Made by a program: the position numbers and the translations under genes | Shown: positions 1 to 64,000 of the stretch, in pieces | Position numbering within the stretch: position 1 is the stretch's first letter | Layout: every line of letters starts with the position of its first letter | Notes under the pieces: model-generated | Seen by the model: the letters and a program-made list of their open reading frames with translations, nothing else | Databases searched by the model: none | Told to the model about the DNA's origin: nothing | Origin: Tidjanibacter massiliensis | Lineage (GTDB): Bacteria; Bacteroidota; Bacteroidia; Bacteroidales; Rikenellaceae | Assembly: GCF_900104605.1 (NCBI RefSeq) | Contig: NZ_LT629960.1 | Location: 992,001-1,056,000 of the forward strand | Direction: 5' to 3' | DNA length: 64,000 bases

Positions 1-633
1 AATACGAAGCTGAACGACTCGACGGGCGACATCGACGCCCACCTGTGGAGCGGCCGCGACCACATCTTCGAGGAGATGGAGGGGCTGCGTTTCAAGATAG
101 GCCCGAAGTCGTTCTACCAGACCAACTCCGCACAGGCCTACGAGCTCTACAAGGTGGCCCGCAGTTTCGCGGGGCTGACGGGCGGGGAAACCCTCTATGA
201 CCTCTACACGGGCACCGGCACCATCGCCAACTTCGTCGCCCGCACCTGCCGGCAGGTGGTCGGCATCGAATACGTGCCGGAAGCCATCGAAGATGCAAAA
301 TGCAATTCCCGGCTGAACGGCATCGACAACACCGCATTTTTCGCGGGCGACATGAAAGATGTGCTCGACGACGCCTTCATCGCCCGGCACGGCAGGCCCG
401 ACGTGGTGATACTCGACCCGCCGCGGGCCGGCGTACACGAGGAGGTGCTGGAGACCATCAAACGGGCCGCCCCGCAGCGCATCGTCTACGTGAGCTGCAA
501 CCCCGCGACGCAGGCCCGCGACCTCGCCCTCCTCGCACCGCTGTACCGTGTGACCGCCGTACAGCCCGTGGATATGTTCCCGCACACGCACCACGTAGAA
601 AATGTCGTCCGGCTCGACAGGAATACCGACTAA
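1..633 (+). CDS. rlmD: 23S rRNA (uracil-5-)-methyltransferase RlmD-like, C-terminal part (5' end outside window)
   Basis: The reading frame is open from base 1, so the start lies upstream of the window. About 210 residues of the SAM-dependent RNA m5U methyltransferase domain are present. Visible motifs are a SAM-binding segment (DLYTGTGTIANF), the DPPRAG motif and SCNP with the catalytic cysteine of the TrmA/RlmD family (codons around 493-504). Known role of the family: methylation of a conserved uridine of 23S rRNA (RlmD) or tRNA (TrmA). The N-terminal TRAM and Fe-S regions would lie outside the window, so the choice between RlmD and other family members is not firm. The gene ends 13 bases before the next start. 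Confidence 0.85.
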   Translation, partial: NTKLNDSTGDIDAHLWSGRDHIFEEMEGLRFKIGPKSFYQTNSAQAYELYKVARSFAGLTGGETLYDLYTGTGTIANFVARTCRQVVGIEYVPEAIEDAKCNSRLNGIDNTAFFAGDMKDVLDDAFIARHGRPDVVILDPPRAGVHEEVLETIKRAAPQRIVYVSCNPATQARDLALLAPLYRVTAVQPVDMFPHTHHVENVVRLDRNTD

Positions 634-646
634 AAAACATACGACC

Positions 647-1549
647 ATGAAAAAAGCAACCATCGCCGCAGCGCTCATGCTCGCGGCACTGCCGCTCGCC
701 GCACAGCAGACGGGCGTTCGGGTAACCGCCCGCAATGCAGCAGACAATTCGCTGGCATTCGACGCCGCCATAACAGGATACGGCACCTTCACCATCCGCC
801 TGGCCGTCGCCGACATTCGCAACCATGCGGGAGACGACGCCCTCACGGTCACCGTCACCACCGGCAACGAAGGGGGCGAAATTCTTTCGATCGCTCCGCA
901 GGATGCCGCCCGACCCGTGACCGCCGACTTCTCATGGGACTGGATTAACGGAACGCTCGATGCCACGCCCGACCTCGGGTTCATCTACCGGCTGCCGATA
1001 GCCGCAGGAAAGAGCACGGCGGTGCGCTCGCTCACTCCTGCCGAAGCGGGGATGATGCGCGACAACATCGCCGATTTCCGCATGTGGGAGTTCGCCATGG
1101 AGCGGAACGAACCGGTATTTGCCATCCGAAAAGGGACGGTCATCCATGTAGAGGGCTACGACGCGGAGAACGGACAGGCAGGCGGCGGTACGATTATCGT
1201 CGAACATGCCGACGGGACGCAGGCACGCTATGCCTCGCTCCGCAGCGGTTCAGCCCTGGTCGCCCCGGGCGATACAATTTTTCCCGACACCCCGATAGCA
1301 CTGGCAGGCGAACTGCGCAGCGGAGGTTACGGTGTACAGGTAGGCCTGTACCGTTATGCCTCCAACCGCAACACCGCCCTCTATCCCCACATGATGGCCC
1401 AGACGGAGTTCATCAATCCCCTCTTCATGACCGCGACGGGCAACGGTCTGCTCACCGACGGTCAGCGGGCGACGGCCAAAACGACGAAAAAACTGTTGGA
1501 TGCCGAATCGGGCCGAACGAGTTTCTGGGAACGGGTATTCGGCCGCTGA
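647..1549 (+). CDS. exported M23/LytM-fold protein, probably catalytically inactive
   Basis: A 300-residue protein starting at ATG 647. The frame stays open upstream to 602, but the 647 start gives a clean signal peptide (MKKATIAAALMLAALPLAAQ), so I chose it. The C-terminal half has the M23 peptidase outline: GTVIHVEGYD, then GGGTIIVEHADG, YASLRSG, and an ending like the HxH region, GYGVQVGLYRY. In active M23 enzymes that last strand carries an HxH zinc motif; here it reads Q-V-G, and the first zinc-ligand H/D pair is also not evident. I infer a non-catalytic periplasmic peptidoglycan-associated domain or a regulator of other hydrolases. The 16-base gap after rlmD could allow co-transcription. 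Confidence 0.7.
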   Translation: MKKATIAAALMLAALPLAAQQTGVRVTARNAADNSLAFDAAITGYGTFTIRLAVADIRNHAGDDALTVTVTTGNEGGEILSIAPQDAARPVTADFSWDWINGTLDATPDLGFIYRLPIAAGKSTAVRSLTPAEAGMMRDNIADFRMWEFAMERNEPVFAIRKGTVIHVEGYDAENGQAGGGTIIVEHADGTQARYASLRSGSALVAPGDTIFPDTPIALAGELRSGGYGVQVGLYRYASNRNTALYPHMMAQTEFINPLFMTATGNGLLTDGQRATAKTTKKLLDAESGRTSFWERVFGR

Positions 1550-1562
1550 TGCAAAAGAAGCT

Positions 1563-2669
1563 CTATGAGCGGTCCCGATAGACCGCCGTGATTTCCCGGA
1601 AGAAGTGTTCGTAAGAGAGTGCTTCTTCCGCTTTTTTACGGGCGGCCGCCCCGAGCAACTCCCGCAGCTCCCTGTTCCGTATCAGTCCGCGCAGAGCCGC
1701 CGCCAAAGCCTCCGCATCGGAAGGCGGAATCAGTATGCCGTCCGTACCGGAAGCGACGAACTCCGGCTGGGCCCCGTTGTCGGTGGTAATCACTGCCCGG
1801 CCGGCCTGCATGAATTCGAGCACCGTAAGCCCGAAAGCCTCCTGCCCGACTGTCGGGACTACCCCAATATCGACCTGGCGCATAAACTGCGGCACATCGT
1901 CCAGAAAGCCCGTAAAAACGACCTTTCCGTCCAGGCCCAGCGCTTTCGCCCGGTCGCGAAGTCTCTGCTCATAGACCGGTTCTCCCTGCCCTGCGACCAA
2001 AAGTACGAAATCCTCCGACTTCAGCAGTGCAGCCGCATCAAGCAGCACCTCCACCCCCTTCTCCGGATGGAGACGGCCCGCATAAGCGACGACGACCGTA
2101 TCGGGCGGAATACCGTACCGCTGCCTCAGAACGACACCTCCGGTCTGCAGACGGCAGGGCGGAATACTATTGTGAATGACCGTCACGCTCCGCGCCGCTA
2201 TCTTCGGCGAAGAGGAGAGGAATACACGCCTGGCAAGTTCGGAGACGAAGACAATCCGGTCCGTCCGCCGGTACAGGTAGGAGTAGAGAAAATTCCTCTT
2301 CGCCGGCCGGACCAGGTGGCGCGTAAGGATAACCTTCGGTTTCCGGTCGGAAAGGGCACGGGCAAAGAGCGCAATGAAAGTATCCTTGAACTGATGGGTA
2401 TGGACGATATCGGCCTCGACGGATTCGATGAGCCGCTTCATCTTCAGGATGGAACGGAGACCGAAACGGCTGCGGAGCGGAAACTGCACGAGCGGACACC
2501 CCAGCGAAGCGGTTTTCCGGCGGATGACTTCGCTTTCGCGCGATACCAACTGCACGCCGTAGCCCTCCCTCTGCAATCTTTCCGCCAGGTCGTAGACGTA
2601 CTGTTCGCCTCCGCCCCAGCCGGCCGAGGCGAAGACCTGCACAACGGTTTGTTTTCCCCGCTCAGTCAT
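1563..2669 (-). CDS. glycosyltransferase family 4 (GT-B fold)
   Basis: A 368-residue cytoplasmic glycosyltransferase. The N-terminus has a glycine-rich acceptor loop (SAGWGGGEQYVYDLAERL). The C-terminal half has the GT4 nucleotide-sugar site: AGRLHPEKGVEVLLDA, then the E-x7-E motif in QEAFGLTVLEFMQAG. Known role of the family: transfer of a hexose from an NDP- or GDP-sugar to a lipid or glycan acceptor, typically in LPS core, O-antigen or capsule synthesis. The start lies 9 bases from the end of the GT2 gene on the same strand, so the two are almost certainly co-transcribed and act on one glycan. Donor and acceptor cannot be read from the sequence. Confidence 0.88.
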   Translation of the reverse strand: MTERGKQTVVQVFASAGWGGGEQYVYDLAERLQREGYGVQLVSRESEVIRRKTASLGCPLVQFPLRSRFGLRSILKMKRLIESVEADIVHTHQFKDTFIALFARALSDRKPKVILTRHLVRPAKRNFLYSYLYRRTDRIVFVSELARRVFLSSSPKIAARSVTVIHNSIPPCRLQTGGVVLRQRYGIPPDTVVVAYAGRLHPEKGVEVLLDAAALLKSEDFVLLVAGQGEPVYEQRLRDRAKALGLDGKVVFTGFLDDVPQFMRQVDIGVVPTVGQEAFGLTVLEFMQAGRAVITTDNGAQPEFVASGTDGILIPPSDAEALAAALRGLIRNRELRELLGAAARKKAEEALSYEHFFREITAVYRDRS

Positions 2670-2678
2670 ACCCGCGGA

Positions 2679-3527
2679 CTATTCGGTGGTCTCCCGGACG
2701 ATTCCGTACGGCGTCCGTCCTACCCGGTTCCGGGTATTCTCCTCGTACAGAATCCGATTCGCCTCGTTATGGATGTCCAGCCGCCTGTGCTTCTTATGGT
2801 ACACCGTGGCGTAATGGTTCATGACGAGCGGGCGGATACCGAGACGCACCAGCCGGTCTTCCAAATCGGTATCCTCGCCGGTTCCGGGATTTACATACCG
2901 TTCGTCGAACCCGTTGGCCTTGAGAAGGTCGGATTTGTACATGGAGAAATTACACCCCAATATCCCCTCGTAACGCTGGCGGATGAACCACCGACGCAAG
3001 GTCGGGGAGGTAATCCGGATACAGTTCTCCATATGTTTCTCTCCGCGCACGATGCCGGCATAGAGCAACGGCCACACCAATTTCCGCTCGAATCCCGGAG
3101 AAGCTACCTTCCCGACACTCATTCCCTCGGAGAGAACGGCCGGCAGGTCTACCCTCCGGCCGGCGACGACGAACCCTTCCCGCCGCGCCTTGCAGTGTTC
3201 CTCGACGAATTTCCGGTGCGGGATACAGTCGCCGTCCAGGAAAATCAGGTACTCCGTCCGACTCTGCACCACCGCCTTGTTGAGCATCCGGTTCTTGCGA
3301 AACCCGCAGTCCTCCTGCCAGAGATGAGTGACGGGAAAAGGTTGTCGGGCCATCAGCTCCTCCAGCCGGGCGACCACATCCTCCCGCGAACCGTCGTCCG
3401 CCACGATGACCTCGAAATCCTTAAAGGTCTGTTTCCCCAAAGCGACGAAAATCATCTCCAGCCAATCGATGCCGTTATAAAAAGGGATGATTATCGAAAC
3501 TGCCGTTTTTGCATCCATTGCGTCCAT
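2679..3527 (-). CDS. glycosyltransferase family 2 with galactosyltransferase-type C-terminus
   Basis: A GT-A protein of 282 residues from ATG 3527 (3518 is an equally good second start; the frame is open to 3599 but the -7 promoter element at 3543-3550 excludes that). Motifs: VSIIIPFYNG at the N-terminus, VIVADDGS, the DxD-type metal site FLDGDCIPH, and GTGEDTDLEDR near the C-terminus, which resembles the Glyco_transf_7C domain of galactosyl- and chondroitin-polymerase-like enzymes. It heads the two-gene glycosyltransferase operon with the downstream GT4 gene. A role in surface glycan synthesis is inferred. Confidence 0.87.
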   Translation of the reverse strand: MDAMDAKTAVSIIIPFYNGIDWLEMIFVALGKQTFKDFEVIVADDGSREDVVARLEELMARQPFPVTHLWQEDCGFRKNRMLNKAVVQSRTEYLIFLDGDCIPHRKFVEEHCKARREGFVVAGRRVDLPAVLSEGMSVGKVASPGFERKLVWPLLYAGIVRGEKHMENCIRITSPTLRRWFIRQRYEGILGCNFSMYKSDLLKANGFDERYVNPGTGEDTDLEDRLVRLGIRPLVMNHYATVYHKKHRRLDIHNEANRILYEENTRNRVGRTPYGIVRETTE

Positions 3528-3542
3528 GCATTTAACCGTCCG

Positions 3543-3550
3543 CAAAGATA
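3543..3550 (-). promoter_or_regulatory. Bacteroidota -7 element for the GT2-GT4 operon
   Basis: On the minus strand the bases read TATCTTTG, an exact match to the Bacteroidota primary-sigma -7 element TAnnTTTG, 15 bases before the GT2 start codon. I see no good TTTG -33 element at the usual 19-base spacing. Confidence 0.6.
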
Positions 3551-3599
3551 GGAAAAGATTGGAACATACGGGTCGAAAACGACCGCCGCACCACGACAC

Positions 3600-3632
3600 G
3601 ACCGCTCCGTATGCCGGAGTACCGGAGCGGTC
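3600..3632. terminator. hairpin between the SDR operon and the glycosyltransferase operon
   Basis: Perfect 10-base arms (3600-3609 and 3623-3632) around a 13-base loop. It lies about 190 bases past the stop of the reductase gene at 3826 and just upstream of the GT2 promoter. It may end transcription of the SDR operon, but there is no clear T run, so the function is uncertain. Confidence 0.35.
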
Positions 3633-3825
3633 ACCGACCCGAATGCATCGACTTTCCGAAAAACAACGGTTCTCCGGCCGTACCGTCAGGAAACTTTCCG
3701 GTTTGACTCCGAATAACGACTGCCCGCATCAAGAGCTCAACAGATATGGACAAAACCTCAAAACAGCGCCGCCAAAGCACCAATAATGGCCGACGGAAGG
3801 GGCACACAACGCAGCTTCGTCAACG

Positions 3826-4821
3826 TCATTTCGGTAACATCCCGTGTAAGCGGAACCAAGCAACGGCTTCATCGATTGCCTCGGCAAGAGGCCGGTAGTG
3901 CAGTTCCAGCTCCCGGATAGACTTAGCATTCGTGTAATAGTTGCCGATGCAAAGTATACGCATATTCGTACGCGAAACCTCGCTTCTCAGACCTGCTTTG
4001 CCCAGCAAATCTCCGATTGCACCGATAATGCGAAGCGACCAAGCAGGAATATGAATGAGATGCTGGCAATGCCCCGTGCGCTCAGCGAGCAGACGGTAGA
4101 ACTCCGCATAGGAATAATTCTCACCCGCAAGGAGGTATCGTTCTCCGCTATTCCCCCGCGCAAGGGCAGCAACGATGCCCCGAGCCACATCGTTGGCCGC
4201 GACAAAATTTTTGCCACCGGGCGGACAAAACACGATACGACGGCCATACCCCATCAGGATGATACGTCCCGAACTCGGTCGGGAATCCCATGCACCAATC
4301 ATGAAAGTGGGACAGACCGTCACAATTTCAACCTGATTCCGAAAATGCTCCAGCCGTTGCAACGCCTCGAACTTGCTCCTCGCATAGGCAGATTCGGTAA
4401 ACGGAGCGGCCATGGACCTCGTCTCATCGCCCGGCTGTCCTTTGGTACCATAAGCGAAAACATTCGCACTGGCGACATTGACAACTCGTTTCACACCACA
4501 CTCGGAAGCGAGTTCAACCAATCGCTCCGTCGCCGTCACATTCACCTGTTCGTAAGAATCATAAGAACCCGACTGCCCTGTTTTGGCAGCGCAATGCACC
4601 ACATAGTCGCACCCATGCATCGCCCGACGTAAAGTTTCTCTATCGGTAAATTCACCTTCGACAAGTTCCAGCGCCGGGTCTTCGACTCCCACATAGGAAC
4701 CGAGACAGCGAAGCAGACCCCGTACCGCATAACCGGCCGATAACAGCTCGCAAATCGTATGTGTCCCCAAGAGACTGTTGGCTCCGGTAATAAGAACAGT
4801 TTTCCCCATAACAAACTTCAT
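3826..4821 (-). CDS. extended SDR: NAD(P)-dependent epimerase/dehydratase or 3-beta-HSD-like reductase
   Basis: 331 residues from ATG 4821. The frame stays open to 4869, but that would overlap the upstream gene, while 4821 leaves a 19-base gap. The N-terminus has the Rossmann dinucleotide motif TGANSLLGTHT (GxxGxxG), and the YxxxK catalytic pair lies in ESAYARSKFEAL, so the core is intact. The overall pattern (VVHCAAKTG, then VNVASANVFAYG) resembles dihydroflavonol-4-reductase and 3-beta-hydroxysteroid dehydrogenase-like extended SDRs more than sugar epimerases. It is the last gene of an operon with a classical SDR and a LuxR-type regulator. The substrate is unknown. Confidence 0.82.
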   Translation of the reverse strand: MKFVMGKTVLITGANSLLGTHTICELLSAGYAVRGLLRCLGSYVGVEDPALELVEGEFTDRETLRRAMHGCDYVVHCAAKTGQSGSYDSYEQVNVTATERLVELASECGVKRVVNVASANVFAYGTKGQPGDETRSMAAPFTESAYARSKFEALQRLEHFRNQVEIVTVCPTFMIGAWDSRPSSGRIILMGYGRRIVFCPPGGKNFVAANDVARGIVAALARGNSGERYLLAGENYSYAEFYRLLAERTGHCQHLIHIPAWSLRIIGAIGDLLGKAGLRSEVSRTNMRILCIGNYYTNAKSIRELELHYRPLAEAIDEAVAWFRLHGMLPK

Positions 4822-4840
4822 TATAAACCATGGTCCGGCG

Positions 4841-5725
4841 TCACCGGGTCGGAACAGGCGGCACATCAAGCTCCCGAGCGACGACGCGCGACATCAGCCG
4901 GATACGGATAAATATAGGAATAAGCAGGAGCAACAATCCGTTGATGCGGTTCGACCAGCCGGGTAGAATGACCGCCTTGCGACGCAACAGTCCGCGGAGA
5001 CTAATGCGGGCCACCTTCTCGGGGGAAAGCAACCCCAGCCGGCCGAAGAATTTCTGTCGTTCGATACGGCCCGTTACCTCTCCATTGGTCTTCATCGGTC
5101 CGGGAGTAACGACGCTTACCGCAATTTTTGCACCGCGCAACTCTTCCCGCAAACCGAGCGAAAACTGGAGCACGAAACGCTTGGTGGCGGGATAAACCGT
5201 CTTGAAACCGGTTGGCGAAAAGGCCGCCATACTCGCTACATTGAGAATGAAAGCCTCGGGAGCACGTTGCAGATTCGGAAGCAGATAAAAGGTCAACAGC
5301 GTAGGAACCGAGACATTCAAGTGTAAGATGCGGTCAAGATAATCGGAAGTACAAGATGCGAAACGTCGTGTTCCGCCAGTCCCCGCATTATTAATCAGCA
5401 TGAAGAGCGGATAACCGGCATTGACATCCCGACAAAGGACACTCAATGCCTCTTCGTCGCACAAATCAATCTCGAAAGGAATACATCGCACCCCCAAACG
5501 CCGCGACTCGATAACCACCTCATTCAGACCGCTATCGGGCAATGAAACGAGCACTGTATCGATACCGCACCGGGCCAGTTCGAGAGCATAGCAACGTCCC
5601 AATCCCTGACTCGCACCCGTAACGAGCGCATAACGGCGTTCCTCACCAGCCACATCGGACTCCAGACCTGTCCCAAAATTCAGCGATACCCTCCTTCGAT
5701 GCATACGACAATTCTTTTCGGACAA
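4841..5725 (-). CDS. classical short-chain dehydrogenase, 3-ketoacyl/17-beta-HSD12-like
   Basis: 294 residues with an intact SDR core: the cofactor motif TGASQGLG at residues 36-43, NNAG in LINNAGTGG, and catalytic YxxxK in YPATKRF with the preceding Ser (NVASMAAFS). The pattern around the active site and the hydrophobic, basic C-terminus (LLLLLIPIFIRIR) resemble membrane-associated very-long-chain 3-ketoacyl-CoA reductase and 17-beta-HSD type 12 proteins. That assignment is from pattern memory only. The start could be residue 1 or the Met at residue 8 (base 5704). It follows the LuxR-type regulator by 38 bases and precedes the extended SDR by 19 bases. Confidence 0.82.
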   Translation of the reverse strand: MSEKNCRMHRRRVSLNFGTGLESDVAGEERRYALVTGASQGLGRCYALELARCGIDTVLVSLPDSGLNEVVIESRRLGVRCIPFEIDLCDEEALSVLCRDVNAGYPLFMLINNAGTGGTRRFASCTSDYLDRILHLNVSVPTLLTFYLLPNLQRAPEAFILNVASMAAFSPTGFKTVYPATKRFVLQFSLGLREELRGAKIAVSVVTPGPMKTNGEVTGRIERQKFFGRLGLLSPEKVARISLRGLLRRKAVILPGWSNRINGLLLLLIPIFIRIRLMSRVVARELDVPPVPTR

Positions 5726-5763
5726 AATTAGACTGTCGCAAAAAAGGGGGAAATACTGAAAAT

Positions 5764-6501
5764 TCAGTATTCAATCAACCCCAAAGACTGGCCGTACCGT
5801 ACGGCCTCATGCGAATTGTCCGCATTCAACTTCTCCAAGATATGCTGTCGGTAGGTGTTAACGGTATGGACGCTTATATGCAACATCTCCGATATCTCTT
5901 TGCTCAATTTACCTCGAGCAATCAAAGCCAATATCTCCAGCTCGCGTTTCGTCAAGATGGATTCGCTCTGAAAATACCGGATTAAGGGAGAAAACACCTC
6001 TCCTGTAACGGTATTGACAATCTGGTAATTGACCGTAAACGGCGGCAGTTGGTTGGGCGAAATTTCCAACACACACAATGTCAACCAGATATTACCTATC
6101 CGGTCGGTCTCCAACACCCGGAACGATTCGGTAACACGCCGGAACTTATCTCCCATCCTGACCCTGTACTCCCGTATCGTCTTCATGTGGGCGAAGTTTT
6201 TGTTGCCTTGAAATACATGTTTAAGGGATGCTATCGCATTCTTCAGCACGTCATCCAAATCATCGGGATGAACCTCCACTTCTCCGCTCCCGAACAGTCG
6301 CTTGTGATATTCCGACACATACACATGTTCATTACGGCAATTGTCGTAAATCGTAACGGCAACACACTGCAGTTCGTTCGACCGAGAAAACATGTCGATA
6401 TGTTGCTGTAACCGATTATAGTCCAAAAATCGTCCTTCAGGCCGCTGGGAATACATCAACTGTTTATATTCTTTTTCTATATCTTTTACCATCAACTCCA
6501 T
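5764..6501 (-). CDS. LuxR-family transcriptional regulator with N-terminal PAS-like sensor
   Basis: A 245-residue protein whose last 60 residues are a LuxR/GerE helix-turn-helix (LTKRELEILALIARGKLSKE, then HISVHTVNTYRQHILEKL). The N-terminal 170 residues look like a PAS-type ligand or redox sensor (VAVTIYDNCRNEHVYVSEYH and following). There is no phospho-acceptor receiver domain, so this is not a classic response regulator. The Met at 6501 or at 6492 could start translation; the promoter at 6514-6521 leaves only a very short leader. As first gene of the SDR operon it probably controls its own operon. Confidence 0.85.
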   Translation of the reverse strand: MELMVKDIEKEYKQLMYSQRPEGRFLDYNRLQQHIDMFSRSNELQCVAVTIYDNCRNEHVYVSEYHKRLFGSGEVEVHPDDLDDVLKNAIASLKHVFQGNKNFAHMKTIREYRVRMGDKFRRVTESFRVLETDRIGNIWLTLCVLEISPNQLPPFTVNYQIVNTVTGEVFSPLIRYFQSESILTKRELEILALIARGKLSKEISEMLHISVHTVNTYRQHILEKLNADNSHEAVRYGQSLGLIEY

Positions 6502-6513
6502 TCAAAGTCTTCA

Positions 6514-6521
6514 CAAATTTA
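6514..6521 (-). promoter_or_regulatory. -7 element of the LuxR-SDR operon
   Basis: Minus-strand TAAATTTG matches TAnnTTTG. It lies only 12 bases upstream of the 6501 start codon, so the transcript would have a very short leader or begin translation at 6492. Confidence 0.5.
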
Positions 6522-6713
6522 AGGAAAAGATTAGAACTTAACGGCCGAAAGCAACTGTACGCTCCGCAGCCGGAGCAGTCGCCGAAAGATAAGCCGCGAG
6601 TATGCTGGCATCTGAATGGTTGCCGCTCAGATTCTCTTTCCGCTGTGCGCACAGCACCGCATAAATACCCGCTTATCGCCACGAGCGCGAACAGGATTTA
6701 CACATCTGGCGTT

Positions 6714-6830
6714 TTGTTTTTGAAGTTTAGCGTATTCCCCATCGGTCACGGGTCGAGCCACTCGGTAAAGGCATCCTCGCCGGTCGTATCTTCCGCCCAC
6801 CGTGCTATCCGGTTCTTCGGAAAGCCGCCC
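6714..6830 (-). pseudogene. decayed, internally deleted copy of the CMD-cupin gene
   Basis: On the minus strand this segment resembles two separate parts of the intact CMD-cupin gene at 7558-8376. Bases 6714 to about 6775 match its last 19 codons (TEWLDP, then VTDGEY and LQK). Bases about 6770-6830 match its internal CMD region around 7975-8033 (WAEDTxGEDA). The roughly 360 bases between them are missing, with the join at the similar GEDA/GENA codons. One base is lost in a G run (three in place of four), which shifts frame between TEWLDP and VTDGEY, and the stop TAA has become CAA. It is not translatable as the parent protein. It lies downstream of the flavodoxin gene, on the same strand as the parent. 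Confidence 0.8.
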
Positions 6831-6838
6831 GTTGCCAC

Positions 6839-6876
6839 AAGGCGTGCCGGAGGACAATGGCTCTCCGGCACGCCTT
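6839..6876 (-). terminator. strong hairpin downstream of the redox operon
   Basis: Perfect 13-base arms at 6839-6851 and 6864-6876 with a 12-base loop, 100 bases beyond the flavodoxin stop and beside the CMD-cupin remnant. There is no T run on either strand, so Rho-independent termination is only a guess; it may stabilise the 3' end of the operon mRNA. I see nothing else between 6877 and the flavodoxin stop at 6976. Confidence 0.45.
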
Positions 6877-6975
6877 GCAGTCCGAACAACCCCGCACTCC
6901 TGCCGTTTCCTCTCGAAAAAGACCCTCCGTCCACGGGCCGGAAACCGTACGGATACCCCTTGTTCGTTCGGGCAG

Positions 6976-7545
6976 TCAATATCCCAACGCCTCCACCCAC
7001 TGCCGGACGGTCTGCTCGTCGGTACGGTTGAGCAACCTGCCCTTCTGCCAATTCAAACCGGGATAGGCTTTCTGCAACTCCGCCACGCTGTTGGCAATAC
7101 CGCTGCCGCCCGACGTAGCGAACGGAATGACCGTCCTGCCTTTCAAATCATGGCTTTCGATAAACGTATTGACGATTCTCGGAGCAAGGCCCCACCAAAT
7201 GGGATAGCCGATGAAAACGACATCGTAATCGGCGATTTTTCCCTTTTGACTCTTGATTGCAGGACGAGCTTTCTGGTCGTTCATCTCCACCGAACTGCGC
7301 GACTGCTTGTCGTTCCAGTTGAGGTCGGCATCGGTATAAGGCTGTGCTGGGGTAATGGCATAGAGTTCCCCGCCCGTTGCATGCGCCACCTTTTGGGCCG
7401 CACGCGCCGTTGTGCCCGTCGCAGAAAAGTAAGCAACGAGGATTTTATGATTCGATTGTCTGCTGTTCATATCCTGTTTTTGTTGTGCGGAAGTTGCGGT
7501 CGCCATACCGACGACCGACAACAATATCAATAAAAATTTATACAT
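6976..7545 (-). CDS. exported flavodoxin
   Basis: 189 residues: a signal peptide (MYKFLLILLSVVGMATATSA, then QQ) followed by a complete flavodoxin-like domain. The FMN phosphate loop is SATGTTARAA, and the flavin-flanking segments are FIGYPIWWGLAPR and FATSGGSGI. Flavodoxins are usually cytoplasmic electron carriers; a version with a signal peptide should act in the periplasm. It is the last gene of a tight four-gene operon (gaps of 11-12 bases) with the CMD-cupin protein, the flavin reductase-ABM lipoprotein and an acetyltransferase. Its electron donor and acceptor are unknown. Confidence 0.85.
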   Translation of the reverse strand: MYKFLLILLSVVGMATATSAQQKQDMNSRQSNHKILVAYFSATGTTARAAQKVAHATGGELYAITPAQPYTDADLNWNDKQSRSSVEMNDQKARPAIKSQKGKIADYDVVFIGYPIWWGLAPRIVNTFIESHDLKGRTVIPFATSGGSGIANSVAELQKAYPGLNWQKGRLLNRTDEQTVRQWVEALGY

Positions 7546-7557
7546 GGGAAATCCCTT

Positions 7558-8376
7558 TTATTTCTGAAGTTCGTCGTACTCCCCGTCGGTCACGGGGTCG
7601 AGCCATTCGGTAGAGGCGTTTTCTCCGGGAAGCTCAAAGGCGAGATGCGCGAACCAACTATCGGCCGCCGCGCCGTGCCAGTGCTTTACATTGGCAGGAA
7701 TGTGGATGACCGTGCCGGGAAGAATCTCTACCGCCGGTTTGCCCTCCTCCTGATACCAGCCGCGGCCGGCCACGCCGATAAGCATCTGCCCACCGCCCGT
7801 CGTCGCACGGTGGATATGCCAGTTGTTGCGGCATCCCGGTTCGAAGGTGACGTTGGAGATGCTCACCTGTTCCCGCGAGATTGGCGCGAGGTAACTGTTG
7901 CCGATGAAATACCGGGCATATGCCGTGTTCGGCTCACCGATGGGGAATATCATCTCCCGCTGGAAGGCCGCTTTCGCATCCTCGCCGGGCGTATCCTCCG
8001 CCCACACGTCTTTGGCGAGGCGGAAAGCCGCCCACGCCTTCGGCCAACCCGCGTAAAATCCGATATGGGTGATTATCTCCGCAATCTCGGTGCGGGTGAT
8101 GCCGTTTTTCTTCGCTTCCTGAAGATGGAAGCCCAGCGAGCTGTCGGTGATACCCTGACTGATGAGCGAGGTTATCGTCACCAGGCTGCGGTCGCGCAGC
8201 CCCAATTTGTCGGTACGGCTCCACACCTCACCGAAAAGGACATCGTCGTTGAGTTCCGCGAATTTGGGGGCGAAGTCACCCAACTGGTCGCGCCCCGCCG
8301 TCTGTACTATCTTTTCCTGTGCCATAACATTGAATGTTAAGATACTGAATAGTGAAACTAAAAGAATCTTCTTCAT
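7558..8376 (-). CDS. exported carboxymuconolactone decarboxylase-like / cupin two-domain protein
   Basis: 272 residues. The signal peptide is MKKILLVSLFSILTFNVMAQ. Residues about 35-130 form a CMD/AhpD-like helical domain (LRDRSLVTITSLISQGITDS, then AEIITHIGFYAGWPKAWAAF). Residues about 160-260 form a cupin (HIHRATTGGGQMLIGVAGRGWYQEEG is represented by HIHRATTGGGQML and GTVIHIPANVKHWHG), with histidines suited to metal binding. No CxxC of AhpD peroxidases is visible. CMD-cupin proteins occur across Bacteroidota, but their reaction is not established. The gene has an 11-base gap to the flavin reductase gene upstream and 12 to the flavodoxin. A broken partial copy lies at 6714-6830. Confidence 0.83.
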   Translation of the reverse strand: MKKILLVSLFSILTFNVMAQEKIVQTAGRDQLGDFAPKFAELNDDVLFGEVWSRTDKLGLRDRSLVTITSLISQGITDSSLGFHLQEAKKNGITRTEIAEIITHIGFYAGWPKAWAAFRLAKDVWAEDTPGEDAKAAFQREMIFPIGEPNTAYARYFIGNSYLAPISREQVSISNVTFEPGCRNNWHIHRATTGGGQMLIGVAGRGWYQEEGKPAVEILPGTVIHIPANVKHWHGAAADSWFAHLAFELPGENASTEWLDPVTDGEYDELQK

Positions 8377-8387
8377 AATCGCATGAT

Positions 8388-9386
8388 TTATCGGATGAAG
8401 TTATTGATTCGGTTCGAAGAGTCGAGGGGTGTCTGGTCCGACAATACCAACGCCTTGACCATATGCAGCGTCTCCCGCTTGTACTTTTGGAAATGGGGCG
8501 AAGCGATATGCGATTCGTATGCCTCCCGGCTTGCGTAGGTTTCGAGAATGGTTATTCTGCAGGGATTCTCCTTTTCATGAACCGCATACATGGTCAGTAC
8601 GCCCGGCTCGGTGCGCAGGGAGACTCCGCCCACCTCGGTCGCATATTTCATATACTCGTCAAGGAATTGCGGGTAAACCTCGATTTTCGACAGGCGCACG
8701 ATACCGTCGGCGGTCATCGGCTCCTTGGCGCACATTCCTGGCTGCTTGTCCAGGTTCAGGCATTTGCCGATGACCTCTCCCGTGGCGAGATAGGAATAGG
8801 TCGGAAACTCGAACAAGACAGGCTTCAGCCTCGTATAATCCAATTTGCCGTTGCTGTCGAGCACATCGGGAGCGGCGTAGGTGTTCGCCACGGAGCAGAT
8901 AAAGTTGTCGAAGCCCTCGGTTTCGTAAATATCCACCACGTTACACTCCATTGTCAGTGGGGAGACATCTATCACGGGTGTACCGTTTTCGCCCCAGTGG
9001 TAATCGAACACCCCCGACTTATCGACCGATGCGCCGCTCACGCTGCCCACGTAGTCGGCTTCCGGCAGCATTTCACGACTGACCAGGTTGATAGAAAGTT
9101 TTTTGGAATCTTTTATCCCTCGATTGGTATGATGGCTTTTGCTCATGCTGACCACTATCCGGTCATGACCGATAATGCCCGTATGTCCGACGACAAGCCA
9201 GTTCACCTTGCCCCCGACCTCCGCACCGACGACCGTCATCGGTTTCGGGTAGAGTGCCAACAGGCTTCCGATATTTCGTTTTTCCGTTTCCATGATATTG
9301 GGACGATTCATGTCATTTTCCACTGTCGTACCGCATGACGACAGGCAGCACAGCAGCAGTACGCTTAACAGGAACCTCTTATTCAT
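8388..9386 (-). CDS. lipoprotein: flavin reductase-like split barrel fused to an ABM monooxygenase domain
   Basis: 332 residues. The N-terminus is a lipoprotein signal with acceptor Cys18 (LLLCCLSSCGTT). Residues about 40-215 resemble the flavin reductase FMN-binding split barrel (PKPMTVVGAEVGGKVNWLVV, then INLVSREMLPEADYVGSVSG). Residues about 240-320 resemble an antibiotic-biosynthesis monooxygenase (ABM) ferredoxin-like domain (RLSKIEVYPQFLDEYMKYA, then YASREAYESHIASPHFQKYK). The fusion is unusual to me, and the lipobox places it in the periplasm on a membrane. Co-transcription with an exported flavodoxin and a CMD-cupin protein points to extracytoplasmic flavin redox chemistry. The substrate is unknown. 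Confidence 0.78.
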   Translation of the reverse strand: MNKRFLLSVLLLCCLSSCGTTVENDMNRPNIMETEKRNIGSLLALYPKPMTVVGAEVGGKVNWLVVGHTGIIGHDRIVVSMSKSHHTNRGIKDSKKLSINLVSREMLPEADYVGSVSGASVDKSGVFDYHWGENGTPVIDVSPLTMECNVVDIYETEGFDNFICSVANTYAAPDVLDSNGKLDYTRLKPVLFEFPTYSYLATGEVIGKCLNLDKQPGMCAKEPMTADGIVRLSKIEVYPQFLDEYMKYATEVGGVSLRTEPGVLTMYAVHEKENPCRITILETYASREAYESHIASPHFQKYKRETLHMVKALVLSDQTPLDSSNRINNFIR

Positions 9387-9397
9387 CTTTTCCGTTT

Positions 9398-9958
9398 TCA
9401 GATGTATTTGATAAACTTCGCCGGCACTCCGCCCACGACCGTATTCGCGGCCACGTCCTTCGTCACGACCGCACCCGCCCCGACGACGGCATTGTCTCCA
9501 ATGGTCACCCCCTGCAGAACGGTCGCGTTGGAACCTATCCAGACATTTTTCCCGAGAACGATAGGGGCGGGAAAGGGATGCCTGCGCGTTTCGGGCGGCA
9601 ATCCGTGGTTGAGCGTGGCGAACACCACATTGTGTCCGATTTGGCAGCCGTTCCCGATGAAGACGCCGCCGTGGTCCTGAAAATGGCAGCAGGCATTGAT
9701 GAAAACATCCTCGCCGACAGTAATGTTCCCGCCGAAATCGGTATAGAACGGCGGAAAGAGACGGAGCGACTCTGGTACCTCATAGCCGAACAGTTCGGAC
9801 AGCAATCCCCGCACCTCGTCCGGCGTATGATACGCCGTATTCAACCGGAACGTGACCCGCCTCGCCCGGTCGCTCATTTCGTCCATGAAACGGTGTATCT
9901 CCTCCGTATCGAGCGGACAGCGCCCTTTCACATACTCCTTAAATTCTTCGATACTCAT
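9398..9958 (-). CDS. maltose/galactoside-type sugar O-acetyltransferase (left-handed beta-helix)
   Basis: 186 residues from ATG 9958; the frame is open farther upstream but those residues are unlike a protein. The N-terminus resembles the Mac domain of maltose/galactoside acetyltransferases; then come hexapeptide repeats (FGGNITVGEDVFINACCHFQ, IGNGCQIGHNVVFATLNHG with the catalytic-type His, IGSNATVLQGVTIGDNAVVG) and the typical end PAKFIKYI. Known reaction: acetyl-CoA-dependent O-acetylation of a sugar or similar acceptor in the cytoplasm. It heads the four-gene redox operon with an 11-base gap to the flavin reductase lipoprotein, which is an odd partner. Confidence 0.85.
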   Translation of the reverse strand: MSIEEFKEYVKGRCPLDTEEIHRFMDEMSDRARRVTFRLNTAYHTPDEVRGLLSELFGYEVPESLRLFPPFYTDFGGNITVGEDVFINACCHFQDHGGVFIGNGCQIGHNVVFATLNHGLPPETRRHPFPAPIVLGKNVWIGSNATVLQGVTIGDNAVVGAGAVVTKDVAANTVVGGVPAKFIKYI

Positions 9959-10180
9959 ATGGTTTCCTTTTTTCAAATTGCCCCCACATATTTCCGGCCA
10001 CACCCGACGGTGCCTTCGCCTCACGAATATCGCATGCTGCTCCGCCGGTCTCTGACAGGGACACCGGCAGGCCGCCGATATCTTCCATCTCCATTCCCGT
10101 CGCACCTTTCCCGGTCCGCCCCTTTCCCATCGCCGCACGGCAGGCGAACGAACAGCACGCGACAGCCGCCGACCGTGCGT

Positions 10181-11224
10181 TTACAGGGACAGCGTGACGG
10201 TAATTTCTCCCACACCACCCAACAAATCGAGCATCTCTTCACGAGTAGCCACGCCATCCACCCTGCCCAGCCGGGTAAAGTTCCACGAATTGGTATCGTA
10301 ATAGATAACGAACGAATCCCCCTGATACAAAATCAGGTCGCCCGGGCCGGTCGTGGTCTGTCGGTCGTTGCGGGGAAGCGATATGCCCAGCGAACCGACT
10401 TTTTCCATGTCACCGTAATCGCTCATCCGGATGGATAACGGACCTTGTGCAAGACGTTCTTTAAGGGCTTGTGTGGAGGAGTTCTCCTCCAGCGTAGCAG
10501 TAAAGGTACTGCCTTCCACGGTAAGTTCAAGCGTATTTGTCTGCATAGGCTCTTCGCTGTCGTTGTCGTTCGCCTCCAGACGTTCCAACCAGGCGGTGAC
10601 GCGCGGCTCCGTCTCTTCGAGCGTGTTTTGCGTCAAATGCAACACCTCCGTAAATTCAGCATCGGGGCAGAGGCTGCGGGCCTCACCGACCGAGGCGGAA
10701 ACACCGCTGCTTCCGCTGGTGGCGAAGAGCGCAATCCGCTTGCCGGCAAGTTCCGAGGCGTGTGCATACAGGAACGCCTGCATCGGCGAGGCCATGCTGC
10801 CGTACCATATCGGATAACCGACGAATACGGTATCGTAGTCATCGAAGTGCTCCACGTAGGTAGCGACAGCCGGATAGTCGCCCTGCCGGATGGCAGCCAA
10901 CTCCTCCTGCGCCCGTTCCAGCATGGCATTGTAATCGTCTTCGTAAGGCACCGCGGGTTCGACCTCCAGCATATCGCAATCGAGCACTGTCCGGATTTGC
11001 CGCGCCACACGTTCGGTATTGCCCGTACGCGAACAGTAAAGCACCAGACTGCGCCCCCTGCCGCCGGGGAGCGGCTCCGCCGGTTCATCATCGTCCCCGC
11101 CGGGTTTTCCCGGCGTTTCGGGTTGCGAAGGCTGTCCGGGTGCGAAAGGCCCGTCATCGGTACCGCCGCAGGCTGCCGTCGTCAGAACGGTCAGCAGCAA
11201 TGGAATCCACAACAACTTTTTCAT
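10181..11224 (-). CDS. lipoprotein flavodoxin with C-terminal cyclophilin-like domain
   Basis: 347 residues from ATG 11224, chosen because a good Shine-Dalgarno (GAAGGA) precedes it; the frame is open to 11242. The lipoprotein signal ends at Cys19 (LLTVLTTAACGG), followed by a Pro/Gly/Asp-rich linker. Residues about 60-220 are a flavodoxin (SLVLYCSRTGNTERVARQI, VFVGYPIWYGSMASP, FATSGSSGVSAS). Residues about 235-345 (LTVEGSTFTATLEENSSTQ, then GDLILYQGDSFVIYYDTNSW) resemble a bacterial cyclophilin-like beta-barrel. This second exported flavodoxin lies 220 bases upstream of the acetyltransferase gene on the same strand and may share the regulon. Confidence 0.82.
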   Translation of the reverse strand: MKKLLWIPLLLTVLTTAACGGTDDGPFAPGQPSQPETPGKPGGDDDEPAEPLPGGRGRSLVLYCSRTGNTERVARQIRTVLDCDMLEVEPAVPYEDDYNAMLERAQEELAAIRQGDYPAVATYVEHFDDYDTVFVGYPIWYGSMASPMQAFLYAHASELAGKRIALFATSGSSGVSASVGEARSLCPDAEFTEVLHLTQNTLEETEPRVTAWLERLEANDNDSEEPMQTNTLELTVEGSTFTATLEENSSTQALKERLAQGPLSIRMSDYGDMEKVGSLGISLPRNDRQTTTGPGDLILYQGDSFVIYYDTNSWNFTRLGRVDGVATREEMLDLLGGVGEITVTLSL

Positions 11225-11462
11225 AAATCCTTCAATTTTCATAACCGTTATCGTCCGGCCGTCCCTGTTCCCGCCGCAACTCCCGGACCGGGCACACGGA
11301 CATCTCTCCCTGCCGTCCCCTTCTCCGTCCCTCTTTTCGACAATGCAAAGTTACCGCACCAGACGGAAGCGGACTTAACGATATACGGGAAGTTCTTACC
11401 AATTTTACCGATTTCCCTCCCCGCGCCGCTTCCCTCCCCTGCGGCCGGAGAGAAGCGCGGCG

Positions 11463-11494
11463 GTTGGCCGGTAAAAAATATTTTCCCATCTTTG
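11463..11494 (+). promoter_or_regulatory. putative promoter of the SIMPL gene
   Basis: GTTG (11463-11466), 20 bases, then CATCTTTG (11487-11494), a near match to the Bacteroidota pattern TTTG-N19-TAnnTTTG. It would give a leader of roughly 95 bases before ATG 11597. Confidence 0.4.
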
Positions 11495-11596
11495 GTACGC
11501 AGAACAAATTCTCCCGGAAAATTCCGGCCCGATTTATGGAATACGACACAACGGTGCATCCATAAGATAAAAGTCCAACAAAAACGAAAGAAAGCG

Positions 11597-12304
11597 ATGA
11601 AAAAACTCCTTATCATGGCCGCCGGACTGCTGATGCTGTCCACGGCCGCCTCTGCCCAGCAGACCGAAGCCTATCCCAGCTACATCATAGTGACGGGGAA
11701 TGCCGAACGCGAAGTGACGCCCGACGAAATATACGTGGGGATAACCATCGACGAAAGCGACAGCCGCAGCGGCAAAGTCACCGTAGCCGAACAGGAACGC
11801 AAAATGGTGGCCGAACTGAAAAAGCTCGGCATCGACGTGGACAAGGATTTGCAGGTGGGCGACATGTCGGGCGACCTGAAGAGCTACGTACTGCGCCGCG
11901 ACCGCGTACAGACGCAGAAGAACTACGTCCTGAAGGTAAGCGACGCCGCAACGCTCGGCAAGGTGTTCCAGGCCCTGGCCGCCATCGACATCTCCCGCAT
12001 GAACCTCATCAAGGCCACGCGCAGCGACCTCGAACAGATTAAGCTGGAACTGCGTGCCGAAGCCATGAAGAACGCACGCCGGAGCGCCGACACCCTCGCC
12101 GAAGCCATCGGACAGAAGGCCGGCAAGGCTTTCATGATAATCGACAACAACTACTACGGCAGCGGTACGGTCTATTTCAACGACGCGATGCCGGTAGCGC
12201 GCTCGGCCAAGATGGAGGCGGCAGCGACCGATACGGGCGCTTCGCTCGAATTCCAGGACATGAAAATCAACTGCTCGGTAAACGTCCGGTTCGTACTGGA
12301 ATAA
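11597..12304 (+). CDS. exported SIMPL (DUF541) domain protein
   Basis: 235 residues from ATG 11597, which gives the signal peptide MKKLLIMAAGLLMLSTAASA followed by QQ. The frame is open for over a kilobase upstream, antisense to the flavodoxin lipoprotein, but that part has no protein-like character. The mature part has the SIMPL pattern: YIIVTGNAEREVTPDEIYVG near the start, a central helical section, and CSVNVRFVLE at the end. SIMPL proteins are periplasmic or outer-membrane and oligomeric; their biochemical role is unclear. The next gene (mnmD) starts 81 bases downstream on the same strand. Confidence 0.85.
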   Translation: MKKLLIMAAGLLMLSTAASAQQTEAYPSYIIVTGNAEREVTPDEIYVGITIDESDSRSGKVTVAEQERKMVAELKKLGIDVDKDLQVGDMSGDLKSYVLRRDRVQTQKNYVLKVSDAATLGKVFQALAAIDISRMNLIKATRSDLEQIKLELRAEAMKNARRSADTLAEAIGQKAGKAFMIIDNNYYGSGTVYFNDAMPVARSAKMEAAATDTGASLEFQDMKINCSVNVRFVLE

Positions 12305-12385
12305 CGACCGGGCCCCAAGCCCCTTCCCCAGGCCGGCGAGGGAAGGAGCCGCCGCACCGACGGCCGGTGCCCGATACGACGAATT

Positions 12386-13075
12386 ATGGAAACGATACAC
12401 CCTGAAAAGGTGACGACGGATGACGGAACGGCAACGCTCCGTCATCCTCTTTTCGGCGACACCTACCACTCCCTGCACGGTGCAGCGACGGAGTCGGAAC
12501 ATGTCTTCATCCGCAACGGACTCGCCGCCGCAGGCAGGAATTCGGTACGGATACTCGAAGCGGGATTCGGCAGCGGCCTCAACGCCTGGCTGACGCTGGA
12601 GTACGCCCGACGGCACGGAATACGCATCGACTACCGTGCCGTGGAGCGCTACCCCGTGGATGCGGAGACGGCCTGCGGACTCGGCTATACGGAAGACACG
12701 CTCTTCGCCGACCTGCACCGCAGCGCATGGGACAGGGAACTGCCCCTCGCCGAGGGATTCACGCTGACCAAATACGCCGCCGACCTGACCGAACCCGGCC
12801 GGGAGTGGGAACGCTACACCTACGACCTGGTCTACTTCGATGCCTTCGCCCCCGCTACGCAGCCGGAGATGTGGACGGCCGACATCTTCCGACGCATCTT
12901 CCGCATACTCGCACCGGGAGGAGCCCTCGTAACGTACAGCGCCAGGGGAACGGTCAAACAGGCACTCCGCGAGGCGGGATTCACGGTGCGGCGGCTGCCC
13001 GGCGCCCCCGGCAAACACCATATGCTGCGGGCGGAAAAGCCGGTCGAGCCACCGGCAGGCCATCCTGCCGAATGA
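12386..13075 (+). CDS. mnmD: tRNA 5-methylaminomethyl-2-thiouridine methyltransferase (MnmD-type, stand-alone)
   Basis: 229 residues matching the methyltransferase half of MnmC (DUF752): N-terminal TLRHPLFGDTYHSLHGAATE, SAM-binding LEAGFGSGLNAWLTLEYA, the conserved FDAFAPATQPEMWT, and the C-terminal LRRLP-like segment (RRLPGAPGKHHMLRA). Known reaction: methylation of 5-aminomethyl-2-thiouridine at the tRNA wobble position to mnm5s2U. The FAD-dependent oxidase half of fused MnmC is absent, as expected for MnmD. It acts in the cytoplasm. Confidence 0.88.
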   Translation: METIHPEKVTTDDGTATLRHPLFGDTYHSLHGAATESEHVFIRNGLAAAGRNSVRILEAGFGSGLNAWLTLEYARRHGIRIDYRAVERYPVDAETACGLGYTEDTLFADLHRSAWDRELPLAEGFTLTKYAADLTEPGREWERYTYDLVYFDAFAPATQPEMWTADIFRRIFRILAPGGALVTYSARGTVKQALREAGFTVRRLPGAPGKHHMLRAEKPVEPPAGHPAE

Positions 13076-13264
13076 CCGGCCGCAGACACGGCAGTGAGAT
13101 TACGCCGCGGCACACGGTGCCGACGGCAAGATGACGACGGAGCGGACACACTCCCCGCAATCCGCTCCGTCGGACCTATCGCCCGATGTACCGCCGGGCA
13201 AGGAAAACCTGCATTTCTTTGCCGGCCGTTCCTATTGCGAAGCGGTTGCTACCGTTATTTATAT

Positions 13265-13272
13265 TACCTTTG
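13265..13272 (+). promoter_or_regulatory. -7 element of the cytidine deaminase gene
   Basis: TACCTTTG matches TAnnTTTG exactly. With initiation a few bases downstream, the leader to ATG 13312 is about 33 bases, which argues against the in-frame ATG at 13282 as start. Confidence 0.55.
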
Positions 13273-13311
13273 ACGGTCGGCATGACGGAACATGCGCCGA
13301 CAAGGAAGGCC

Positions 13312-13767
13312 ATGGAAAAACAATACACATTCCCTTACAGGCAATACACCCTACCGGACGGCGCAACGCCGGAGGAGAGGCTCCTTATCGAAGAGGCCCG
13401 CAAAGCGGCCCAGGGCGCCTATGCCCCCTTCTCGGGCTACCGCGTTGGGGCCGCCGCCCGGTTGGCGAGCGGGCGGATAATCACCGCCGCGAACCAGGAA
13501 AGCGAAGTGTTTCCGGCGGGCCTCTGCGCCGAACGGGTGCTGCTTTTCAGCCACCTGGCCACCGACCCGGAAGACCGGATAACGGCTCTGGCCATCGCCT
13601 CCGTCCCGGACGATACGGAGTGTTGTCCGTGCGGCGGATGCAGGCAGGTAATGCTGGACACGATGCGGCGCCAGGGTACCCCCTTCCGCATCATTATGAG
13701 CAGCGAGCAGAGCGCCACGGTCGTGGACAGTCCCGCCTGCCTGATGCCTTTCCCTTTCGGCCTCTGA
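13312..13767 (+). CDS. cdd: cytidine deaminase
   Basis: 151 residues, typical for the homotetrameric cytidine deaminase family. The zinc and catalytic motifs are complete: CAE (Cys72, Glu74) and PCGGC (Cys107, Cys110). The substrate segment YAPFSGYRVGAA is at residues 37-48. Known reaction: hydrolytic deamination of cytidine or deoxycytidine to uridine in pyrimidine salvage. ATG 13312 was chosen on the basis of the promoter and family length. The neighbouring pseudouridine synthase gene begins 45 bases downstream and may be co-transcribed. Confidence 0.92.
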   Translation: MEKQYTFPYRQYTLPDGATPEERLLIEEARKAAQGAYAPFSGYRVGAAARLASGRIITAANQESEVFPAGLCAERVLLFSHLATDPEDRITALAIASVPDDTECCPCGGCRQVMLDTMRRQGTPFRIIMSSEQSATVVDSPACLMPFPFGL

Positions 13768-13812
13768 CAGGCCCCCGGAAAACGGCCGACGACAACGCAT
13801 TAAAACCGATAT

Positions 13813-14538
13813 ATGGCAAACGATACTTTCACGGGAGGATTCTCCGCCGGGGACATCCTCTACGAGGACAACCACCTCATCGCCGTCAACAAACGGGCCG
13901 GACAGCTCGTGCAGAGCGACACGGCGGGCGAACCGGGCCTCGAAGAGATGATAAAAGCCTTCATCAAGGAGCGCGACGGCAAACCGGGGGAGGTGTTCCT
14001 CGGCGTCGCCCACCGCATCGACCGGCCCGTCAGCGGTGCGGTACTCTTCGCCAAGACGAGCAAGGCGCTGGTAAGGCTGAACGAAATGCTGCGCGACCGC
14101 AGCGTAAAGAAAATCTACTGGGCGATAACGGAGAACATTCCGGAAGAACCGGAGGGTACGCTCCGTCACTGGATGACGCGCGACGGCAAGACCAACCGGG
14201 CACACGCCTACGCCTCGCCTCGCGGCGACGCCAAAGAGGCCGTGCTCCGCTACCGGCTTCTGGGCGGCAGCAAGAACTACCGGCTGCTGGAGGTCGAACT
14301 CATCACCGGAAGGCACCACCAGATTCGCTGCCAGCTTGCAAAAGCCGGGTGTCCGATAAAGGGCGACCTGAAGTACGGTGCACCGCGCTCCAACCCCGGC
14401 GGCGGCATCTCGCTCCATTCGCGCAGCCTCTCCTTCGTCCATCCCGTACGCAGGGAACCGCTGACGATAACCGCTCCCGTCCCGAAAGAGGACAGCCTCT
14501 GGAGTTTCTTTGAAAAGTCGCAGGGCGGAGACGAATAG
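13813..14538 (+). CDS. RluA-family pseudouridine synthase
   Basis: 241 residues. The catalytic motif is HRIDRPVSGAVLFAKTSKA with Asp70 as the expected nucleophile, followed by KIYWAI and the late motifs TGRHHQIRCQLAKAGCPIKG and LHSRSLSFVHPV. No S4 domain is visible, so it is a short member (RluA/RluC/TruC-like without S4). Known reaction: uridine to pseudouridine in rRNA or tRNA. The target site cannot be read from sequence alone. Confidence 0.9.
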   Translation: MANDTFTGGFSAGDILYEDNHLIAVNKRAGQLVQSDTAGEPGLEEMIKAFIKERDGKPGEVFLGVAHRIDRPVSGAVLFAKTSKALVRLNEMLRDRSVKKIYWAITENIPEEPEGTLRHWMTRDGKTNRAHAYASPRGDAKEAVLRYRLLGGSKNYRLLEVELITGRHHQIRCQLAKAGCPIKGDLKYGAPRSNPGGGISLHSRSLSFVHPVRREPLTITAPVPKEDSLWSFFEKSQGGDE

Positions 14539-14573
14539 GCACCCGGCGGCAGAATCCGGAAAATTTCTCGGCC

Positions 14574-14650
14574 GGCGGTGTTACATTTTTCCGGCCGGCA
14601 CGTCCCTATATGAAAAGGGCGTCGGGCGGTACTTTTTCCCGGCCGGGGCG
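14574..14650 (+). repeat. imperfect GC-palindrome direct repeat upstream of the DUF2807 gene
   Basis: Two similar units, 14574-14602 and 14625-14650, each reading GGCGGT, a T-rich tract, then a CCGGCCGG-like palindrome and GC-rich bases. They lie between the pseudouridine synthase stop and the DUF2807 start. They may be a terminator-like or regulatory element; function unknown. Confidence 0.4.
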
Positions 14651-14698
14651 CCCTGACGGCGCCCGCCCCGCTGGCGGAAACAAACCACAGAAAGTACC

Positions 14699-15466
14699 AT
14701 GAAAAGAATCTTCACCCTCCTTTTTTGCCTTCTGGCCGCAGCATCGGCGACCTCAGGTCATACGGCAGAGCGACAGGACGAGGCCTGCAACACTACCCAT
14801 GCGGCCGACAGCAGCATCCGTCCCGCGAAAAAATCGGTTACCCAGCGCCGGGAAGTCCGCAGATTCGAAGAGATTGCGGCATCGTCCGGCATCACCGTAC
14901 TGGTAAGACAAGCCGACGAGTGGACGGTGGAAGTCTCCGCAGACGAGAACATCATCGACCGCGTACAGACCGAAGTCGTGGGCAATACGCTCCGCATCCG
15001 CTACCGGAACAACACCTCCATCAACGGCCGGCATGAACCCACCGTCGTCCGCGTCTCCTGTCCGGTGCTTACGAACATCTCGGCCACCAGCGGAACGGAC
15101 ATCACGTTCACGAACCTTTTCGAAGGGGAAGCGCTGACCGTCCATGCCACGAGCGCCGCACGTATCGACGGGGCCATCCGGTACGGCAGTCTCATGCTTT
15201 CGGCCACCAGCGGCGCCGACATCACCCTGACGGGCCGCAGCAGACACTCCACCCTCACCGCAACGAGCGGTGCGAACATAGACGCATCGGCCCTCGTCAG
15301 CGAAGAGGTCTCGGCCTCTGCAACCAGCGGAGCACACGTCAAGACCTATGCACACACCCGGCTCACGGCAAAAGCGACGAGCGGCGCCATCGTAGTATAT
15401 TACGGCAATCCGACACAGACCGACATTTCGGCCACCAGCGGAGGCAGCATCCGGAAACGGCCCTGA
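14699..15466 (+). CDS. exported DUF2807 (GIN) beta-solenoid protein
   Basis: 255 residues. A signal peptide (MKRIFTLLFCLLAAASATSG) precedes a DUF2807-type domain, starting with RRFEEIAASSGITVLVRQ. The domain is a right-handed beta-solenoid with a visible register: the motif ATSG or a variant recurs about every 18-25 residues (SATSGTDI, SATSGADI, TATSGANI, SATSGAHV, KATSGAIV, SATSGGSI). Such proteins are common in Bacteroidota and are described as putative adhesin heads; their actual role is unproven. It probably sits in the periplasm or on the cell surface. The gene is monocistronic by position. Confidence 0.85.
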   Translation: MKRIFTLLFCLLAAASATSGHTAERQDEACNTTHAADSSIRPAKKSVTQRREVRRFEEIAASSGITVLVRQADEWTVEVSADENIIDRVQTEVVGNTLRIRYRNNTSINGRHEPTVVRVSCPVLTNISATSGTDITFTNLFEGEALTVHATSAARIDGAIRYGSLMLSATSGADITLTGRSRHSTLTATSGANIDASALVSEEVSASATSGAHVKTYAHTRLTAKATSGAIVVYYGNPTQTDISATSGGSIRKRP

Positions 15467-15518
15467 CCTGCTGCACGGAAACGGATGCCTTCCCCCGTAA
15501 GGGAACAGCCAAGCGGAC

Positions 15519-15616
15519 CCCGGCGGCAGTTCTGCCGCCGGGATGCAACCGTTACAGGCAGCCACTGCTCTGCAAACATCACGGCAGCTTGCGGGCACTA
15601 TCCGTCCCCGCAAGCT
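15519..15616. terminator. two hairpins between the convergent DUF2807 and AraC genes
   Basis: First hairpin: 11-base arms at 15519-15529 and 15532-15542 with a 2-base gap (in practice a slightly shorter stem and a tetraloop or larger). Second: arms 15586-15595 and 15607-15616. No T run follows on the plus strand. Their position between converging genes suggests bidirectional termination. Confidence 0.4.
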
Positions 15617-15714
15617 TATACGACAAAACCAACAGCCGCATTACAAAACGGTAAGATTCTCAAAATATCGCCGCAACGCTACCGTCAGAAAGGACAAAAC
15701 GGAGACGGGCAACG

Positions 15715-16575
15715 TCAGGTCTGCTGCAATCGCTTCCGATATTGCGACGGGCTCGTTCCGATATTTTTCCGAAAGACCCGAATAAAATGCGGTAAATCAT
15801 TGAATCCTACGAGATAGCACACTTCGGATATGGACTTCTGCGAGTGTTTCAACAATTCGCAAGCAGTGTTCAGCCGGTATTGCGTCACGAACTGCGAGAA
15901 TGTCATTCCCTTACAACGCTTGAAATAGGAACAGAAAGCGGAACGGTTCATCCCTGTCTCCGCCGCCATATCGTCCAATGATATTGGATGAATGTAGTGT
16001 GCCATGACATAAGCATGGATTTGCTGCATTCGGCGCACATCACGTTCCATCCGTACCGGCTTGCCCGCAAACGAATAATCCGATGCCGTAAAGATGACAG
16101 GCAGCAGGCGGAACATTTCGCATAGCCGCTCCAATTCATTCAATCCATTCATTTTATGCAATGCCTGACGGACAATCCGGGAACTTCGCACGCCGAATTT
16201 CAACGCCTCGGTCGGGAAAACGACCCCCGTCAAGCCGTTCCGTAATTCGGGAAAGACCTCCATGCACCTCTGCACAAGGGTATGCCTGAAAGCCACCATA
16301 AGATAACGGATACACCCCTCTTTGTCAGCCGAAGAGGGGGCATAGTCCCAATGATGGTGCATGGAGGGCGGAATTAGCACCACATCTCCCGCCGCAAAGG
16401 GCTGTAGCGTGTCTCCGGCCGTTCGCGCCCCATACCCCTGCAATACATAGTACAGTTCCCACGCATCGTGCCGATGCAGTTTTGCTTCCATCCGTACATC
16501 CACCCGTTGGTCTATAAAAAAGAACGAATGATTTTCCTGGTCCGGCAAGTCATACGGTATTACGACATCTTTCAT
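15715..16575 (-). CDS. AraC-family transcriptional regulator
   Basis: 286 residues from ATG 16575 (the frame continues to 16665 but runs through the promoter). The N-terminal cupin-like effector domain shows HRHDAWELYYVLQGYG and FAAGDVVLIPPSMHHHWDY. The last 100 residues form the paired helix-turn-helix (SLDDMAAETGMNRSAFCSYF, then SISEVCYLVGFNDLPHFIRV, ending GTSPSQYRKRL). It is transcribed away from the nitroreductase gene across a short shared promoter region with a perfect inverted repeat, so it very likely controls that gene and itself. Confidence 0.9.
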   Translation of the reverse strand: MKDVVIPYDLPDQENHSFFFIDQRVDVRMEAKLHRHDAWELYYVLQGYGARTAGDTLQPFAAGDVVLIPPSMHHHWDYAPSSADKEGCIRYLMVAFRHTLVQRCMEVFPELRNGLTGVVFPTEALKFGVRSSRIVRQALHKMNGLNELERLCEMFRLLPVIFTASDYSFAGKPVRMERDVRRMQQIHAYVMAHYIHPISLDDMAAETGMNRSAFCSYFKRCKGMTFSQFVTQYRLNTACELLKHSQKSISEVCYLVGFNDLPHFIRVFRKNIGTSPSQYRKRLQQT

Positions 16576-16626
16576 ATCACGGCTTCGAATACATGCAAAT
16601 TTACGACAACTATTCGACAAAACAGG

Positions 16627-16660
16627 ACAAAGATACGACAACAATACACCGTATCTTTGT
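16627..16660. promoter_or_regulatory. palindromic divergent promoter region, AraC regulator / nitroreductase
   Basis: A perfect 11-base inverted repeat (16627-16637 and 16650-16660, 12-base spacer). Each arm contains an exact -7 element TATCTTTG: minus strand 16628-16635 toward the AraC gene, plus strand 16652-16659 toward the nitroreductase gene. The two promoters are therefore mirror images and overlap, so one bound protein could control both. The repeat may instead be just two back-to-back -7 elements. Confidence 0.65.
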
Positions 16661-16702
16661 AGCAATTAACGACAAGAAGTCTGACTTATAAATTAATTGC
16701 AT

Positions 16703-17329
16703 ATGGAATTCTATGAAGTATTGGAAAAACGCCGCACATACCGCGATTTCTCCGACCGCGAGGTCAGCGACGAGCTTCTGAAAAGAGTTATCGGTGCGGC
16801 ATTCAAAGCCCCGACCAACGACCACCTGCGGCAGCTTGAATTCATCGTGGTGCGTGGTCGAGAAAACATTGCCCGGATAATCACTCCGCTTGCAAAGCAT
16901 ATGGCCGCATTCAAGGACCTTGTTTTCGAAGCGGACGATTCAGGCGACAAGGACAAGAGGGCGATGTTTGCCGATGCGCTGCCCAAACAACAGAAGATGC
17001 TTCTGGATAGCGGGTTACTTATTCTTCCGTTTTTTCGGCAAAAGCAAAGTCCCCTGCTGGAACCGGCAGAGCAAAGTTCGCTCAACTATTTCGCCTCCGC
17101 ATGGTGCGCCGTGGAAAACATGCTGCTCGCCGCAGCCGCCGAAGGATTGGGAACGGCCTTCCATATACCCGTGAGCGACGAGGCCGAAATGATAAAGAAA
17201 ATCGTAGGCGCTCCCGAAGACTACGAATTTACTTGTCTGCTTACAATAGGCTACCCCGCTGAAAACGCTTTTTTACCCAAACAAAAAGAAATCGACATCG
17301 AAGACAGAATACATGAAAACATTTGGTAA
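16703..17329 (+). CDS. nitroreductase-family flavoprotein
   Basis: 208 residues from ATG 16703. The N-terminal RRTYRDFSDREV is the FMN phosphate-binding R-R-S/T-x-R-x-F pattern; other family segments are FKAPTNDHLRQLEFIVV and AWCAVENMLLAAAAEGLGTA. Known reactions are FMN-dependent NAD(P)H reduction of nitro compounds, quinones or enones; the physiological substrate is unknown. It is divergent from an AraC regulator with overlapping promoters, so it is probably inducible by a small molecule. Confidence 0.88.
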   Translation: MEFYEVLEKRRTYRDFSDREVSDELLKRVIGAAFKAPTNDHLRQLEFIVVRGRENIARIITPLAKHMAAFKDLVFEADDSGDKDKRAMFADALPKQQKMLLDSGLLILPFFRQKQSPLLEPAEQSSLNYFASAWCAVENMLLAAAAEGLGTAFHIPVSDEAEMIKKIVGAPEDYEFTCLLTIGYPAENAFLPKQKEIDIEDRIHENIW

Positions 17330-18005
17330 AGGCGGTTTTCGATTTTAGGGAAAGGCTGCTGAACCAGACATCCCTCTGACGGGAATTACGCGGCAGGAGG
17401 GATTTGGGCGGGCCAAAAAACGCATCAAACGGGACCTCCGGTTTCCACACCTGCATACTGTCTTTGCATACGCTTTCGTCCGGTTCCATGCCCCGGCCGC
17501 AGTATCCGCACCCCGTCCTCCTTCCCGTAACGTGTTCCCGCCTTCGTATGACATGTAATGGAGTATAGTCGGCTCCGAACAGCCCGGCAACAGCCGAGGA
17601 TAATTGGAATCCGCCATCCGAATATACCAAGCCTCCCCAACGATACGACGCTTCGCCCTACTCAGACAAAGACAGGGGACAACCGGCAGGGAACAAGGAA
17701 AATTTCGAGGCCGCAGCCAACCACGGCGGCAAAAAACACGCTGAAAGACAATGACTGTATGCCATAAGAAAAGTAACGATACCGACAACTATGAAACGCA
17801 AGAATGAAACGCGACGGCTGAGGACAACCCGCACGCCGGTCCGACGCAGCGACGGCAGTACCCCGAACCCGCACGGTACCGGAAAGGAGATACCACACCG
17901 CCCGACGGACAAACCATATACCACGTACGTCCGCAGAATCGCACGACATGCAGCCGTACCGATTACGGCCGCCGCGCCGCCGTGCACGCCCTTTTGGCAT
18001 ACCGG
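17330..18005. other. 676-base gene-free stretch
   Basis: I find no convincing gene or RNA here. Several open frames exist on both strands but their translations are rich in Arg, Cys and Pro and look like chance frames in GC-rich DNA. It lies between the nitroreductase stop and the mutS stop, which converge. I see no clear terminator. A small RNA or a decayed gene cannot be excluded. Confidence 0.5.
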
Positions 18006-20735
18006 TCAAAGGCCCGTTATCCGCTTGATGTCGTTCAGCATATTGAGCGCCTGAATGGGCGTCAGCGAATCGATGTCGAGCCCCCGTATCTGGTCGCGTA
18101 TCTGGACGAGCACGGGGTCTTCCAACTGGAACATGCTGAGCTGTACGCCCGGAAGATGTTCCTCGGCGCCTGACGTCTTCCGCCCCTTGCCGCGCCCCGA
18201 AGGCTTCGCAACAGCCCGGACGCCCGCCGGTACGGCAGCCTCCTCCCGCACATCGCTCCCGGTCTCCTCCCCTGCGCCTGCGGCGGCACGTCCGGCCCCC
18301 TCCAGCGACGCGAGAATCGCCTCCGCCCGTTCGATGACCTTGACCGGCATACCCGCCATCTTGGCCACATGGATACCGAACGAGTGCTCCGTTCCCCCGC
18401 GCACCAGCTTGCGCAGGAAGAGTATCGTCCGATTGACCTCTTTCACCGAGACGTTGTAGTTCTTCACCCGCGGCAGCAGCTCCTCCAGCTCATTGAGCTC
18501 GTGGTAGTGGGTGGCGAACATGGTCTTCGCCCGCGCGGCCGGATGGTTGTGGATATACTCCACCATGGCCCAAGCTATCGACATGCCGTCGTAGGTACTC
18601 GTTCCGCGGCCTATCTCGTCGAGCAGAATGAGGCTGCGGTCGGAGAGGTTGTTCATGATGGAGGCCGATTCAAGCATCTCGACCATAAAGGTACTCTCTC
18701 CCTGCGAGATGTTGTCGCTCGCCCCCACCCGCGTGAATATCTTGTCCACCACGCCGATATGGGCCGACGAGGCGGGCACGAAAGAGCCCATCTGCGCCAT
18801 CAGCACGATGAGGGCCGTCTGCCGCAGCAGGGCCGACTTACCGGCCATGTTGGGCCCCGTTATCATCATGATTTGCTGCGACGTATCGTCGAGATAAACA
18901 TCGTTCGGGATATACTGCTGCCCCACGTCCATGAGCGTTTCGATGACGGGGTGGCGGCCGTCGCGGATATCTATCACCTTGTCCTCGGAGAGTTCCGGCC
19001 GGCAATACCCCCGTTCGGCCGCCATGACGGCGAACGAACGCAGGCAGTCGGCCCGCGCCACCACTGCCGCATCCCGCTGAAACGCCGCGATGGAACGGGA
19101 GAGGAACTCCACCAATCCGGCATAGATACGCTGCTCGATGGCGAGCATCTTCTCCTCGGCACCGAGTATCTTCTCCTCATACTCCTTGAGCTCCTGCGTA
19201 ATGTAACGTTCGGCCGAAGTCAGCGTCTGCTTGCGTATCCAGTCGGCCGGCACCTTGTCCTTGTGGGTGTTCCTCACCTCGATATAGTAGCCGAAGACGT
19301 TGTTGAAGCTCACCTTGAGCGACGGGATACCGGTCGCCTCGCTCTCGCGCCGCTGTATCTCGGCAATCACGTCCTTGCCGTGGCATGCGATGCGGCGCAG
19401 GTCGTCCAGTTCGAGGTCCACGCCATCGGCAATGATACCCCCCTTCTGTATCTGATTGTTCTGCGGGTCGGGAAACAGCTCCTTTTCGATACGCTCCCGC
19501 TGCTCCTCGCACAAATCGAGCCCCTCGGCCAGCGAAGCCAGCGCCGCATCGTCCGAGGCAAGGAGCACCCGCCGCAGGTCGGCCACGGCTCCCAGCGACA
19601 GTTTGAGCTGCACCATCTCTCGCGGCGTGATGCGCTGGGTGGCGATACGCGACGAAAGCCTTTCGAGGTCGGTTATCCGTTCCAATATTCCGCCGACCTC
19701 TTCCCGCAGCCCGTCGTCGCCCCGAAACCGCTCCACCACGTCGAGCCTACGGTTGAGCCGCGCGACATCCTTTATCGGCAGCGCTATCCACTGCTTGAGC
19801 AGACGCCCGCCCATGGGAGTGACCGTCCGGTCGATGACATCCGCGAAGCCGCACCGCTCGCGCAGAGAGTTGGACGAAAAGAGTTCGAGGTTGCGTATGG
19901 TGAAACGGTCTATCCACACGTAGGCGTTCTCGTCGATGCGCGAAATACCCGTAATGTGGCCCACATTCTTGTGTTCCGTAAAATCCAGGTAGTAGAGAAT
20001 GGCTCCTGCGGCCGAAATGCCGCTCGTCATGGAGTCGATGCCGTACCCCTTGAGCGAGGCGGTACCGAACTGCTTGCAGAGCTTCTCCCGGTTGATATCC
20101 TCGGCAAATACCCACTCGTCGAGTTTGTAGGTATAGTTACGGGTACCGAACGCACGAGTGAAACGCTCCTCCCAGCCCCGTTGGTAGATGATTTCCTTCG
20201 GGGCAAGATTGGACAGGAGCTTGTCCACGTAGTCGTCCCGCCCCTCGGCTACGTAGAACTCCCCGGTCGAAAGGTCGAGAAAAGCCACTCCCGTGGTCTT
20301 TTTCCCGAAATGTACCGATGCGAGAAACGTATTTTCCTTGTTGACGAGTACGTTGTCGCTCAGCACCACGCCGGGAGTGACCAGTTCGATGACTCCCCGC
20401 TTCACGATTCCCTTGACGAGCTTGGGATCCTCGAGCTGCTCGCACACGGCCACCCGCTCCCCTGCCCGGACGAGTTTCGGCAGATAGGTATCCAGCGCAT
20501 GGTAGGGAAAACCGGCCAGCTCCACATAGCTGGCCGCTCCGTTCGCCCGGCGGGTAAGAGTAATACCCAGAATACGGCTCGCACGAACGGCATCTTCGCC
20601 GAACGTTTCGTAAAAGTCACCCACCCGGAAAAGCAGCACTGCATCGCCATGCACCGCCTTGATGGAGTAGTACTGCTTCATCAGCGGCGTCTCCACATAT
20701 TTCCTATCCTTCGCTTCGCTCTCCTTTCCTGCCAT
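18006..20735 (-). CDS. mutS: DNA mismatch repair ATPase MutS
   Basis: 909 residues, full length. The N-terminal mismatch-recognition loop is GDFYETF with the Phe that stacks on the mispair. Residues about 265-570 form the connector, core and clamp regions. The C-terminal ATPase shows the Walker A P-loop [13 protein letters not shown] (near residues 626-638), the signature STFMVEM, Walker [17 protein letters not shown] and the switch FATHYHEL. The last 100 residues hold a low-complexity Ala/Gly/Glu linker and the dimerisation helices. Known role: binds base mismatches and small loops and recruits MutL. A -7 element 24 bases upstream supports the start. Confidence 0.97.
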
Positions 20736-20758
20736 AATGCAACTGCCTTAACCACCTG

Positions 20759-20766
20759 CAAAGTTA
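20759..20766 (-). promoter_or_regulatory. -7 element of mutS
   Basis: Minus-strand TAACTTTG matches TAnnTTTG, 23 bases before the mutS start codon. The -33 region is T-rich but not a clear TTTG. Confidence 0.55.
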
Positions 20767-20893
20767 AAAAATTCTCCCGAAAAACATTTCGTGAAACCCA
20801 GCCGTCCACGCCTCCCGGAGGGGTGACAGGACGGCAGTGCGACGGCGACAAAACGCCCGTCCGCAACGGAGCGAATCCGCAAGAATAACGAAA

Positions 20894-20922
20894 GAGGCAT
20901 CCCCCTTTCGGGAGGATGCCTC
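20894..20922 (-). terminator. Rho-independent terminator of the DUF4465 lipoprotein gene
   Basis: Nine-base arms at 20894-20902 and 20914-20922, extendable by C/G pairs inside. On the minus strand it begins 23 bases after the stop codon and is followed by the T-rich tract TTTCGTTATTCTT. Confidence 0.75.
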
Positions 20923-20944
20923 ATGTCCGAAACCGCCTCGGCGA

Positions 20945-22156
20945 TTATTGCATTTCGATGTTGTCTATACAGAAGAACGCAGGTACGTTCAGACCGTACT
21001 CACCGACGTCGTTGGACTCGATGGAGAATACCACACGCGATACCTCTCCCAGCGGCGAAAGGTCGAAACCGGCCCACGTTCCGAGTACCTGCTCCCCTTC
21101 GGCCAGGCGGAAGGAAGCCGTGGAGGTCTGCGTTCCCGCGGCATCGTACCCCGTGACGACGAGGTCGACCCAAAGCGCCTCTTCGTTCTCTTCTTCTCCT
21201 ACGCGCGGATGCGCCACACAATAGTGATAGGTCTTGTTCGCATTGGCCACCTCGGCGGAAACCAGCCGTACCGGTTCGGAGAACTCGATGACCGGAACGC
21301 CGTACTCCCCGCCCCAGTCGCCGAACGCATAGCCGACGGCGAACTTAGTGTTATCCGATGCATAAACGCTGAACTGATTGGAATAATCCATGCCGAGGTC
21401 TTCCAGGTCGCGGTTGGCCGAAAGGGCGAAACCGCCCCACGACTCCCACGTTCCGTCATAGGCATAATAGCTCCCGAAAGAAGCGGCCCCTTCCGTATAA
21501 AGCAAGCCGTTGTACACCTGCGAACCGTCCACTTCCGCGGCTTGTTCCCGGCCCCACAGGATATCGGAATAGGTACCCGTCGCCGCGGACAGCTCCGCCG
21601 CCTCGAAAGTTACCGTCGTCGTTTCCGGCTCCACGGGGCCCGTCCCCTCGAACGCTATCTCACCGTAGTAGGTGAACTCCAGCACCCGGTCCCATACGTC
21701 GGTTACACTGCCTTTTATCTCATACTTCCCGTTGTAGAACGACACCGTCACGCTGCCGCCGGAGAGTGCCTGTCGGTCGCCGCCGTAACTGTACTCGGTG
21801 AAGACGCTCAACGTACTCTGCGCCGAAGCAAGGATAACGCCGGCCTGAGCATCGGCCGAAAAGAGGTACTCTCCGGAAGCGATTTGCGCCTCGGCTCCCG
21901 AGGCGGCCGTCACGAGCTCCAGCGCCAGGGAGATATCCGCATCCTTGTAATTGTCCACCGCCGCCGTACTGTGTCCGTTCGTCCAGAGCGTTACCGCATA
22001 GTGCCTCAACCCGGCCTCCTCGCCCCGATAGACCGCCTTGCCGTTGGTCAGTTTCTTGAAATTCATCGGTTCGGCATTTCCGCCGCCACCCCTCTGACAG
22101 CCGCCGAGCGACAGTGCAGCAGCCGCAACCGCCACGAATAGAAAAATCCTCTTCAT
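20945..22156 (-). CDS. DUF4465-type lipoprotein
   Basis: 403 residues with a lipoprotein signal ending at Cys20 (AAALSLGGCQ) and a Gly-rich stretch after it. Residues about 25-190 are a beta-rich domain not recognised by me. Residues about 195-403 fit DUF4465: VTFEAAELSAATGTY, then GGFALSANRD, YSNQFSVYASD, FSEPVRLVSAEVANANKTYH and VVFSIESNDVG with FCIDNIEM at the end. DUF4465 proteins are exported and often found on the surface of Bacteroidota, sometimes next to corrinoid or nutrient receptors; their function is not established. The gene ends in a clear terminator and is divergent from the alkaline phosphatase gene. Confidence 0.75.
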   Translation of the reverse strand: MKRIFLFVAVAAAALSLGGCQRGGGGNAEPMNFKKLTNGKAVYRGEEAGLRHYAVTLWTNGHSTAAVDNYKDADISLALELVTAASGAEAQIASGEYLFSADAQAGVILASAQSTLSVFTEYSYGGDRQALSGGSVTVSFYNGKYEIKGSVTDVWDRVLEFTYYGEIAFEGTGPVEPETTTVTFEAAELSAATGTYSDILWGREQAAEVDGSQVYNGLLYTEGAASFGSYYAYDGTWESWGGFALSANRDLEDLGMDYSNQFSVYASDNTKFAVGYAFGDWGGEYGVPVIEFSEPVRLVSAEVANANKTYHYCVAHPRVGEEENEEALWVDLVVTGYDAAGTQTSTASFRLAEGEQVLGTWAGFDLSPLGEVSRVVFSIESNDVGEYGLNVPAFFCIDNIEMQ

Positions 22157-22366
22157 CTCTTCTGCAAATTATATATCTGTTTATCCGTATCGAACGATAT
22201 CCCGGCCCTGTTTCTCCCGGGCCGTCCGAAATACGAACGGATTTCCGCTGCCATGCGTATCACAAATCCGAACCTTTTTCCGCTACAAATGTATTACAAA
22301 TACCATACGGTTGCAAAAACAGCGTTAAAATCGGGTTACGTTCCGCAATGGGGCATCGGAACGCCC

Positions 22367-22374
22367 TATCTTTG
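22367..22374 (+). promoter_or_regulatory. -7 element of the alkaline phosphatase gene
   Basis: TATCTTTG matches TAnnTTTG, 45 bases before ATG 22420. No phosphate box could be recognised in the short upstream region. Confidence 0.6.
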
Positions 22375-22419
22375 TTCCGTGCGGCATACAGGCACACGCA
22401 ACGGCATCGGAAAAGGTTT

Positions 22420-23610
22420 ATGAAAAGAGAGATTTTCCCCACCCTGCTGGTTTCGGTACTCTGCCTGCTCGCAGCCTGCACAGGAACAGGCGACGGGCAG
22501 GAACCGGTCAGGAATATCATCTTCATGATAGGCGACGGCATGGGGCTGCCGCAGGTAACGGCCCTTTCGCTCGAACAGGGCTACGCCCCCACCCGGATGG
22601 AGCGGGCGACATACACGGGCATCCAGAAAACCTACTCCGCCGGAGGGCGCATCACCGATTCGGCAGCGGCAGGTACAGCACTCGCCTGCGGCGAAAAGAC
22701 GACCAACGGAACGATAGGCATGACGCCCGACGGCCGCCCCCTCGAATCGGTACTGAGAAGGGCGCAGCGGGCAGGCAAAGCGACGGGAATCGTCGTGACA
22801 TGTGCCGTCACGGATGCGACGCCCGCCGCTTTCGTCGCCCATAACCCGGACAGATATGCACAGGAATACACGGCACTTCAATATGCCGGCAGCGGGATAG
22901 ACCTCCTGGTCGGTGCCGGCCGGGAGTATTTCGACCGGCGCAGCGACGGCCGCGACCTGACAGACGAGATGTGCAGCCGGGGATACGCCTTCGCACCGGA
23001 CCGGGAGGCCCTGCTCGCGGCACGGACGACGCCGCTGGCAGCCCTATTTCCCGGCGACGCACTACCCCTCGCAGCCCGAGACACGGCGGGCATACGGGGC
23101 GATTACCTCGCCCAGGCCACACAGAAAGCCATCGAACTGCTGTCCGGAGCAGGGCACGACGGCTTCTTCCTCATGGTGGAGGGCTCGTTGATAGACCGTG
23201 CTGCGCACGAAAACGATACGGAAGGGATGCTGGGTGAACTCCGCGATTTCGACCGGGCCGTCGGCACCGCGTTCGATTTCGCCGACCGACATCCGGGGAC
23301 ACTTGTCCTCGTGACCGGCGACCACGAAACCGGAGGTCTCACGCTGATACCTCCCCACGGGGAAGAGACCGGCACAGCGACCGCCGAATACGTCTTCTCG
23401 ACCGACTGTCATTCGGCCACCTTCATCCCCGTATTCGCTTACGGAACGGGAGCGGAACACTTCACGGGCGTGATGGAGAACACGGCCATCGCCCGCAAAC
23501 TGAAGGCATTGATTGACGGCGGGTCCCGACAAGCAACCGACCACACGCATCCGAAGGCAACGACCGAAACGAATTTACGGGAAAGGCACACACAACAGCC
23601 TTTCCCGTAA
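22420..23610 (+). CDS. alkaline phosphatase, lipoprotein
   Basis: 396 residues from ATG 22420, which gives a lipoprotein signal ending at Cys20 (SVLCLLAACTGTG); the frame is open upstream to 22114 but the promoter at 22367 lies inside it. Family motifs: metal ligand MIGDGMG (Asp39), nucleophile region ITDSAAAGTALACG with Ser81, SLIDRAAHENDTEGM, and GDHETGGL. Known reaction: hydrolysis of phosphate monoesters outside the cytoplasm for phosphate acquisition (EC 3.1.3.1). The lipobox anchors it to a membrane, so it is periplasmic or surface-exposed. The stop codon lies inside the downstream terminator hairpin. Confidence 0.93.
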   Translation: MKREIFPTLLVSVLCLLAACTGTGDGQEPVRNIIFMIGDGMGLPQVTALSLEQGYAPTRMERATYTGIQKTYSAGGRITDSAAAGTALACGEKTTNGTIGMTPDGRPLESVLRRAQRAGKATGIVVTCAVTDATPAAFVAHNPDRYAQEYTALQYAGSGIDLLVGAGREYFDRRSDGRDLTDEMCSRGYAFAPDREALLAARTTPLAALFPGDALPLAARDTAGIRGDYLAQATQKAIELLSGAGHDGFFLMVEGSLIDRAAHENDTEGMLGELRDFDRAVGTAFDFADRHPGTLVLVTGDHETGGLTLIPPHGEETGTATAEYVFSTDCHSATFIPVFAYGTGAEHFTGVMENTAIARKLKALIDGGSRQATDHTHPKATTETNLRERHTQQPFP

Positions 23611-23613
23611 ATT
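23572..23613 (+). terminator. perfect 16-base hairpin overlapping the alkaline phosphatase stop codon
   Basis: Arms 23572-23587 and 23598-23613 are exact reverse complements with a 10-base loop. The stop codon 23608-23610 is inside the second arm, so terminator and coding end share bases. The following bases (ATCTAAACC) are AT-rich but not a T run. Confidence 0.7.
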
Positions 23614-24123
23614 ATCTAAACCACGAATCCCCGTTGGAGGGATTTTCCTGCGACCGAAGGCGGGCATATAATGGGGGTTCCGCCTTCCAATCGGTACGGT
23701 ACCGGCCCGACACACGCTCACTGCCTGCACGAACCTCCCGTTCTTTTCGCGGTATGCTGCAATCTCACGACTAAGTTCCCGCAGGAAAGGATTGAACAAT
23801 CCCACCTTCTATTCATAATCAATATTCTACGTTGATTATTTCAGCAACATCTGTGCCACAATACGGATATGGTCTGTTTTTTCCGCGAATATTCCTATTC
23901 CCGTTTTCCATACTTCCGGTCCCAGCCACGTCGCTGCTTCGAACTGTCCGAACAATTTATCAACACACTATCAACAACCCGACGCGGGGTTATCGACAGA
24001 AAACCGCCCTTTTATCGACAAAAAACGAATACGGAAACAATCCTCTCCCGCTTTCCGCCTCCGTCCGGAAAAAGCCCCGTCCGGACCCGATACTAATATA
24101 AGAGAGAAAGAGACGAACGGCCG
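23614..24123. other. 510-base gene-free stretch between convergent genes
   Basis: This lies between the phosphatase terminator and the stop of the SLOG gene. It is more AT-rich than the coding DNA around it. I find no convincing open frame, RNA gene or promoter. Confidence 0.5.
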
Positions 24124-24696
24124 TCAAGGATAGAACAGAGCAGGTTCTCCGGAGCAGATATTGACGACCGGCACCCCGCGGCTGTACGCCCGCCGGAAGG
24201 TATAGGCGGTTCCGCCCCTCTGCCCGTCGTAGTAGCCCACCACCACCGAGGCGTTATCGACCAGAAAATCGTTGCGGCGGTAGAAACACTCCGGATAATA
24301 GCGGTCGGAGAGCACCCGAACCGCTACGGCACGAGCACAGATGAACCGGTACTCATCGAGGGAGGCAGGCGCGTATCCCCGCTCCTGCCCGCGAAAGGGA
24401 ATGACCGCCGCAACCGCTGCATCGGGGCATCTTCCCCGGTCGCGCAGGGCAAGCACTTCGGCCGCCGCCCACAGGTCGAACCCCTCCGCCATACCGGACA
24501 GGAAGAGCCGCACGCCGCGGTCATACAGTCCGGCAACAACGGGGCGCAGCAGTTCTCCCACACGCTGCCGCGCATCGCCCTGCGGAAAGGCCGCGAGGAA
24601 TTTGGCCGGTCTGTATCCCGTAAAGGCGGCGCACTCGGTCCTTCCGAATCCGAACGTCTCCGCCTCGCCACCGTATAAAACCCCCGTCCGCATCAT
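24124..24696 (-). CDS. SLOG-family protein (DUF1273/YpsA-like)
   Basis: 190 residues with a Rossmann-like SLOG fold. Visible pattern: CAAFTGYRPAKF near the N-terminus (the GHR/GYRP start of the YpsA family), LFLSGMAEGFDLWAAAEVLAL, and late VVGYYDGQRGGTAYTFRRA with VPVVNICSG. SLOG proteins bind nucleotides or nucleotide-derived ligands. Stand-alone DUF1273 proteins are poorly understood and often core-genome, while related SLOG domains act in conflict systems; nothing nearby suggests a defence role here. The antiporter gene lies 75 bases upstream on the same strand. Confidence 0.8.
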   Translation of the reverse strand: MMRTGVLYGGEAETFGFGRTECAAFTGYRPAKFLAAFPQGDARQRVGELLRPVVAGLYDRGVRLFLSGMAEGFDLWAAAEVLALRDRGRCPDAAVAAVIPFRGQERGYAPASLDEYRFICARAVAVRVLSDRYYPECFYRRNDFLVDNASVVVGYYDGQRGGTAYTFRRAYSRGVPVVNICSGEPALFYP

Positions 24697-24771
24697 CCGA
24701 CAATCCGATTCCGGGATAACCGGCGCTGCCCCCGGCGGCGGAAGGTCTTCTCCCGCCGCCGAGCCACCCGG

Positions 24772-26481
24772 TCACTCTCCTCCGCGCTCGGCATCCTCTT
24801 CATCCTCCATTATCTCCTCATAAAACCGCGAATCTTCGCGTATCTCATCCGTACCTATATCGAAATCGGGAAGAGGCGTTTCCGCCCCGCTGTCGGCCGA
24901 CACGAAGGCCCCGTCGTCCGCTCCGTCGGGCGTATGTCCGACGCGCCTGCCCCTGCGCACGAAACTTCCCAACGTGCGCAGAGCCTTGTGACGGAACCCC
25001 TCCCTGCCCGACACGGCATAATCCTCCGGCAGGCGTGCCTTCTCGCCGGTAATGCAGAGTACCTTGTCTCCCGGCCGCAGTTCGGTGTCGCCTTTGGGCA
25101 CGATGTAATCGTCCCCGCGGCGTATCATCATCACCAGCGTATTGGCATCGAGCCGGATATCCCTCATCCGGTTTCCGTGCACGAGCCAGTCGGGCCGCAC
25201 CTCCTTCTCGGTAAGCTGCGCCTTCACCTCATCCGGCATGTCGATACCGAAACTGTCCTCCTCGAGCTCCGTGGAGAGACCCAGCACGTTGGCCATGGAA
25301 CTCACCGTAGTGCCCTGTACCAGCAGCGACACGATGGTGATGAAAAAGACCGTATTGAATATCATCCCCGCATTTTCCAGCCCGGCCACGAGCGGGTAGG
25401 TAGCGAAGATGATGGGAACGGCTCCCCTCAGCCCCACCCACGAGACATAAAGCTTGCCCTTGACCGTAATCTTCCGAAAAGGTGCAAGACACAGGAACAC
25501 GCTCACGGGACGTGCCACGAGTATCATAAAAACCCCCACGAGCAGCCCGGTCTCCACCACGTCGAGCATTTCGTGCGGATTCACCAGCAGACCGAGCGAA
25601 ATGAACATCACAATCTGGAAGAGCCACGTATAACCGTCGAAGAAGGTGGTCAGGCTCTTCTGGAACACTATCTTGTGGTTGCCGACCACCAGTCCGGCGA
25701 TATAGACGGCCAGGTAACCGTTGCCGTGCACGAGGTCGGTCAGCGAGAAGATGAGATACACCAGCGCGAGCAGGAGTACCGAATAGAGCGATTTGTTGTT
25801 CAGGTTGATATGGTTGAGCACATAGACGGCGAACCGGCCGAGCAGGTATCCGGCCACGGCGCCTATCGACATCTGCATGACGAAAGTCAGCACCGACTGC
25901 CACACGTTTATGTCGCCCTGCGATACCGCCTGCACGAGAATTATCGTCAGAATGTAGGCCATCGGGTCGTTACTTCCGCTCTCCAGCTCCAGCAGCGGCC
26001 GCAGGTTCTGCTTCAGCCCCTGTTTTTTGGAGCGCAGGATGGAGAACACCGACGCCGAATCCGTGGAGGACATCACCGCCGCGAACAGGAACGATTCGGT
26101 CAGCGAAAGGCGGACGCCGAAAACGCCACTGATGAAATAGATGAAGAACCCCGTCAGCGCAGCGGTCAGGAACACCCCGACCGTAGCAAGCACCACCCCC
26201 TCGGCCACTACGGGACGTATCTCGGAATACTTCGTATCCATACCGCCGGAAAAGAGGATGACGCTCAGCGCGAGCATACCGATGAACTGGGCCGTATTGG
26301 AGCTGTTGAACTGGATGCCGAGTCCGTCGCTGCCGAAAAGCATACCGATGAAGAGGAACAGAAGCAGCGTCGGCGTACCGAACTTCGCACCGGACTTGGC
26401 AGCGAATATCGCAACGATTAAAATAATGGAGAACAGCAGGACGATGTTGCCGCTGCTCAATAGAAACTCAACCAATCCCAT
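24772..26481 (-). CDS. CPA1-type potassium/sodium-proton antiporter with TrkA_C domain (NhaP2/CvrA-like)
   Basis: 569 residues. Residues about 1-400 contain around 12 membrane helices, starting MGLVEFLLSSGNIVLLFSII, with the ion-site segment ESGSNDPMAYILT (the conserved D of CPA1 exchangers) and SSTDSASVFSIL. Residues about 435-500 form a TrkA_C ligand-binding domain (MMIRRGDDYIVPKGDTELRPG region). The tail of about 60 residues is strongly acidic. Known role: K+ or Na+ efflux in exchange for protons at the inner membrane, for pH and volume control; specificity is not readable. A promoter with both elements lies upstream. Confidence 0.9.
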   Translation of the reverse strand: MGLVEFLLSSGNIVLLFSIILIVAIFAAKSGAKFGTPTLLLFLFIGMLFGSDGLGIQFNSSNTAQFIGMLALSVILFSGGMDTKYSEIRPVVAEGVVLATVGVFLTAALTGFFIYFISGVFGVRLSLTESFLFAAVMSSTDSASVFSILRSKKQGLKQNLRPLLELESGSNDPMAYILTIILVQAVSQGDINVWQSVLTFVMQMSIGAVAGYLLGRFAVYVLNHINLNNKSLYSVLLLALVYLIFSLTDLVHGNGYLAVYIAGLVVGNHKIVFQKSLTTFFDGYTWLFQIVMFISLGLLVNPHEMLDVVETGLLVGVFMILVARPVSVFLCLAPFRKITVKGKLYVSWVGLRGAVPIIFATYPLVAGLENAGMIFNTVFFITIVSLLVQGTTVSSMANVLGLSTELEEDSFGIDMPDEVKAQLTEKEVRPDWLVHGNRMRDIRLDANTLVMMIRRGDDYIVPKGDTELRPGDKVLCITGEKARLPEDYAVSGREGFRHKALRTLGSFVRRGRRVGHTPDGADDGAFVSADSGAETPLPDFDIGTDEIREDSRFYEEIMEDEEDAERGGE

Positions 26482-26789
26482 GACGTAATCCCAAACCTAA
26501 AATATCCGAAGCCGTCCGGCCGTACGGTGACCGTGCCCCGCTTTTCCCGGGAAACGGACCGCCTCTTTCTTCCGCGATTCCTGCAAAATTAAAACAATCC
26601 GCGAATCCTCAAAAATTATTCCGCAGCCGGATGTCCGAACGACGGTGCCGCCCCTACCCGAACAGCCGAACGGAAAGACACCGTACCCCCGCCCCGACAC
26701 CAGACCGTCCGCCGCAGGCCCGGAAGGTCCCTGTCCGCCCCAATGAAAAAGTCCGAACAACCAATGGTCTCCGCAGCCGCTTCAGCATA
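26482..26789. other. 308-base intergenic region holding the antiporter promoter
   Basis: It lies between the antiporter start and the end of the frameshifted beta-barrel gene. The antiporter promoter (26584-26613) is the only element I can support; there is no gene. Confidence 0.6.
26584..26613 (-). promoter_or_regulatory. promoter of the antiporter gene
   Basis: On the minus strand: TTTG (26610-26613), 18 bases, then TAATTTTG (26584-26591), close to the Bacteroidota consensus TTTG-N19-TAnnTTTG. The leader is about 95 bases. Confidence 0.65.
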
Positions 26790-29197
26790 TCATAACTCCT
26801 CCTGCATCTCTTGCAGCATTTCCACCGTCCTGAAGGGTTTACGAACATTGTGCCGGAACCGGAAACTCGCCGAAAGCGATATCCATTGCCGGTTGTGATT
26901 CCGCCGCCGTATCACGGCATAGTAGGAACCGTCGGTCTTCACCGTCTCCTGAATCTGCCATTTCCGGTAGAACAGGCCTCCGAATCCGAGCGACACGTAC
27001 AGCCTGCCGTCGAAAAAAGTTTTGTAAATCGAGCCGCTGAGTCCGTACGAATCTCCGGAATGCGATTCGAGACCGACCGTCGGGGAGGAACCGGAGAGGC
27101 TGAGCTGTGCTCCCATCGAAGGCAGGACAGCGAACATCAAAGATGTATAAACTTCGGCATGCCAATCATCGTAGCTCATCGTTCCGTAACGATTGGACGC
27201 ATAATAGCCGTATATATGCGCACTCAGCCGCAGCCAACCGGTCAGCGGTAATTGACACCGACCGACAGGGAATGCGTTAAAGAGAGGCCGAGATTGACGG
27301 GAGAGACAATCGACAGACCGGAGTCGTCGGACGGCAATGTCGTAAGGTTTTGCGACATATGCTGCGCCCGGTCGAATCCGTACGCGAACGTCCACCGCCC
27401 GCGGTGCGTATAAGTCAGGTCCGCGCAGAATCCCGTATACGGTTCGAGCCGCGGATTCCCGACATAATAGCTGTTCTCGGAAATGCGTACCGGCAGCGGA
27501 GAGAGTTGAGCAGGGTCGGGCAAACTGCCGCCGTAACGATAGATGTCGAGATTCAGGTTGTCTCCCTTCCCGCGGTTGAAGGTATAAGCAAGACTTGCCG
27601 ACGGTATGAACCGCCAATAGTCGTGATGTCCTGCGTTGCCGCCGGTCTTATAGTCGATACGGTCGTATTGCATACGCACCCCGACCATGTAGGAGAACCT
27701 GCCCCGGCTCCCCGAATACTCCCCGTAAAGAGCCGCTCCCTGCGTCTCATTGCCGTAATACATGGATGTTTCCGGATTCGGCGTCCGCTCTCCGCCCGTC
27801 ATATCCTCTCTTCGTCGGTCGAACCGTGCACCGATTCGGTAATATCTTCCCCCGACGCTCAGCAAACCTCCCGACACGAAATATTTGTCCATATCGATGC
27901 GGGTATCCAGCGCATCGGCAGACTGCGCATGGAATTCCCGATAGGTCTCCTCCGTACCGGCAGACGGCACGGAACGATAATCGGTACGCCGTTTCGAGGC
28001 CGTGTGCATATAATCGGCCTTTACGGCAAACTGCGAACCGAGCGTGTCGATATCGAACGTATAGTTGAATGCGGCCTGATATTGCGGGAGGAGCATCTCG
28101 CCGTCATATGCGTACTCCCCGAAGGCATTCGACTCCGTATTTCCCGCTATCTCTCTGCATATCGAGGCTACGGAAGCGTTGTCACGGCCGTCAAGCCTGA
28201 CCCGGACCGTGAAGCCGACCGCATGACGGTCGGACAAGTCATAAACGACACCGAACGTTTCGCTCAGGCTCCGGGCGGCACTTCGCTCCGTCACATCGGA
28301 AAATTGCGTGTAACCGCCGCGACGGAACTCTTCCTGCCGCGTTTGCGTTTCATACCCGTAACCGTATGCGCCGCTCAAATAGTTGTAAACATTCCATCGC
28401 CCCTTCTGATAGTTGAAGATGAACGGAAGCCGGTAGAGAGAAGACTGCGGCGTAAACGACACGCTGCCGGTTACCGTACCGTAATAACCTCCGTCGTCGG
28501 GCCGCCGCAGCGTGATGCGCACGACTCCGCCTTTCGTCGTGGCGTCCTCCGAGGCTCCGGCCCGGTTCTGAACCGATACCTTCTCTATATCTTCGGCTCG
28601 CAGGGCCGCGAGTTCGTCCCTGTCCTCCACGCGCCGGTCATCGATATAGACGATGCCGACGCTTTTACCGTGTAGCCTCAGGCCGTCGTACGTCGTAATG
28701 CCGGGCAGCAGTCCGAGCAGTTCGTTCGCATTGCGGTTGCGGGCCAGCTCGCTCCCCTCCATAGTGACTTCGTACCGGCCGGCCGAATACCGGATGGGAA
28801 CGCCGAGCACTTCGACGGCTTCGATGTATTCGGCCGAGGGGGTGAGTACCGTCTCCAGCCGAACGGTCTCTTCGCCGACGACCACGAAAGAGTCGCAGGT
28901 CTCGAAGGCCATGTGTTCGCACCGTATCAGATAACACCCGTCGCCGGGAAGGGGAATACTCCAGAAACCGTCGTCATCGGTCACGGCGGTTCCGACCGCC
29001 TGGCCGGTCGTCGCACCCTCCGACGATTCCGGAAACACCGATACCACGGCATAGGGTATCGCGGTGCCCGTCGTGTCGCGCACGATGCCCTCCGCGGTGC
29101 ATGCGGTCGATTGGGCATGCAACGTACCAGGAAACACAACGGACCATACTGTCAGCAGTATCGATAAGGCATATTGCCGCAGACGAGATATTCCCAC
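26790..29197 (-). pseudogene. outer-membrane beta-barrel receptor (TonB-dependent type), split by a -1 frameshift near 27245
   Basis: Reading begins at GTG 29197 with a signal peptide ending in TLHAQ. Then follow a carboxypeptidase-regulatory-like domain (EGIVRDTTGTAIPYAVVSVF), a plug-like segment (GLLPGITTYDGLRLHG, VYIDDRRVEDRDEL) and many barrel strands. The frame stops at 27242 after SVGVNYR, while the neighbouring frame continues the barrel from LTGWLRLSAHIYGYY to EMQEEL at 26790. Adding one C (CGC-CTG-ACC in place of CGC-TGA-CC) rejoins the two, giving about 802 residues. This is either a real broken gene or an assembly error. The family (OMP_b-brl_3-like) imports an unknown nutrient or exposes surface loops. 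Confidence 0.8.
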
Positions 29198-29581
29198 GGT
29201 CGTTCATTCAATTCATTGCAAGATACGCACAATGCCATGTATATACAATAACATTGTACCGGCCTCAGGGAAAAAACGGCAGAGAAGAGTGTCTGTTCCC
29301 GCCCGGCCGCAGTACGGGAATGCAGCTGTCCGCGAAAGACGGACGGGATTCCGCTTTCGCAAGACATCGCGTCGGCCGTTTGCCGCAGTCCTTCCCTGCA
29401 AACGGAACCCTCCGCAGCGTTACGAACGGGCGCAGGCCGAAGATTCCTGCCGAGAGACGGAAAGGAAACCGATGAAAGAACCGCCGCCTGCCGCTTCGAT
29501 ACGGCCGATACGGCGGACAGGCCGGGTACGGAAGGGGATTCGGCGCCACTGCCCGAGACACGGCGGAAGGAGAAGGCAGGA
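29198..29581. other. 384-base gene-free stretch
   Basis: It lies between the TonB-like gene's stop and the start of the beta-barrel gene, both on the minus strand. A near match to the -7 element (TATCTTGC) lies about 20 bases upstream of GTG 29197. I see no gene or other element. Confidence 0.5.
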
Positions 29582-30412
29582 CTACTGCGGCACGAAGACA
29601 TACGTGACAGTGCCCGAATGGCGCCCCGGAGCGGACGGGTCCACATTGAAACGCGACCGCATGGCAACCTCCAGCGCCGCCTCCGTCATGCAGTTGTCGG
29701 ACGCGGAACGGGACTTGTCCACGCTGGCCGAGAGCACATCGCCGTTCCGGCTCACGACAATATCCACAACGACCGTTCCGCCGCCGGAACATTTATAGGA
29801 AGGAACGGGCAGATTCACGGCATGGCGGACAGGCCGGGCGAGCGAGAAGGAGACCGTCACCCCGCCGGCGATTCTGGCATCCCTGCGCTCCGCGCTCCGC
29901 TCCTCCGGACGGCGTTCCTCGCCGAGCATACCGAGCATCTGTTCGTATTCGGCGCCGTTGCGCTCCATCTGCTCCATCACCTCCTCGGAACGCTCGAACA
30001 GCTCGCGCGTCTCCTCGCTCAGCGACTCCTCCATCTCCTCCGCATGCTCGTTGGAGACGGCATTTTTCACCTCCCCGTAATCGGGGGCCTGCATGCCGTT
30101 GAGCATATCGTTGAGCCGCTGCGCCCGTTCAAGCTCCTCTTCGAGCCGCTGGAGCTCCTCCGCCTGGCTGAAATCCATCACGATGGCGGCATCTTCCCGA
30201 CGGGGCTGAAGGATAATCCGCGAAGAGAGCAACACGATGGCGACAAGCAGATAGACGATAACGGTAATACAGATGGTTTCGCGGTTATCGTATATCCACT
30301 CGCCGGCCTCCCGCCTGCGCTTCTTCGCAAAAGGCAGGTCGAGGTCGGGCGGCGGTCCTGCGGGCACCCCCCATTCGTACTCCTCTTCGTTCCTCTCCTC
30401 TCTTCTCTCCAT
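29582..30412 (-). CDS. TonB-family energy-transducer-like protein with an acidic coiled coil
   Basis: 276 residues from ATG 30412. About 55 charged cytoplasmic residues precede one membrane helix (ETICITVIVYLLVAIVLLSS). Residues about 85-190 form a Glu/Met-rich predicted coiled coil, in place of the Pro-rich rod of classical TonB. The last 90 residues resemble the TonB C-terminal domain (GGGTVVVDIVVSRNGDVLSA, then TEAALEVAMRSRFNVDP and GTVTYVFVPQ), with two cysteines (YKCSGG and DNCMTE) that could form a disulfide. It is divergent from lpxC-fabZ and upstream of the broken receptor gene. A role in energising an outer-membrane receptor is inferred only. Confidence 0.7.
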   Translation of the reverse strand: MERREERNEEEYEWGVPAGPPPDLDLPFAKKRRREAGEWIYDNRETICITVIVYLLVAIVLLSSRIILQPRREDAAIVMDFSQAEELQRLEEELERAQRLNDMLNGMQAPDYGEVKNAVSNEHAEEMEESLSEETRELFERSEEVMEQMERNGAEYEQMLGMLGEERRPEERSAERRDARIAGGVTVSFSLARPVRHAVNLPVPSYKCSGGGTVVVDIVVSRNGDVLSASVDKSRSASDNCMTEAALEVAMRSRFNVDPSAPGRHSGTVTYVFVPQ

Positions 30413-30560
30413 ACGCAAAGTCCACCGCCTGCAAACGAATGCGGGACAAACGGCCCCCAAGCCTGTACCACCGCCCACCCGCAATAAGGCACAGAGACGG
30501 TTTCTACGGCCATTTTCAAGCGATTTGCAGACAAAAGTACGGATTCTTTCAAGAAATTAA

Positions 30561-30568
30561 TATCTTTG
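30561..30568 (+). promoter_or_regulatory. -7 element of lpxC-fabZ
   Basis: TATCTTTG matches TAnnTTTG, 31 bases before ATG 30600. Confidence 0.6.
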
Positions 30569-30599
30569 CACGATAAAATTAACCGATACTTAATACCTT

Positions 30600-31991
30600 A
30601 TGGCTGATAACCAAAAGACGCTGAAAGCTCCGGTAGCATTCAGCGGCAAAGGACTCCATACGGGCATGGAATCGAACATGACCGTCCACCCCGCCCCCGC
30701 AGGCAGCGGCATCGTATTCCGCCGCACCGACCTCGAAGGGCGCCCCGAAATACCCGCCCTGGCCGATTACGTCACCGATACGTCGCGGGGTACGACCATA
30801 GAGAAAGGCGGAGCAAAGGTGTGCACCATCGAACACATCATGTCGGCCCTCTGGACGCTGGGCATCGACAATGCCGTCGTGGAGATTGACGCCCCCGAGA
30901 CACCGATAATGGATGGCTCGGCAAAAGATTTCGCCGCCGCCCTGTCGGAGACCGGCCTCGAAGAACAGGAGGCCGAACGGCAATATTACGAGGTACGCGA
31001 AACGATAGAATTCGACTACCCCGAAAAGAATGCGTCGATAGTCATCTATCCCGACAGCAAATTCAGCGTATCGGTCCATGTGGACTACCATTCGCGCGTG
31101 GTGGGAAACCAATACGCCACCTTCTCCGAGGAGGAGGACTACGCGAAGGAGATAGCTCCCTGCCGTACCTTCGCCTTCCTGCACGAACTCGAACCCCTGC
31201 TGGCCGCCAACCTCATCAAGGGGGGCGACCTGGACAATGCGATAGTGGTGGCCGAGAAGGAGGTTTCTGATGCGGAACTCGAACGCCTCGCACGGGTTTT
31301 CGACAAAAAGGACATCCGCATCACGGACGGATACGTCAACAACCTGCAGCTCCGCTTCATCAACGAAATAGCACGACACAAACTGCTCGACGTACTGGGC
31401 GACCTGGCACTGCTCGGCATGCGGATAAAGGGCCGCGTCCTGGCCAACCGGCCGGGCCATTTCGTCAATACGGAGACGGCACGGGCACTCAAGCGCAACA
31501 TCAAGCGCGACGCGAACCGCCCGTCGTTCGTCTACGACCCGACGGCCGAACCGGTCTACGACATCAACCGTATTCGGCGCACCCTGCCCCACCGCCCGCC
31601 GTTCCTGCTCGTGGACAGGATATTCCACATAGACGAAACGAGCGTAGCCGGCATCAAGAACGTCACCATGAACGAACCCTTCTTCGTCGGGCACTTCCCG
31701 GAAGAACCTGTAATGCCGGGCGTGCTCATCATCGAGGCCATGGCACAGTGCGGAGGGATACTCGCCCTCAACAGCGTACCCGACCCGGAGAACTACTCCA
31801 CCTATTTCCTCCGCATAGACAATGTGCGGTTCAAGAACAAGGTGGTACCGGGCGATACGCTCCAGTTCGAGCTGAAACTCACGGAACCCATCCGGCGCGG
31901 CATTGTTGTCATGGAAGCGAAAGCGTATGTGGGCGGCAGGCTCACCACGGAAGCGTCGCTGATGGCACAGGTAGCCAAAAACAAGGCATGA
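30600..31991 (+). CDS. lpxC-fabZ: bifunctional UDP-3-O-acyl-GlcNAc deacetylase / 3-hydroxyacyl-ACP dehydratase
   Basis: 463 residues forming a natural fusion typical of Bacteroidota. Residues about 1-310 are LpxC: the zinc ligands lie in CTIEHIMSALW and in ARHKLLDVLGDLALLG, and TPIMDGSAKDF is conserved. Residues about 320-463 are FabZ, a hot-dog fold with RRTLPHRPPFLLVDRI and the catalytic GHFPEEPVMPGVLIIEAMAQ. LpxC removes the acetyl group from UDP-3-O-acyl-GlcNAc, the committed step of lipid A synthesis; FabZ dehydrates 3-hydroxyacyl-ACP in fatty-acid synthesis. The two compete for the same hydroxyacyl pool, so the fusion keeps their amounts equal. lpxA follows 160 bases downstream. Confidence 0.97.
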   Translation: MADNQKTLKAPVAFSGKGLHTGMESNMTVHPAPAGSGIVFRRTDLEGRPEIPALADYVTDTSRGTTIEKGGAKVCTIEHIMSALWTLGIDNAVVEIDAPETPIMDGSAKDFAAALSETGLEEQEAERQYYEVRETIEFDYPEKNASIVIYPDSKFSVSVHVDYHSRVVGNQYATFSEEEDYAKEIAPCRTFAFLHELEPLLAANLIKGGDLDNAIVVAEKEVSDAELERLARVFDKKDIRITDGYVNNLQLRFINEIARHKLLDVLGDLALLGMRIKGRVLANRPGHFVNTETARALKRNIKRDANRPSFVYDPTAEPVYDINRIRRTLPHRPPFLLVDRIFHIDETSVAGIKNVTMNEPFFVGHFPEEPVMPGVLIIEAMAQCGGILALNSVPDPENYSTYFLRIDNVRFKNKVVPGDTLQFELKLTEPIRRGIVVMEAKAYVGGRLTTEASLMAQVAKNKA

Positions 31992-31998
31992 CGGCAGG

Positions 31999-32037
31999 GA
32001 AGGCCGCCCCTTCCCGACGGGGAAGAGGGCGGCCTTC
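31999..32037 (+). terminator. very stable hairpin between lpxC-fabZ and lpxA
   Basis: Eleven-base arms (31999-32009 and 32027-32037) extended inside by CTTCCC/GGGAAG with one bulged base, starting 7 bases after the lpxC-fabZ stop. There is no T run, so it may be a partial terminator or an mRNA-stabilising element in a continuing operon. Confidence 0.5.
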
Positions 32038-32151
32038 TCCACGATATGCAAACCCGTCCGCAGGGCTCCGGCGGTACGCCCGCCGCTTGGCGGAAAACGT
32101 AAGGAGACTCGGCCGGGCAAATAAACCGAAGACAAACAAAACACTTACGCA

Positions 32152-32952
32152 ATGATAAGCAATTTAGCCTATGTCCATCCGGACGCAAGGCTCGGCAAAG
32201 ACGTAGTAGTGGAACCGTTCGCATACATAGCGGGCGACGTGGTGATAGGCGACGGCTCCTGGATAGGGCCCAACGCCGTGGTACTGGATGGAGCACGCAT
32301 GGGCAAGGGATGCAAGATACACTCCGGTGCAGTGATAGCCGGCGTTCCGCAGGACCTCAAGTTCAAAGGCGAATACACCACGGTCGAAATGGGCGACTAC
32401 AACACCGTCCGGGAATCGGCCACCGTAAACCGCGGTACGGCCGCCAAGGGAAAGACGGTTATCGGCAACAACAATCTCATCATGGCCTGTGCACACGTAG
32501 CGCACGACTGCGTGGTGGGAAGCAACTGCGTAATCGTGAACAACGTGCTCCTTGCCGGCGAAGTCGAAGTAGGCGACTGGGCCATCGTGGGTGGCGCATC
32601 GGCCGTACACCAGTTCGTCCGCATCGGCCGCCATGCCATGATAAGCGGCGGTTCGCTCGTGGCGAAAGACGTTCCGCCGTTCGTAAAGGCCGCCCGTTTC
32701 CCCATCACCTTCGTAGGGGCCAACTTCATCGGACTCCGCCGCCGCGGCTTCACTGCCGAACAGATAGGCGAAATACAGGATATCTTCCGGGTGCTCTTCC
32801 AGGACGGCCACAACTACAGCCGCGCATGCGATATCGTGATGGCACAGTTTCCCCAAAGCGAGGTACGCGACGAAATCGTAGAGTTCATCCGCTCTTCGAA
32901 ACGCGGCATCCTGAAACCCTACAATGCCTCCATAGCGGCGGAAGAGGAATAG
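32152..32952 (+). CDS. lpxA: acyl-ACP--UDP-N-acetylglucosamine O-acyltransferase
   Basis: 266 residues, the usual LpxA length. Left-handed beta-helix hexapeptides run from IGDGSWIGPNAVVLDGAR to about residue 190; the catalytic His lies in NLIMACAHVAHDCVVGSN, and GNNNLIMA and GGASAVHQFVRIGRHAMISGG (shown in part) are conserved. The C-terminal helical domain follows. Known reaction: the first step of lipid A synthesis, transfer of a 3-hydroxyacyl chain to UDP-GlcNAc in the cytoplasm. It follows lpxC-fabZ, matching the pathway. Confidence 0.95.
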   Translation: MISNLAYVHPDARLGKDVVVEPFAYIAGDVVIGDGSWIGPNAVVLDGARMGKGCKIHSGAVIAGVPQDLKFKGEYTTVEMGDYNTVRESATVNRGTAAKGKTVIGNNNLIMACAHVAHDCVVGSNCVIVNNVLLAGEVEVGDWAIVGGASAVHQFVRIGRHAMISGGSLVAKDVPPFVKAARFPITFVGANFIGLRRRGFTAEQIGEIQDIFRVLFQDGHNYSRACDIVMAQFPQSEVRDEIVEFIRSSKRGILKPYNASIAAEEE

Positions 32953-33001
32953 CATTTTCATTTTTAAGCGCCGGATATTAGGAAAATAAAATATATTGCG
33001 C

Positions 33002-33009
33002 TATATTTG
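33002..33009 (+). promoter_or_regulatory. -7 element of the rimP-nusA-infB operon
   Basis: TATATTTG matches TAnnTTTG. The transcript would start about 150 bases before rimP, giving a long leader that contains the hairpin at 33039-33062. Confidence 0.6.
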
Positions 33010-33038
33010 CACCCGTTACGTGATAACGGAAGAGACGG

Positions 33039-33062
33039 ATTTGGGGACGAGAGTCCCCAAAT
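33039..33062 (+). promoter_or_regulatory. leader hairpin with GAGA tetraloop upstream of rimP
   Basis: Perfect 10-base arms (33039-33048 and 33053-33062) enclose the GNRA-type tetraloop GAGA. It lies early in the predicted leader of the rimP operon. There is no T run; it may regulate translation, mRNA stability or NusA-dependent termination. Confidence 0.5.
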
Positions 33063-33168
33063 TTCGTAATCGGAAGCAGCGTACGGCCAGACCCCGGAAC
33101 GGGAAACGGCCCGCAAACAGCTATCGGAAAACGCCTTACACACAAGGCCGGAAAAGCAACGGAACAGA

Positions 33169-33633
33169 ATGGACGCAGACAAAATAAGGAACATAGCAGA
33201 AGAGGAGCTCGCCGAAGGCAGCCTGTTCCTCGTGGAGGTGAACATCACCCCCGGCAACGAAATAGAGGTCGTGATAGACAGCGACGGTTCGGTGGACATC
33301 GACGACTGCGTCGCCCTGAGCCGTGCCATCGAGGAGCGCCTCGACCGTGAAGAGGAGGATTTCGAACTGACGGTCACCTCGGCAGGGATAGGCCGACCGC
33401 TCAGGCTGCTGCGCCAGTACCGGAAACTCATCGGCCGTCCTGTGGAAGTCGTGCTGCTCAACGGGACGAAAATCATCGCGGAACTGCGCGATGCCGACGA
33501 GGGTTCCGTCACGCTGGCCTATCGGGAGATGCGGGCCGTAGAGGGAAAGAAACGCAAACAGGGATTCGATGTGGTGCAGACCTACCCTCTTTCGGAAATA
33601 AAGAGCACCAAGGAGTTCCTCGATTTCAAATAG
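33169..33633 (+). CDS. rimP: ribosome maturation factor RimP
   Basis: 154 residues with the RimP pattern: LFLVEVNITPGNEIEVVIDS, then DGSVDIDDCVALSRAIEE and FELTVTSAGIGRPLRL, ending in a C-terminal small barrel. Known role: maturation of the 30S ribosomal subunit. It is the first gene of the classic rimP-nusA-infB operon, which confirms the assignment. Confidence 0.95.
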   Translation: MDADKIRNIAEEELAEGSLFLVEVNITPGNEIEVVIDSDGSVDIDDCVALSRAIEERLDREEEDFELTVTSAGIGRPLRLLRQYRKLIGRPVEVVLLNGTKIIAELRDADEGSVTLAYREMRAVEGKKRKQGFDVVQTYPLSEIKSTKEFLDFK

Positions 33634-33701
33634 CACGGCCGTCCGTTCTGCGGACAGGGCCGCATTACAGGGAAATATAACATTCACTATCAAATAAAAC
33701 C

Positions 33702-34931
33702 ATGGACAACCTCAATCTGATAAGCAACTTCGCCGAGTTCAAGGAGCTTAAGAATATCGACAAGAGTACGATGATAGGAGTACTGGAGGATGTTTTCCGC
33801 CATCTGTTGATAAAGACTTACGAAACGGATGAGAACTTCGACATAATCATCAATGCCGACAAGGGCGACCTCGAAATCTGGCGCAACCGCATCATCGTGG
33901 AGGACGGCCAGGTGGAGAACCCCAACCAGCAGATATCCATTTCGGACGCCCGCAAACTCGACGAAACCTACGAAGTGGGCGAAGAGGTGGCCGACGAGAT
34001 AAAACTCGATTCGTTCGGACGCCGCGCAGTGCTTTCGCTGCGCCAAAACCTCGCCTCCCGCATCCTCGATCTCGAAAAAGCCAACCTGTTCGAGAAGTAC
34101 AGCGAACGCGTGGGCGAGATAATCACGGGCGAGGTCTATCAGGTGTGGAAAAAGGAGATACTCGTGCTCGACGACGAGGACAACGAACTGATACTTCCGA
34201 AGAGCGAACAGATACCGAGCGACTTCTTCCGCAAAGGCGACACCATCCGGGCCATCGTATCCAAGGTGGAGATGCGCAACAACAGCCCGGTCATCATCCT
34301 CTCCCGCACGGCACCCGAATTCCTCGAAAGGCTCTTCGAACAGGAGGTGCCGGAGATATTCGACGGCCTCATCACCATCAAGAAAATCGTCCGCATACCG
34401 GGCGAACGGGCCAAGGTGGCCGTGGAATCCTACGACGAACGCATCGACCCGGTGGGCGCATGCGTCGGTATGAAAGGTTCGCGCATCTACTCCATCGTCA
34501 AGGAGCTGCGCAACGAGAACATCGACGTGGTGAACTGGACCGCCAACACCCAACTGCTCATCCAGCGTGCCCTGAACCCGGCCAAAATCTCCTCCATTAC
34601 CATCGACGAGGAGAAGAAGACGGCGTCGGTGTACCTCAAGCCGAGCGAAGTGTCGCTCGCCATCGGCAAAGGAGGACTCAACATCCGGCTGGCCAGTATG
34701 CTGACCGGCTATGACATCGACGTCTACCGCGACGTAGAGGAGGAAGACGTGGACCTGCAGGAGTTCTCCGACGAAATAGACCAGTGGATAATCGACGCAC
34801 TGAAGGGCATCGGCTGCGATACGGCCAAGAGCGTCCTCGAAATATCGCCCGACGACCTCGTTCGGCGCACCGACCTGGAAGAGGAGACCATCCGGGAGGT
34901 CATCAGCATCCTCAAATCCGAATTCGAATAG
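33702..34931 (+). CDS. nusA: transcription termination/antitermination factor NusA
   Basis: 409 residues. Domain order: N-terminal RNA-polymerase-binding domain (about 1-125), S1 domain (GEIITGEVYQVWKKEILVLD), KH1 with GACVGMKGSRIYSI and KH2 with SLAIGKGGLNIRLASMLTG, and then a short C-terminal helix-hairpin-helix segment (ALKGIGCDTAKSVLEI). Known role: modulates pausing, termination and antitermination by binding RNA polymerase and nascent RNA. It is placed between rimP (68 bases) and infB (124 bases). The C-terminal acidic repeats of E. coli NusA are missing, as in most non-proteobacteria. Confidence 0.96.
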   Translation: MDNLNLISNFAEFKELKNIDKSTMIGVLEDVFRHLLIKTYETDENFDIIINADKGDLEIWRNRIIVEDGQVENPNQQISISDARKLDETYEVGEEVADEIKLDSFGRRAVLSLRQNLASRILDLEKANLFEKYSERVGEIITGEVYQVWKKEILVLDDEDNELILPKSEQIPSDFFRKGDTIRAIVSKVEMRNNSPVIILSRTAPEFLERLFEQEVPEIFDGLITIKKIVRIPGERAKVAVESYDERIDPVGACVGMKGSRIYSIVKELRNENIDVVNWTANTQLLIQRALNPAKISSITIDEEKKTASVYLKPSEVSLAIGKGGLNIRLASMLTGYDIDVYRDVEEEDVDLQEFSDEIDQWIIDALKGIGCDTAKSVLEISPDDLVRRTDLEEETIREVISILKSEFE

Positions 34932-35055
34932 CGGATTACGGAGCCCGCACCGAGTATCCCGGATGTCCGGCGGCCGAGGGGATACGGAGGGAAAGCGGGT
35001 TTTGCCGTCACAAACGTAAACAAAAAGAGAAACATAACGCCGAAAAGAGATTTAT

Positions 35056-37935
35056 ATGTCAAACGAAAAAAAACTCAGACTCCTACAGGTTGCGAAGGAG
35101 TTCAAAGTAGGCATTGCCACCATTACGGATTTCCTTGCGAAGAAAGGGGTCCACATAGAAAGTTCGCCCAATACGCTGGTCGAACCGGATGTCTATGCGG
35201 TTCTCGCGAAGGAGTTCGGCGGCAACCGCAGTGCCAACGAGCGGGTCAATGTCCGCGAGCGGATAAACCTGAAACCCGAAAGCGTATCGCTGCACGACAA
35301 GAAGGATTCGCCGCGTGCACACGACAGTGAGTTCGAAGAAGAGGTAGTCATCAAAAGCGGCGTTATAAGTGCCAGGGACGAAATTCGTACCGGCCCGAAA
35401 ATAGTGGGCAAGATAGACCTCTCCGGAGGAAACCGCAAACCTGCAGCTCCGCAACCGGCTGCAGCCAAGAAGGAGGAGCCCAAAGGCTCCCCCGTACAAC
35501 CCGCAAAGCAGGAAAGTGCCAAACCCGTACCCTCCCCTGCTCCCCAGCCGAAAACTCCGGCGGACAGCAAGGAGAGCGCTTCCGAAAAACCGGCTGTATC
35601 ACAGCCCCGACCGGAGGCACCGACGGCCGGAACACGGCCTGCCGGAGAACCCGCCGCCCCGAAACCGGAGACCGGCACTGCGACGGCAGCCAAACCGGAA
35701 ATCGTCATACAGGAGAAGACCTACGACCAGCGCATGGCCGAGAACCGCGACGACGTCTTCCGTCCGAGCGACGAGACGAAACTCACAGGACCGAAAGTTC
35801 TCGGCAAGATGGATGTACAGAGCCTCGGTCCGGCCGGCGGCCGACGCGAAAAACGCAAGCGCATCGGCAAAGACAAGGTGGATGTGACGAAACAGCAGCC
35901 CTCCGGCCCCGGGGCACGGGGCGGACAGGGTCCCCGCGACGGTCAAGGCGGAGGCCGGGGAGCCGCGCAAGGCCCTCAGTCCCGGAAGGACAGGAAGAAA
36001 AAAGGCGCTCCGAAACCCGTCGTACGCCCCGAAGTGAGCGACGAAGAGGTTTCGAAGCAGATAAAGGATACGCTCGCCCGTCTCACCTCCAAAGGAGGCA
36101 AGAACAAGGGAGCGCAGTACCGTAAGGAGAAGCGACTCGACGCCCGTGCCCGCATGGACGAGGCGATGGAGAAGGCACATATGGAGGAGTCCATCCTCAA
36201 GGTCACCGAATTCGTGACGGTCAGCGAATTGGCCACCATGATGGATGTTCCCGTTACGGAGGTCATCACGGCATGCATGAACCTGGGACTGATGGTCTCC
36301 ATCAACCAGCGGCTCGATGCGGAGGCGTTGGTCATCGTCGCCGAGGAGTTCGGCTTCAAGGTCGAATTCGTCACAGTGGACATTCAGGAGGCCATTGACG
36401 AAGACCGCGACGACGAACAGGACCTCGTGGAGAGACCGCCTATCGTAGCCGTCATGGGCCACGTAGACCACGGCAAGACCTCGCTGCTGGACAACATCCG
36501 CAAGACCAATGTCATCGAAGGCGAAGCGGGCGGTATCACGCAGCACATCGGCGCTTACAGCGTAGACCTCAACGGAAAGAAAATCACGTTCCTCGATACG
36601 CCCGGCCACGAAGCCTTCACGGCGATGCGTGCCCGAGGCGCCAAAGTGACGGACGTGGCCATCATCATTGTAGCGGCGGACGACAGCGTCATGCCCCAGA
36701 CGGTGGAAGCCATCAACCACGCCTCCGCCGCCGGTGTCCCGATAGTCTTCGCAATAAACAAGATAGACAAGCCGGGAGCCAATCCGGAAGCCATCAAGGA
36801 GCAATTGGCCCAGATGAACTACCTCGTAGAGGACTGGGGCGGCAAATACCAGTCGCAGGAGATTTCGGCCAAGAAGGGCATCAACCTCGACAAGCTGCTC
36901 GAAAAGGTGCTGCTCGAAGCCGAACTACTTGAACTCAAAGCCAATCCCGACAGGAAAGCCACCGGTACGGTCATCGAATCGACACTCGACAAGGGACGCG
37001 GCTACGTAGCCACCCTGCTCGTACAGAACGGCACACTGCACATAGGCGACCCGATGGTAGCGGGCGTCTATTCCGGCAAGGTAAAGGCCATGTTCAACGA
37101 ACGGGGCCAGAAGGTAACGGCCGCACCGCCCGCCACGCCCGTACTGGTGCTCGGCCTCAACGGAGCCCCGCAGGCCGGCGACACCTTCAATGTCATGGAG
37201 GATGAACGCAGCGCAAGGGAAGTGGCGAACAAGCGCGAGCAGCTCCAGCGTATCCAAGGTCTCAAGACCCAGAAACACGTCACGCTCGACGAGATAGGAC
37301 GCCGCATCGCCATAGGCAACTTCAAGGAGCTGAACATCATCGTCAAGGGCGACGTGGACGGCTCGATAGAGGCAATGACGGACTCGCTCATCAAACTCTC
37401 CACCGAGGAGGTGCAGGTGAATGTCATCCACAAGGCCGTGGGACAGATTTCCGAATCGGACGTCATGCTGGCCATGGCCTCCAATGCCATCATCGTCGGC
37501 TTCCAGGTACGTCCGAGCGGCGGCGCCCGCCGCATGGCCGAGAAGGAGGAGATAGAGATAAGGCTCTACTCCATCATCTACGACGCCATCAACGACATCA
37601 AGGACGCCATCGAAGGTATGCTCGAACCGGTGAAGAAGGAGGAAATCGTATGTTCGGTCGAGGTACTCGAAACGTTCAAAATCACCAAGGTCGGTGTCGT
37701 GGCGGGCTGCGTAGTACGGGAAGGGAAGATAACCAGAAATACCCCCATCCGCGTCATCCGCGACGGTATCGTCATCCATACGGGCCGTCTCGGTTCGCTC
37801 AAACGTTTCAAAGACGACGTCAAGGAGGTATCGGCCGGTATGGAGTGCGGTCTCAACATCGAAAGCTACAACGATGTCCGTGTCGGCGACTTCATCGAAG
37901 GCTACGAAATCGTGGAGGAGAAACGCAAACTTTGA
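35056..37935 (+). CDS. infB: translation initiation factor IF-2
   Basis: 959 residues. The N-terminal IF2_N domain ([20 protein letters not shown]) is followed by a long, disordered Pro/Ala/Lys/Gln-rich region (about residues 130-345), a second IF2_N-like helix region, and the GTPase core. GTPase motifs: [12 protein letters not shown] (P-loop), [10 protein letters not shown] (switch I), DTPGHEAF (switch II), NKIDKPGA (base recognition). The C-terminal half contains the beta-barrel and initiator-tRNA-binding domains. Known role: GTP-dependent delivery of fMet-tRNA to the 30S subunit. It ends in a strong terminator. Confidence 0.97.
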
Positions 37936-37974
37936 TTCACGGCACCGTCCCGATAGGGACGGCAGAGAGGCAAA

Positions 37975-38004
37975 AGGCCGGATACCATTGTATCCGGCCT
38001 TTTT
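37975..38004 (+). terminator. Rho-independent terminator of the rimP-nusA-infB operon
   Basis: Eleven-base arms (37975-37985 and 37990-38000) with a 4-base loop followed directly by a T run. It starts 40 bases after the infB stop. Confidence 0.9.
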
Positions 38005-38226
38005 GTGTCGTTAACAGCCGCGACGACCGCCGGTACGGACAAGTTCCCTCGTCCGCATCCGGCGCCGACGGGAAGGAAAGACCCGAATAAGTTCGTTTTT
38101 TCTTTCCGATTTCAAATAAAACAGATAATTTTATGAAAATTTTTCAGACAGGACGCTTTCTCCGACCTGCCGCCTAAAACTGAAAAAGGGGATTTTCCCG
38201 AACAGATAACCTAAAAACCAAACATC

Positions 38227-38916
38227 ATGAAGAAGTATTTTGCAGAGATGCTCGGTACGATGGTACTCGTACTGATGGGATGCGGCAGTGCCGTATTTTC
38301 AGGGCACATCGCCGGTATCGTGGGAACGGGCGTAGGCACGCTCGGCGTCGCACTGGCCTTCGGCCTCTCCGTGGTAGCCATGGCCTACACGATAGGGAAC
38401 ATTTCGGGCTGCCACATCAATCCGGCCATTACGCTCGGCGTATGGCTTTCCGGCCGGATGAAGGGCAAGGAGGCCTGCATGTACATGCTGTTCCAAGTCA
38501 TCGGAGCCATCATCGGCTCGGCCATCATCTACGCACTCGTATCCACAGGCATACACGAAGGGCCCACCCTGACGGGAGCCAACACCTACACGGAAGGTAC
38601 GGCAGTGCAGGCATTCATCGCAGAGGCACTCTTCACCTTCATCTTCGTTCTGGTCGTTCTGGGAGTCACGAGCCAAGACAAGGGCAATGCGAACATGGCG
38701 GGACTGGTGATAGGTCTTACGCTGACGCTCGTCCATATCGTCTGCATCCCCATCACGGGTACCTCCGTCAATCCCGCACGCAGTATCGGGCCGGCCATCT
38801 TCCAGGGAGGCGCCGCCCTGTCACAACTGTGGCTTTTCATCGTCGCTCCGCTCATAGGAGCCGCCCTGTCGGCACTCGTATGGAACCTGTTCGACAAAAA
38901 GCCGGTGAAAGCCTGA
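38227..38916 (+). CDS. aqpZ: aquaporin Z-like water channel
   Basis: 229 residues with six membrane helices and two NPA half-helices: HINPAITLG (NPA at residues 65-67) and SVNPARSIGPA (NPA at 182-184). The Arg just after the second NPA and the length fit the water-specific AqpZ branch; residues expected in a glycerol facilitator (Asp after the second NPA) are absent. Known role: rapid passive water flow across the inner membrane. The gene is single, bounded by terminators on both sides. Confidence 0.92.
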   Translation: MKKYFAEMLGTMVLVLMGCGSAVFSGHIAGIVGTGVGTLGVALAFGLSVVAMAYTIGNISGCHINPAITLGVWLSGRMKGKEACMYMLFQVIGAIIGSAIIYALVSTGIHEGPTLTGANTYTEGTAVQAFIAEALFTFIFVLVVLGVTSQDKGNANMAGLVIGLTLTLVHIVCIPITGTSVNPARSIGPAIFQGGAALSQLWLFIVAPLIGAALSALVWNLFDKKPVKA

Positions 38917-38942
38917 CGCACGACATCCGCTTCTTTGACACA

Positions 38943-38977
38943 GCAAGGCCCTCCGTGAAAAACACGGAGGGCCTTGC
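38943..38977. terminator. bidirectional terminator between aqpZ and tsaD
   Basis: Perfect 15-base arms (38943-38957 and 38963-38977) with loop AAAAA, 27 bases after the aqpZ stop and 58 bases before the tsaD stop on the other strand. The plus-strand tail is TCTCCTTTA, moderately T-rich. Confidence 0.8.
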
Positions 38978-39034
38978 TCTCCTTTATCGGAAATATTCCT
39001 GTCTGCCGGCTGCTCCGACAGGCATCGACCGGAT

Positions 39035-40087
39035 TCACTCGCCCGAAAGCATATTCTCGATACGGGCTTCCGGAGCGACGGAAAGCGAACTGAACTCACC
39101 CTGACGGTAGCGGAAATACCCCGTAACGGCTATCATGGCGGCGTTGTCGGTCGTAAACTTCAGCGGCGGCAAGAACGTCCGCCAGCCGCGGCGCTCCCCT
39201 TCGGCCGTCACGCCTTTCCGCAATCCAGAATTGGCAGATACCCCGCCGGCTATCGCAATGTCTCTTATCCGAAACTCCCGGGCCGCCCTGACCAATTTGC
39301 CCAACAGGATATCCACGACGGTTTTTTGAAGCGAAGCGCACAGGTCGTTGATATTCGCCTCGATGAAACCGGGCTCCTCCTTCACCCGGTCGCGCAGGAA
39401 ATAGAGGAACGACGTCTTCAGCCCACTGAAACTGTAATCGAAACCCGGCACGGAAGGTTTGGCGAACCGAAAACGCTCCGCATCGCCCTGCGCCGCCAGG
39501 CGGTCGATGACCGGCCCGCCGGGATAAGGCAGCCCCATCACCTTGGCGCACTTGTCGAAAGCCTCGCCCGCCGCATCGTCTATCGTGGTGCCCACGATTT
39601 CCATCTCAAGCGGAGCCGTCACCTTTACGATTTGGGTATGCCCTCCCGATACGAGCAGACACAGGAACGGAAACGAAGGATGCGGAACCGTCTCGCCCGG
39701 AATATCGATGAAATGCGACAAAATATGCCCCTGCAAATGATTGACCTCCACAAGCGGTATATTATTTGCAACGGCCAATCCTTTGGAGAACGACACTCCG
39801 ACGAGCAGGGAGCCGAGCAGGCCGGGCCCCCGGGTAAAGGCGATGGCATCGAGGTCGGAGACACCGACCGACGCGTTTTTAAGCGCCGTATCCACCACGG
39901 GAACGATGTTCTGCTGATGGGCACGCGAGGCGAGTTCGGGAATCACGCCGCCGTATTGCATATGCACCGCCTGCGAGGCGATGACGTTGGAAAGCATTTC
40001 GGTACCGCACAGCACGGCTGCCGAGGTATCGTCGCACGACGACTCGATGCCGAGAATCACGGCACCGGAGCGGGATGAATTTTCCAA
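39035..40087 (-). CDS. tsaD: tRNA N6-adenosine threonylcarbamoyltransferase TsaD
   Basis: 350 residues of the ASKHA-fold TsaD family. Motifs: the N-terminal ILGIESSCDDTSAAVL, metal-binding VNHLQGHILSH (HxxxH), nucleotide segment LLVSGGHTQIV and late AGGVSANSGLRKG. Known reaction: with TsaB and TsaE, transfer of threonylcarbamoyl to A37 of ANN-decoding tRNAs (t6A). Divergent from tamB with only about 130 bases between the starts. Confidence 0.96.
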   Translation of the reverse strand: MENSSRSGAVILGIESSCDDTSAAVLCGTEMLSNVIASQAVHMQYGGVIPELASRAHQQNIVPVVDTALKNASVGVSDLDAIAFTRGPGLLGSLLVGVSFSKGLAVANNIPLVEVNHLQGHILSHFIDIPGETVPHPSFPFLCLLVSGGHTQIVKVTAPLEMEIVGTTIDDAAGEAFDKCAKVMGLPYPGGPVIDRLAAQGDAERFRFAKPSVPGFDYSFSGLKTSFLYFLRDRVKEEPGFIEANINDLCASLQKTVVDILLGKLVRAAREFRIRDIAIAGGVSANSGLRKGVTAEGERRGWRTFLPPLKFTTDNAAMIAVTGYFRYRQGEFSSLSVAPEARIENMLSGE

Positions 40088-40216
40088 GACCTGTACTTTT
40101 AATTGACAAATGCCCCTTCACGCCCCTTTAAAACAGGGATAACGGATGGCAGTTTCGTTAAAAATTAGTAAAATTGCGATTCGTTCCGCGGGCCTTTAAT
40201 GGGGAGTGAAACAGCT

Positions 40217-43200
40217 ATGCGCAAAGGTATAAAAATATTGGGAAAAGTGCTGTCGTGGATAATCGTCGCGATAGTCGGACTGCCGGTTGCAGCCGCCCTG
40301 CTGTTGAATGTCGGGACGGTACAGAACTTCGCCGTCCGCAAGGCCACGGAACTCCTTTCGCGCAAACTCGAAACCACCGTCTCCATCGACCGCATCCGTC
40401 TGCGCGGATTCAGCCGGCTCGTCGCCGAAGGGCTCTACATCGAGGACTACACGGGCGATACCATGCTCTACGCCAAAAAATTGGGAGCGGCCGTCAGCAA
40501 AAGCGCCCTGCTACACAAGAAAATCATTATCGGGGACGTATTTCTGGACGAGGCAAAAATCTATCTCTATACTCCGCGAGACGGGGAACTCAACATCGCG
40601 CAGCTCATCTCCCGACTGGGCAGCGACACCACCAAACAGAAGAGCTCCACGAGGCTGGCCTTCCGCGACTTGCGGATTTCCGACTCGCGCTTCATGTTCC
40701 GCAACGAAGGGGCCGACACCCTCTCCCAGGGAGTCAATTTCGGAAATATGGTGTTCGACGGACTCGACATCCGGAGCGACGGACTCGATATCGACGGGGG
40801 AACCATCACGATGGATATCGTCTCCATGTCGTTCCGCGACATCAGCGGCTTCACGGTCCGCAACCTCTCCACAGACCAGCTCACCGTGGGCGACGGCCTG
40901 ATAGCCCTGAACGGCACACGCATCGTTACGCCGTGTTCGGACCTCTCCATGCCGGTATTCCGGATGGACGGCGGCAACTGGGAGGCCATGGCCGATATTC
41001 TCGACAGCGTCCGCTTCGATGTTCGGCTCGAACATTCGACGCTCTCCACCCGTACGCTCGCCTACTTCGTCCCCTCGCTCGGTACGGACGAAGGACTCCT
41101 GCTCCGCAATGCGACAGTGGATTTCGGCGGCACCATCAATGACTTCAAAGTGAAACTCGCCCTGCTGGTCGGCGACCGGGAGGCCGAGATAGGACTCGAC
41201 GCCGCCCTGGCCAACGTCATGGACATCGGCAATGCCACATTCGACATCGACATCACCCGACTCGTATCGAGCGGCAGCGGAGTGGACAAGATAGCGGGCG
41301 CACTCCTGCCCGACTCGCTGCCGCGGCAGACCGCCGAGATGATTGCCCGCGCGGGAAACTTCTCCCTGACAGCCAAGGCCTCCGGCCGGACGACGGCATT
41401 CGGAGCGGAACTGTCGCTGCATGCGGATGCGGGTACGGTAACCGTCAGCGGACACGGCGGCATGCACGGAGAGGCGGGAACGGATTTCGATGCACACGTC
41501 ACGGTAAACGGCGTGGATGCCGGAAGAGTAACGGGGAACGACCTGCTGGGGAAGGTCATCGCGGATATGAAGGCACAGGGACATGCCGGCAAGGAGGGAC
41601 TCTCGGTGAACGGCAGCCTTTTCGTGCCGATGGCCGAATTCAACGGCTACACCTATAGCCAACTGATGGCCTCGGGCAGCTACGCCGGCAAACAGGCCAT
41701 GCTGAACGTCATGTCAGGAGACCCGAAACTGCTCTTCACGGTGAACGGTTCGGCCGATTTCCGCAATGCCGTTCCCGCCTACGATGCCGAAATAAACCTG
41801 CGCCGCGCCGACCTGCACAGCCTCAACGTCAATCGGAAAGACAGCATCGCCATTCTCAGCGGCCGTGTACGGGCGAACGGCAGCGGTACCAATCTGGATA
41901 ACATCAACGGCGAGATACTGCTCTCGAACCTCCGCTACACCTCCTCGACGGACGACGTGCAGGCTGATACCATCCTCTTCACCGGCCGCAACAGCGACGA
42001 AAGCAAATACCTCGCCATGAGTTCCTCTTTCGCCGACGTGGAATTCAAGAGCGGAATAAGCTATAAAGAAATATTCAACTATCTGAACCACATCCTCTAC
42101 GACTATCTGCCCGCACTCGATGCGACGGGCGGGACGCAAGCAGCGCACCGCCCCGGCGACCGGATGCTTTCCGGCGGCGCACCGACTGCCGCAGGTCCCC
42201 TGTCAGTACGGCCCGCCGCCGGAACATCTGCGCCTCCCCGGATACGCACCGACCGGCAGGGACACACGATACCCGTCACCCTCAAGCGTTCCGACAGCCG
42301 GTCGGAACTGCACCTCGACATCAAGGCAGCCAACAACATCGCCGCTATCTTTCTGCCGGGCTTCAGCATCGCCGAAGGCACGAAGGTGGATGCCGAATTC
42401 AATCCGATGACCGAACGATTCTCCGTGACGGCCAACAGCGATTACATCGAATACGCCGACTTCTTCGTAACGAAACTCGGCTTCACGGCCGACAACACAT
42501 CGGACCCCGGAGCAATCGCCCTGCGGTTCACCACCGAAGACCTTTACCTGCCGGGGTTTTCCATGCCGTCCAACGACATCGCCGCCCGTGTGGCAGACGA
42601 CAGAATAGAGGTCAATGCCAACATCAGCAACAGTACGTCGGACCTGAATGCCGTATTCGACGTACAGTCGCTCCTCTCCCGAACGGAAGAGGACAAGGAA
42701 CTGCGCATCGGCCTTCTCTTCAAGTCCTCGTCCCATATCATGACGGGCAAACAGCGCTGGAACATCTCCTCGAACCTGATAGAATATACGCCGAAACGGA
42801 TAACGATAGACGACTTTCTGATAACAAGCGGCGCACAGAAGCTGCATGTGGACGGCACGCTCGCCGACGGCAAGGACGACACGCTGCGGCTGGCGCTCGA
42901 CGAGTTCAGCATCAGGCCGCTCAACAGCATAGCCGGACTGCCCGAAGGTACCGTACGGGGTTCGCTCGACGGTTCGGCCACGCTCATTTCCGGCATGAAA
43001 GACCCGATACTCATCGCCGACATCATGATGGACAGCCTGAGCATGAACGGTTATACGGCACCGAGGCTGCGCCTGAACAGCGCATGGGACTTCGCCACCG
43101 AACGGGCGGGCCTGTCGCTCGTCAATACGGCCGACGGCAAAACTCTCGTGCGCGGCTTCTACCGCCCCGACACCAACAGCTACGCCGCTACGGTGGACAT

Positions 43201-45115
43201 CGACGGCATTCCGCTCGCAGCGGCGAACCCGTTCCTGCCCGCCGACGTCATCCGTTCGGTGGAAGGCACCACGGCCCTCTACCTCGAACTCCGCGGAAGC
43301 AAGGGCATGCCGAAGATGAACGGCACACTGTCGGTAAGCGACTTCTCGACGACCATCGGCATCACCGACGTCACATACAGTACACCGACGCTCGACATCG
43401 ACATCGACGGCGGAACCGTGCGCCTGCCCCTCACGACGCTCACCGACGGCGAAGGGAACAAAGCCACGCTCGAAGCACAGGCCGACATCAGCAACACCTC
43501 GAACATCGCATACTCCGCACGTCTGATTCCCTCCAACATCATGGCCATCGACACGAAAGCCAGGGCCAACGACCAATTCTACGGCAAGGTCTACATCTCC
43601 GGAGCCGTCAATGTGAAGGGCAACCGCAACGGAATCAACGTGGATGTGGCGGTCACCACGCAACCGGGGTCGGCTTTCTATCTGCCGCTGTCCAACAAAT
43701 CCAACATGTCGGAAGCCGACTGGATTGTATTCGAAAGCCGCCAGCCGGAGAACGCTGCGCCGGAGAACGTGCTGGAGCTGAAAAAACAACTGTACGAACG
43801 CTCCATGACGGAACGGACCAAGCGCAAGGAGAAGGTCAACCTGAACCTCAACGTATCGCTGAACGTCAACCCCGGACTGCTGCTCTCCATCATCATCGAC
43901 CCGGCCACCAACATGACGGTCAATGCACGCGGTACGGCCGCACTCAACGTCCTGCTCAACCCGGGAACCGGCGAACTTTCCATATTCGGCACCTACGAGA
44001 TAGCGGAAGGGGACTTTCTGTTCAGCATGCAACCGATAATCTCCAACAAGAAGTTCATCCTGCAACAGGGAGGAACCATCCAGTTCAGCGGCGACCCGAT
44101 GGATGCCATGCTCAACATAGAGGCCGTGTACAGGGTGCGGGCTTCGCTCCAGCAGCTCGCCTCGTCGCTCCAGGGAACCGGCATCAACACCGGGACGCGC
44201 GTCCCGGTGGACTGCATCGTGCGCATCAGCGAAAGCCTCCGCAAACCAGACCTCACGTTCGACATCCGCATTCCCTCGGCCGACGCCGACATACAGAACG
44301 TGCTGAGCGGCGCCCTCGCCTCCAACGAGGACAGAGCCCTCAATTTCCTGTGGCTCGTGGGATTCGGTTCATTCGCTCCGAACGGCAGTACGGCTTCCGA
44401 CACCGATGCCACATCGGCCGGAGCGACGCTGGGCCTCAACTTCCTCTCCAACCAATTGAGCAACCTCATCTCCACCAACGACCTGAACATCATGCTGAAC
44501 TACCGACCGCAGGACCAGACCTCCTCGGAGGAGGTGGATTTCGGCTTCTCCTACAACATCGGAGGCAACGACCGGCTCATCCTTGAAGTGGAAGGCAACT
44601 ACAACGCCGACAATAACATGCGTAACAATGCCAACATTACGGGAGACGCCTCCCTGACCTGGATAATCACCCCGGCGGGCAACGTATCGCTCAAAGCCTT
44701 CACGCGCACCATCAACCGCTACGACGAAAACCAGGGTCTCCAGGAGAACGGCATCGGTATCTATTACAAGGAGGACTTCAATGTCTTTTCCGATATCGTC
44801 CGCCAGTCGCGTGCACGCAAGGAGGCCCGCCGTCGCAAACGCGCGGAGAAAGAGGCGGCGAAGGCCGGCAGTGCGGAACAGCCCGCCGCACCGACAACCG
44901 GAACCGCCCCCCTCGATGCCGCGCCCAACGACGGGAACAGCCGACCGGCCGAAACGCAGCAACCCGCCAAAAGCCGTATAGAACAGCGGCGGGAGGAGAG
45001 CGAGGAGCGGCGACGACGCATGCGCGAGGAGATGCAGCGCCGCCGCGAAGAGGAGGCACGTACGACAGCAGCCGAAGAACTGGCTGCTCCGGCGGAACGG
45101 GAATCCGGCCAGTAA
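40217..45115 (+). CDS. tamB: TamB/DUF490-family translocation and lipid-transport protein
   Basis: 1632 residues from ATG 40217, preceded by GGGGAG; an in-frame ATG at 40199 is a possible alternative. A membrane anchor (WIIVAIVGLPVAAALLLNVG) leads a long beta-rich AsmA-like rod that would span the periplasm. The C-terminal DUF490 region shows GELSIFGTYEIAEGDFLFSM, FILQQGGTIQFSGDPMDAML and VDFGFSYNIGGNDRLILEVE. The last 105 residues are a highly charged Arg/Glu/Ala/Pro tail (RRRKRAEKEAAKAG and similar) that I do not know from enterobacterial TamB. Known roles of the family: assembly of some outer-membrane proteins and transport of phospholipids to the outer membrane. Confidence 0.9.
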   Translation: MRKGIKILGKVLSWIIVAIVGLPVAAALLLNVGTVQNFAVRKATELLSRKLETTVSIDRIRLRGFSRLVAEGLYIEDYTGDTMLYAKKLGAAVSKSALLHKKIIIGDVFLDEAKIYLYTPRDGELNIAQLISRLGSDTTKQKSSTRLAFRDLRISDSRFMFRNEGADTLSQGVNFGNMVFDGLDIRSDGLDIDGGTITMDIVSMSFRDISGFTVRNLSTDQLTVGDGLIALNGTRIVTPCSDLSMPVFRMDGGNWEAMADILDSVRFDVRLEHSTLSTRTLAYFVPSLGTDEGLLLRNATVDFGGTINDFKVKLALLVGDREAEIGLDAALANVMDIGNATFDIDITRLVSSGSGVDKIAGALLPDSLPRQTAEMIARAGNFSLTAKASGRTTAFGAELSLHADAGTVTVSGHGGMHGEAGTDFDAHVTVNGVDAGRVTGNDLLGKVIADMKAQGHAGKEGLSVNGSLFVPMAEFNGYTYSQLMASGSYAGKQAMLNVMSGDPKLLFTVNGSADFRNAVPAYDAEINLRRADLHSLNVNRKDSIAILSGRVRANGSGTNLDNINGEILLSNLRYTSSTDDVQADTILFTGRNSDESKYLAMSSSFADVEFKSGISYKEIFNYLNHILYDYLPALDATGGTQAAHRPGDRMLSGGAPTAAGPLSVRPAAGTSAPPRIRTDRQGHTIPVTLKRSDSRSELHLDIKAANNIAAIFLPGFSIAEGTKVDAEFNPMTERFSVTANSDYIEYADFFVTKLGFTADNTSDPGAIALRFTTEDLYLPGFSMPSNDIAARVADDRIEVNANISNSTSDLNAVFDVQSLLSRTEEDKELRIGLLFKSSSHIMTGKQRWNISSNLIEYTPKRITIDDFLITSGAQKLHVDGTLADGKDDTLRLALDEFSIRPLNSIAGLPEGTVRGSLDGSATLISGMKDPILIADIMMDSLSMNGYTAPRLRLNSAWDFATERAGLSLVNTADGKTLVRGFYRPDTNSYAATVDIDGIPLAAANPFLPADVIRSVEGTTALYLELRGSKGMPKMNGTLSVSDFSTTIGITDVTYSTPTLDIDIDGGTVRLPLTTLTDGEGNKATLEAQADISNTSNIAYSARLIPSNIMAIDTKARANDQFYGKVYISGAVNVKGNRNGINVDVAVTTQPGSAFYLPLSNKSNMSEADWIVFESRQPENAAPENVLELKKQLYERSMTERTKRKEKVNLNLNVSLNVNPGLLLSIIIDPATNMTVNARGTAALNVLLNPGTGELSIFGTYEIAEGDFLFSMQPIISNKKFILQQGGTIQFSGDPMDAMLNIEAVYRVRASLQQLASSLQGTGINTGTRVPVDCIVRISESLRKPDLTFDIRIPSADADIQNVLSGALASNEDRALNFLWLVGFGSFAPNGSTASDTDATSAGATLGLNFLSNQLSNLISTNDLNIMLNYRPQDQTSSEEVDFGFSYNIGGNDRLILEVEGNYNADNNMRNNANITGDASLTWIITPAGNVSLKAFTRTINRYDENQGLQENGIGIYYKEDFNVFSDIVRQSRARKEARRRKRAEKEAAKAGSAEQPAAPTTGTAPLDAAPNDGNSRPAETQQPAKSRIEQRREESEERRRRMREEMQRRREEEARTTAAEELAAPAERESGQ

Positions 45116-45270
45116 CGTCTCCGGCGGAACGGCAGTCACCGTCCGACCGTAATACGGCACGGGATACGACAAATCCGCAGCGGTCGAAACATCCGTCCCT
45201 ACCGAAGGGACGACATCGCCTTCACAGGCTGAAAGCAGGGGTACGGTTCATGAAATTGAAATATGTTTCT

Positions 45271-45278
45271 TAAATTTG
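45271..45278 (+). promoter_or_regulatory. -7 element of the exbB-exbD-tonB operon
   Basis: TAAATTTG matches TAnnTTTG; the leader before ATG 45361 would be about 75 bases. No clear Fur box or other operator is visible. Confidence 0.55.
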
Positions 45279-45360
45279 CGGAGCCTTATGCGGTTTCGGA
45301 CCGTACGGCATACGAAACACAGCAAAAGAAAACCCGATAACAACTTAACAGGCTTACACT

Positions 45361-46041
45361 ATGACGATATTTTTGCAGGCAGCGGGCGCTGCCGTTGCCG
45401 AACAGCCCAAAACGATGGGGTTCGGGGAACTGTTCCTTGCCGGAGGCTGGCTGATGTGGGTACTGCTGGTGCTGGGGGCACTGGCCATATACATCTTCGT
45501 GGAACGCTTCATCGCCATCCGCAAGGCATCGAAGATAGACCAGAACTTCATCAACAAGATACGCGACTTCATCTACGAAGGGAGAATGGAGGCGGCGGTA
45601 GACCTCTGCAAATCGACCGATACCCCCATCGCCAGGATGATAGACAAGGGCATCGAACGCATCGGGCGTCCCATGACCGACGTGCAGAACGCCATCGAGA
45701 ATGTCGCCAACCTCGAAGTCTCCAAACTCGAAAACGGTCTGCCGGCTCTGGCCACCATCTCGGGAGGCGCCCCGATGATTGGTTTTCTCGGAACGGTGAT
45801 AGGGCTCGTACAGGCCTTCATGAACATGTCCATGGCGGGAGGCGTAGTGGATATGAGCATCCTCTCCAGCGGCATGTACGTGGCCATGATTACCACCGTG
45901 GGCGGCCTTATCGTCGGTATTCCCGCCTACTTCGGCTACAACTACCTTATCGCGCGTATCGAAAAGCTCATCTTCCAGATGGAGGCCAACTCCATCGCTT
46001 TCATGGATATCCTCAACCAACCGGTAGATAAGAAGAAATAA
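45361..46041 (+). CDS. exbB: MotA/TolQ/ExbB proton channel protein
   Basis: 226 residues with three membrane helices: one near residues 20-45 (GWLMWVLLVLGALAIYIFVE) and two in the second half (LATISGGAPMIGFLGTVIGL and MYVAMITTVGGLIVGIPAYF). The second segment carries the family's conserved G-T-V-x-G-L motif. Known role: forms the inner-membrane proton channel that, with ExbD, uses the proton gradient to energise TonB. The ExbD gene begins 4 bases after its stop. Confidence 0.93.
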   Translation: MTIFLQAAGAAVAEQPKTMGFGELFLAGGWLMWVLLVLGALAIYIFVERFIAIRKASKIDQNFINKIRDFIYEGRMEAAVDLCKSTDTPIARMIDKGIERIGRPMTDVQNAIENVANLEVSKLENGLPALATISGGAPMIGFLGTVIGLVQAFMNMSMAGGVVDMSILSSGMYVAMITTVGGLIVGIPAYFGYNYLIARIEKLIFQMEANSIAFMDILNQPVDKKK

Positions 46042-46045
46042 GGCC

Positions 46046-46438
46046 ATGGCTATCAGAAGAGGCTCAAAGGTCAATTCGGCGTTCAGCTCGGCCTCGATGA
46101 CCGACCTGATGTTCCTGCTGCTGGTGTTCATGCTCATAGCCACCACGCTCATCAACCCCAACGCGCTGAAACTGACTCTTCCCACGAGCAACAACCAGAT
46201 AAAGGAGAAACCCTATACCACGGTCTCCATCACCTCCGACCTGCAATATTACGTAGAGACGGTTCCCGTCCGGTTCGACGACCTGGAGACCATCCTGCGC
46301 GGAAAACTCGAAGGTGCGGAACAGCCCACCCTGTCGCTGCACGCGGACAAGAGCGTTCCCATCGACAACGTGGTGAAAGTGATGAACATCGCCAAGGACA
46401 ACAAGTGGACGCTCATCCTGGCCACGAGTCCCAATTGA
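46046..46438 (+). CDS. exbD: ExbD/TolR-type biopolymer transport protein
   Basis: 130 residues: a short cytoplasmic segment, one membrane helix with the essential Asp at its start (SASMTDLMFLLLVFMLIATT), and a periplasmic ExbD domain. Works with ExbB as a proton-driven motor. It is flanked closely by exbB (4 bases) and tonB (7 bases). Confidence 0.92.
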   Translation: MAIRRGSKVNSAFSSASMTDLMFLLLVFMLIATTLINPNALKLTLPTSNNQIKEKPYTTVSITSDLQYYVETVPVRFDDLETILRGKLEGAEQPTLSLHADKSVPIDNVVKVMNIAKDNKWTLILATSPN

Positions 46439-46445
46439 CAGGCAC

Positions 46446-47201
46446 ATGTACTATTACGCTCCCGATAATAACCGGACAGGCAGGCGCGCGGGCCTCATCG
46501 CCGCGGCGTGTTACCTCGCCGCATTCCTTGCGGTGAGCCTGCTCGTGTCGTTCCGGACGGAGTACGAACGTCCCGCCGAAGGCATCCTCATCGACTTCGG
46601 CGACGACAGCGACGGGAGCGGTACACAGAACGTGGCACTGTCCGAAACCGAAGAGGCGGCCAGCCGGCCGGATACCTCGCAGGAAGAGTACCTTACGCAG
46701 GAGACGGAACCGGCACCGGTCATTACGACGGGCAGCCAGCGCCAGCAGCAGACGGAGCATACCCCTGCCGAACAGGAACGGCAGGTGAACCGCCGCGCCC
46801 TTTTCCCGGGTAGGAGCACCTCCTCGAATGCCTCTTCGCAAGGCTCCGGCGCACAGACGGCCGGAAACCGCGGGCACGAATCGGGCGGTGACGGCAGCAG
46901 TACCGGTACGGGAACGGGAAACGAAGGCATCTCCTTCGACCTGAAAGGGCGCCGGGCGATAGGCAGCCTGCCGAAACCGGCCTACGAATCCAACGACGCA
47001 CAGGGTATCGTCATCATCGAAATCACCGTGGACGCACAGGGGCACGTACAGAACACGGCCTTCCATCCGCAGGGCTCCACGACCCAAGATGCCAGACTGC
47101 TCGATGCGGCTCTGCAAGCGGCACGACAGGCACGGTTCTCGCCGAGCGAAGCCAACGCGGTACAAACGGGTACGATAACCTACGTCTTCCGCCTCCAATA
47201 A
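46446..47201 (+). CDS. tonB: TonB-family energy transducer
   Basis: 251 residues. An N-terminal membrane helix (AACYLAAFLAVSLLVSF) is followed by a flexible periplasmic region rich in Glu, Gln, Ser and Gly (in place of a Pro/Lys rod) and the TonB C-terminal domain (GIVIIEITVDAQGHVQNTAF, then LLDAALQAARQARFSPS and GTITYVFRLQ). Known role: carries energy from ExbBD to outer-membrane receptors. Third gene of the operon with exbB and exbD. Confidence 0.92.
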   Translation: MYYYAPDNNRTGRRAGLIAAACYLAAFLAVSLLVSFRTEYERPAEGILIDFGDDSDGSGTQNVALSETEEAASRPDTSQEEYLTQETEPAPVITTGSQRQQQTEHTPAEQERQVNRRALFPGRSTSSNASSQGSGAQTAGNRGHESGGDGSSTGTGTGNEGISFDLKGRRAIGSLPKPAYESNDAQGIVIIEITVDAQGHVQNTAFHPQGSTTQDARLLDAALQAARQARFSPSEANAVQTGTITYVFRLQ

Positions 47202-47360
47202 GAAAGGTCCCGAGAAGACGGTCCTCCGTCCTTGTACGGGTTCCCGGCCTACGCTGCCCGCAAGACAAGAAATATCACATCCCGGACGAACGGGTCTGCG
47301 CCCGTTTCCTTCTCAGGAAACCGCAGCGCTCCGGATGCCCGGTCAAAACAGCAAACGGAG

Positions 47361-47801
47361 ATGTACGCAATCCTCACGGCCGCAGTTGCGGCACTGATGC
47401 TCGGCACAACCGGCGGCATGAACGCAGCTACGGCGGTGCCTGCCGCCGTGCACGCATCCGGCACGGAACAGAAACAGGAGCCGGCGCCCGAACTCTCTTT
47501 CGACCGCATGGAGCACGATTTCGGAACGCTCCGTTTCAAAGGCGAGCCGCAAACCGCGGTTTTCGTCTTTACGAACACCGGTTCGGCCCCGCTCGTCATC
47601 ACCCGCACCGAACAGAGCTGCACCTGCCTCTCTGTAAAGTATCCGCGCAAACCCCTCATGCCGGGCGAGTCGGGCACTTTTGAAATAACCTACAACCCGA
47701 AAAACGAAACGGGGCCCTTCAACAACAACGTGAAGATATACTCCAATACGGGAAACAGCCGACCGGTAGCGGTATTCGTCCGCGGCGAAGTGGTGAAATA
47801 A
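47361..47801 (+). CDS. exported DUF1573 protein
   Basis: 146 residues from ATG 47361, which has a GGAG ribosome-binding site directly upstream; the frame is open to 47232 but the signal peptide (YAILTAAVAALMLGTTGGMN) begins here. The DUF1573 pattern is ELSFDRMEHDFGTLRFKGE, FVFTNTGSAPLVITRTEQSC with TCLSVKYPRKPLMPGESGT. These Ig-like proteins are widespread in Bacteroidota; their function is unknown. It probably belongs to the exbB-exbD-tonB transcript (159 bases after tonB) and ends 29 bases before the stop of the convergent receptor gene. Confidence 0.85.
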   Translation: MYAILTAAVAALMLGTTGGMNAATAVPAAVHASGTEQKQEPAPELSFDRMEHDFGTLRFKGEPQTAVFVFTNTGSAPLVITRTEQSCTCLSVKYPRKPLMPGESGTFEITYNPKNETGPFNNNVKIYSNTGNSRPVAVFVRGEVVK

Positions 47802-47830
47802 AAAGACCGACAGGTTGAAACGACCGAAAC

Positions 47831-50167
47831 CTATAATCCGGAATCCTCGTCCCTGTTGCTGATATGCCTTTCGGCTTCGTTATAGACCCGGCCCCGGCCG
47901 AAGTTATAACTCACCCCCAGCATCACCCGATTGTACGAATCCCTCTGACTGCCCGTGCTTTTGCGCCAAACGGCGCTTCCGCCTATGGTATGCGACCGGG
48001 ACTCCGGACGAATCAGGAAATTGGCGCAGGATAGGGAGAAGGCGAAATTCCGATACTTGTAGATTATTCCGATTCCGGAACCCAGGTCGCTGTACACTAT
48101 CATCGGCGGTACCATGTTTCCGGTAACGATGTTGCCCTGATAAAATGCCGAAAGGTTCTTCCAGGCGAATTGTATATAGTAGCTTAAAGGAATTCGCAGA
48201 TAACCTACCCTTCCCAAGACACCGGAGTTCAGACTCGTGTAATAAACGCCGCCCTGCAGTTTAATCGTCAGGATGTCGTTTTCAAACGGGGTGAGCTGCA
48301 AAGCGTAATTGATTCCGCAGGTCTCGCTGGACCTGTCATTGACCGGCATGTACTCATACCGGGCCCCATCCTGCCGATAGTAATAATTAATGGGGTTCTT
48401 CGCATATCCGTAGAGGCAGGTGACGTTGATATTCAGCCACTTGTTGGTATATCCCGTACCGATGAATGCCGAGTTCCGGAATCCGTTCTTCAGGGACGGA
48501 TTGCCGCGTGAAACGATATTTTGGGTTATCATGGCAATCCGGTCGTCGAGCATGCCGAGGCTCGGCGAAGTATTGGCCTGGCTGAATCCCGCCTTGACGA
48601 TGAAGGAAGACGATATCTGATAGCCGGCGATGACATTCGGAGCGAAGACCCACTGCCACGAATCGTTGCCGGCCGTTACGGTACGGCTGGCGATAACCCC
48701 CAAAGAGAAACGGTACGAGAACCTGGTCTTTATCTTGCCCGACACTTCGGCCGCAAGGTAGTTGTTCATCCGTGTCGTCCGCTCCTGCCGGTCGCCCGAC
48801 AGCCAGCTGGCCGTATGCGCGATGTTGGACTCGTACGAAAAGCGTTCGCCTACCGAAAACGCGACCTTCTCGAAATTCTTGATGTAAAGCGCCTGTCCGA
48901 TGGCCGAGTATTTCCGGCCGTCGACAGTCAGGAAATCCTCGAATACGGGACGGTCGTCCGCCGAATCGTACTCGCTCGAACGGGTATCCAGCCCCGAATC
49001 GAAATAGTTTCCCGTGATAGCCATGATGAGCTCCTGCTTCCGGCCCAACTGTCTCCAGAAATAGAGGTCGAGCGTCGGATTGAATATTTTGGATTCCGTC
49101 CTGTAATTGCCGTACCGCTGCATCCCGGTCGCACCCTCCAAAAACTCTATCTGCGAATCGTAATGGTTTTCATTGTTCCGCAGACTGGGATAGAAGGTCG
49201 CCTGAAAGACGTACTTGTCCTGAAGCTGGTTGGTGTATTTGAGATTGAAATCGTTATAGAAACTCCTGTAACCGCCCGAAGTATGGAGATATTGGGCATA
49301 ATCCGTCCCGTTCAGCGCATACCGGTACTCATCGTCCACAAACTGTGCGTCCGACTTGTGCCAGCTCGCATAATAGCGGAAGGTCAACTGGCTGCGGCCG
49401 CGGTTGTAACGCAGGTAAAAACTGTCGTTGAGCCATCGGACCGGAACGGCATGTTTCAAATCGATGCCTCCGTAGAAGCCGTCCCGGACCTCTTTGGTAA
49501 CGATGTTCAGCACCGCATTCCCGCCGCCGTACCGTATGGGCGGCAGGTCGTAATACTCTATCTGACCGACCTCCTCCGGACTAATCGTCTTCAGCTCCTG
49601 TGCCGACGCCGCGATGCCGTTTACGAGAATCGTGACTTCCCCGTCGCTCGACGAGACGGTCTCGTTGATACGGTCGAGCGTAACCTGCGGCACCTTGTTG
49701 GTCAGGTCGAGGCCCGTGACGGCCGTCCTGCGGTCGGCATTGGTCACCCGGTAAACAGTACGGTCGAGATAGTGGGCCACATTCGTCCCCACGACCACCA
49801 CATCGTCTATCGCCGTCGCCTCCTCTTCGAGGAGATAATCCTTGCGCATCTCATACGTATTGCCCAAAGACGACCTTCTGATATGCACGGTATCGTTCAG
49901 TGTGCGAAACCCCAGAGACTGTATCGTGAGCAGGTATTTGCCCTCGCGATGTTTCCCGAAAGCGTAATTCCCCTGCATGTCCGTTACCGCCGTTTCGACC
50001 AGCCGCGTGGTGTCCCTCATCCCCCGCAGGCTGACGGCAGCGAAAGCGACCGGTTCCTCCTCCCGGGTCGTGACCTTCCCTTTCAATACAATCTGGGCGT
50101 CCACTGCGGCGATATCCGCCGCAATTACGAACAGGACGAACAATATACAGAACTTCGATTTTTTCAT
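47831..50167 (-). CDS. TonB-dependent outer-membrane beta-barrel receptor (OMP_b-brl_3-like)
   Basis: 778 residues from ATG 50167 (signal peptide MKKSKFCILFVLFVIAADIA...; the frame is open to 50236). Domain order: carboxypeptidase-regulatory-like domain (LKGKVTTREEEPVAFAAVSL), plug (IDDVVVVGTNVAHYL, EVTILVNGIAASAQELKTIS, VGQIEYYDLPPIRYGGGNAV) and a long barrel ending LGVSYNFGRGRVYNEAERHI. Outer-membrane location. It is not next to a SusD-like gene, so it is not a typical SusC; the ligand is unknown. Immediately upstream on the same strand are two barrel-less proteins whose plug-like segment shares the YYDL pattern. Confidence 0.88.
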   Translation of the reverse strand: MKKSKFCILFVLFVIAADIAAVDAQIVLKGKVTTREEEPVAFAAVSLRGMRDTTRLVETAVTDMQGNYAFGKHREGKYLLTIQSLGFRTLNDTVHIRRSSLGNTYEMRKDYLLEEEATAIDDVVVVGTNVAHYLDRTVYRVTNADRRTAVTGLDLTNKVPQVTLDRINETVSSSDGEVTILVNGIAASAQELKTISPEEVGQIEYYDLPPIRYGGGNAVLNIVTKEVRDGFYGGIDLKHAVPVRWLNDSFYLRYNRGRSQLTFRYYASWHKSDAQFVDDEYRYALNGTDYAQYLHTSGGYRSFYNDFNLKYTNQLQDKYVFQATFYPSLRNNENHYDSQIEFLEGATGMQRYGNYRTESKIFNPTLDLYFWRQLGRKQELIMAITGNYFDSGLDTRSSEYDSADDRPVFEDFLTVDGRKYSAIGQALYIKNFEKVAFSVGERFSYESNIAHTASWLSGDRQERTTRMNNYLAAEVSGKIKTRFSYRFSLGVIASRTVTAGNDSWQWVFAPNVIAGYQISSSFIVKAGFSQANTSPSLGMLDDRIAMITQNIVSRGNPSLKNGFRNSAFIGTGYTNKWLNINVTCLYGYAKNPINYYYRQDGARYEYMPVNDRSSETCGINYALQLTPFENDILTIKLQGGVYYTSLNSGVLGRVGYLRIPLSYYIQFAWKNLSAFYQGNIVTGNMVPPMIVYSDLGSGIGIIYKYRNFAFSLSCANFLIRPESRSHTIGGSAVWRKSTGSQRDSYNRVMLGVSYNFGRGRVYNEAERHISNRDEDSGL

Positions 50168-50350
50168 GGAGTCCAAATCAATTTTACCTGCCTCTTTTCC
50201 GGTACGTGTTCGACAAGCCGTGCGGGACGCCGGCAACAGCCTGCGAAAGAGAAAATGCCCGATACATCAAGCTGTCTCTTCCGTTTCACATACCGTAGTC
50301 TTTCCGAAGAACTAACCGCATCCTGCGCTCCCCGACCACGGACGGAATCT

Positions 50351-51052
50351 CTAAATATCCCAGGAAGGATTCTCCATCAACGGTTCCGTAATAGCCAACG
50401 CATCATTGCCTGCAATATTTATCCTGAAATCGAGAACGCCGGCATAATACGGCGAATCCGTATCGCTCAGGTCGTAATAGTCTATGCTGACAATATCCTT
50501 AGCGGTGGCAAGCTCGCACAGCTTCTCATACTCGGCACTGTACATGATATATCCATTGAACAGGATACGCACATCCGCTCCGTTTTCATCGGTAAAGAAA
50601 CCGTCCTCGTAGACGATACCGGGAATATGTCCATACACATCCTCTATGGTGACGGCATCGGGGGCAATCTCTGCCGGAACGTACATGGCCACCGGCATCA
50701 ACATCCCCGCGTCCGGCGTGCGTTCCAGCGCGATATTATAGGTGCGGTTCAACCGAACAGTCGCATCATATCGGGGCTTTATCTTTTTCGTCACCGTTTC
50801 GCAGCCCGGTGCAGTAACCTTCAGGAGATAGACCCGGTCCATCTCGACATTGCCGAAGTCGTACCAACCATTGACAGAGGTGAACGCCGCATACTCCGAT
50901 TCTCCCGTCTGCGGATCCAGCAGCCAGACCGAAGCAAATGGCATGGCTTGCATCGTACCGCGGATAAACACATGCCCCGTTACCCACTGCTCGCGCGCCC
51001 CGGCAAACACGGCGCCGCCTAAAAACAAGAAAAACAAGATGAGTTTTTTCAT
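50351..51052 (-). CDS. exported carboxypeptidase-regulatory + plug-like protein without barrel, copy 1
   Basis: 233 residues. Signal peptide [20 protein letters not shown]. Residues about 22-110 form a carboxypeptidase-regulatory-like beta-sandwich (VTGHVFIRGTMQAMPFASVW, YDFGNVEMDRVYLLKVTAPG). Residues about 115-215 resemble the plug of TonB-dependent receptors (VTIEDVYGHIPGIVYEDGFF, VRILFNGYIMYSAEYEKLCE, IVSIDYYDLSDTDSPYYAGV). It stops where a barrel would begin, with no frameshift visible, and the end PSWDI is conserved as WDI in copy 2. So it looks like a real short protein, not a truncated receptor. A decoy, regulator or partner of the receptor downstream is inferred only. Confidence 0.78.
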   Translation of the reverse strand: MKKLILFFLFLGGAVFAGAREQWVTGHVFIRGTMQAMPFASVWLLDPQTGESEYAAFTSVNGWYDFGNVEMDRVYLLKVTAPGCETVTKKIKPRYDATVRLNRTYNIALERTPDAGMLMPVAMYVPAEIAPDAVTIEDVYGHIPGIVYEDGFFTDENGADVRILFNGYIMYSAEYEKLCELATAKDIVSIDYYDLSDTDSPYYAGVLDFRINIAGNDALAITEPLMENPSWDI

Positions 51053-51292
51053 AGCTTTACAAAATTCTTTTGAAGATATCTATGTTGAAAATGAATGGTC
51101 ACGTGCTCTTCCAGCAGCAGTTCACGAAGAATCCTACTGAATGAATCGCTTGCAACTTCATTGAATAAATCGGCATACATATATTCTTTCAGAAAGGCCA
51201 ATTGCATAAGCTTGACAAAATTACGGCGGTTCGCTCTATTCCTCCTATCTGAAAAACGGATGGCGTCTTGGGCTCCGACCACGGACGGAGAA

Positions 51293-51994
51293 CTAAATAT
51301 CCCAGAAAGTACTTTCAATTGGGAGCTCCGTATTTTCAGGTCCGTCGCTGATCACGATGTTCACTCTGAAATCGAGAACGCCGGCATAATACGGCGAATC
51401 CGTATCGCTCAGGTCGTAATAGTCTATGCTGACAATATCCTTAGCGGTCACAAGCTCGCACAGCTCCTCATATGAACTGCTGTACATGACATATCCATTG
51501 AATAGGATACGTACATTCGCTCCGTTTGCGTCGGTAAAGAAACCGTCCTCATAAATGACTCCGGGAATATGTCCATACACATCCTCTATGGTAACGGCAT
51601 CGGGGGCAATCTCTGCCGGAACGTACATGGTCGCCGGCATCAACATCCCCGCGTCCGGCGTGCGCTCCAGCGCGATATTGTAGGTGATGTTCGGTTGAAC
51701 ATTCGCATCATATCGGGGTTTTATCTTTTTCGTCACCGTTTCGCAGCCCGGCGCAGTAACCTTCAAAAGATAGGCCCGGTCCATCTCGACATTGCCGAAG
51801 TCGTACCAACCGTCTACGGAGGTAAACGCCGCATATTCAGGCTCTCCCGTCTGCGGGTCCAGCAACCAGACCGAAGCGAATGGCATGGCTTGCATCGTAC
51901 CGCAGATAAACACATGCCCCGTTACCCACTGCTCGCGCGCCCCGGCAAACACGGCGCCGCCTAAAAACAAGAAAAGCAACAAGAGTTTTCGCAT
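51293..51994 (-). CDS. exported carboxypeptidase-regulatory + plug-like protein without barrel, copy 2
   Basis: 233 residues, a paralogue of the gene at 50351-51052 with the same domain order and length. Differences are spread through the protein but concentrated in the last 20 residues (GPENTELPIESTFWDI here). Signal peptide [20 protein letters not shown]; the first Cys (CGTMQ) is Arg in copy 1. The near-identical 44-base segment at 51922-51965 also reappears inside ugd as part of an assembly artefact. Function unknown. Confidence 0.78.
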   Translation of the reverse strand: MRKLLLLFLFLGGAVFAGAREQWVTGHVFICGTMQAMPFASVWLLDPQTGEPEYAAFTSVDGWYDFGNVEMDRAYLLKVTAPGCETVTKKIKPRYDANVQPNITYNIALERTPDAGMLMPATMYVPAEIAPDAVTIEDVYGHIPGVIYEDGFFTDANGANVRILFNGYVMYSSSYEELCELVTAKDIVSIDYYDLSDTDSPYYAGVLDFRVNIVISDGPENTELPIESTFWDI

Positions 51995-52412
51995 AATCCC
52001 ATCAATCTTTTTCGAGGTATCGCACTTGAAAGATAATAATAAAATATTAATTCATTCGCTTAATCGTCAAAATATTACCCTTCCGTTCCGTCACCCCGGC
52101 CGGCAACAAGGCACTCCCGATACCCGGTACATCGACAAACAGCATCCGATGAAGAGGGCCGCCCGTCCGGTCATCTCATTCACTCCACGGGCATTTACCA
52201 CTCTCCAATCGCAACACGCCCATAAACCGGAGGAACACCCGACAGACGCAGAAAGGGTCCATTGAATACATCTAACCATATCCGTTCAACCGAATCGCTC
52301 CTGCGACCGCAGGCCGGGATACTGCCCGACAGCCGCTTTCGGTTTTCATCGAATATATTTTGTTATATTTGCGCCGCCTTAACAAAACTAACCCTGACAA
52401 ACATCCGTTATC
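51995..52412. other. 418-base intergenic region with the sulP promoter
   Basis: It lies between the divergent barrel-less receptor gene and sulP. Only the sulP -7 element at 52364-52371 is supported; the first 100 bases are AT-rich. No gene is seen. Confidence 0.6.
52364..52371 (+). promoter_or_regulatory. -7 element of the SulP transporter gene
   Basis: TATATTTG matches TAnnTTTG, 41 bases before the GTG start; a TTTT tract at 52343-52346 lies 17 bases upstream as a weak -33 element. Confidence 0.6.
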
Positions 52413-54104
52413 GTGAAACACACCATCGATTTCCAACCCAAACTTTTCACGGCGCTGAAAAACTACGACCGCCGGAAATTCACCGCCGACCTGATGGCCG
52501 GCATCATCGTCGGCATCGTCGCCCTCCCCCTCGCCATCGCATTCGGCATAGCCAGCGGCGTTTCGCCCGAAAAGGGACTCATCACCGCCATCATCGGCGG
52601 CTTCATCGTCTCGTTCCTCGGCGGCAGCAACGTCCAGATAGGCGGCCCCACGGGAGCCTTCATCGTCATCGTCGCCGGCATCATCAGCCAGTACGGCATC
52701 GAAGGACTCGCCATCGCCACCGTCATGGCCGGCATCATCCTTGTCCTGCTCGGACTCTTCAAACTCGGCGTCGTCATCAAATTCATCCCCTATCCCATCA
52801 TCGTGGGCTTCACGGCTGGTATTGCCCTGACGATATTCTCCACCCAGATAAAAGACCTCTTCGGTCTACGTATCGACGGAGCCGTCCCGGAAGACTTCAT
52901 CGGCAAATGGGCGGTCTACTTCCAGCACTTCGACACCACCAACCTCTGGGCCCTCGGCATCGGCCTGGTGAGCATCCTCATCATTCTGCTGACGCCCAAG
53001 GTATCGCGCAAGATACCGGGGTCGCTCGCGGCCATCATCCTCGTTACCGTCGCCTCCTACCTGCTCAAAAGGTACTGCGGCATCGATACGATAGAGACCA
53101 TCGGCGACCGTTACAGCATCAACCCCGCCATACCGGCCCCCGCCGGGTTCTCCTTCAATCTGGAGACCATCCGCGGCCTGCTGCCACCGGCCTTCACCAT
53201 CGCCATGCTCGGCGCCATCGAATCGCTGCTTTCGGCCACGGTGGCCGACGGCGTCACGGGCGACCGCCACAATTCCAATACGGAACTCATCGCACAGGGC
53301 GCCGCCAACATCGTCGTACCGTTCTTCGGCGGTATCCCCGTGACGGGCGCCATCGCCCGCACGATGACCAACATCAACAACGGCGGCCGTACCCCGGTGG
53401 CCGGTATCATTCACGCCGTCGTCCTGCTGCTCATCCTGCTCTTCCTCTCGCCGCTCACCCGCCACATCCCGATGGCCTGTCTGGCAGGCGTACTCGTCAT
53501 CGTCTCCTACAACATGAGCGAATGGCGCACCATCCGCGGCATGATGAAAAATCCCAAAGCGGACATCGCGGTACTCTTCACCACCCTGCTGCTCACGGTC
53601 GTCTTCGACCTGACCATCGCCATAGCCGCCGGTCTGCTGATGGCCGTCGTCCTGTTCATGCGGCGCATCATGGAGAGCACCAACATCTCGGTCATCCACG
53701 ACCAGATAGACATGACGGCCGATGCCGAGAGCAACCACCGCGACGACAAGGTGGAGGTCGCCGAAGGCGTCGAAGTCTACGAGATAGACGGCCCCTTCTT
53801 CTTCGGTATCGCCAGCAAGTTCGACGACGTGATGCACACCATGGGCGAGAAGTCGAAAGTCCGCATCATCCGCATGCGCAAAGTTCCCTTCATCGACTCT
53901 ACCGGACTGCATAACCTCTCCAACCTCATCCGGGCCTCCCGAAAAGAGGGCATCGAGGTCATCCTCTCCGGCGTGAACCCGTCGGTCAGAGAGACGCTTC
54001 TCAAAGCGGGCATCGACCGGCTCGTCGGCGAAGAAAACATCTGCGCGAACATCCACATCGCGGCCGAAAGGGCCAACCGCCTCGTAGCCGGAAAGACAGC
54101 ATAA
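52413..54104 (+). CDS. SulP-family anion transporter with STAS domain
   Basis: 563 residues from GTG 52413 (no ATG lies near; the next in-frame Met is inside the first helix). The N-terminal 400 residues hold the SulP membrane domain, with the signature region GIIVGIVALPLAIAFGIASG and GGSNVQIGGPTGAFIVIVAG. Residues about 440-555 form a cytoplasmic STAS domain (VYEIDGPFFFGIASKFDDVM, VPFIDSTGLHNLSNLI). Known substrates of the family are sulfate, bicarbonate and dicarboxylates; the substrate here cannot be read. It ends in a good terminator. Confidence 0.92.
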   Translation: MKHTIDFQPKLFTALKNYDRRKFTADLMAGIIVGIVALPLAIAFGIASGVSPEKGLITAIIGGFIVSFLGGSNVQIGGPTGAFIVIVAGIISQYGIEGLAIATVMAGIILVLLGLFKLGVVIKFIPYPIIVGFTAGIALTIFSTQIKDLFGLRIDGAVPEDFIGKWAVYFQHFDTTNLWALGIGLVSILIILLTPKVSRKIPGSLAAIILVTVASYLLKRYCGIDTIETIGDRYSINPAIPAPAGFSFNLETIRGLLPPAFTIAMLGAIESLLSATVADGVTGDRHNSNTELIAQGAANIVVPFFGGIPVTGAIARTMTNINNGGRTPVAGIIHAVVLLLILLFLSPLTRHIPMACLAGVLVIVSYNMSEWRTIRGMMKNPKADIAVLFTTLLLTVVFDLTIAIAAGLLMAVVLFMRRIMESTNISVIHDQIDMTADAESNHRDDKVEVAEGVEVYEIDGPFFFGIASKFDDVMHTMGEKSKVRIIRMRKVPFIDSTGLHNLSNLIRASRKEGIEVILSGVNPSVRETLLKAGIDRLVGEENICANIHIAAERANRLVAGKTA

Positions 54105-54124
54105 ACGCGGCAGCCATACACGAG

Positions 54125-54162
54125 GAGGAGGAACGGGAGCTCATGCCGTTCCTCCTCTTATT
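54125..54162 (+). terminator. Rho-independent terminator of the SulP gene
   Basis: Perfect 12-base arms (54125-54136 and 54146-54157) with a 9-base loop, followed by TTATTTTT. It starts 20 bases after the stop. Confidence 0.88.
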
Positions 54163-54233
54163 TTTACTCCGGACACGCCGCCCGCACACGGACAAAGTCC
54201 GGAAAGGCGGAGCGTTTACCGAACTTTTCGCAC

Positions 54234-54241
54234 TATCTTTG
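54234..54241 (+). promoter_or_regulatory. -7 element of the EamA-type transporter gene
   Basis: TATCTTTG matches TAnnTTTG, 60 bases before ATG 54302, and excludes the upstream in-frame ATG at 54143. Confidence 0.58.
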
Positions 54242-54301
54242 TCGGGCAGGAGGGCCGGCATCCCGGTTCTCCTGTCCAAGACGGAAACAACGATACAGAC
54301 C

Positions 54302-55216
54302 ATGCAATACCTGCTCCTCGCCATAGCGGCCATGTCGCTCATCATGCTGGCGCTGAAATTCTTCAACGTCAAAAAGATTTATATTCCGCAGGCCATCATG
54401 ACGAATTACGCCTTCGCCCTCGTCATCGCCCTTCTCTCCGGCGGACGGTATCTCGCGGCAGCGGACGCGGGCGGTTTCGGCGGAAACGGCTGGTGGTACC
54501 TGGCCCTGATAACAGGAGCGCTCTACTTCGGCTCGATGGACCTCATGGCCGCCTCTACCCGACGGGTAGGCGTATCCATCACCACCATGGCCTCACGCAC
54601 ATCGGTGATACTGCCGATTGTCTGGGCCGCCCTTTTCCTCGGCGAACGCATCACAGGCTGGGAACTTCTCGGCACGGCCCTCGTAATGCTCGCCTTCGTA
54701 TTCATCATCTACCGTCCGCACGACAAGGGGACGGATACGGCAACGGGCAGAAACGAACGGCTCAAGACCGTTCTACTGCCGGTCGGCGTATTCCTCTCCG
54801 TGGGCTTCATTGCGGTATGCATGAAAACATCTCAACACCTCATCAAGACCGAAGGGTGCTACGAAACGGATTATCCCGTATTCGAAATCATGCTCTTCTC
54901 CGCCGCCTTTTTAGGGGCCGTCGCCTACTATGCCGCGAAAGAGGGACGCGAGGCATTCCGATTCCGCTGGAAAAGCATAGCCGGCGGTCTCTGCCTGGGT
55001 ACCTTCAACTATTTCGTGACATTCGGTCTGATGCACGGACTCAAATATTTCTCATCCAGCACATTCTACGGAATCTACAACATCAGCGTAGTCCTGCTGA
55101 CCACGCTCGTCGGCATCGCGGCTTTCGGTGAGAAACTCGACGGACGGAAAACCGTCGGCATGCTCTTCGCCGTCGCCTCTATCTTCGTACTCGGTTTTCT
55201 CGGCGGCAGCCTGTAA
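54302..55216 (+). CDS. EamA/DMT-superfamily transporter
   Basis: 304 residues from ATG 54302 with about ten membrane helices in two repeats, the drug/metabolite transporter layout. The first repeat shows SITTMASRTSVILPIVWAAL and FLGERITGWELLGTALVMLA, the second FYGIYNISVVLLTTLVGIAA and FGEKLDGRKTVGMLFAVASI, both with the typical F-L/G-E-x-h EamA ending. Substrate unknown (metabolite export is usual for the family). It converges with ugd. Confidence 0.85.
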   Translation: MQYLLLAIAAMSLIMLALKFFNVKKIYIPQAIMTNYAFALVIALLSGGRYLAAADAGGFGGNGWWYLALITGALYFGSMDLMAASTRRVGVSITTMASRTSVILPIVWAALFLGERITGWELLGTALVMLAFVFIIYRPHDKGTDTATGRNERLKTVLLPVGVFLSVGFIAVCMKTSQHLIKTEGCYETDYPVFEIMLFSAAFLGAVAYYAAKEGREAFRFRWKSIAGGLCLGTFNYFVTFGLMHGLKYFSSSTFYGIYNISVVLLTTLVGIAAFGEKLDGRKTVGMLFAVASIFVLGFLGGSL

Positions 55217-55325
55217 TACGCCGAATCCGGGTCATCCCTTCGGCCCTCGAAGCCGTTCCCTACAAAGAACGGCGGGCAGCACTCACATGCCGCCCGCCGT
55301 ACCAATGCACGAAGGCCGCCGCCCG

Positions 55326-56710
55326 TCATCTGCGTCCGATGGAACAGTATGCAAATCCCTTGGCAGCAAGCTCTTCGCCGTTGTATATATTACGCCCGTC
55401 GAATACCACGGGCGTCCTCATGGCTTTCCGCACGGCACACCAGTCGGGCATGCGAAACTCCTGCCACTCGGTAACCAGCATCAGGGCATCGGCCCCCTCC
55501 GCCGCTTCGTACTTATCCCGGCAATAGCGGACACCGTCACCGAGAATGCGGCGTGCCTCCTCCGATGCAACCGGGTCGTAGGCACAAACCTCGCATCCGG
55601 CACGAAGCAGGTGTTCAATGATGACCACCGAAGGCGCTTCGCGCATGTCGTCGGTCTCCGGTTTGAACGAAAGGCCCCATACGGCCACCCGCCGACCGGC
55701 GATGTCGCCGCGGAAGTAATCCCTGAACTTCTCGAAGAGCAACCGTTTCTGCGCCCCGTTAACCTCTTCGACCGCCCGCAGCACCTTCATGTCGTACCCG
55801 TTGCTGCGCGCCGTATTCACCAGCGCCTTCACATCCTTCGGGAAACAGCTTCCGCCGTAACCGATGCCCGGGTAGAGGAACTTCGGCCCGATACGCGGGT
55901 CGGCTCCCATCCCCTGACGCACCATATCGACATCCGCACCGAGCCTCTCGCACAGATTGGCGATGTCGTTCATGAAGGAGATACGCGTGGCAAGCATGGC
56001 ATTCGAAGCGTATTTTATCATTTCGGCCGAAGGAATATCGGTGAAAAGCAGCAAACGCCCGTTCTCGATAAACGGCTTGTACAACCGCTCCATAATCGTG
56101 CGGGCCCGGCCGCTGTCGACGCCGACCACCACCCGGTCGGGTTCCATGAAGTCCTTGATGGCCGCCCCCTCCTTGAGGAATTCGGGATTGGAAGCGACGT
56201 CGAACTCCACATTCATCCCCCGTTGGTCAAGCTCTCTGCGGATGGCCGCCCGCACCAGTTCGCCCGTTCCGACCGGAACGGTACTTTTGGTTACGAAAAG
56301 CGTATATCCGCCGATATGACGCCCGACCGTGCGGGCCACTTCGAGCACGTACTGCAAATCCGCACTGCCGTCTTCGCCGGGAGGGGTACCCACCGCACAC
56401 ACGATGACGTCGTAATCGTCTATCCCTGTCTCTTATACACACTTACCCACTGCTCGCGCGCCCCGGCAAACACGGCGCCGCCTAAATCTATCCCCTGCGA
56501 AAGGTCGGTTCCGAAACGGAGCCGCCCCGCCTGTACGTTGCGCAACACCATCTCCTCCAGGCCCGGTTCGTATATCGGAATCACCCCGCGGCGCAGTTCC
56601 TCTATCTTCCGTTCGTTGATGTCGATGCAGGTGACGTTCACCCCCATGTCGGCGAAACAGGTTCCCGACACGAGCCCGACATACCCGGTTCCCACTATGG
56701 CTAAATTCAT
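55326..56710 (-). CDS. ugd: UDP-glucose 6-dehydrogenase, interrupted by a 68-base assembly artefact
   Basis: Starts at ATG 56710 ([20 protein letters not shown], Rossmann NAD site) and should continue to 55326 with the catalytic Cys in [16 protein letters not shown]. As written, the frame breaks near 56425 because 68 foreign bases (56426-56493) are inserted. Deleting them restores [19 protein letters not shown] and one frame of 438 residues, normal for the family. Known reaction: UDP-glucose to UDP-glucuronate with two NAD+, for surface polysaccharides. In the genome the gene is very probably intact. Confidence 0.9.
56426..56493. other. Nextera/Tn5 mosaic-end adapter chimera (assembly artefact)
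   Basis: Bases 56426-56441 are the first 16 bases of the Tn5 mosaic-end adapter used in Nextera libraries (CTGTCTCTTATACACA). Bases 56443-56486 are identical to 50980-51023 and 51922-51965, the signal-peptide region of the barrel-less receptor genes. Bases 56487-56493 duplicate the 7 bases before the insertion. No second mosaic end is present, so it is not a transposon. The resulting peptides (VSVYKRQ and MCIRDR) are familiar adapter-derived strings in metagenomic protein sets. Confidence 0.95.
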
Positions 56711-57375
56711 GTCTGTTCTGTATTTTCAGTTAATCTGCTTGCACACAAAAAGAAAAGGACCCGTCCCGAAAGGGGTGTCCCCCAGAGGCCTACTCCGACA
56801 TCAATAAAAAAGCCTACATTAAAATATTTATACCTAAACAATTAAATACATTAAAGCAGGAGAATGTCGAACAAAATGCTGTTTCAGCAATTTTTTATTG
56901 TGGCTTGTAATCAGTCCAAATCCTTCCATATCATGTTTCGCGAACAAAGATACACATTTCCCGAACGGCGTCACATTTTCGTCGGATATTTTCACCGCAC
57001 GCTCCCGACACTCTTGCACCACGACACAATACCCCGTATAAAGATAATAAAATTGAGTCACAATATTAATTTTTTTTGGAATACTATGGAACTCTGTATT
57101 TACTTTGAAATTAAATAACAGCAACAGACCTTCATGTTGCAAAAAAATATTTGTATTAACAGTTTAACAAACAGGAAGTGCAAAACCTTCATGTCAAGCG
57201 AACTTAGGAACTTCAATCCAAACAGAGTACAGGCCGACATCTTGCCGTGTCGTACCTCTCGGGGTATAACCAGGTGTAGGCTGTCGCTTATTTTATCTCT
57301 GAGTGTTAGGCCTGTTTGACTGAAATAAGCTATCGGCAACACGCTTTCCGTTTGTAGACTAACCCCCAGAACATT
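56711..57375. other. 665-base AT-rich gene-free stretch between ugd and the CHAT gene
   Basis: Clearly more AT-rich than its surroundings, with short frames I judge to be chance. On the minus strand TATCTTTG (56945-56952) could be a -7 element for ugd with a long leader. An 8-base inverted repeat (57286-57293 and 57323-57330) lies about 45 bases before the CHAT start; I see no clear promoter for the CHAT gene. Together with the low GC of the CHAT gene's first half this suggests acquired DNA. Confidence 0.55.
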
Positions 57376-60300
57376 ATGAAACTGCTGCGCGCAATGTTCG
57401 TTATCGCATTCTCGCTGTCGGTCGTCGCTACTGCCTCGGCACGACATGCCGACGGTGATACCCAACCGTGTCCGACATGCGAAAAAATCTACGATTATCT
57501 CTATCGCATAAGTGTGGAGCCGAATACGGCCGCGCAGATGGATTTGCCGAATTTCGTCTCGCAGCTCGACCGGACGCATCTGCTCGATTTCGCCACAGGA
57601 ATATCTTTCAAACTAACCGACTGTATAGACAATATATCGCCGAAGGTGATTCGCGACCACTATCTGCCGTGCATGGCCGTCACGGTGAAGCGAATGGCCG
57701 AGGAGGAGATATTCAAGCAAATGGCCATGGGGCGCGATTTGTTGGTGAATCGATATCTGTCGCAGTATCTGCCCGATGAATCCGTCGGCAGCATGCTTTA
57801 TAATTTCTGCCAGTTGGCGTACCATATGGGTAATTACATTTTATATAAGGAAGAGGCTACCGTAGCCGGGTTTAAAAATTACGGTTATAATAATCTGCAT
57901 TATATCGAATATACGCTGTATGGCGACGATACCTATATGCAGGATATCGACCCTTGGCCGGAGGAATTGTTTGTGAGGCTGTATAATCGTTTTCGTGTTT
58001 ATTATCAGGGCGACTATACTGAAAGGCCCGAATTCATAATATGCAATGCGGTAGCAAACGCCTATAATGCCGAACAATACGAACTCATAGCGGACTGTAC
58101 TCGTGAGCTTACGAAATTAATGTTGTATATACTGCCGCCTTATATGCAAGAGTGGCTTGGAAATATATTAAATCAGGCCGCAGGTCGAGTGAACCGAGAA
58201 CGCGAACGGTTCGACATCTATAAAGAAGAATGTACGGATAGATTCGGAACGACGGAGGCGTTCGACCTCATGTATGCTTCTGTGATGACAAGATACAACA
58301 GCATCGATTTACAGTATATAACTGATTTCTTGGCGTATTGCAAAGAATTGCGGGAAGCAGGATATATGTTTGCCGGCCATTTGCCGGGATTGTGTCCTGA
58401 GGACTCTGTCAATGAAGATAATTACGATACGTACGTGCAATACTGTATCGAATGTGCAAAGATGCTTCGCGATGTTTGGACAGCCATATCATTGACAATA
58501 TGGACGCCAGACTCTATTTCGCAATTCAAATCCATGCTCGAAAATTTCGGATGCGAAAACGAAGAGGTATTCGTGATGGTATCTCTTAATCTTGCCAACA
58601 TGATATTCTTCTATGGCGATACCGCCTTGGCTCTCGATATAATAGAACCGGCATTGGCCTATTATGATAATATTTACAAGAGCATTGTTCCGTATCCTCT
58701 CGCGGATATTGCAATCATATACACTCTGTTGGGAAATCATGTCCAAGCCCGTAAAATACTCGATAATTACGTTTTGCCATATATCGAGACTTGCGAGTAT
58801 AACGACGAGTCATTTTTATCTCCCGATCTGATATGTACGGCACAATGCGCAGCAGTACTCGCCGAGTGTGAGCAAAAGGAGCTGGCTACCGCTTTGGCGG
58901 ATAAGGCTTTTTCGATGGTTAATCGATTGCAGAACGATGAAGATAAAGCTATTGTATCGGGTTTGATATGCGATGTATATTATGTACAGGAGCATTATGA
59001 GAAATCGTTAGAGGTATTGAATCTCGCCATACAATGCAATCCGTCGGATGACTTTAAAATATTATCCAATCTTAGGGTAGCCGAAACACATTTTAGAACA
59101 CAGGATTGGAGGCCTGCCATCGAAATATATAAGACCTACGCCGAGCGATGTTCGGAGTTTTGCGACCCCACATTTTTCTTAGAAATGATGTCTTGCGCCG
59201 CACATGCCGGTGACACGGAGTGTATGCGCGATACGGCCGAGAAATATACGGAAGGGATAAAAGCCGAGATAGATGACAAACTCTACAATCTGTCGTCGGA
59301 GGAGCGCGAGAGTTTTTACGGCAGAATAGCGGACAGCAACTTTTTTATGGAGATATGCGAGGCCGCCCGCGGCAACGAGGAGCAGAACGCCATACTGGCC
59401 TCCTGCGTATACGATTACAGCCTTATGATGAAGGGGCTGCTGCTGAGTGCCGACAACCGCGTAGACAGGCTGCTTACCGAGCACCCCGATTCTATCGTGC
59501 GCGTGCGCTATGCCCAGATGAAGAATCTGGCGGCACGGCTTGATAACATGACTATGCGCGGCAGCGACCCCTCGCATGTGGCGACTATGCGCGAAGCCTT
59601 GAAAACCGCGCAGCGCGACATCATCATGGCTGTACGCCGCATGGGCATCGAAACCGATTTTGCCGGCGGACATACGGTCGGCTGGCGCGAGGTGCAGAGC
59701 AGGTTGAACGAGCACGATGCGGCCGTAGAGTTCATGCGGCTGACCGGCGGAGAGGACAAGAAAGCCGATCCATTGTATGTCGCCGTCATGCTGCGCAGTG
59801 GCTGGGAATCGCCGCGAATCGTGGAGCTGTGCCGCGAATCGGTGCTGCGCGACTACGTCAAGAATGACCAGCTCAAAAACAGGCGGCTGTACAATACGCC
59901 GGAGGCATGGCAGCTATGGCCGCTGATATGGCAGCCCTTGCAGGAGTATCTATCGGAGGGCGAGACCGTATATTTCTCGGTGGACGGTGTAATGAACATG
60001 TTGAATATCGGTGCCTTCAGACCGCAAGGCGAAGACCGGCGCACAGCCGACGAGCGATATACGCTGCGGAGATTGTCATCGACGCGCGAGTTGTGTATCG
60101 GACGAGAAGCACACGAGATGAAACGAGCTGTGATATACGGCGGACTGAATTACGACATGGGGACCGATGCCATGGCCCGAGCGACGAGCGAATATCGCGA
60201 TACCGATCTGGCGGCCTCGCGTACCGTGTCGCGCGGATCATTATCATTGGCAGAGGGAATGCTGCCCGATGAAAATATTTACAGCGAGACATACCATGAA

Positions 60301-60876
60301 GCCGTAAATATTGCCGAAATGCTGAGGTCCTGCGGTGTAGAGCCCGATTTGAAGACAGACGATTCGGGTGTGGAGGAGTCGTTCAAGGCACTCTCCGGCC
60401 GGCAATTCGAGCTACTTCACATAGCCACCCACGGATTCTATATGCCCGGACACACCGAGTATCAGACATCGGAAGAGCTGTTATCGCCGATGATGCGCTC
60501 GGGATTGAGGCTATCGCGCAAGAAAACACTCTCGGCCGACGACCGCGAGGACGGCCTGCTGCTGGCACGCGAAATAGCCGACATGGATCTCTCGGCGGTC
60601 GATCTGGTCGTACTGTCGGCCTGCCAGACTGCTCTGGGCGACCTCTCGGGCAACGAGATTTTCGGTCTGCAACGAGGGTTCAAGCAGGCCGGCGTCGGAA
60701 CTATTGTCATGACTCTATGGCAGATAGACAGTCAGATGGCTCAATATATGATGACGGAGTTCTACAACAACCTGACCGTCGGCATGGAACGGCACGAAGC
60801 GTTCCGAGATGCACAGGCCAAAACCAAAAATGCATATCCCGACAAGGATTGGGCGGCATTCATCATGTTGGATTAA
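57376..60876 (+). CDS. large exported TPR-CHAT (caspase-like) protein
   Basis: 1166 residues. A signal peptide (MKLLRAMFVIAFSLSVVATASA) points to export. Residues about 50-700 are helical with TPR-like repeats (LADIAIIYTLLGNHVQARKI, SLEVLNLAIQCNPSD and others). Residues about 700-850 look like a helical linker. Residues about 860-1166 are a CHAT domain with an intact catalytic dyad: His1019 in LLHIATHGFY and Cys1083 in LVVLSACQTALGDLSG, followed by the typical GLQRGFKQAGVGTIVMTLWQ. CHAT domains are cysteine peptidases related to caspase and separase. The next gene, 32 bases on, encodes a small exported protein and is probably its partner. GC is about 42-43 percent in two lines of the TPR half but about 60 percent in the CHAT half. 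Confidence 0.88.
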   Translation: MKLLRAMFVIAFSLSVVATASARHADGDTQPCPTCEKIYDYLYRISVEPNTAAQMDLPNFVSQLDRTHLLDFATGISFKLTDCIDNISPKVIRDHYLPCMAVTVKRMAEEEIFKQMAMGRDLLVNRYLSQYLPDESVGSMLYNFCQLAYHMGNYILYKEEATVAGFKNYGYNNLHYIEYTLYGDDTYMQDIDPWPEELFVRLYNRFRVYYQGDYTERPEFIICNAVANAYNAEQYELIADCTRELTKLMLYILPPYMQEWLGNILNQAAGRVNRERERFDIYKEECTDRFGTTEAFDLMYASVMTRYNSIDLQYITDFLAYCKELREAGYMFAGHLPGLCPEDSVNEDNYDTYVQYCIECAKMLRDVWTAISLTIWTPDSISQFKSMLENFGCENEEVFVMVSLNLANMIFFYGDTALALDIIEPALAYYDNIYKSIVPYPLADIAIIYTLLGNHVQARKILDNYVLPYIETCEYNDESFLSPDLICTAQCAAVLAECEQKELATALADKAFSMVNRLQNDEDKAIVSGLICDVYYVQEHYEKSLEVLNLAIQCNPSDDFKILSNLRVAETHFRTQDWRPAIEIYKTYAERCSEFCDPTFFLEMMSCAAHAGDTECMRDTAEKYTEGIKAEIDDKLYNLSSEERESFYGRIADSNFFMEICEAARGNEEQNAILASCVYDYSLMMKGLLLSADNRVDRLLTEHPDSIVRVRYAQMKNLAARLDNMTMRGSDPSHVATMREALKTAQRDIIMAVRRMGIETDFAGGHTVGWREVQSRLNEHDAAVEFMRLTGGEDKKADPLYVAVMLRSGWESPRIVELCRESVLRDYVKNDQLKNRRLYNTPEAWQLWPLIWQPLQEYLSEGETVYFSVDGVMNMLNIGAFRPQGEDRRTADERYTLRRLSSTRELCIGREAHEMKRAVIYGGLNYDMGTDAMARATSEYRDTDLAASRTVSRGSLSLAEGMLPDENIYSETYHEAVNIAEMLRSCGVEPDLKTDDSGVEESFKALSGRQFELLHIATHGFYMPGHTEYQTSEELLSPMMRSGLRLSRKKTLSADDREDGLLLAREIADMDLSAVDLVVLSACQTALGDLSGNEIFGLQRGFKQAGVGTIVMTLWQIDSQMAQYMMTEFYNNLTVGMERHEAFRDAQAKTKNAYPDKDWAAFIMLD

Positions 60877-60908
60877 TCCTTTTTGTTTAACTTAAATAAA
60901 TTTAAATT

Positions 60909-61577
60909 ATGAAAAAAATCCTTTTGACATTGGCACTCGTTGCCGCTGCGCAATTTACGTTCGCACAGGAGAAGACGGACGATGCCAAACAGCCTGCAAG
61001 CGAACTGATGACGCAGTTGCGTCTGGCATCGGACCTGGCCAGATACGGTTACGAAACCTACTCGGCATCGGCTCTGATTGAGGCGGCACGCATTCTGAAC
61101 GGCGTACCTACGTACGAACTGACGCCAGAGTCATTCATCAAGGGCGAGGGGACGGCCGACGGCAAGGCCCAGAAAACCGAGTTCTCGGTAGAGCAACTGC
61201 TGAAAGATGCCCGAGCGTATGCCGACGGCAATGCCACGCTGCTTGCATTAGCCGACCAAGTGAAGATTGATAACGGCACAAGCCGCGGCCGCGTGGGCGG
61301 AGCAGCGGTACATGAGGACTGCGTATACGCCAACTGTACCGATAACTATACAATCCGCTTTATTGCCGGGGAAGAGGCCGAAGTGGCCGTTGTGGGCGAC
61401 GGTGATACCGACCTGGATCTCTACATCTACGATTCAAACGGCAATCTCATCGAGAAAGACGATGACTATACCGACACCTGCTATTGCAGTTGGACACCGA
61501 AATGGACGGGAGCATTCACAATCAAGATTAAGAATCGTGGCGGTGTTTGCAATTATTATACATTGTACACCAATTGA
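60909..61577 (+). CDS. small exported protein: helical N-domain, linker, PPC-like C-domain (putative CHAT partner)
   Basis: 222 residues. Signal peptide MKKILLTLALVAAAQFTFAQ. Residues about 28-120 are helical (ASELMTQLRLASDLARYGYE, SALIEAARILNGVPTY, VEQLLKDARAYADGNATLLA). Residues 126-140 form a Gly/Arg-rich linker (GTSRGRVGGAAVHED). Residues about 141-222 are a PPC-like beta-sandwich (EEAEVAVVGDGDTDLDLYIY, DSNGNLIEKDD, WTPKWTGAFTIKIKNRGG) with acidic loops suited to calcium and two or more cysteine pairs. Starting 32 bases after the CHAT gene and ending at a terminator, it is almost certainly co-transcribed. I infer a substrate or targeting subunit; the linker is a possible cleavage site. 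Confidence 0.8.
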   Translation: MKKILLTLALVAAAQFTFAQEKTDDAKQPASELMTQLRLASDLARYGYETYSASALIEAARILNGVPTYELTPESFIKGEGTADGKAQKTEFSVEQLLKDARAYADGNATLLALADQVKIDNGTSRGRVGGAAVHEDCVYANCTDNYTIRFIAGEEAEVAVVGDGDTDLDLYIYDSNGNLIEKDDDYTDTCYCSWTPKWTGAFTIKIKNRGGVCNYYTLYTN

Positions 61578-61595
61578 GCCTATAATTCATTGAGA

Positions 61596-61627
61596 AAAAA
61601 GGGCTTCCCGCAAGGAAAGCCCTTTTT
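61596..61627. terminator. bidirectional terminator after the CHAT operon
   Basis: Eleven-base arms (61596-61606 and 61617-61627), A-rich on the 5' side and T-rich on the 3' side, with TTTTTCTTT following on the plus strand and a matching A tract on the other side. It serves the CHAT operon on the plus strand and the aminotransferase gene (stop at 61650) on the minus strand. Confidence 0.88.
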
Positions 61628-61649
61628 CTTTCATTCGGTCCGCAGCAAC

Positions 61650-62852
61650 CTACCGCTCCGTTCTCCCCGGATAGGCTTCGAGCGCCTTTTCAAGGATGAC
61701 GAGCGAACGTGCCAAATCCTCCTTTTTCAGCACATAGGCCATGCGTACCTGGTCGCGCCCGTCTTCCGGATTGGTATAGAATCCCGAACCGGGAGCGAAC
61801 ATCACCGTCTCGCCCTCATAAGAGAACTCCCTAAGTAGCCATTCGCAGAAACGGTCGCAGTCGTCTATGGGCAGACGCGCCATGGTATAGAATGCACCGT
61901 TGGGCATGGGCGAATAGACGCCCGGTATCTTGTTGAGACCGTTCACAAGCAGGTTACGCCGCTCGATATACTCTTCGTAAATACCCTCCATATACGACTT
62001 CGGCGCGTCGAGCGACGCCTCGGCCACGATTTGCCCCAACAGAGGCGGACTGAGACGAGCCTGGGCGAACTTCATCATCGCATTGCGGAGCTGCATGTTT
62101 CTCGTGATGACGGCACCTATCCGGATACCGCACTCCGAGTAGCGTTTCGATACGGAGTCGATAAGTACCACGTTCTCCTCGATACCTTCGAGGTGAAGAG
62201 CCGACACATACGGTTCGTCGGTATAGTGAAACTCGCGGTACACCTCGTCGGAAAAGAGGAACAGGTCGTATTTCTTCACGATGTCGCGGATACGCATCAT
62301 CTCCTCTTTCGTGTAGACATACCCCGTCGGATTGTTCGGATTGCAGATGAGGATGGCCTTCGTACGCTCGTCGATGAGCGCCTCGAAATCCTCTACGCTC
62401 GGAAGCGCATAACCGTTGCGTATATCGGTCTTGATGGGCCGCACCTTCACCCCCGCCTGCATGGCGAACGAAATATAATTGGCGTATGTCGGCTCGGTCA
62501 TGATAATTTCATCACCGGGATTGATACACGACGGGAAGGCGAGCTGCAACGCTTCCGAACCGCCCGTCGTTACGATGATGTTTTCCGGGCTGAGGTCGAT
62601 GCCGAACCGGGCATAGTAACCGACGAGTTTGTTACGGTAAGAGGGGAGCCCGTCGCTGGGACTGTACTCCAACACTTTGCGGTCGATGTGTTTCAGGGCG
62701 TCAAGTCCGACCTGCGGCGTCTCTATGTCCGGCTGTCCTATATTGAGGGAATATATCTTGATTCCCCTGTCCCTGGCCTGTACGGCATACGGAACGAGTT
62801 TCCGTATCGGCGATGCGGGCATGCGCTCCGCGCGTTGTGATAATTTCGGCAT
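61650..62852 (-). CDS. class I PLP-dependent aminotransferase (aspartate aminotransferase-like)
   Basis: 400 residues, full length for class I/II aminotransferases. Motifs: NIGQPDIETPQ at the N-terminus, TTGGSEALQLAF, the substrate/PLP-stacking Tyr in EPTYANYISFA, ICNPNNPTGYVYTKEEM, DEVYREFHY, the Schiff-base lysine Lys236 in DSVSKRYSECGIRIGAV, and late carboxylate-binding Arg in DQVRMAYV. Known role: amino-group transfer between an amino acid and 2-oxoglutarate in the cytoplasm; the exact amino acid is not readable. It has a consensus promoter upstream and shares a terminator with the CHAT operon. Confidence 0.92.
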   Translation of the reverse strand: MPKLSQRAERMPASPIRKLVPYAVQARDRGIKIYSLNIGQPDIETPQVGLDALKHIDRKVLEYSPSDGLPSYRNKLVGYYARFGIDLSPENIIVTTGGSEALQLAFPSCINPGDEIIMTEPTYANYISFAMQAGVKVRPIKTDIRNGYALPSVEDFEALIDERTKAILICNPNNPTGYVYTKEEMMRIRDIVKKYDLFLFSDEVYREFHYTDEPYVSALHLEGIEENVVLIDSVSKRYSECGIRIGAVITRNMQLRNAMMKFAQARLSPPLLGQIVAEASLDAPKSYMEGIYEEYIERRNLLVNGLNKIPGVYSPMPNGAFYTMARLPIDDCDRFCEWLLREFSYEGETVMFAPGSGFYTNPEDGRDQVRMAYVLKKEDLARSLVILEKALEAYPGRTER

Positions 62853-62929
62853 TGTCGTCTTTAAGGTTTATTCATTTTTTCGCTGCCTCCCGGCTGCGGG
62901 GACCGGTTACGCCCCCGTCGTGAAGCCTA

Positions 62930-62960
62930 CAAAAATAGCGATTTTCACGAACTATCCAAA
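62930..62960 (-). promoter_or_regulatory. consensus Bacteroidota promoter of the aminotransferase gene
   Basis: On the minus strand: TTTG (62957-62960), exactly 19 bases, then TATTTTTG (62930-62937). Both elements and the spacing match the consensus TTTG-N19-TAnnTTTG. The leader to ATG 62852 is about 70 bases. Confidence 0.8.
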
Positions 62961-62996
62961 CATGACGGCCTCGTATCCTCCCAAAAAACGCCCGTT

Positions 62997-63647
62997 TCAC
63001 TCCACGAACACCGAATCGGGCAGCAAAGGAAGCCCGATGGCCGCATGCAGCGAATCGGATGCGGCACGGCGGCTGCGTGGCACCCCCTGCAGCGCACGCA
63101 CCGCCCGGTAAGGTGAATTGAAAAGGGAATACCCTTCGTAAGTGACGAAATAGCGGTCGAGCGCCCAACCGAAGACCTCCGGGTTGAGCCTTCCTGCACG
63201 CACCTCGCCGCACAGCAGACGGAACGTCTCCGGCTCCAGCAAGCGCTGCGGATTATGCAGCATGACGACATAGCCGAGCATGCATACACATTCGCGGGAA
63301 AAGTTATCCTCCCCTACCAGTTCGGCGGTCGGAAATCCGTATTCCGAAACAAAAGCAAGAAACTGCCCGAACGTGAGGGAATCCGCACGCCGAATCGCCG
63401 CAACCTCTTCGCCCCTCAGCCCCAACATCCTCACCCCCTGGTCAAGTCCGTAAAGCTGGCTCAGGACGAAAGCCAGGCTGTCGGCACGATACGCCTCCGC
63501 CTCCTGCATCCGCCCCCCTCCACCGCAGGAACATACCGATACCGCAGCAACGAAAACAAGCGCCGCCTGACAGGCAGTCCGTAAAAAGCACCGGAGGCCG
63601 GTCAATACGCCCCCGGCACTTTCGTCTCTTTCCGCAACCATCTCCAT
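62997..63647 (-). CDS. small putative lipoprotein of unknown function
   Basis: 216 residues from ATG 63647; 63641 is another Met, and a TTG at 63671 would overlap the upstream stop by 3-4 bases. A hydrophobic segment (LRTACQAALVFVAAVSVCSC) followed by CGGGG suggests a lipoprotein signal with a poorly matched lipobox. The rest is helical (ADSLAFVLSQLYGLDQGVRM, LFNSPYRAVRALQG) and not recognised by me. It directly follows the ornithine aminotransferase gene on the same strand, with the start region 20 bases beyond that stop, so co-transcription is likely. No function can be given. Confidence 0.65.
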   Translation of the reverse strand: MEMVAERDESAGGVLTGLRCFLRTACQAALVFVAAVSVCSCGGGGRMQEAEAYRADSLAFVLSQLYGLDQGVRMLGLRGEEVAAIRRADSLTFGQFLAFVSEYGFPTAELVGEDNFSRECVCMLGYVVMLHNPQRLLEPETFRLLCGEVRAGRLNPEVFGWALDRYFVTYEGYSLFNSPYRAVRALQGVPRSRRAASDSLHAAIGLPLLPDSVFVE

Positions 63648-63667
63648 CACAGATTTCAAAACGTCTC

Positions 63668-64000
63668 TCAATCGAATGAGCGGATGCTCCTTTCGATAAT
63701 ACCGCAGGCGTCGAGCAGCTCTTCTTCGCTAATTATCAAAGGCGGCGCGAAACGGATGATATGGTCATGAGTCGGTTTGGCCAGCAGACCGTTGTCACGC
63801 ATCCGCAGGCAGACATCCCACGCCTCACGACCGTTCTTCGGCCTTATCACCACGGCGTTGAGCAGCCCCTTTCCGCGCACCTCCGCTATCATGTCGGAAC
63901 CGATGGAGCGCATTCTGTCGCGGAATATCCGCCCCATCGCTTCAGCATTCTCCGTAAGCCGCTCCTCGCGCACCACCTCCAGTGCGGCCATCGAAGCCCG
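63668..64000 (-). CDS. rocD: ornithine--oxo-acid aminotransferase, C-terminal part (5' end outside window)
   Basis: The frame is open to the last base, so about 110 residues of the C-terminal end are present. They match ornithine delta-aminotransferase closely: ASMAALEVVREERLTENA, then EVRGKGLLNAVVI, CLRMRDNGLLAKPTHDHIIR and FAPPLIISEEEL. The segment GLLAKPTHxxIIRFAPPL is highly characteristic of this family. Known reaction: PLP-dependent conversion of ornithine and 2-oxoglutarate to glutamate semialdehyde and glutamate. The catalytic lysine would be upstream, outside the window. Confidence 0.9.
   Translation of the reverse strand, partial: RASMAALEVVREERLTENAEAMGRIFRDRMRSIGSDMIAEVRGKGLLNAVVIRPKNGREAWDVCLRMRDNGLLAKPTHDHIIRFAPPLIISEEELLDACGIIERSIRSFD

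Follow-up and report, generated by a model that had tools for sequence, protein, structure and literature searches.

A candidate extracytoplasmic caspase-type proteolytic module with a PPC-like partner protein in Tidjanibacter massiliensis

Two adjacent genes of Tidjanibacter massiliensis, found in a window of 64,000 nucleotides (the whole stretch of DNA analysed here), are best read as the minimal version of a wider module. The first gene encodes an exported TPR-CHAT peptidase and the second, after a gap of 32 bases, a small exported protein that we call P (Table 1). For the explanation as a whole, in which the pair is a minimal representative of an extracytoplasmic proteolytic module of the caspase type that is widespread and has P as its dedicated predicted substrate, we put the chances at about even. 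To our knowledge, no substrates are known for most exported bacterial caspase homologues, and the P family, which tracks such homologues across phyla and carries a candidate cut site, offers a concrete substrate candidate. If this reading is true, caspase-type proteolysis would be tied to sensing in the envelope and, at some of the loci, to signalling through ECF sigma factors.

Table 1. Features of the locus, in coordinates of the window
Feature	Position	Strand	Basis
Exported TPR-CHAT peptidase, 1166 aa	57376..60876	+	ORF call, profile, AlphaFold2 model
Partner P, 222 aa	60909..61577	+	ORF call, AlphaFold2 model, fold match
Arg126-Gly127 codons of P, candidate cleavage site in disordered linker	61284..61289	+	family alignment
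Intrinsic terminator 3' of P	61591..61633	+	predicted hairpin, -21.3 kcal/mol, z -3.84

The initial annotation, made from the sequence alone, described an exported protein with TPR-like repeats and an intact CHAT dyad, followed by an exported partner with a helical domain, a linker and a PPC-like domain and then by a shared terminator, and this description holds for both genes. The TPR-CHAT protein matches the CHAT profile of Pfam (PF12770) at residues 844-1164 with E 1.9e-43 and a score of 149.4 bits (cut-off 24), and its catalytic dyad is His1019 and Cys1083. Its repeats have a weak sequence score (TPR_12, E 1.9e-5, 25.2 bits, under the cut-off of 30.1), and the predicted structure (AlphaFold2, pLDDT 78.8, pTM 0.66) has an alpha-solenoid at about residues 33-757 and a CHAT domain at about 770-1166. 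The signal peptides of this protein and of P were read by eye from the translations; in the model of the former, a helix at residues 2-19 followed by a low-confidence stretch reads as a predicted signal peptide with the solenoid after it. Pfam gives CHAT and the weak TPR only, and the protein has no anti-sigma domain or transmembrane helix. The structural matches of the model include the TPR-CHAT protein of Craspase (Z up to 21.5), separase, DdvA and gingipain; a single-sequence search of the PDB and a single-protein scan of genome contigs gave no match.

P itself consists of the signal peptide, a helical domain at about residues 32-117, a disordered linker at about 118-131 and a PPC-like beta-sandwich at 133-221 (AlphaFold2, pLDDT 86.0, pTM 0.77). 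Its match to the PPC profile PF04151 is weak, with 18.1 bits under the cut-off of 25.9. A fold search with the P model, whose rows cover the sandwich and leave the helical domain uncovered, has its best match in the C-terminal domain of Tk-SP (3afg, Z 12.3, 93 residues, rmsd 2.0) and also gives collagenase domains (3jqw, Z 11.2; 5sv5, Z 10.2); as GOLD domains reach similar scores, PPC-like is the safe wording for this sandwich. We define the P family by a helical domain, an [R/K]G step in the linker and a PPC-like domain with a core of the GDGDTDLDLY type, all of which are found in the P of the window. The hairpin of the terminator was found by its folding energy and is absent from the listing of a simple pattern scan. 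Our own models find no gene for a C14 caspase, a trypsin-like protease, a sigma factor or an anti-sigma factor in the window; elsewhere in the same genome there are an exported C14 gene and eight Sigma70_r2 matches, the nearest of them about 394 kb from the window genes.

Based on an alignment-based scan of contigs with P, we then present an overall view of the genes around it. The scan found 166 P loci, and among the best 80 of the 166, which were examined here, 68 have a CHAT or C14 caspase gene within 5 kb of P, as do 41 of the 45 loci with 5 kb on both sides. Since the C14 gene beside P in one locus (L154) was missed by our own model and found by Pfam, the figure of 68 of 80 is a minimum. 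Judged by record titles, the loci with CHAT or C14 belong to Bacteroidota, Pseudomonadota, Spirochaetota and Cyanobacteriota. The loci with neither gene number 12 by our own models and 11 after L154, with a partial Pfam scan for the neighbours of the other hitless ones, and four of them (L174, L182, L188 and L192) have full flanks; gene calling is approximate where the loci are rich in G+C. By distance from P, CHAT/C14 make up 68 of 310 genes below 2 kb, 20 of 186, 17 of 185 and 10 of 188 in the 2-kb bins that follow, and 2 of 149 from 8 kb outwards. A Fisher test of the first bin against the last, with genes treated as independent, gives p 6e-11. Pfam was also run on gene subsets. In 105 of the 180 near genes (at most two genes from P, on the same strand and within 2.5 kb, genes above 1300 aa being left out of the draw), it finds 14 C14, 11 CHAT and 18 Trypsin_2, whereas in 105 of the 188 far genes (more than 7 kb from P, either strand) all three lie outside the 25 commonest families. 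At least one CHAT, in L135, is present in the far set by our own models.

At closer range, CHAT occurs in 5 of the 6 Rikenellaceae genomes with full-length P and in 14 of the 262 others (p 6e-6, or 7e-5 without the genome of the window). The two genes are adjacent in two Alistipes relatives, and a further 22 genomes from the genus gave no match to either protein. The check proposed at the outset, neighbourhood across phyla, comes out in favour of an association, while the idea of a conserved pair stands in part: the association spans several phyla, but the unit is wider, with CHAT and/or C14, often trypsin-like proteases (31 of 80 loci) and sometimes ECF sigma genes (14 of 80) and anti-sigma genes (15 of 80), both together in 13. 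Fuller operons are seen in L139, which has a C14 gene with P, and in L180 of Parabacteroides distasonis An897, where P is accompanied by two CHATs, a C14, a sigma and an anti-sigma gene. P was found in 0 of 20 stretches carrying Bacteroidales CHAT relatives, and the plain pair idea drawn from these relatives was rejected; most sampled TPR-CHATs therefore live without P, and the association holds when one starts from P and looks for CHAT/C14, but not when one starts from these.

The peptidases around P keep their catalytic residues. In the alignment, the His/Cys dyad is present in all 68 C-terminally complete CHATs, that of the window included, and the H..C motif in all 41 complete C14s near P. 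Among the 39 C14s read by pattern, 35 have Asp two before the Cys; the remaining reads are F in three loci, each looking like a wrong Cys caught, and E in one. By a crude hydrophobicity rule, 59 of 71 CHATs, 41 of 43 C14s and 77 of 84 P have a hydrophobic segment at the N-terminus, and several of the failures look like wrong starts or, by eye, true signal peptides. Among 34 of the trypsin-like proteases, 21 carry Pro six residues ahead of the Ser of the GNSGGP motif, which we take to be HtrA-like rather than trypsin-like; nine are unreadable, and S, T, L and D occupy this position in the remaining four. As their residues are mostly HtrA-like, these proteases were judged less likely than C14 to be the Arg-specific enzyme.

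It is in the linker of P that a candidate cut site is found. The linker alignment has 78 rows, a total that includes an extra copy (L127) and the P of the window and leaves out the near duplicates L146, L161, L189 and L202 and three plasmid rows. The residue at 126 is R in 70 rows, K in 5 and L in 3 (basic in 75 of 78), and Gly127 is found in all 78, while the linker around this step is otherwise variable, gappy and disordered. In the P of the window, pLDDT stays below 50 over three or more consecutive residues at one place only, 126-128. Seven further P outside the alignment, read by eye, have R-G in six and H-G in one, with a changed following motif in three of the R-G cases; in L219 and L227, R-G is retained despite a changed VGGP motif and sandwich core (by eye). 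Going by these alignments, the Arg/Lys-Gly step favours P as a putative substrate over an activator or anchor. As for the enzyme, orthocaspases cleave after basic residues, according to the accessible part of PMC6426788; C14 caspases are the better fit for a specificity of this kind at P1, so the local CHAT need not be the candidate enzyme. Basic P1 is not clearly tied to the presence of C14, being found in 38 of 38 loci with it and 35 of 38 without (own models, plain count). Covariation between P1 and residue 975 in the S1 site of CHAT was also considered. L157, with the sole replacement of E975 in the first set, combines Met975 with Leu before Gly127, but L219 (Phe975 with Arg at P1) and L220 (Glu975 with His at P1) contradict it and Glu975 is found in 22 of 22 CHATs without P, so the covariation was rejected.

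Because Arg126-Gly127 borders the sandwich in the model, the step could be structural instead. It would then be a joint in an adaptor or anchor, whose PPC-like domain binds a surface or ligand while the helical domain docks on the peptidase in the envelope. A lipobox-like motif in 13 of the 78 P (a hydrophobic signal-like segment being the export sign in 65 of 78) suits such a role, as do the GDGDTDLDLY core, nearly invariant in the family alignment, the fold matches to secreted proteases and collagen-binding domains, and the re-use of PPC-type domains, by eye, in short exported proteins and on one kinase-looking protein. Such a joint, however, explains neither the persistence of R-G in L219 and L227 nor conservation within the least confident stretch of the model, and we consider the adaptor possible but rather unlikely. 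Still less probable, in our view, is that P acts as an inhibitor or chaperone of exported caspase-fold peptidases, like securin for separase, which is removed on triggering. The linkage to peptidases with their catalytic residues intact agrees with this, an active exported protease would call for control, and the sandwich resembles the periplasmic lysozyme inhibitor PliG (Z 10.3); but that likeness is common to many sandwich proteins, and many loci hold several CHAT/C14 genes with a single P.

The distribution of P bears on its role as well. P is found in 8 of 393 Bacteroidales genomes and, at E 0.01, on 49 plasmid records, 46 of them from Pseudosulfitobacter, which we treated as one or two lineages; plasmid loci stand outside the 80-locus counts. 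A SIR2-like cluster is present in three loci, and near genes of P loci other than that of the window match generic caspase, protease and SIR2 models of PADLOC and a few of its named systems, several of these in single members. Sporadic presence, plasmids, sigma and SIR2 company and multi-protease operons point to signalling or conflict modules rather than nutrition, which makes it very improbable that the loci are chance clusters of secreted housekeeping or nutritional proteases with P as an accessory domain protein, although PPC domains classically accompany secreted peptidases and TPR-CHATs without P are common in Bacteroidales.

Under the reading of P as a dedicated substrate, the solenoid of the CHAT protein would sense a change in the envelope and unlock the protease. 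P would be cut in its disordered linker at the Arg/Lys-Gly step, by the CHAT or by a C14 caspase, and this cut would set the helical and PPC-like domains apart, passing the signal on; in loci with ECF sigma and anti-sigma genes, proteolysis would end in a transcriptional response. More tentatively, with the odds somewhat against it, we propose that exported CHAT and C14 peptidases cut the two-domain P at Arg/Lys-Gly in a widespread and undescribed system of envelope signalling or defence, an extracytoplasmic counterpart of Csx29-Csx30-sigma that at some loci reports via an ECF sigma and anti-sigma pair, and that the CRISPR-linked TPR-CHAT may be a captured cytoplasmic version of it.

Among known systems, Craspase/CASP (Csx29, Csx30, CASP-sigma) is in several respects alike. 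There the TPR-CHAT protein Csx29 cleaves Csx30, an inhibitor of an ECF sigma factor, as stated in the available text of PMC10028731. In both, a protease with a TPR-solenoid and a CHAT domain has its dedicated partner encoded nearby, part of the P loci include ECF sigma genes, and 8eey_B of Craspase is the top structural match of the TPR-CHAT protein of the window (Z 21.5, 622 residues, rmsd 6.6); the P module is best read, by analogy, as parallel in logic to Csx29-Csx30-sigma. Unlike the cytoplasmic TPR-CHAT of Craspase, the proteins of the window carry export signals (by eye), and P differs from Csx30 in architecture. The profile searches with P gave no match to a Csx30-type family, and Csx30 is absent among the fold rows listed. 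No Cas7-11-like ORF was seen by eye among the ORFs of 50-64 kb, and neither protein of the window matches any family of PADLOC-DB 2023. The putative site in P is conserved, whereas the cut sites of the known Craspases given in the accessible part of PMC11106740 (between A and S, L and D, and M and K) are not, so cutting at a conserved R-G would depart from what is known of CHAT proteases.

DdvA of Myxococcus xanthus (8rot, 8rw5; Z 18.2, 478 residues, rmsd 11.1) shows the TPR-CHAT fold on a membrane-spanning protein. By sequence profile the match reaches only E 0.061; its name includes transmembrane anti-sigma factor and CHAT domain-containing protein, and from the title and the domain order its CHAT probably faces the periplasm. 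The ECF sigma factor DdvS, whose anti-sigma is DdvA (PMC4374960, in its available part), controls an anti-phage island (PMC12288465, likewise). Here the anti-sigma function lies on DdvA itself, whereas the TPR-CHAT protein of the window is soluble, exported and without an anti-sigma domain, and the P loci have separate sigma and anti-sigma genes, with none in the window. The initial annotation knew of no described system with this layout, while allowing that one might exist: the open-licence literature searched yielded no description of P or of its association with these peptidases, but a TPR-CHAT linked to the membrane has a precedent in DdvA. The P module may be related in its logic to Craspase and DdvA.

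Prokaryotic C14 caspase homologues also adjoin sigma factor genes, and a group with an N-terminal helix, possibly a signal peptide, was noted in 2012; the available text of that work (PMC3501461) mentions no P-type partner, and the word PPC is absent from it. Likewise, for the EACC2 caspase systems, which include ECF sigma and TPR genes, the terms periplasm and signal peptide are absent from the text available (PMC8195603). Finally, the C-terminal domain of P shares its fold with the PPC domain of secreted peptidases. PPC domains usually sit on the protease chain itself, whereas in P the domain is on a small protein of its own and scores under the Pfam cut-off.

The two genes of the window, encoding a TPR-CHAT caspase-fold peptidase (CHAT) and its small exported partner (P), are followed by a strong hairpin terminator, and the layout read in the initial annotation is recovered in full, with both protein lengths and the gap between the genes. 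CHAT starts with a signal peptide (by eye), continues as a long α-solenoid and ends in the CHAT domain, which scores far over the Pfam cut-off and holds the catalytic residues His1019 and Cys1083, in accordance with the intact dyad claimed earlier. Its predicted structure (pLDDT 78.8, pTM 0.66) has the Craspase TPR-CHAT protease as best fold match (8eey_B; Z 21.5, 622 residues, rmsd 6.6), followed by separase, the anti-sigma factor DdvA, gingipains and a metacaspase; this match and the solenoid agree with the TPR-like architecture first supposed. The predicted structure of P, of good confidence (pLDDT 86.0, pTM 0.77), has four helices behind the signal peptide, then a disordered linker (about 118-131) and a beta-sandwich, which resembles PPC and GOLD domains in a fold search.

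Positions of the features discussed, with the sequence on which each lies
Feature	Sequence	Position	Strand	Remark
CHAT gene	window	57376-60876	+	1166 aa
P gene	window	60909-61577	+	222 aa; 32 bases after CHAT gene
Tandem gene, first	window	50351-51052	-	233 aa
Tandem gene, second	window	51293-51994	-	233 aa
UDP-glucose dehydrogenase-like gene	window	55326-56710		
Sequencing-adapter match	window	56426-56441	-	16 bases, exact
Exported C14	T. massiliensis genome	G000:C8:1121763-1122431; L204 460-2202		DAC motif
Kinase-like protein (by eye)	L112	6771-8453		two P-type PPC domains
GGDEF-AAA-HEAT protein	L182	5467-9651		adjoins P
TPR protein with retropepsin-like domain	L196	1070-3127		adjoins P

On the whole, P is a widespread family which tracks exported caspase-fold peptidases. 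Plasmids of Pseudosulfitobacter and Sinorhizobium carry relatives of P (32-34% identity, 83-98% coverage); in the former, genes for a caspase, a serine protease, a long TPR protein, P and CHAT stand in a row, and in S. meliloti a caspase gene is flanked by two P copies. A profile search of genome contigs, based on an alignment of ten P proteins, gave 166 relatives, the best 80 of which were examined. Among these 80 loci, 68 have CHAT or a caspase-family peptidase (C14) within 5 kb of P, as have 41 of the 45 with 5 kb on both sides, and one of the two is the immediate neighbour of P in 39 of the 80. The nearest CHAT lies on the same strand as P in 51 of 53 cases, and the nearest C14 in 34 of 41. 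CHAT/C14 account for 68/310 of the genes less than 2 kb from P, for 20/186, 17/185 and 10/188 in the successive 2-kb steps past this, and for 2/149 beyond 8 kb (nearest versus farthest class, p 6e-11, with genes treated as independent). A Pfam count near P (105/180 near genes) gave Trypsin_2 18, C14 14 and CHAT 11, all three being absent from the 25 commonest families of far genes (105/188 far genes); Pfam also sees an additional C14 adjoining P in L154 which our C14 model overlooked. The pairing extends across phyla, with CHAT or C14 in the stretch for 9 of the 11 loci outside Bacteroidota (Pseudomonadota, Spirochaetota and one cyanobacterium); in three non-Bacteroidota loci (L193, L199, L200) the C14 is on the opposite strand, 1.9-3.3 kb off.

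By our models, 12 of the 80 loci are without CHAT/C14, most of them cut by contig ends, though L174, L182, L188 and L192 are not; the two Gemmatimonadota loci have none by these models. In unbiased samples, 8 of 393 Bacteroidales genomes carry P, as do 5 of 395 from Bacteroidota; both counts include the window's own genome, and two matches in the latter set cover the PPC-like part only. Nine other full-length carriers came from these samples, three of which (L215, L216, L217) repeat L197, L194 and L181 of the 80; CHAT or C14 is in the stretch in six, the other three being L214 (contig of 5.3 kb), L217 (contig of 12.8 kb) and L218, where P sits at the edge of its contig. Other neighbours of P were also seen: the GGDEF-AAA-HEAT protein of the Gemmatimonadota locus L182, to which the last 718 residues of the gene adjoining P in L188 are 69% identical; in L196 the TPR protein with its retropepsin-like aspartyl protease domain, which adds another class of protease; and, between P and CHAT in L160, L161 and L177, a gene of one cluster whose L160 representative is SIR2-like.

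The catalytic His and Cys are kept in all 68 C-terminally complete CHATs, the window's included, and the H..C motif in all 41 complete C14s. For P, export signals were scored by a crude rule and by eye, giving a lipobox-like motif in 13 of 78 proteins and a hydrophobic signal-like segment in the other 65; since all 78 have one or the other, P seems to be extracytoplasmic in its action across the family. The disordered linker holds what looks like a protease site: of the same 78 proteins, 70 have Arg, 5 Lys and 3 Leu at position 126, and all have Gly at 127, residues 120-125 being variable and partly gapped. In the predicted structure of P, residues 126-128 form the sole run of at least three with pLDDT below 50. 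Seven P proteins outside the alignment, read by eye, have Arg-Gly (6) or His-Gly (1), and three of the seven retain Arg-Gly despite an altered following motif. In none of the three loci whose P has Leu126 does the stretch contain a C14 or trypsin-like gene, two of these loci being cut by contig ends. A structural role of the Arg/Lys-Gly step is also possible. The residue two before the Cys, a position that contributes to the S1 pocket of metacaspases, is Asp in 35 of the 39 C14s read and Ser in 67 of 68 CHATs. A basic P1 in the linker fits C14, because orthocaspases of this family cleave after positively charged residues (PMC6426788). A test by covariation failed to tie CHAT to the linker site.

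By our models, 31 of the 80 P loci have trypsin-like protease genes; ECF sigma genes are present in 14 and anti-sigma-like genes in 15, with both of these kinds in 13. Among 14 anti-sigma-like proteins measured, 12 contain an internal stretch whose mean hydropathy is at least 1.9, with lower values in L139 (1.4) and L155 (0.9); the gene set of L139 comprises a trypsin-like protease with MORN repeats, P, two CHATs, C14, sigma and anti-sigma. No trypsin-like, C14, sigma or anti-sigma gene is detected in the window by the same models, and of the eight sigma-70 family genes in the genome (Pfam), the closest is about 394 kb from the pair. The exported C14 encoded elsewhere in the genome might be the enzyme that acts on the P linker. 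The claim of a new system stands in part: the conserved extracytoplasmic caspase-type module is real, but it is wider than the pair, and the window carries a minimal form of it. By eye, L039, L040, L045, L050 and L051 have CHAT next to genes resembling ECF sigma and/or anti-sigma factors, and no P.

Co-occurrence, intact dyads, export signals (crude rule and eye) and the conserved linker step are observed, and P is the leading candidate for the substrate of the module. An envelope event sensed by the solenoid may activate the peptidase, which would cut P at Arg/Lys-Gly, and the separated domains might then pass the signal on. A parallel is seen in Craspase, where Csx29 cuts Csx30, by which an ECF sigma factor is freed in the authors' model (PMC10028731); the likeness lies in logic and not in site, because known Craspases cut non-conserved sites (PMC11106740). 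DdvA is named in the PDB as transmembrane anti-sigma factor and CHAT domain-containing protein. An anti-phage island of Myxococcus is under the control of DdvS, the sigma factor of DdvA (PMC12288465), and the signal inactivating DdvA was unknown as of 2015 (PMC4374960). Other published associations are of ECF54 sigma factors with neighbouring CHAT proteins (PMC8999054), of caspase homologues with sigma factors close by (PMC3501461), and of EACC2 caspases with nearby ECF sigma and TPR genes (PMC8195603). A P-type partner was not found in the available parts of a PNAS paper on diversified sensors (PMC10907252) and a B. fragilis paper (PMC11854122), and titles and abstract starts of openly licensed literature gave no description of P or its exported CHAT/C14 association.

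The T. massiliensis genome has one CHAT and one P gene, and neither is matched in the 22 other genomes of the genus examined (sample of 100 relatives). Family-wide, 19 of 268 genomes match CHAT and 19 match P at E 0.01, only six of them at full length, namely the window's genome and five of the sister genus Alistipes, which recur within the 80 loci. CHAT is also present in five of these six (Fisher p 6e-6; 7e-5 minus the window's genome). The pair is conserved beyond this strain, being adjacent in G263 and G225 with a short spacer similar to the window's (identity to the window proteins 58 and 61% for CHAT, 84 and 73% for P). G200 has CHAT, a 202-aa exported protein and P; G219 and G172 have P with a protein of the same small family as the 202-aa one, and CHAT beside P is not judgeable there because the genes sit at contig ends. 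The patchy distribution suggests gain by transfer or repeated loss.

P is mosaic in a comparison of L101, L102 and the window: the helical domains of the three are mutually 83-88% identical, but the PPC-like domain of the window's P shares 90% identity with one relative and 65% with the other, which looks like a swap; the solenoid middle of CHAT diverges faster than the CHAT domain in the same comparison. The sister genus also has the kinase-like protein of L112 and, in L106-L111, L113 and L114, short proteins (123-146 aa) that begin with a signal-like segment and have a PPC domain only. In the window itself, the two tandem proteins are very similar, with signal-like starts (by eye). The adapter match, which we take to be Nextera, lies within the dehydrogenase-like gene, accompanied by a piece resembling the start of the tandem paralogues, and the reading frame of the gene is split; this insertion, which lies some 0.9 kb ahead of the CHAT gene, is probably an assembly artefact.
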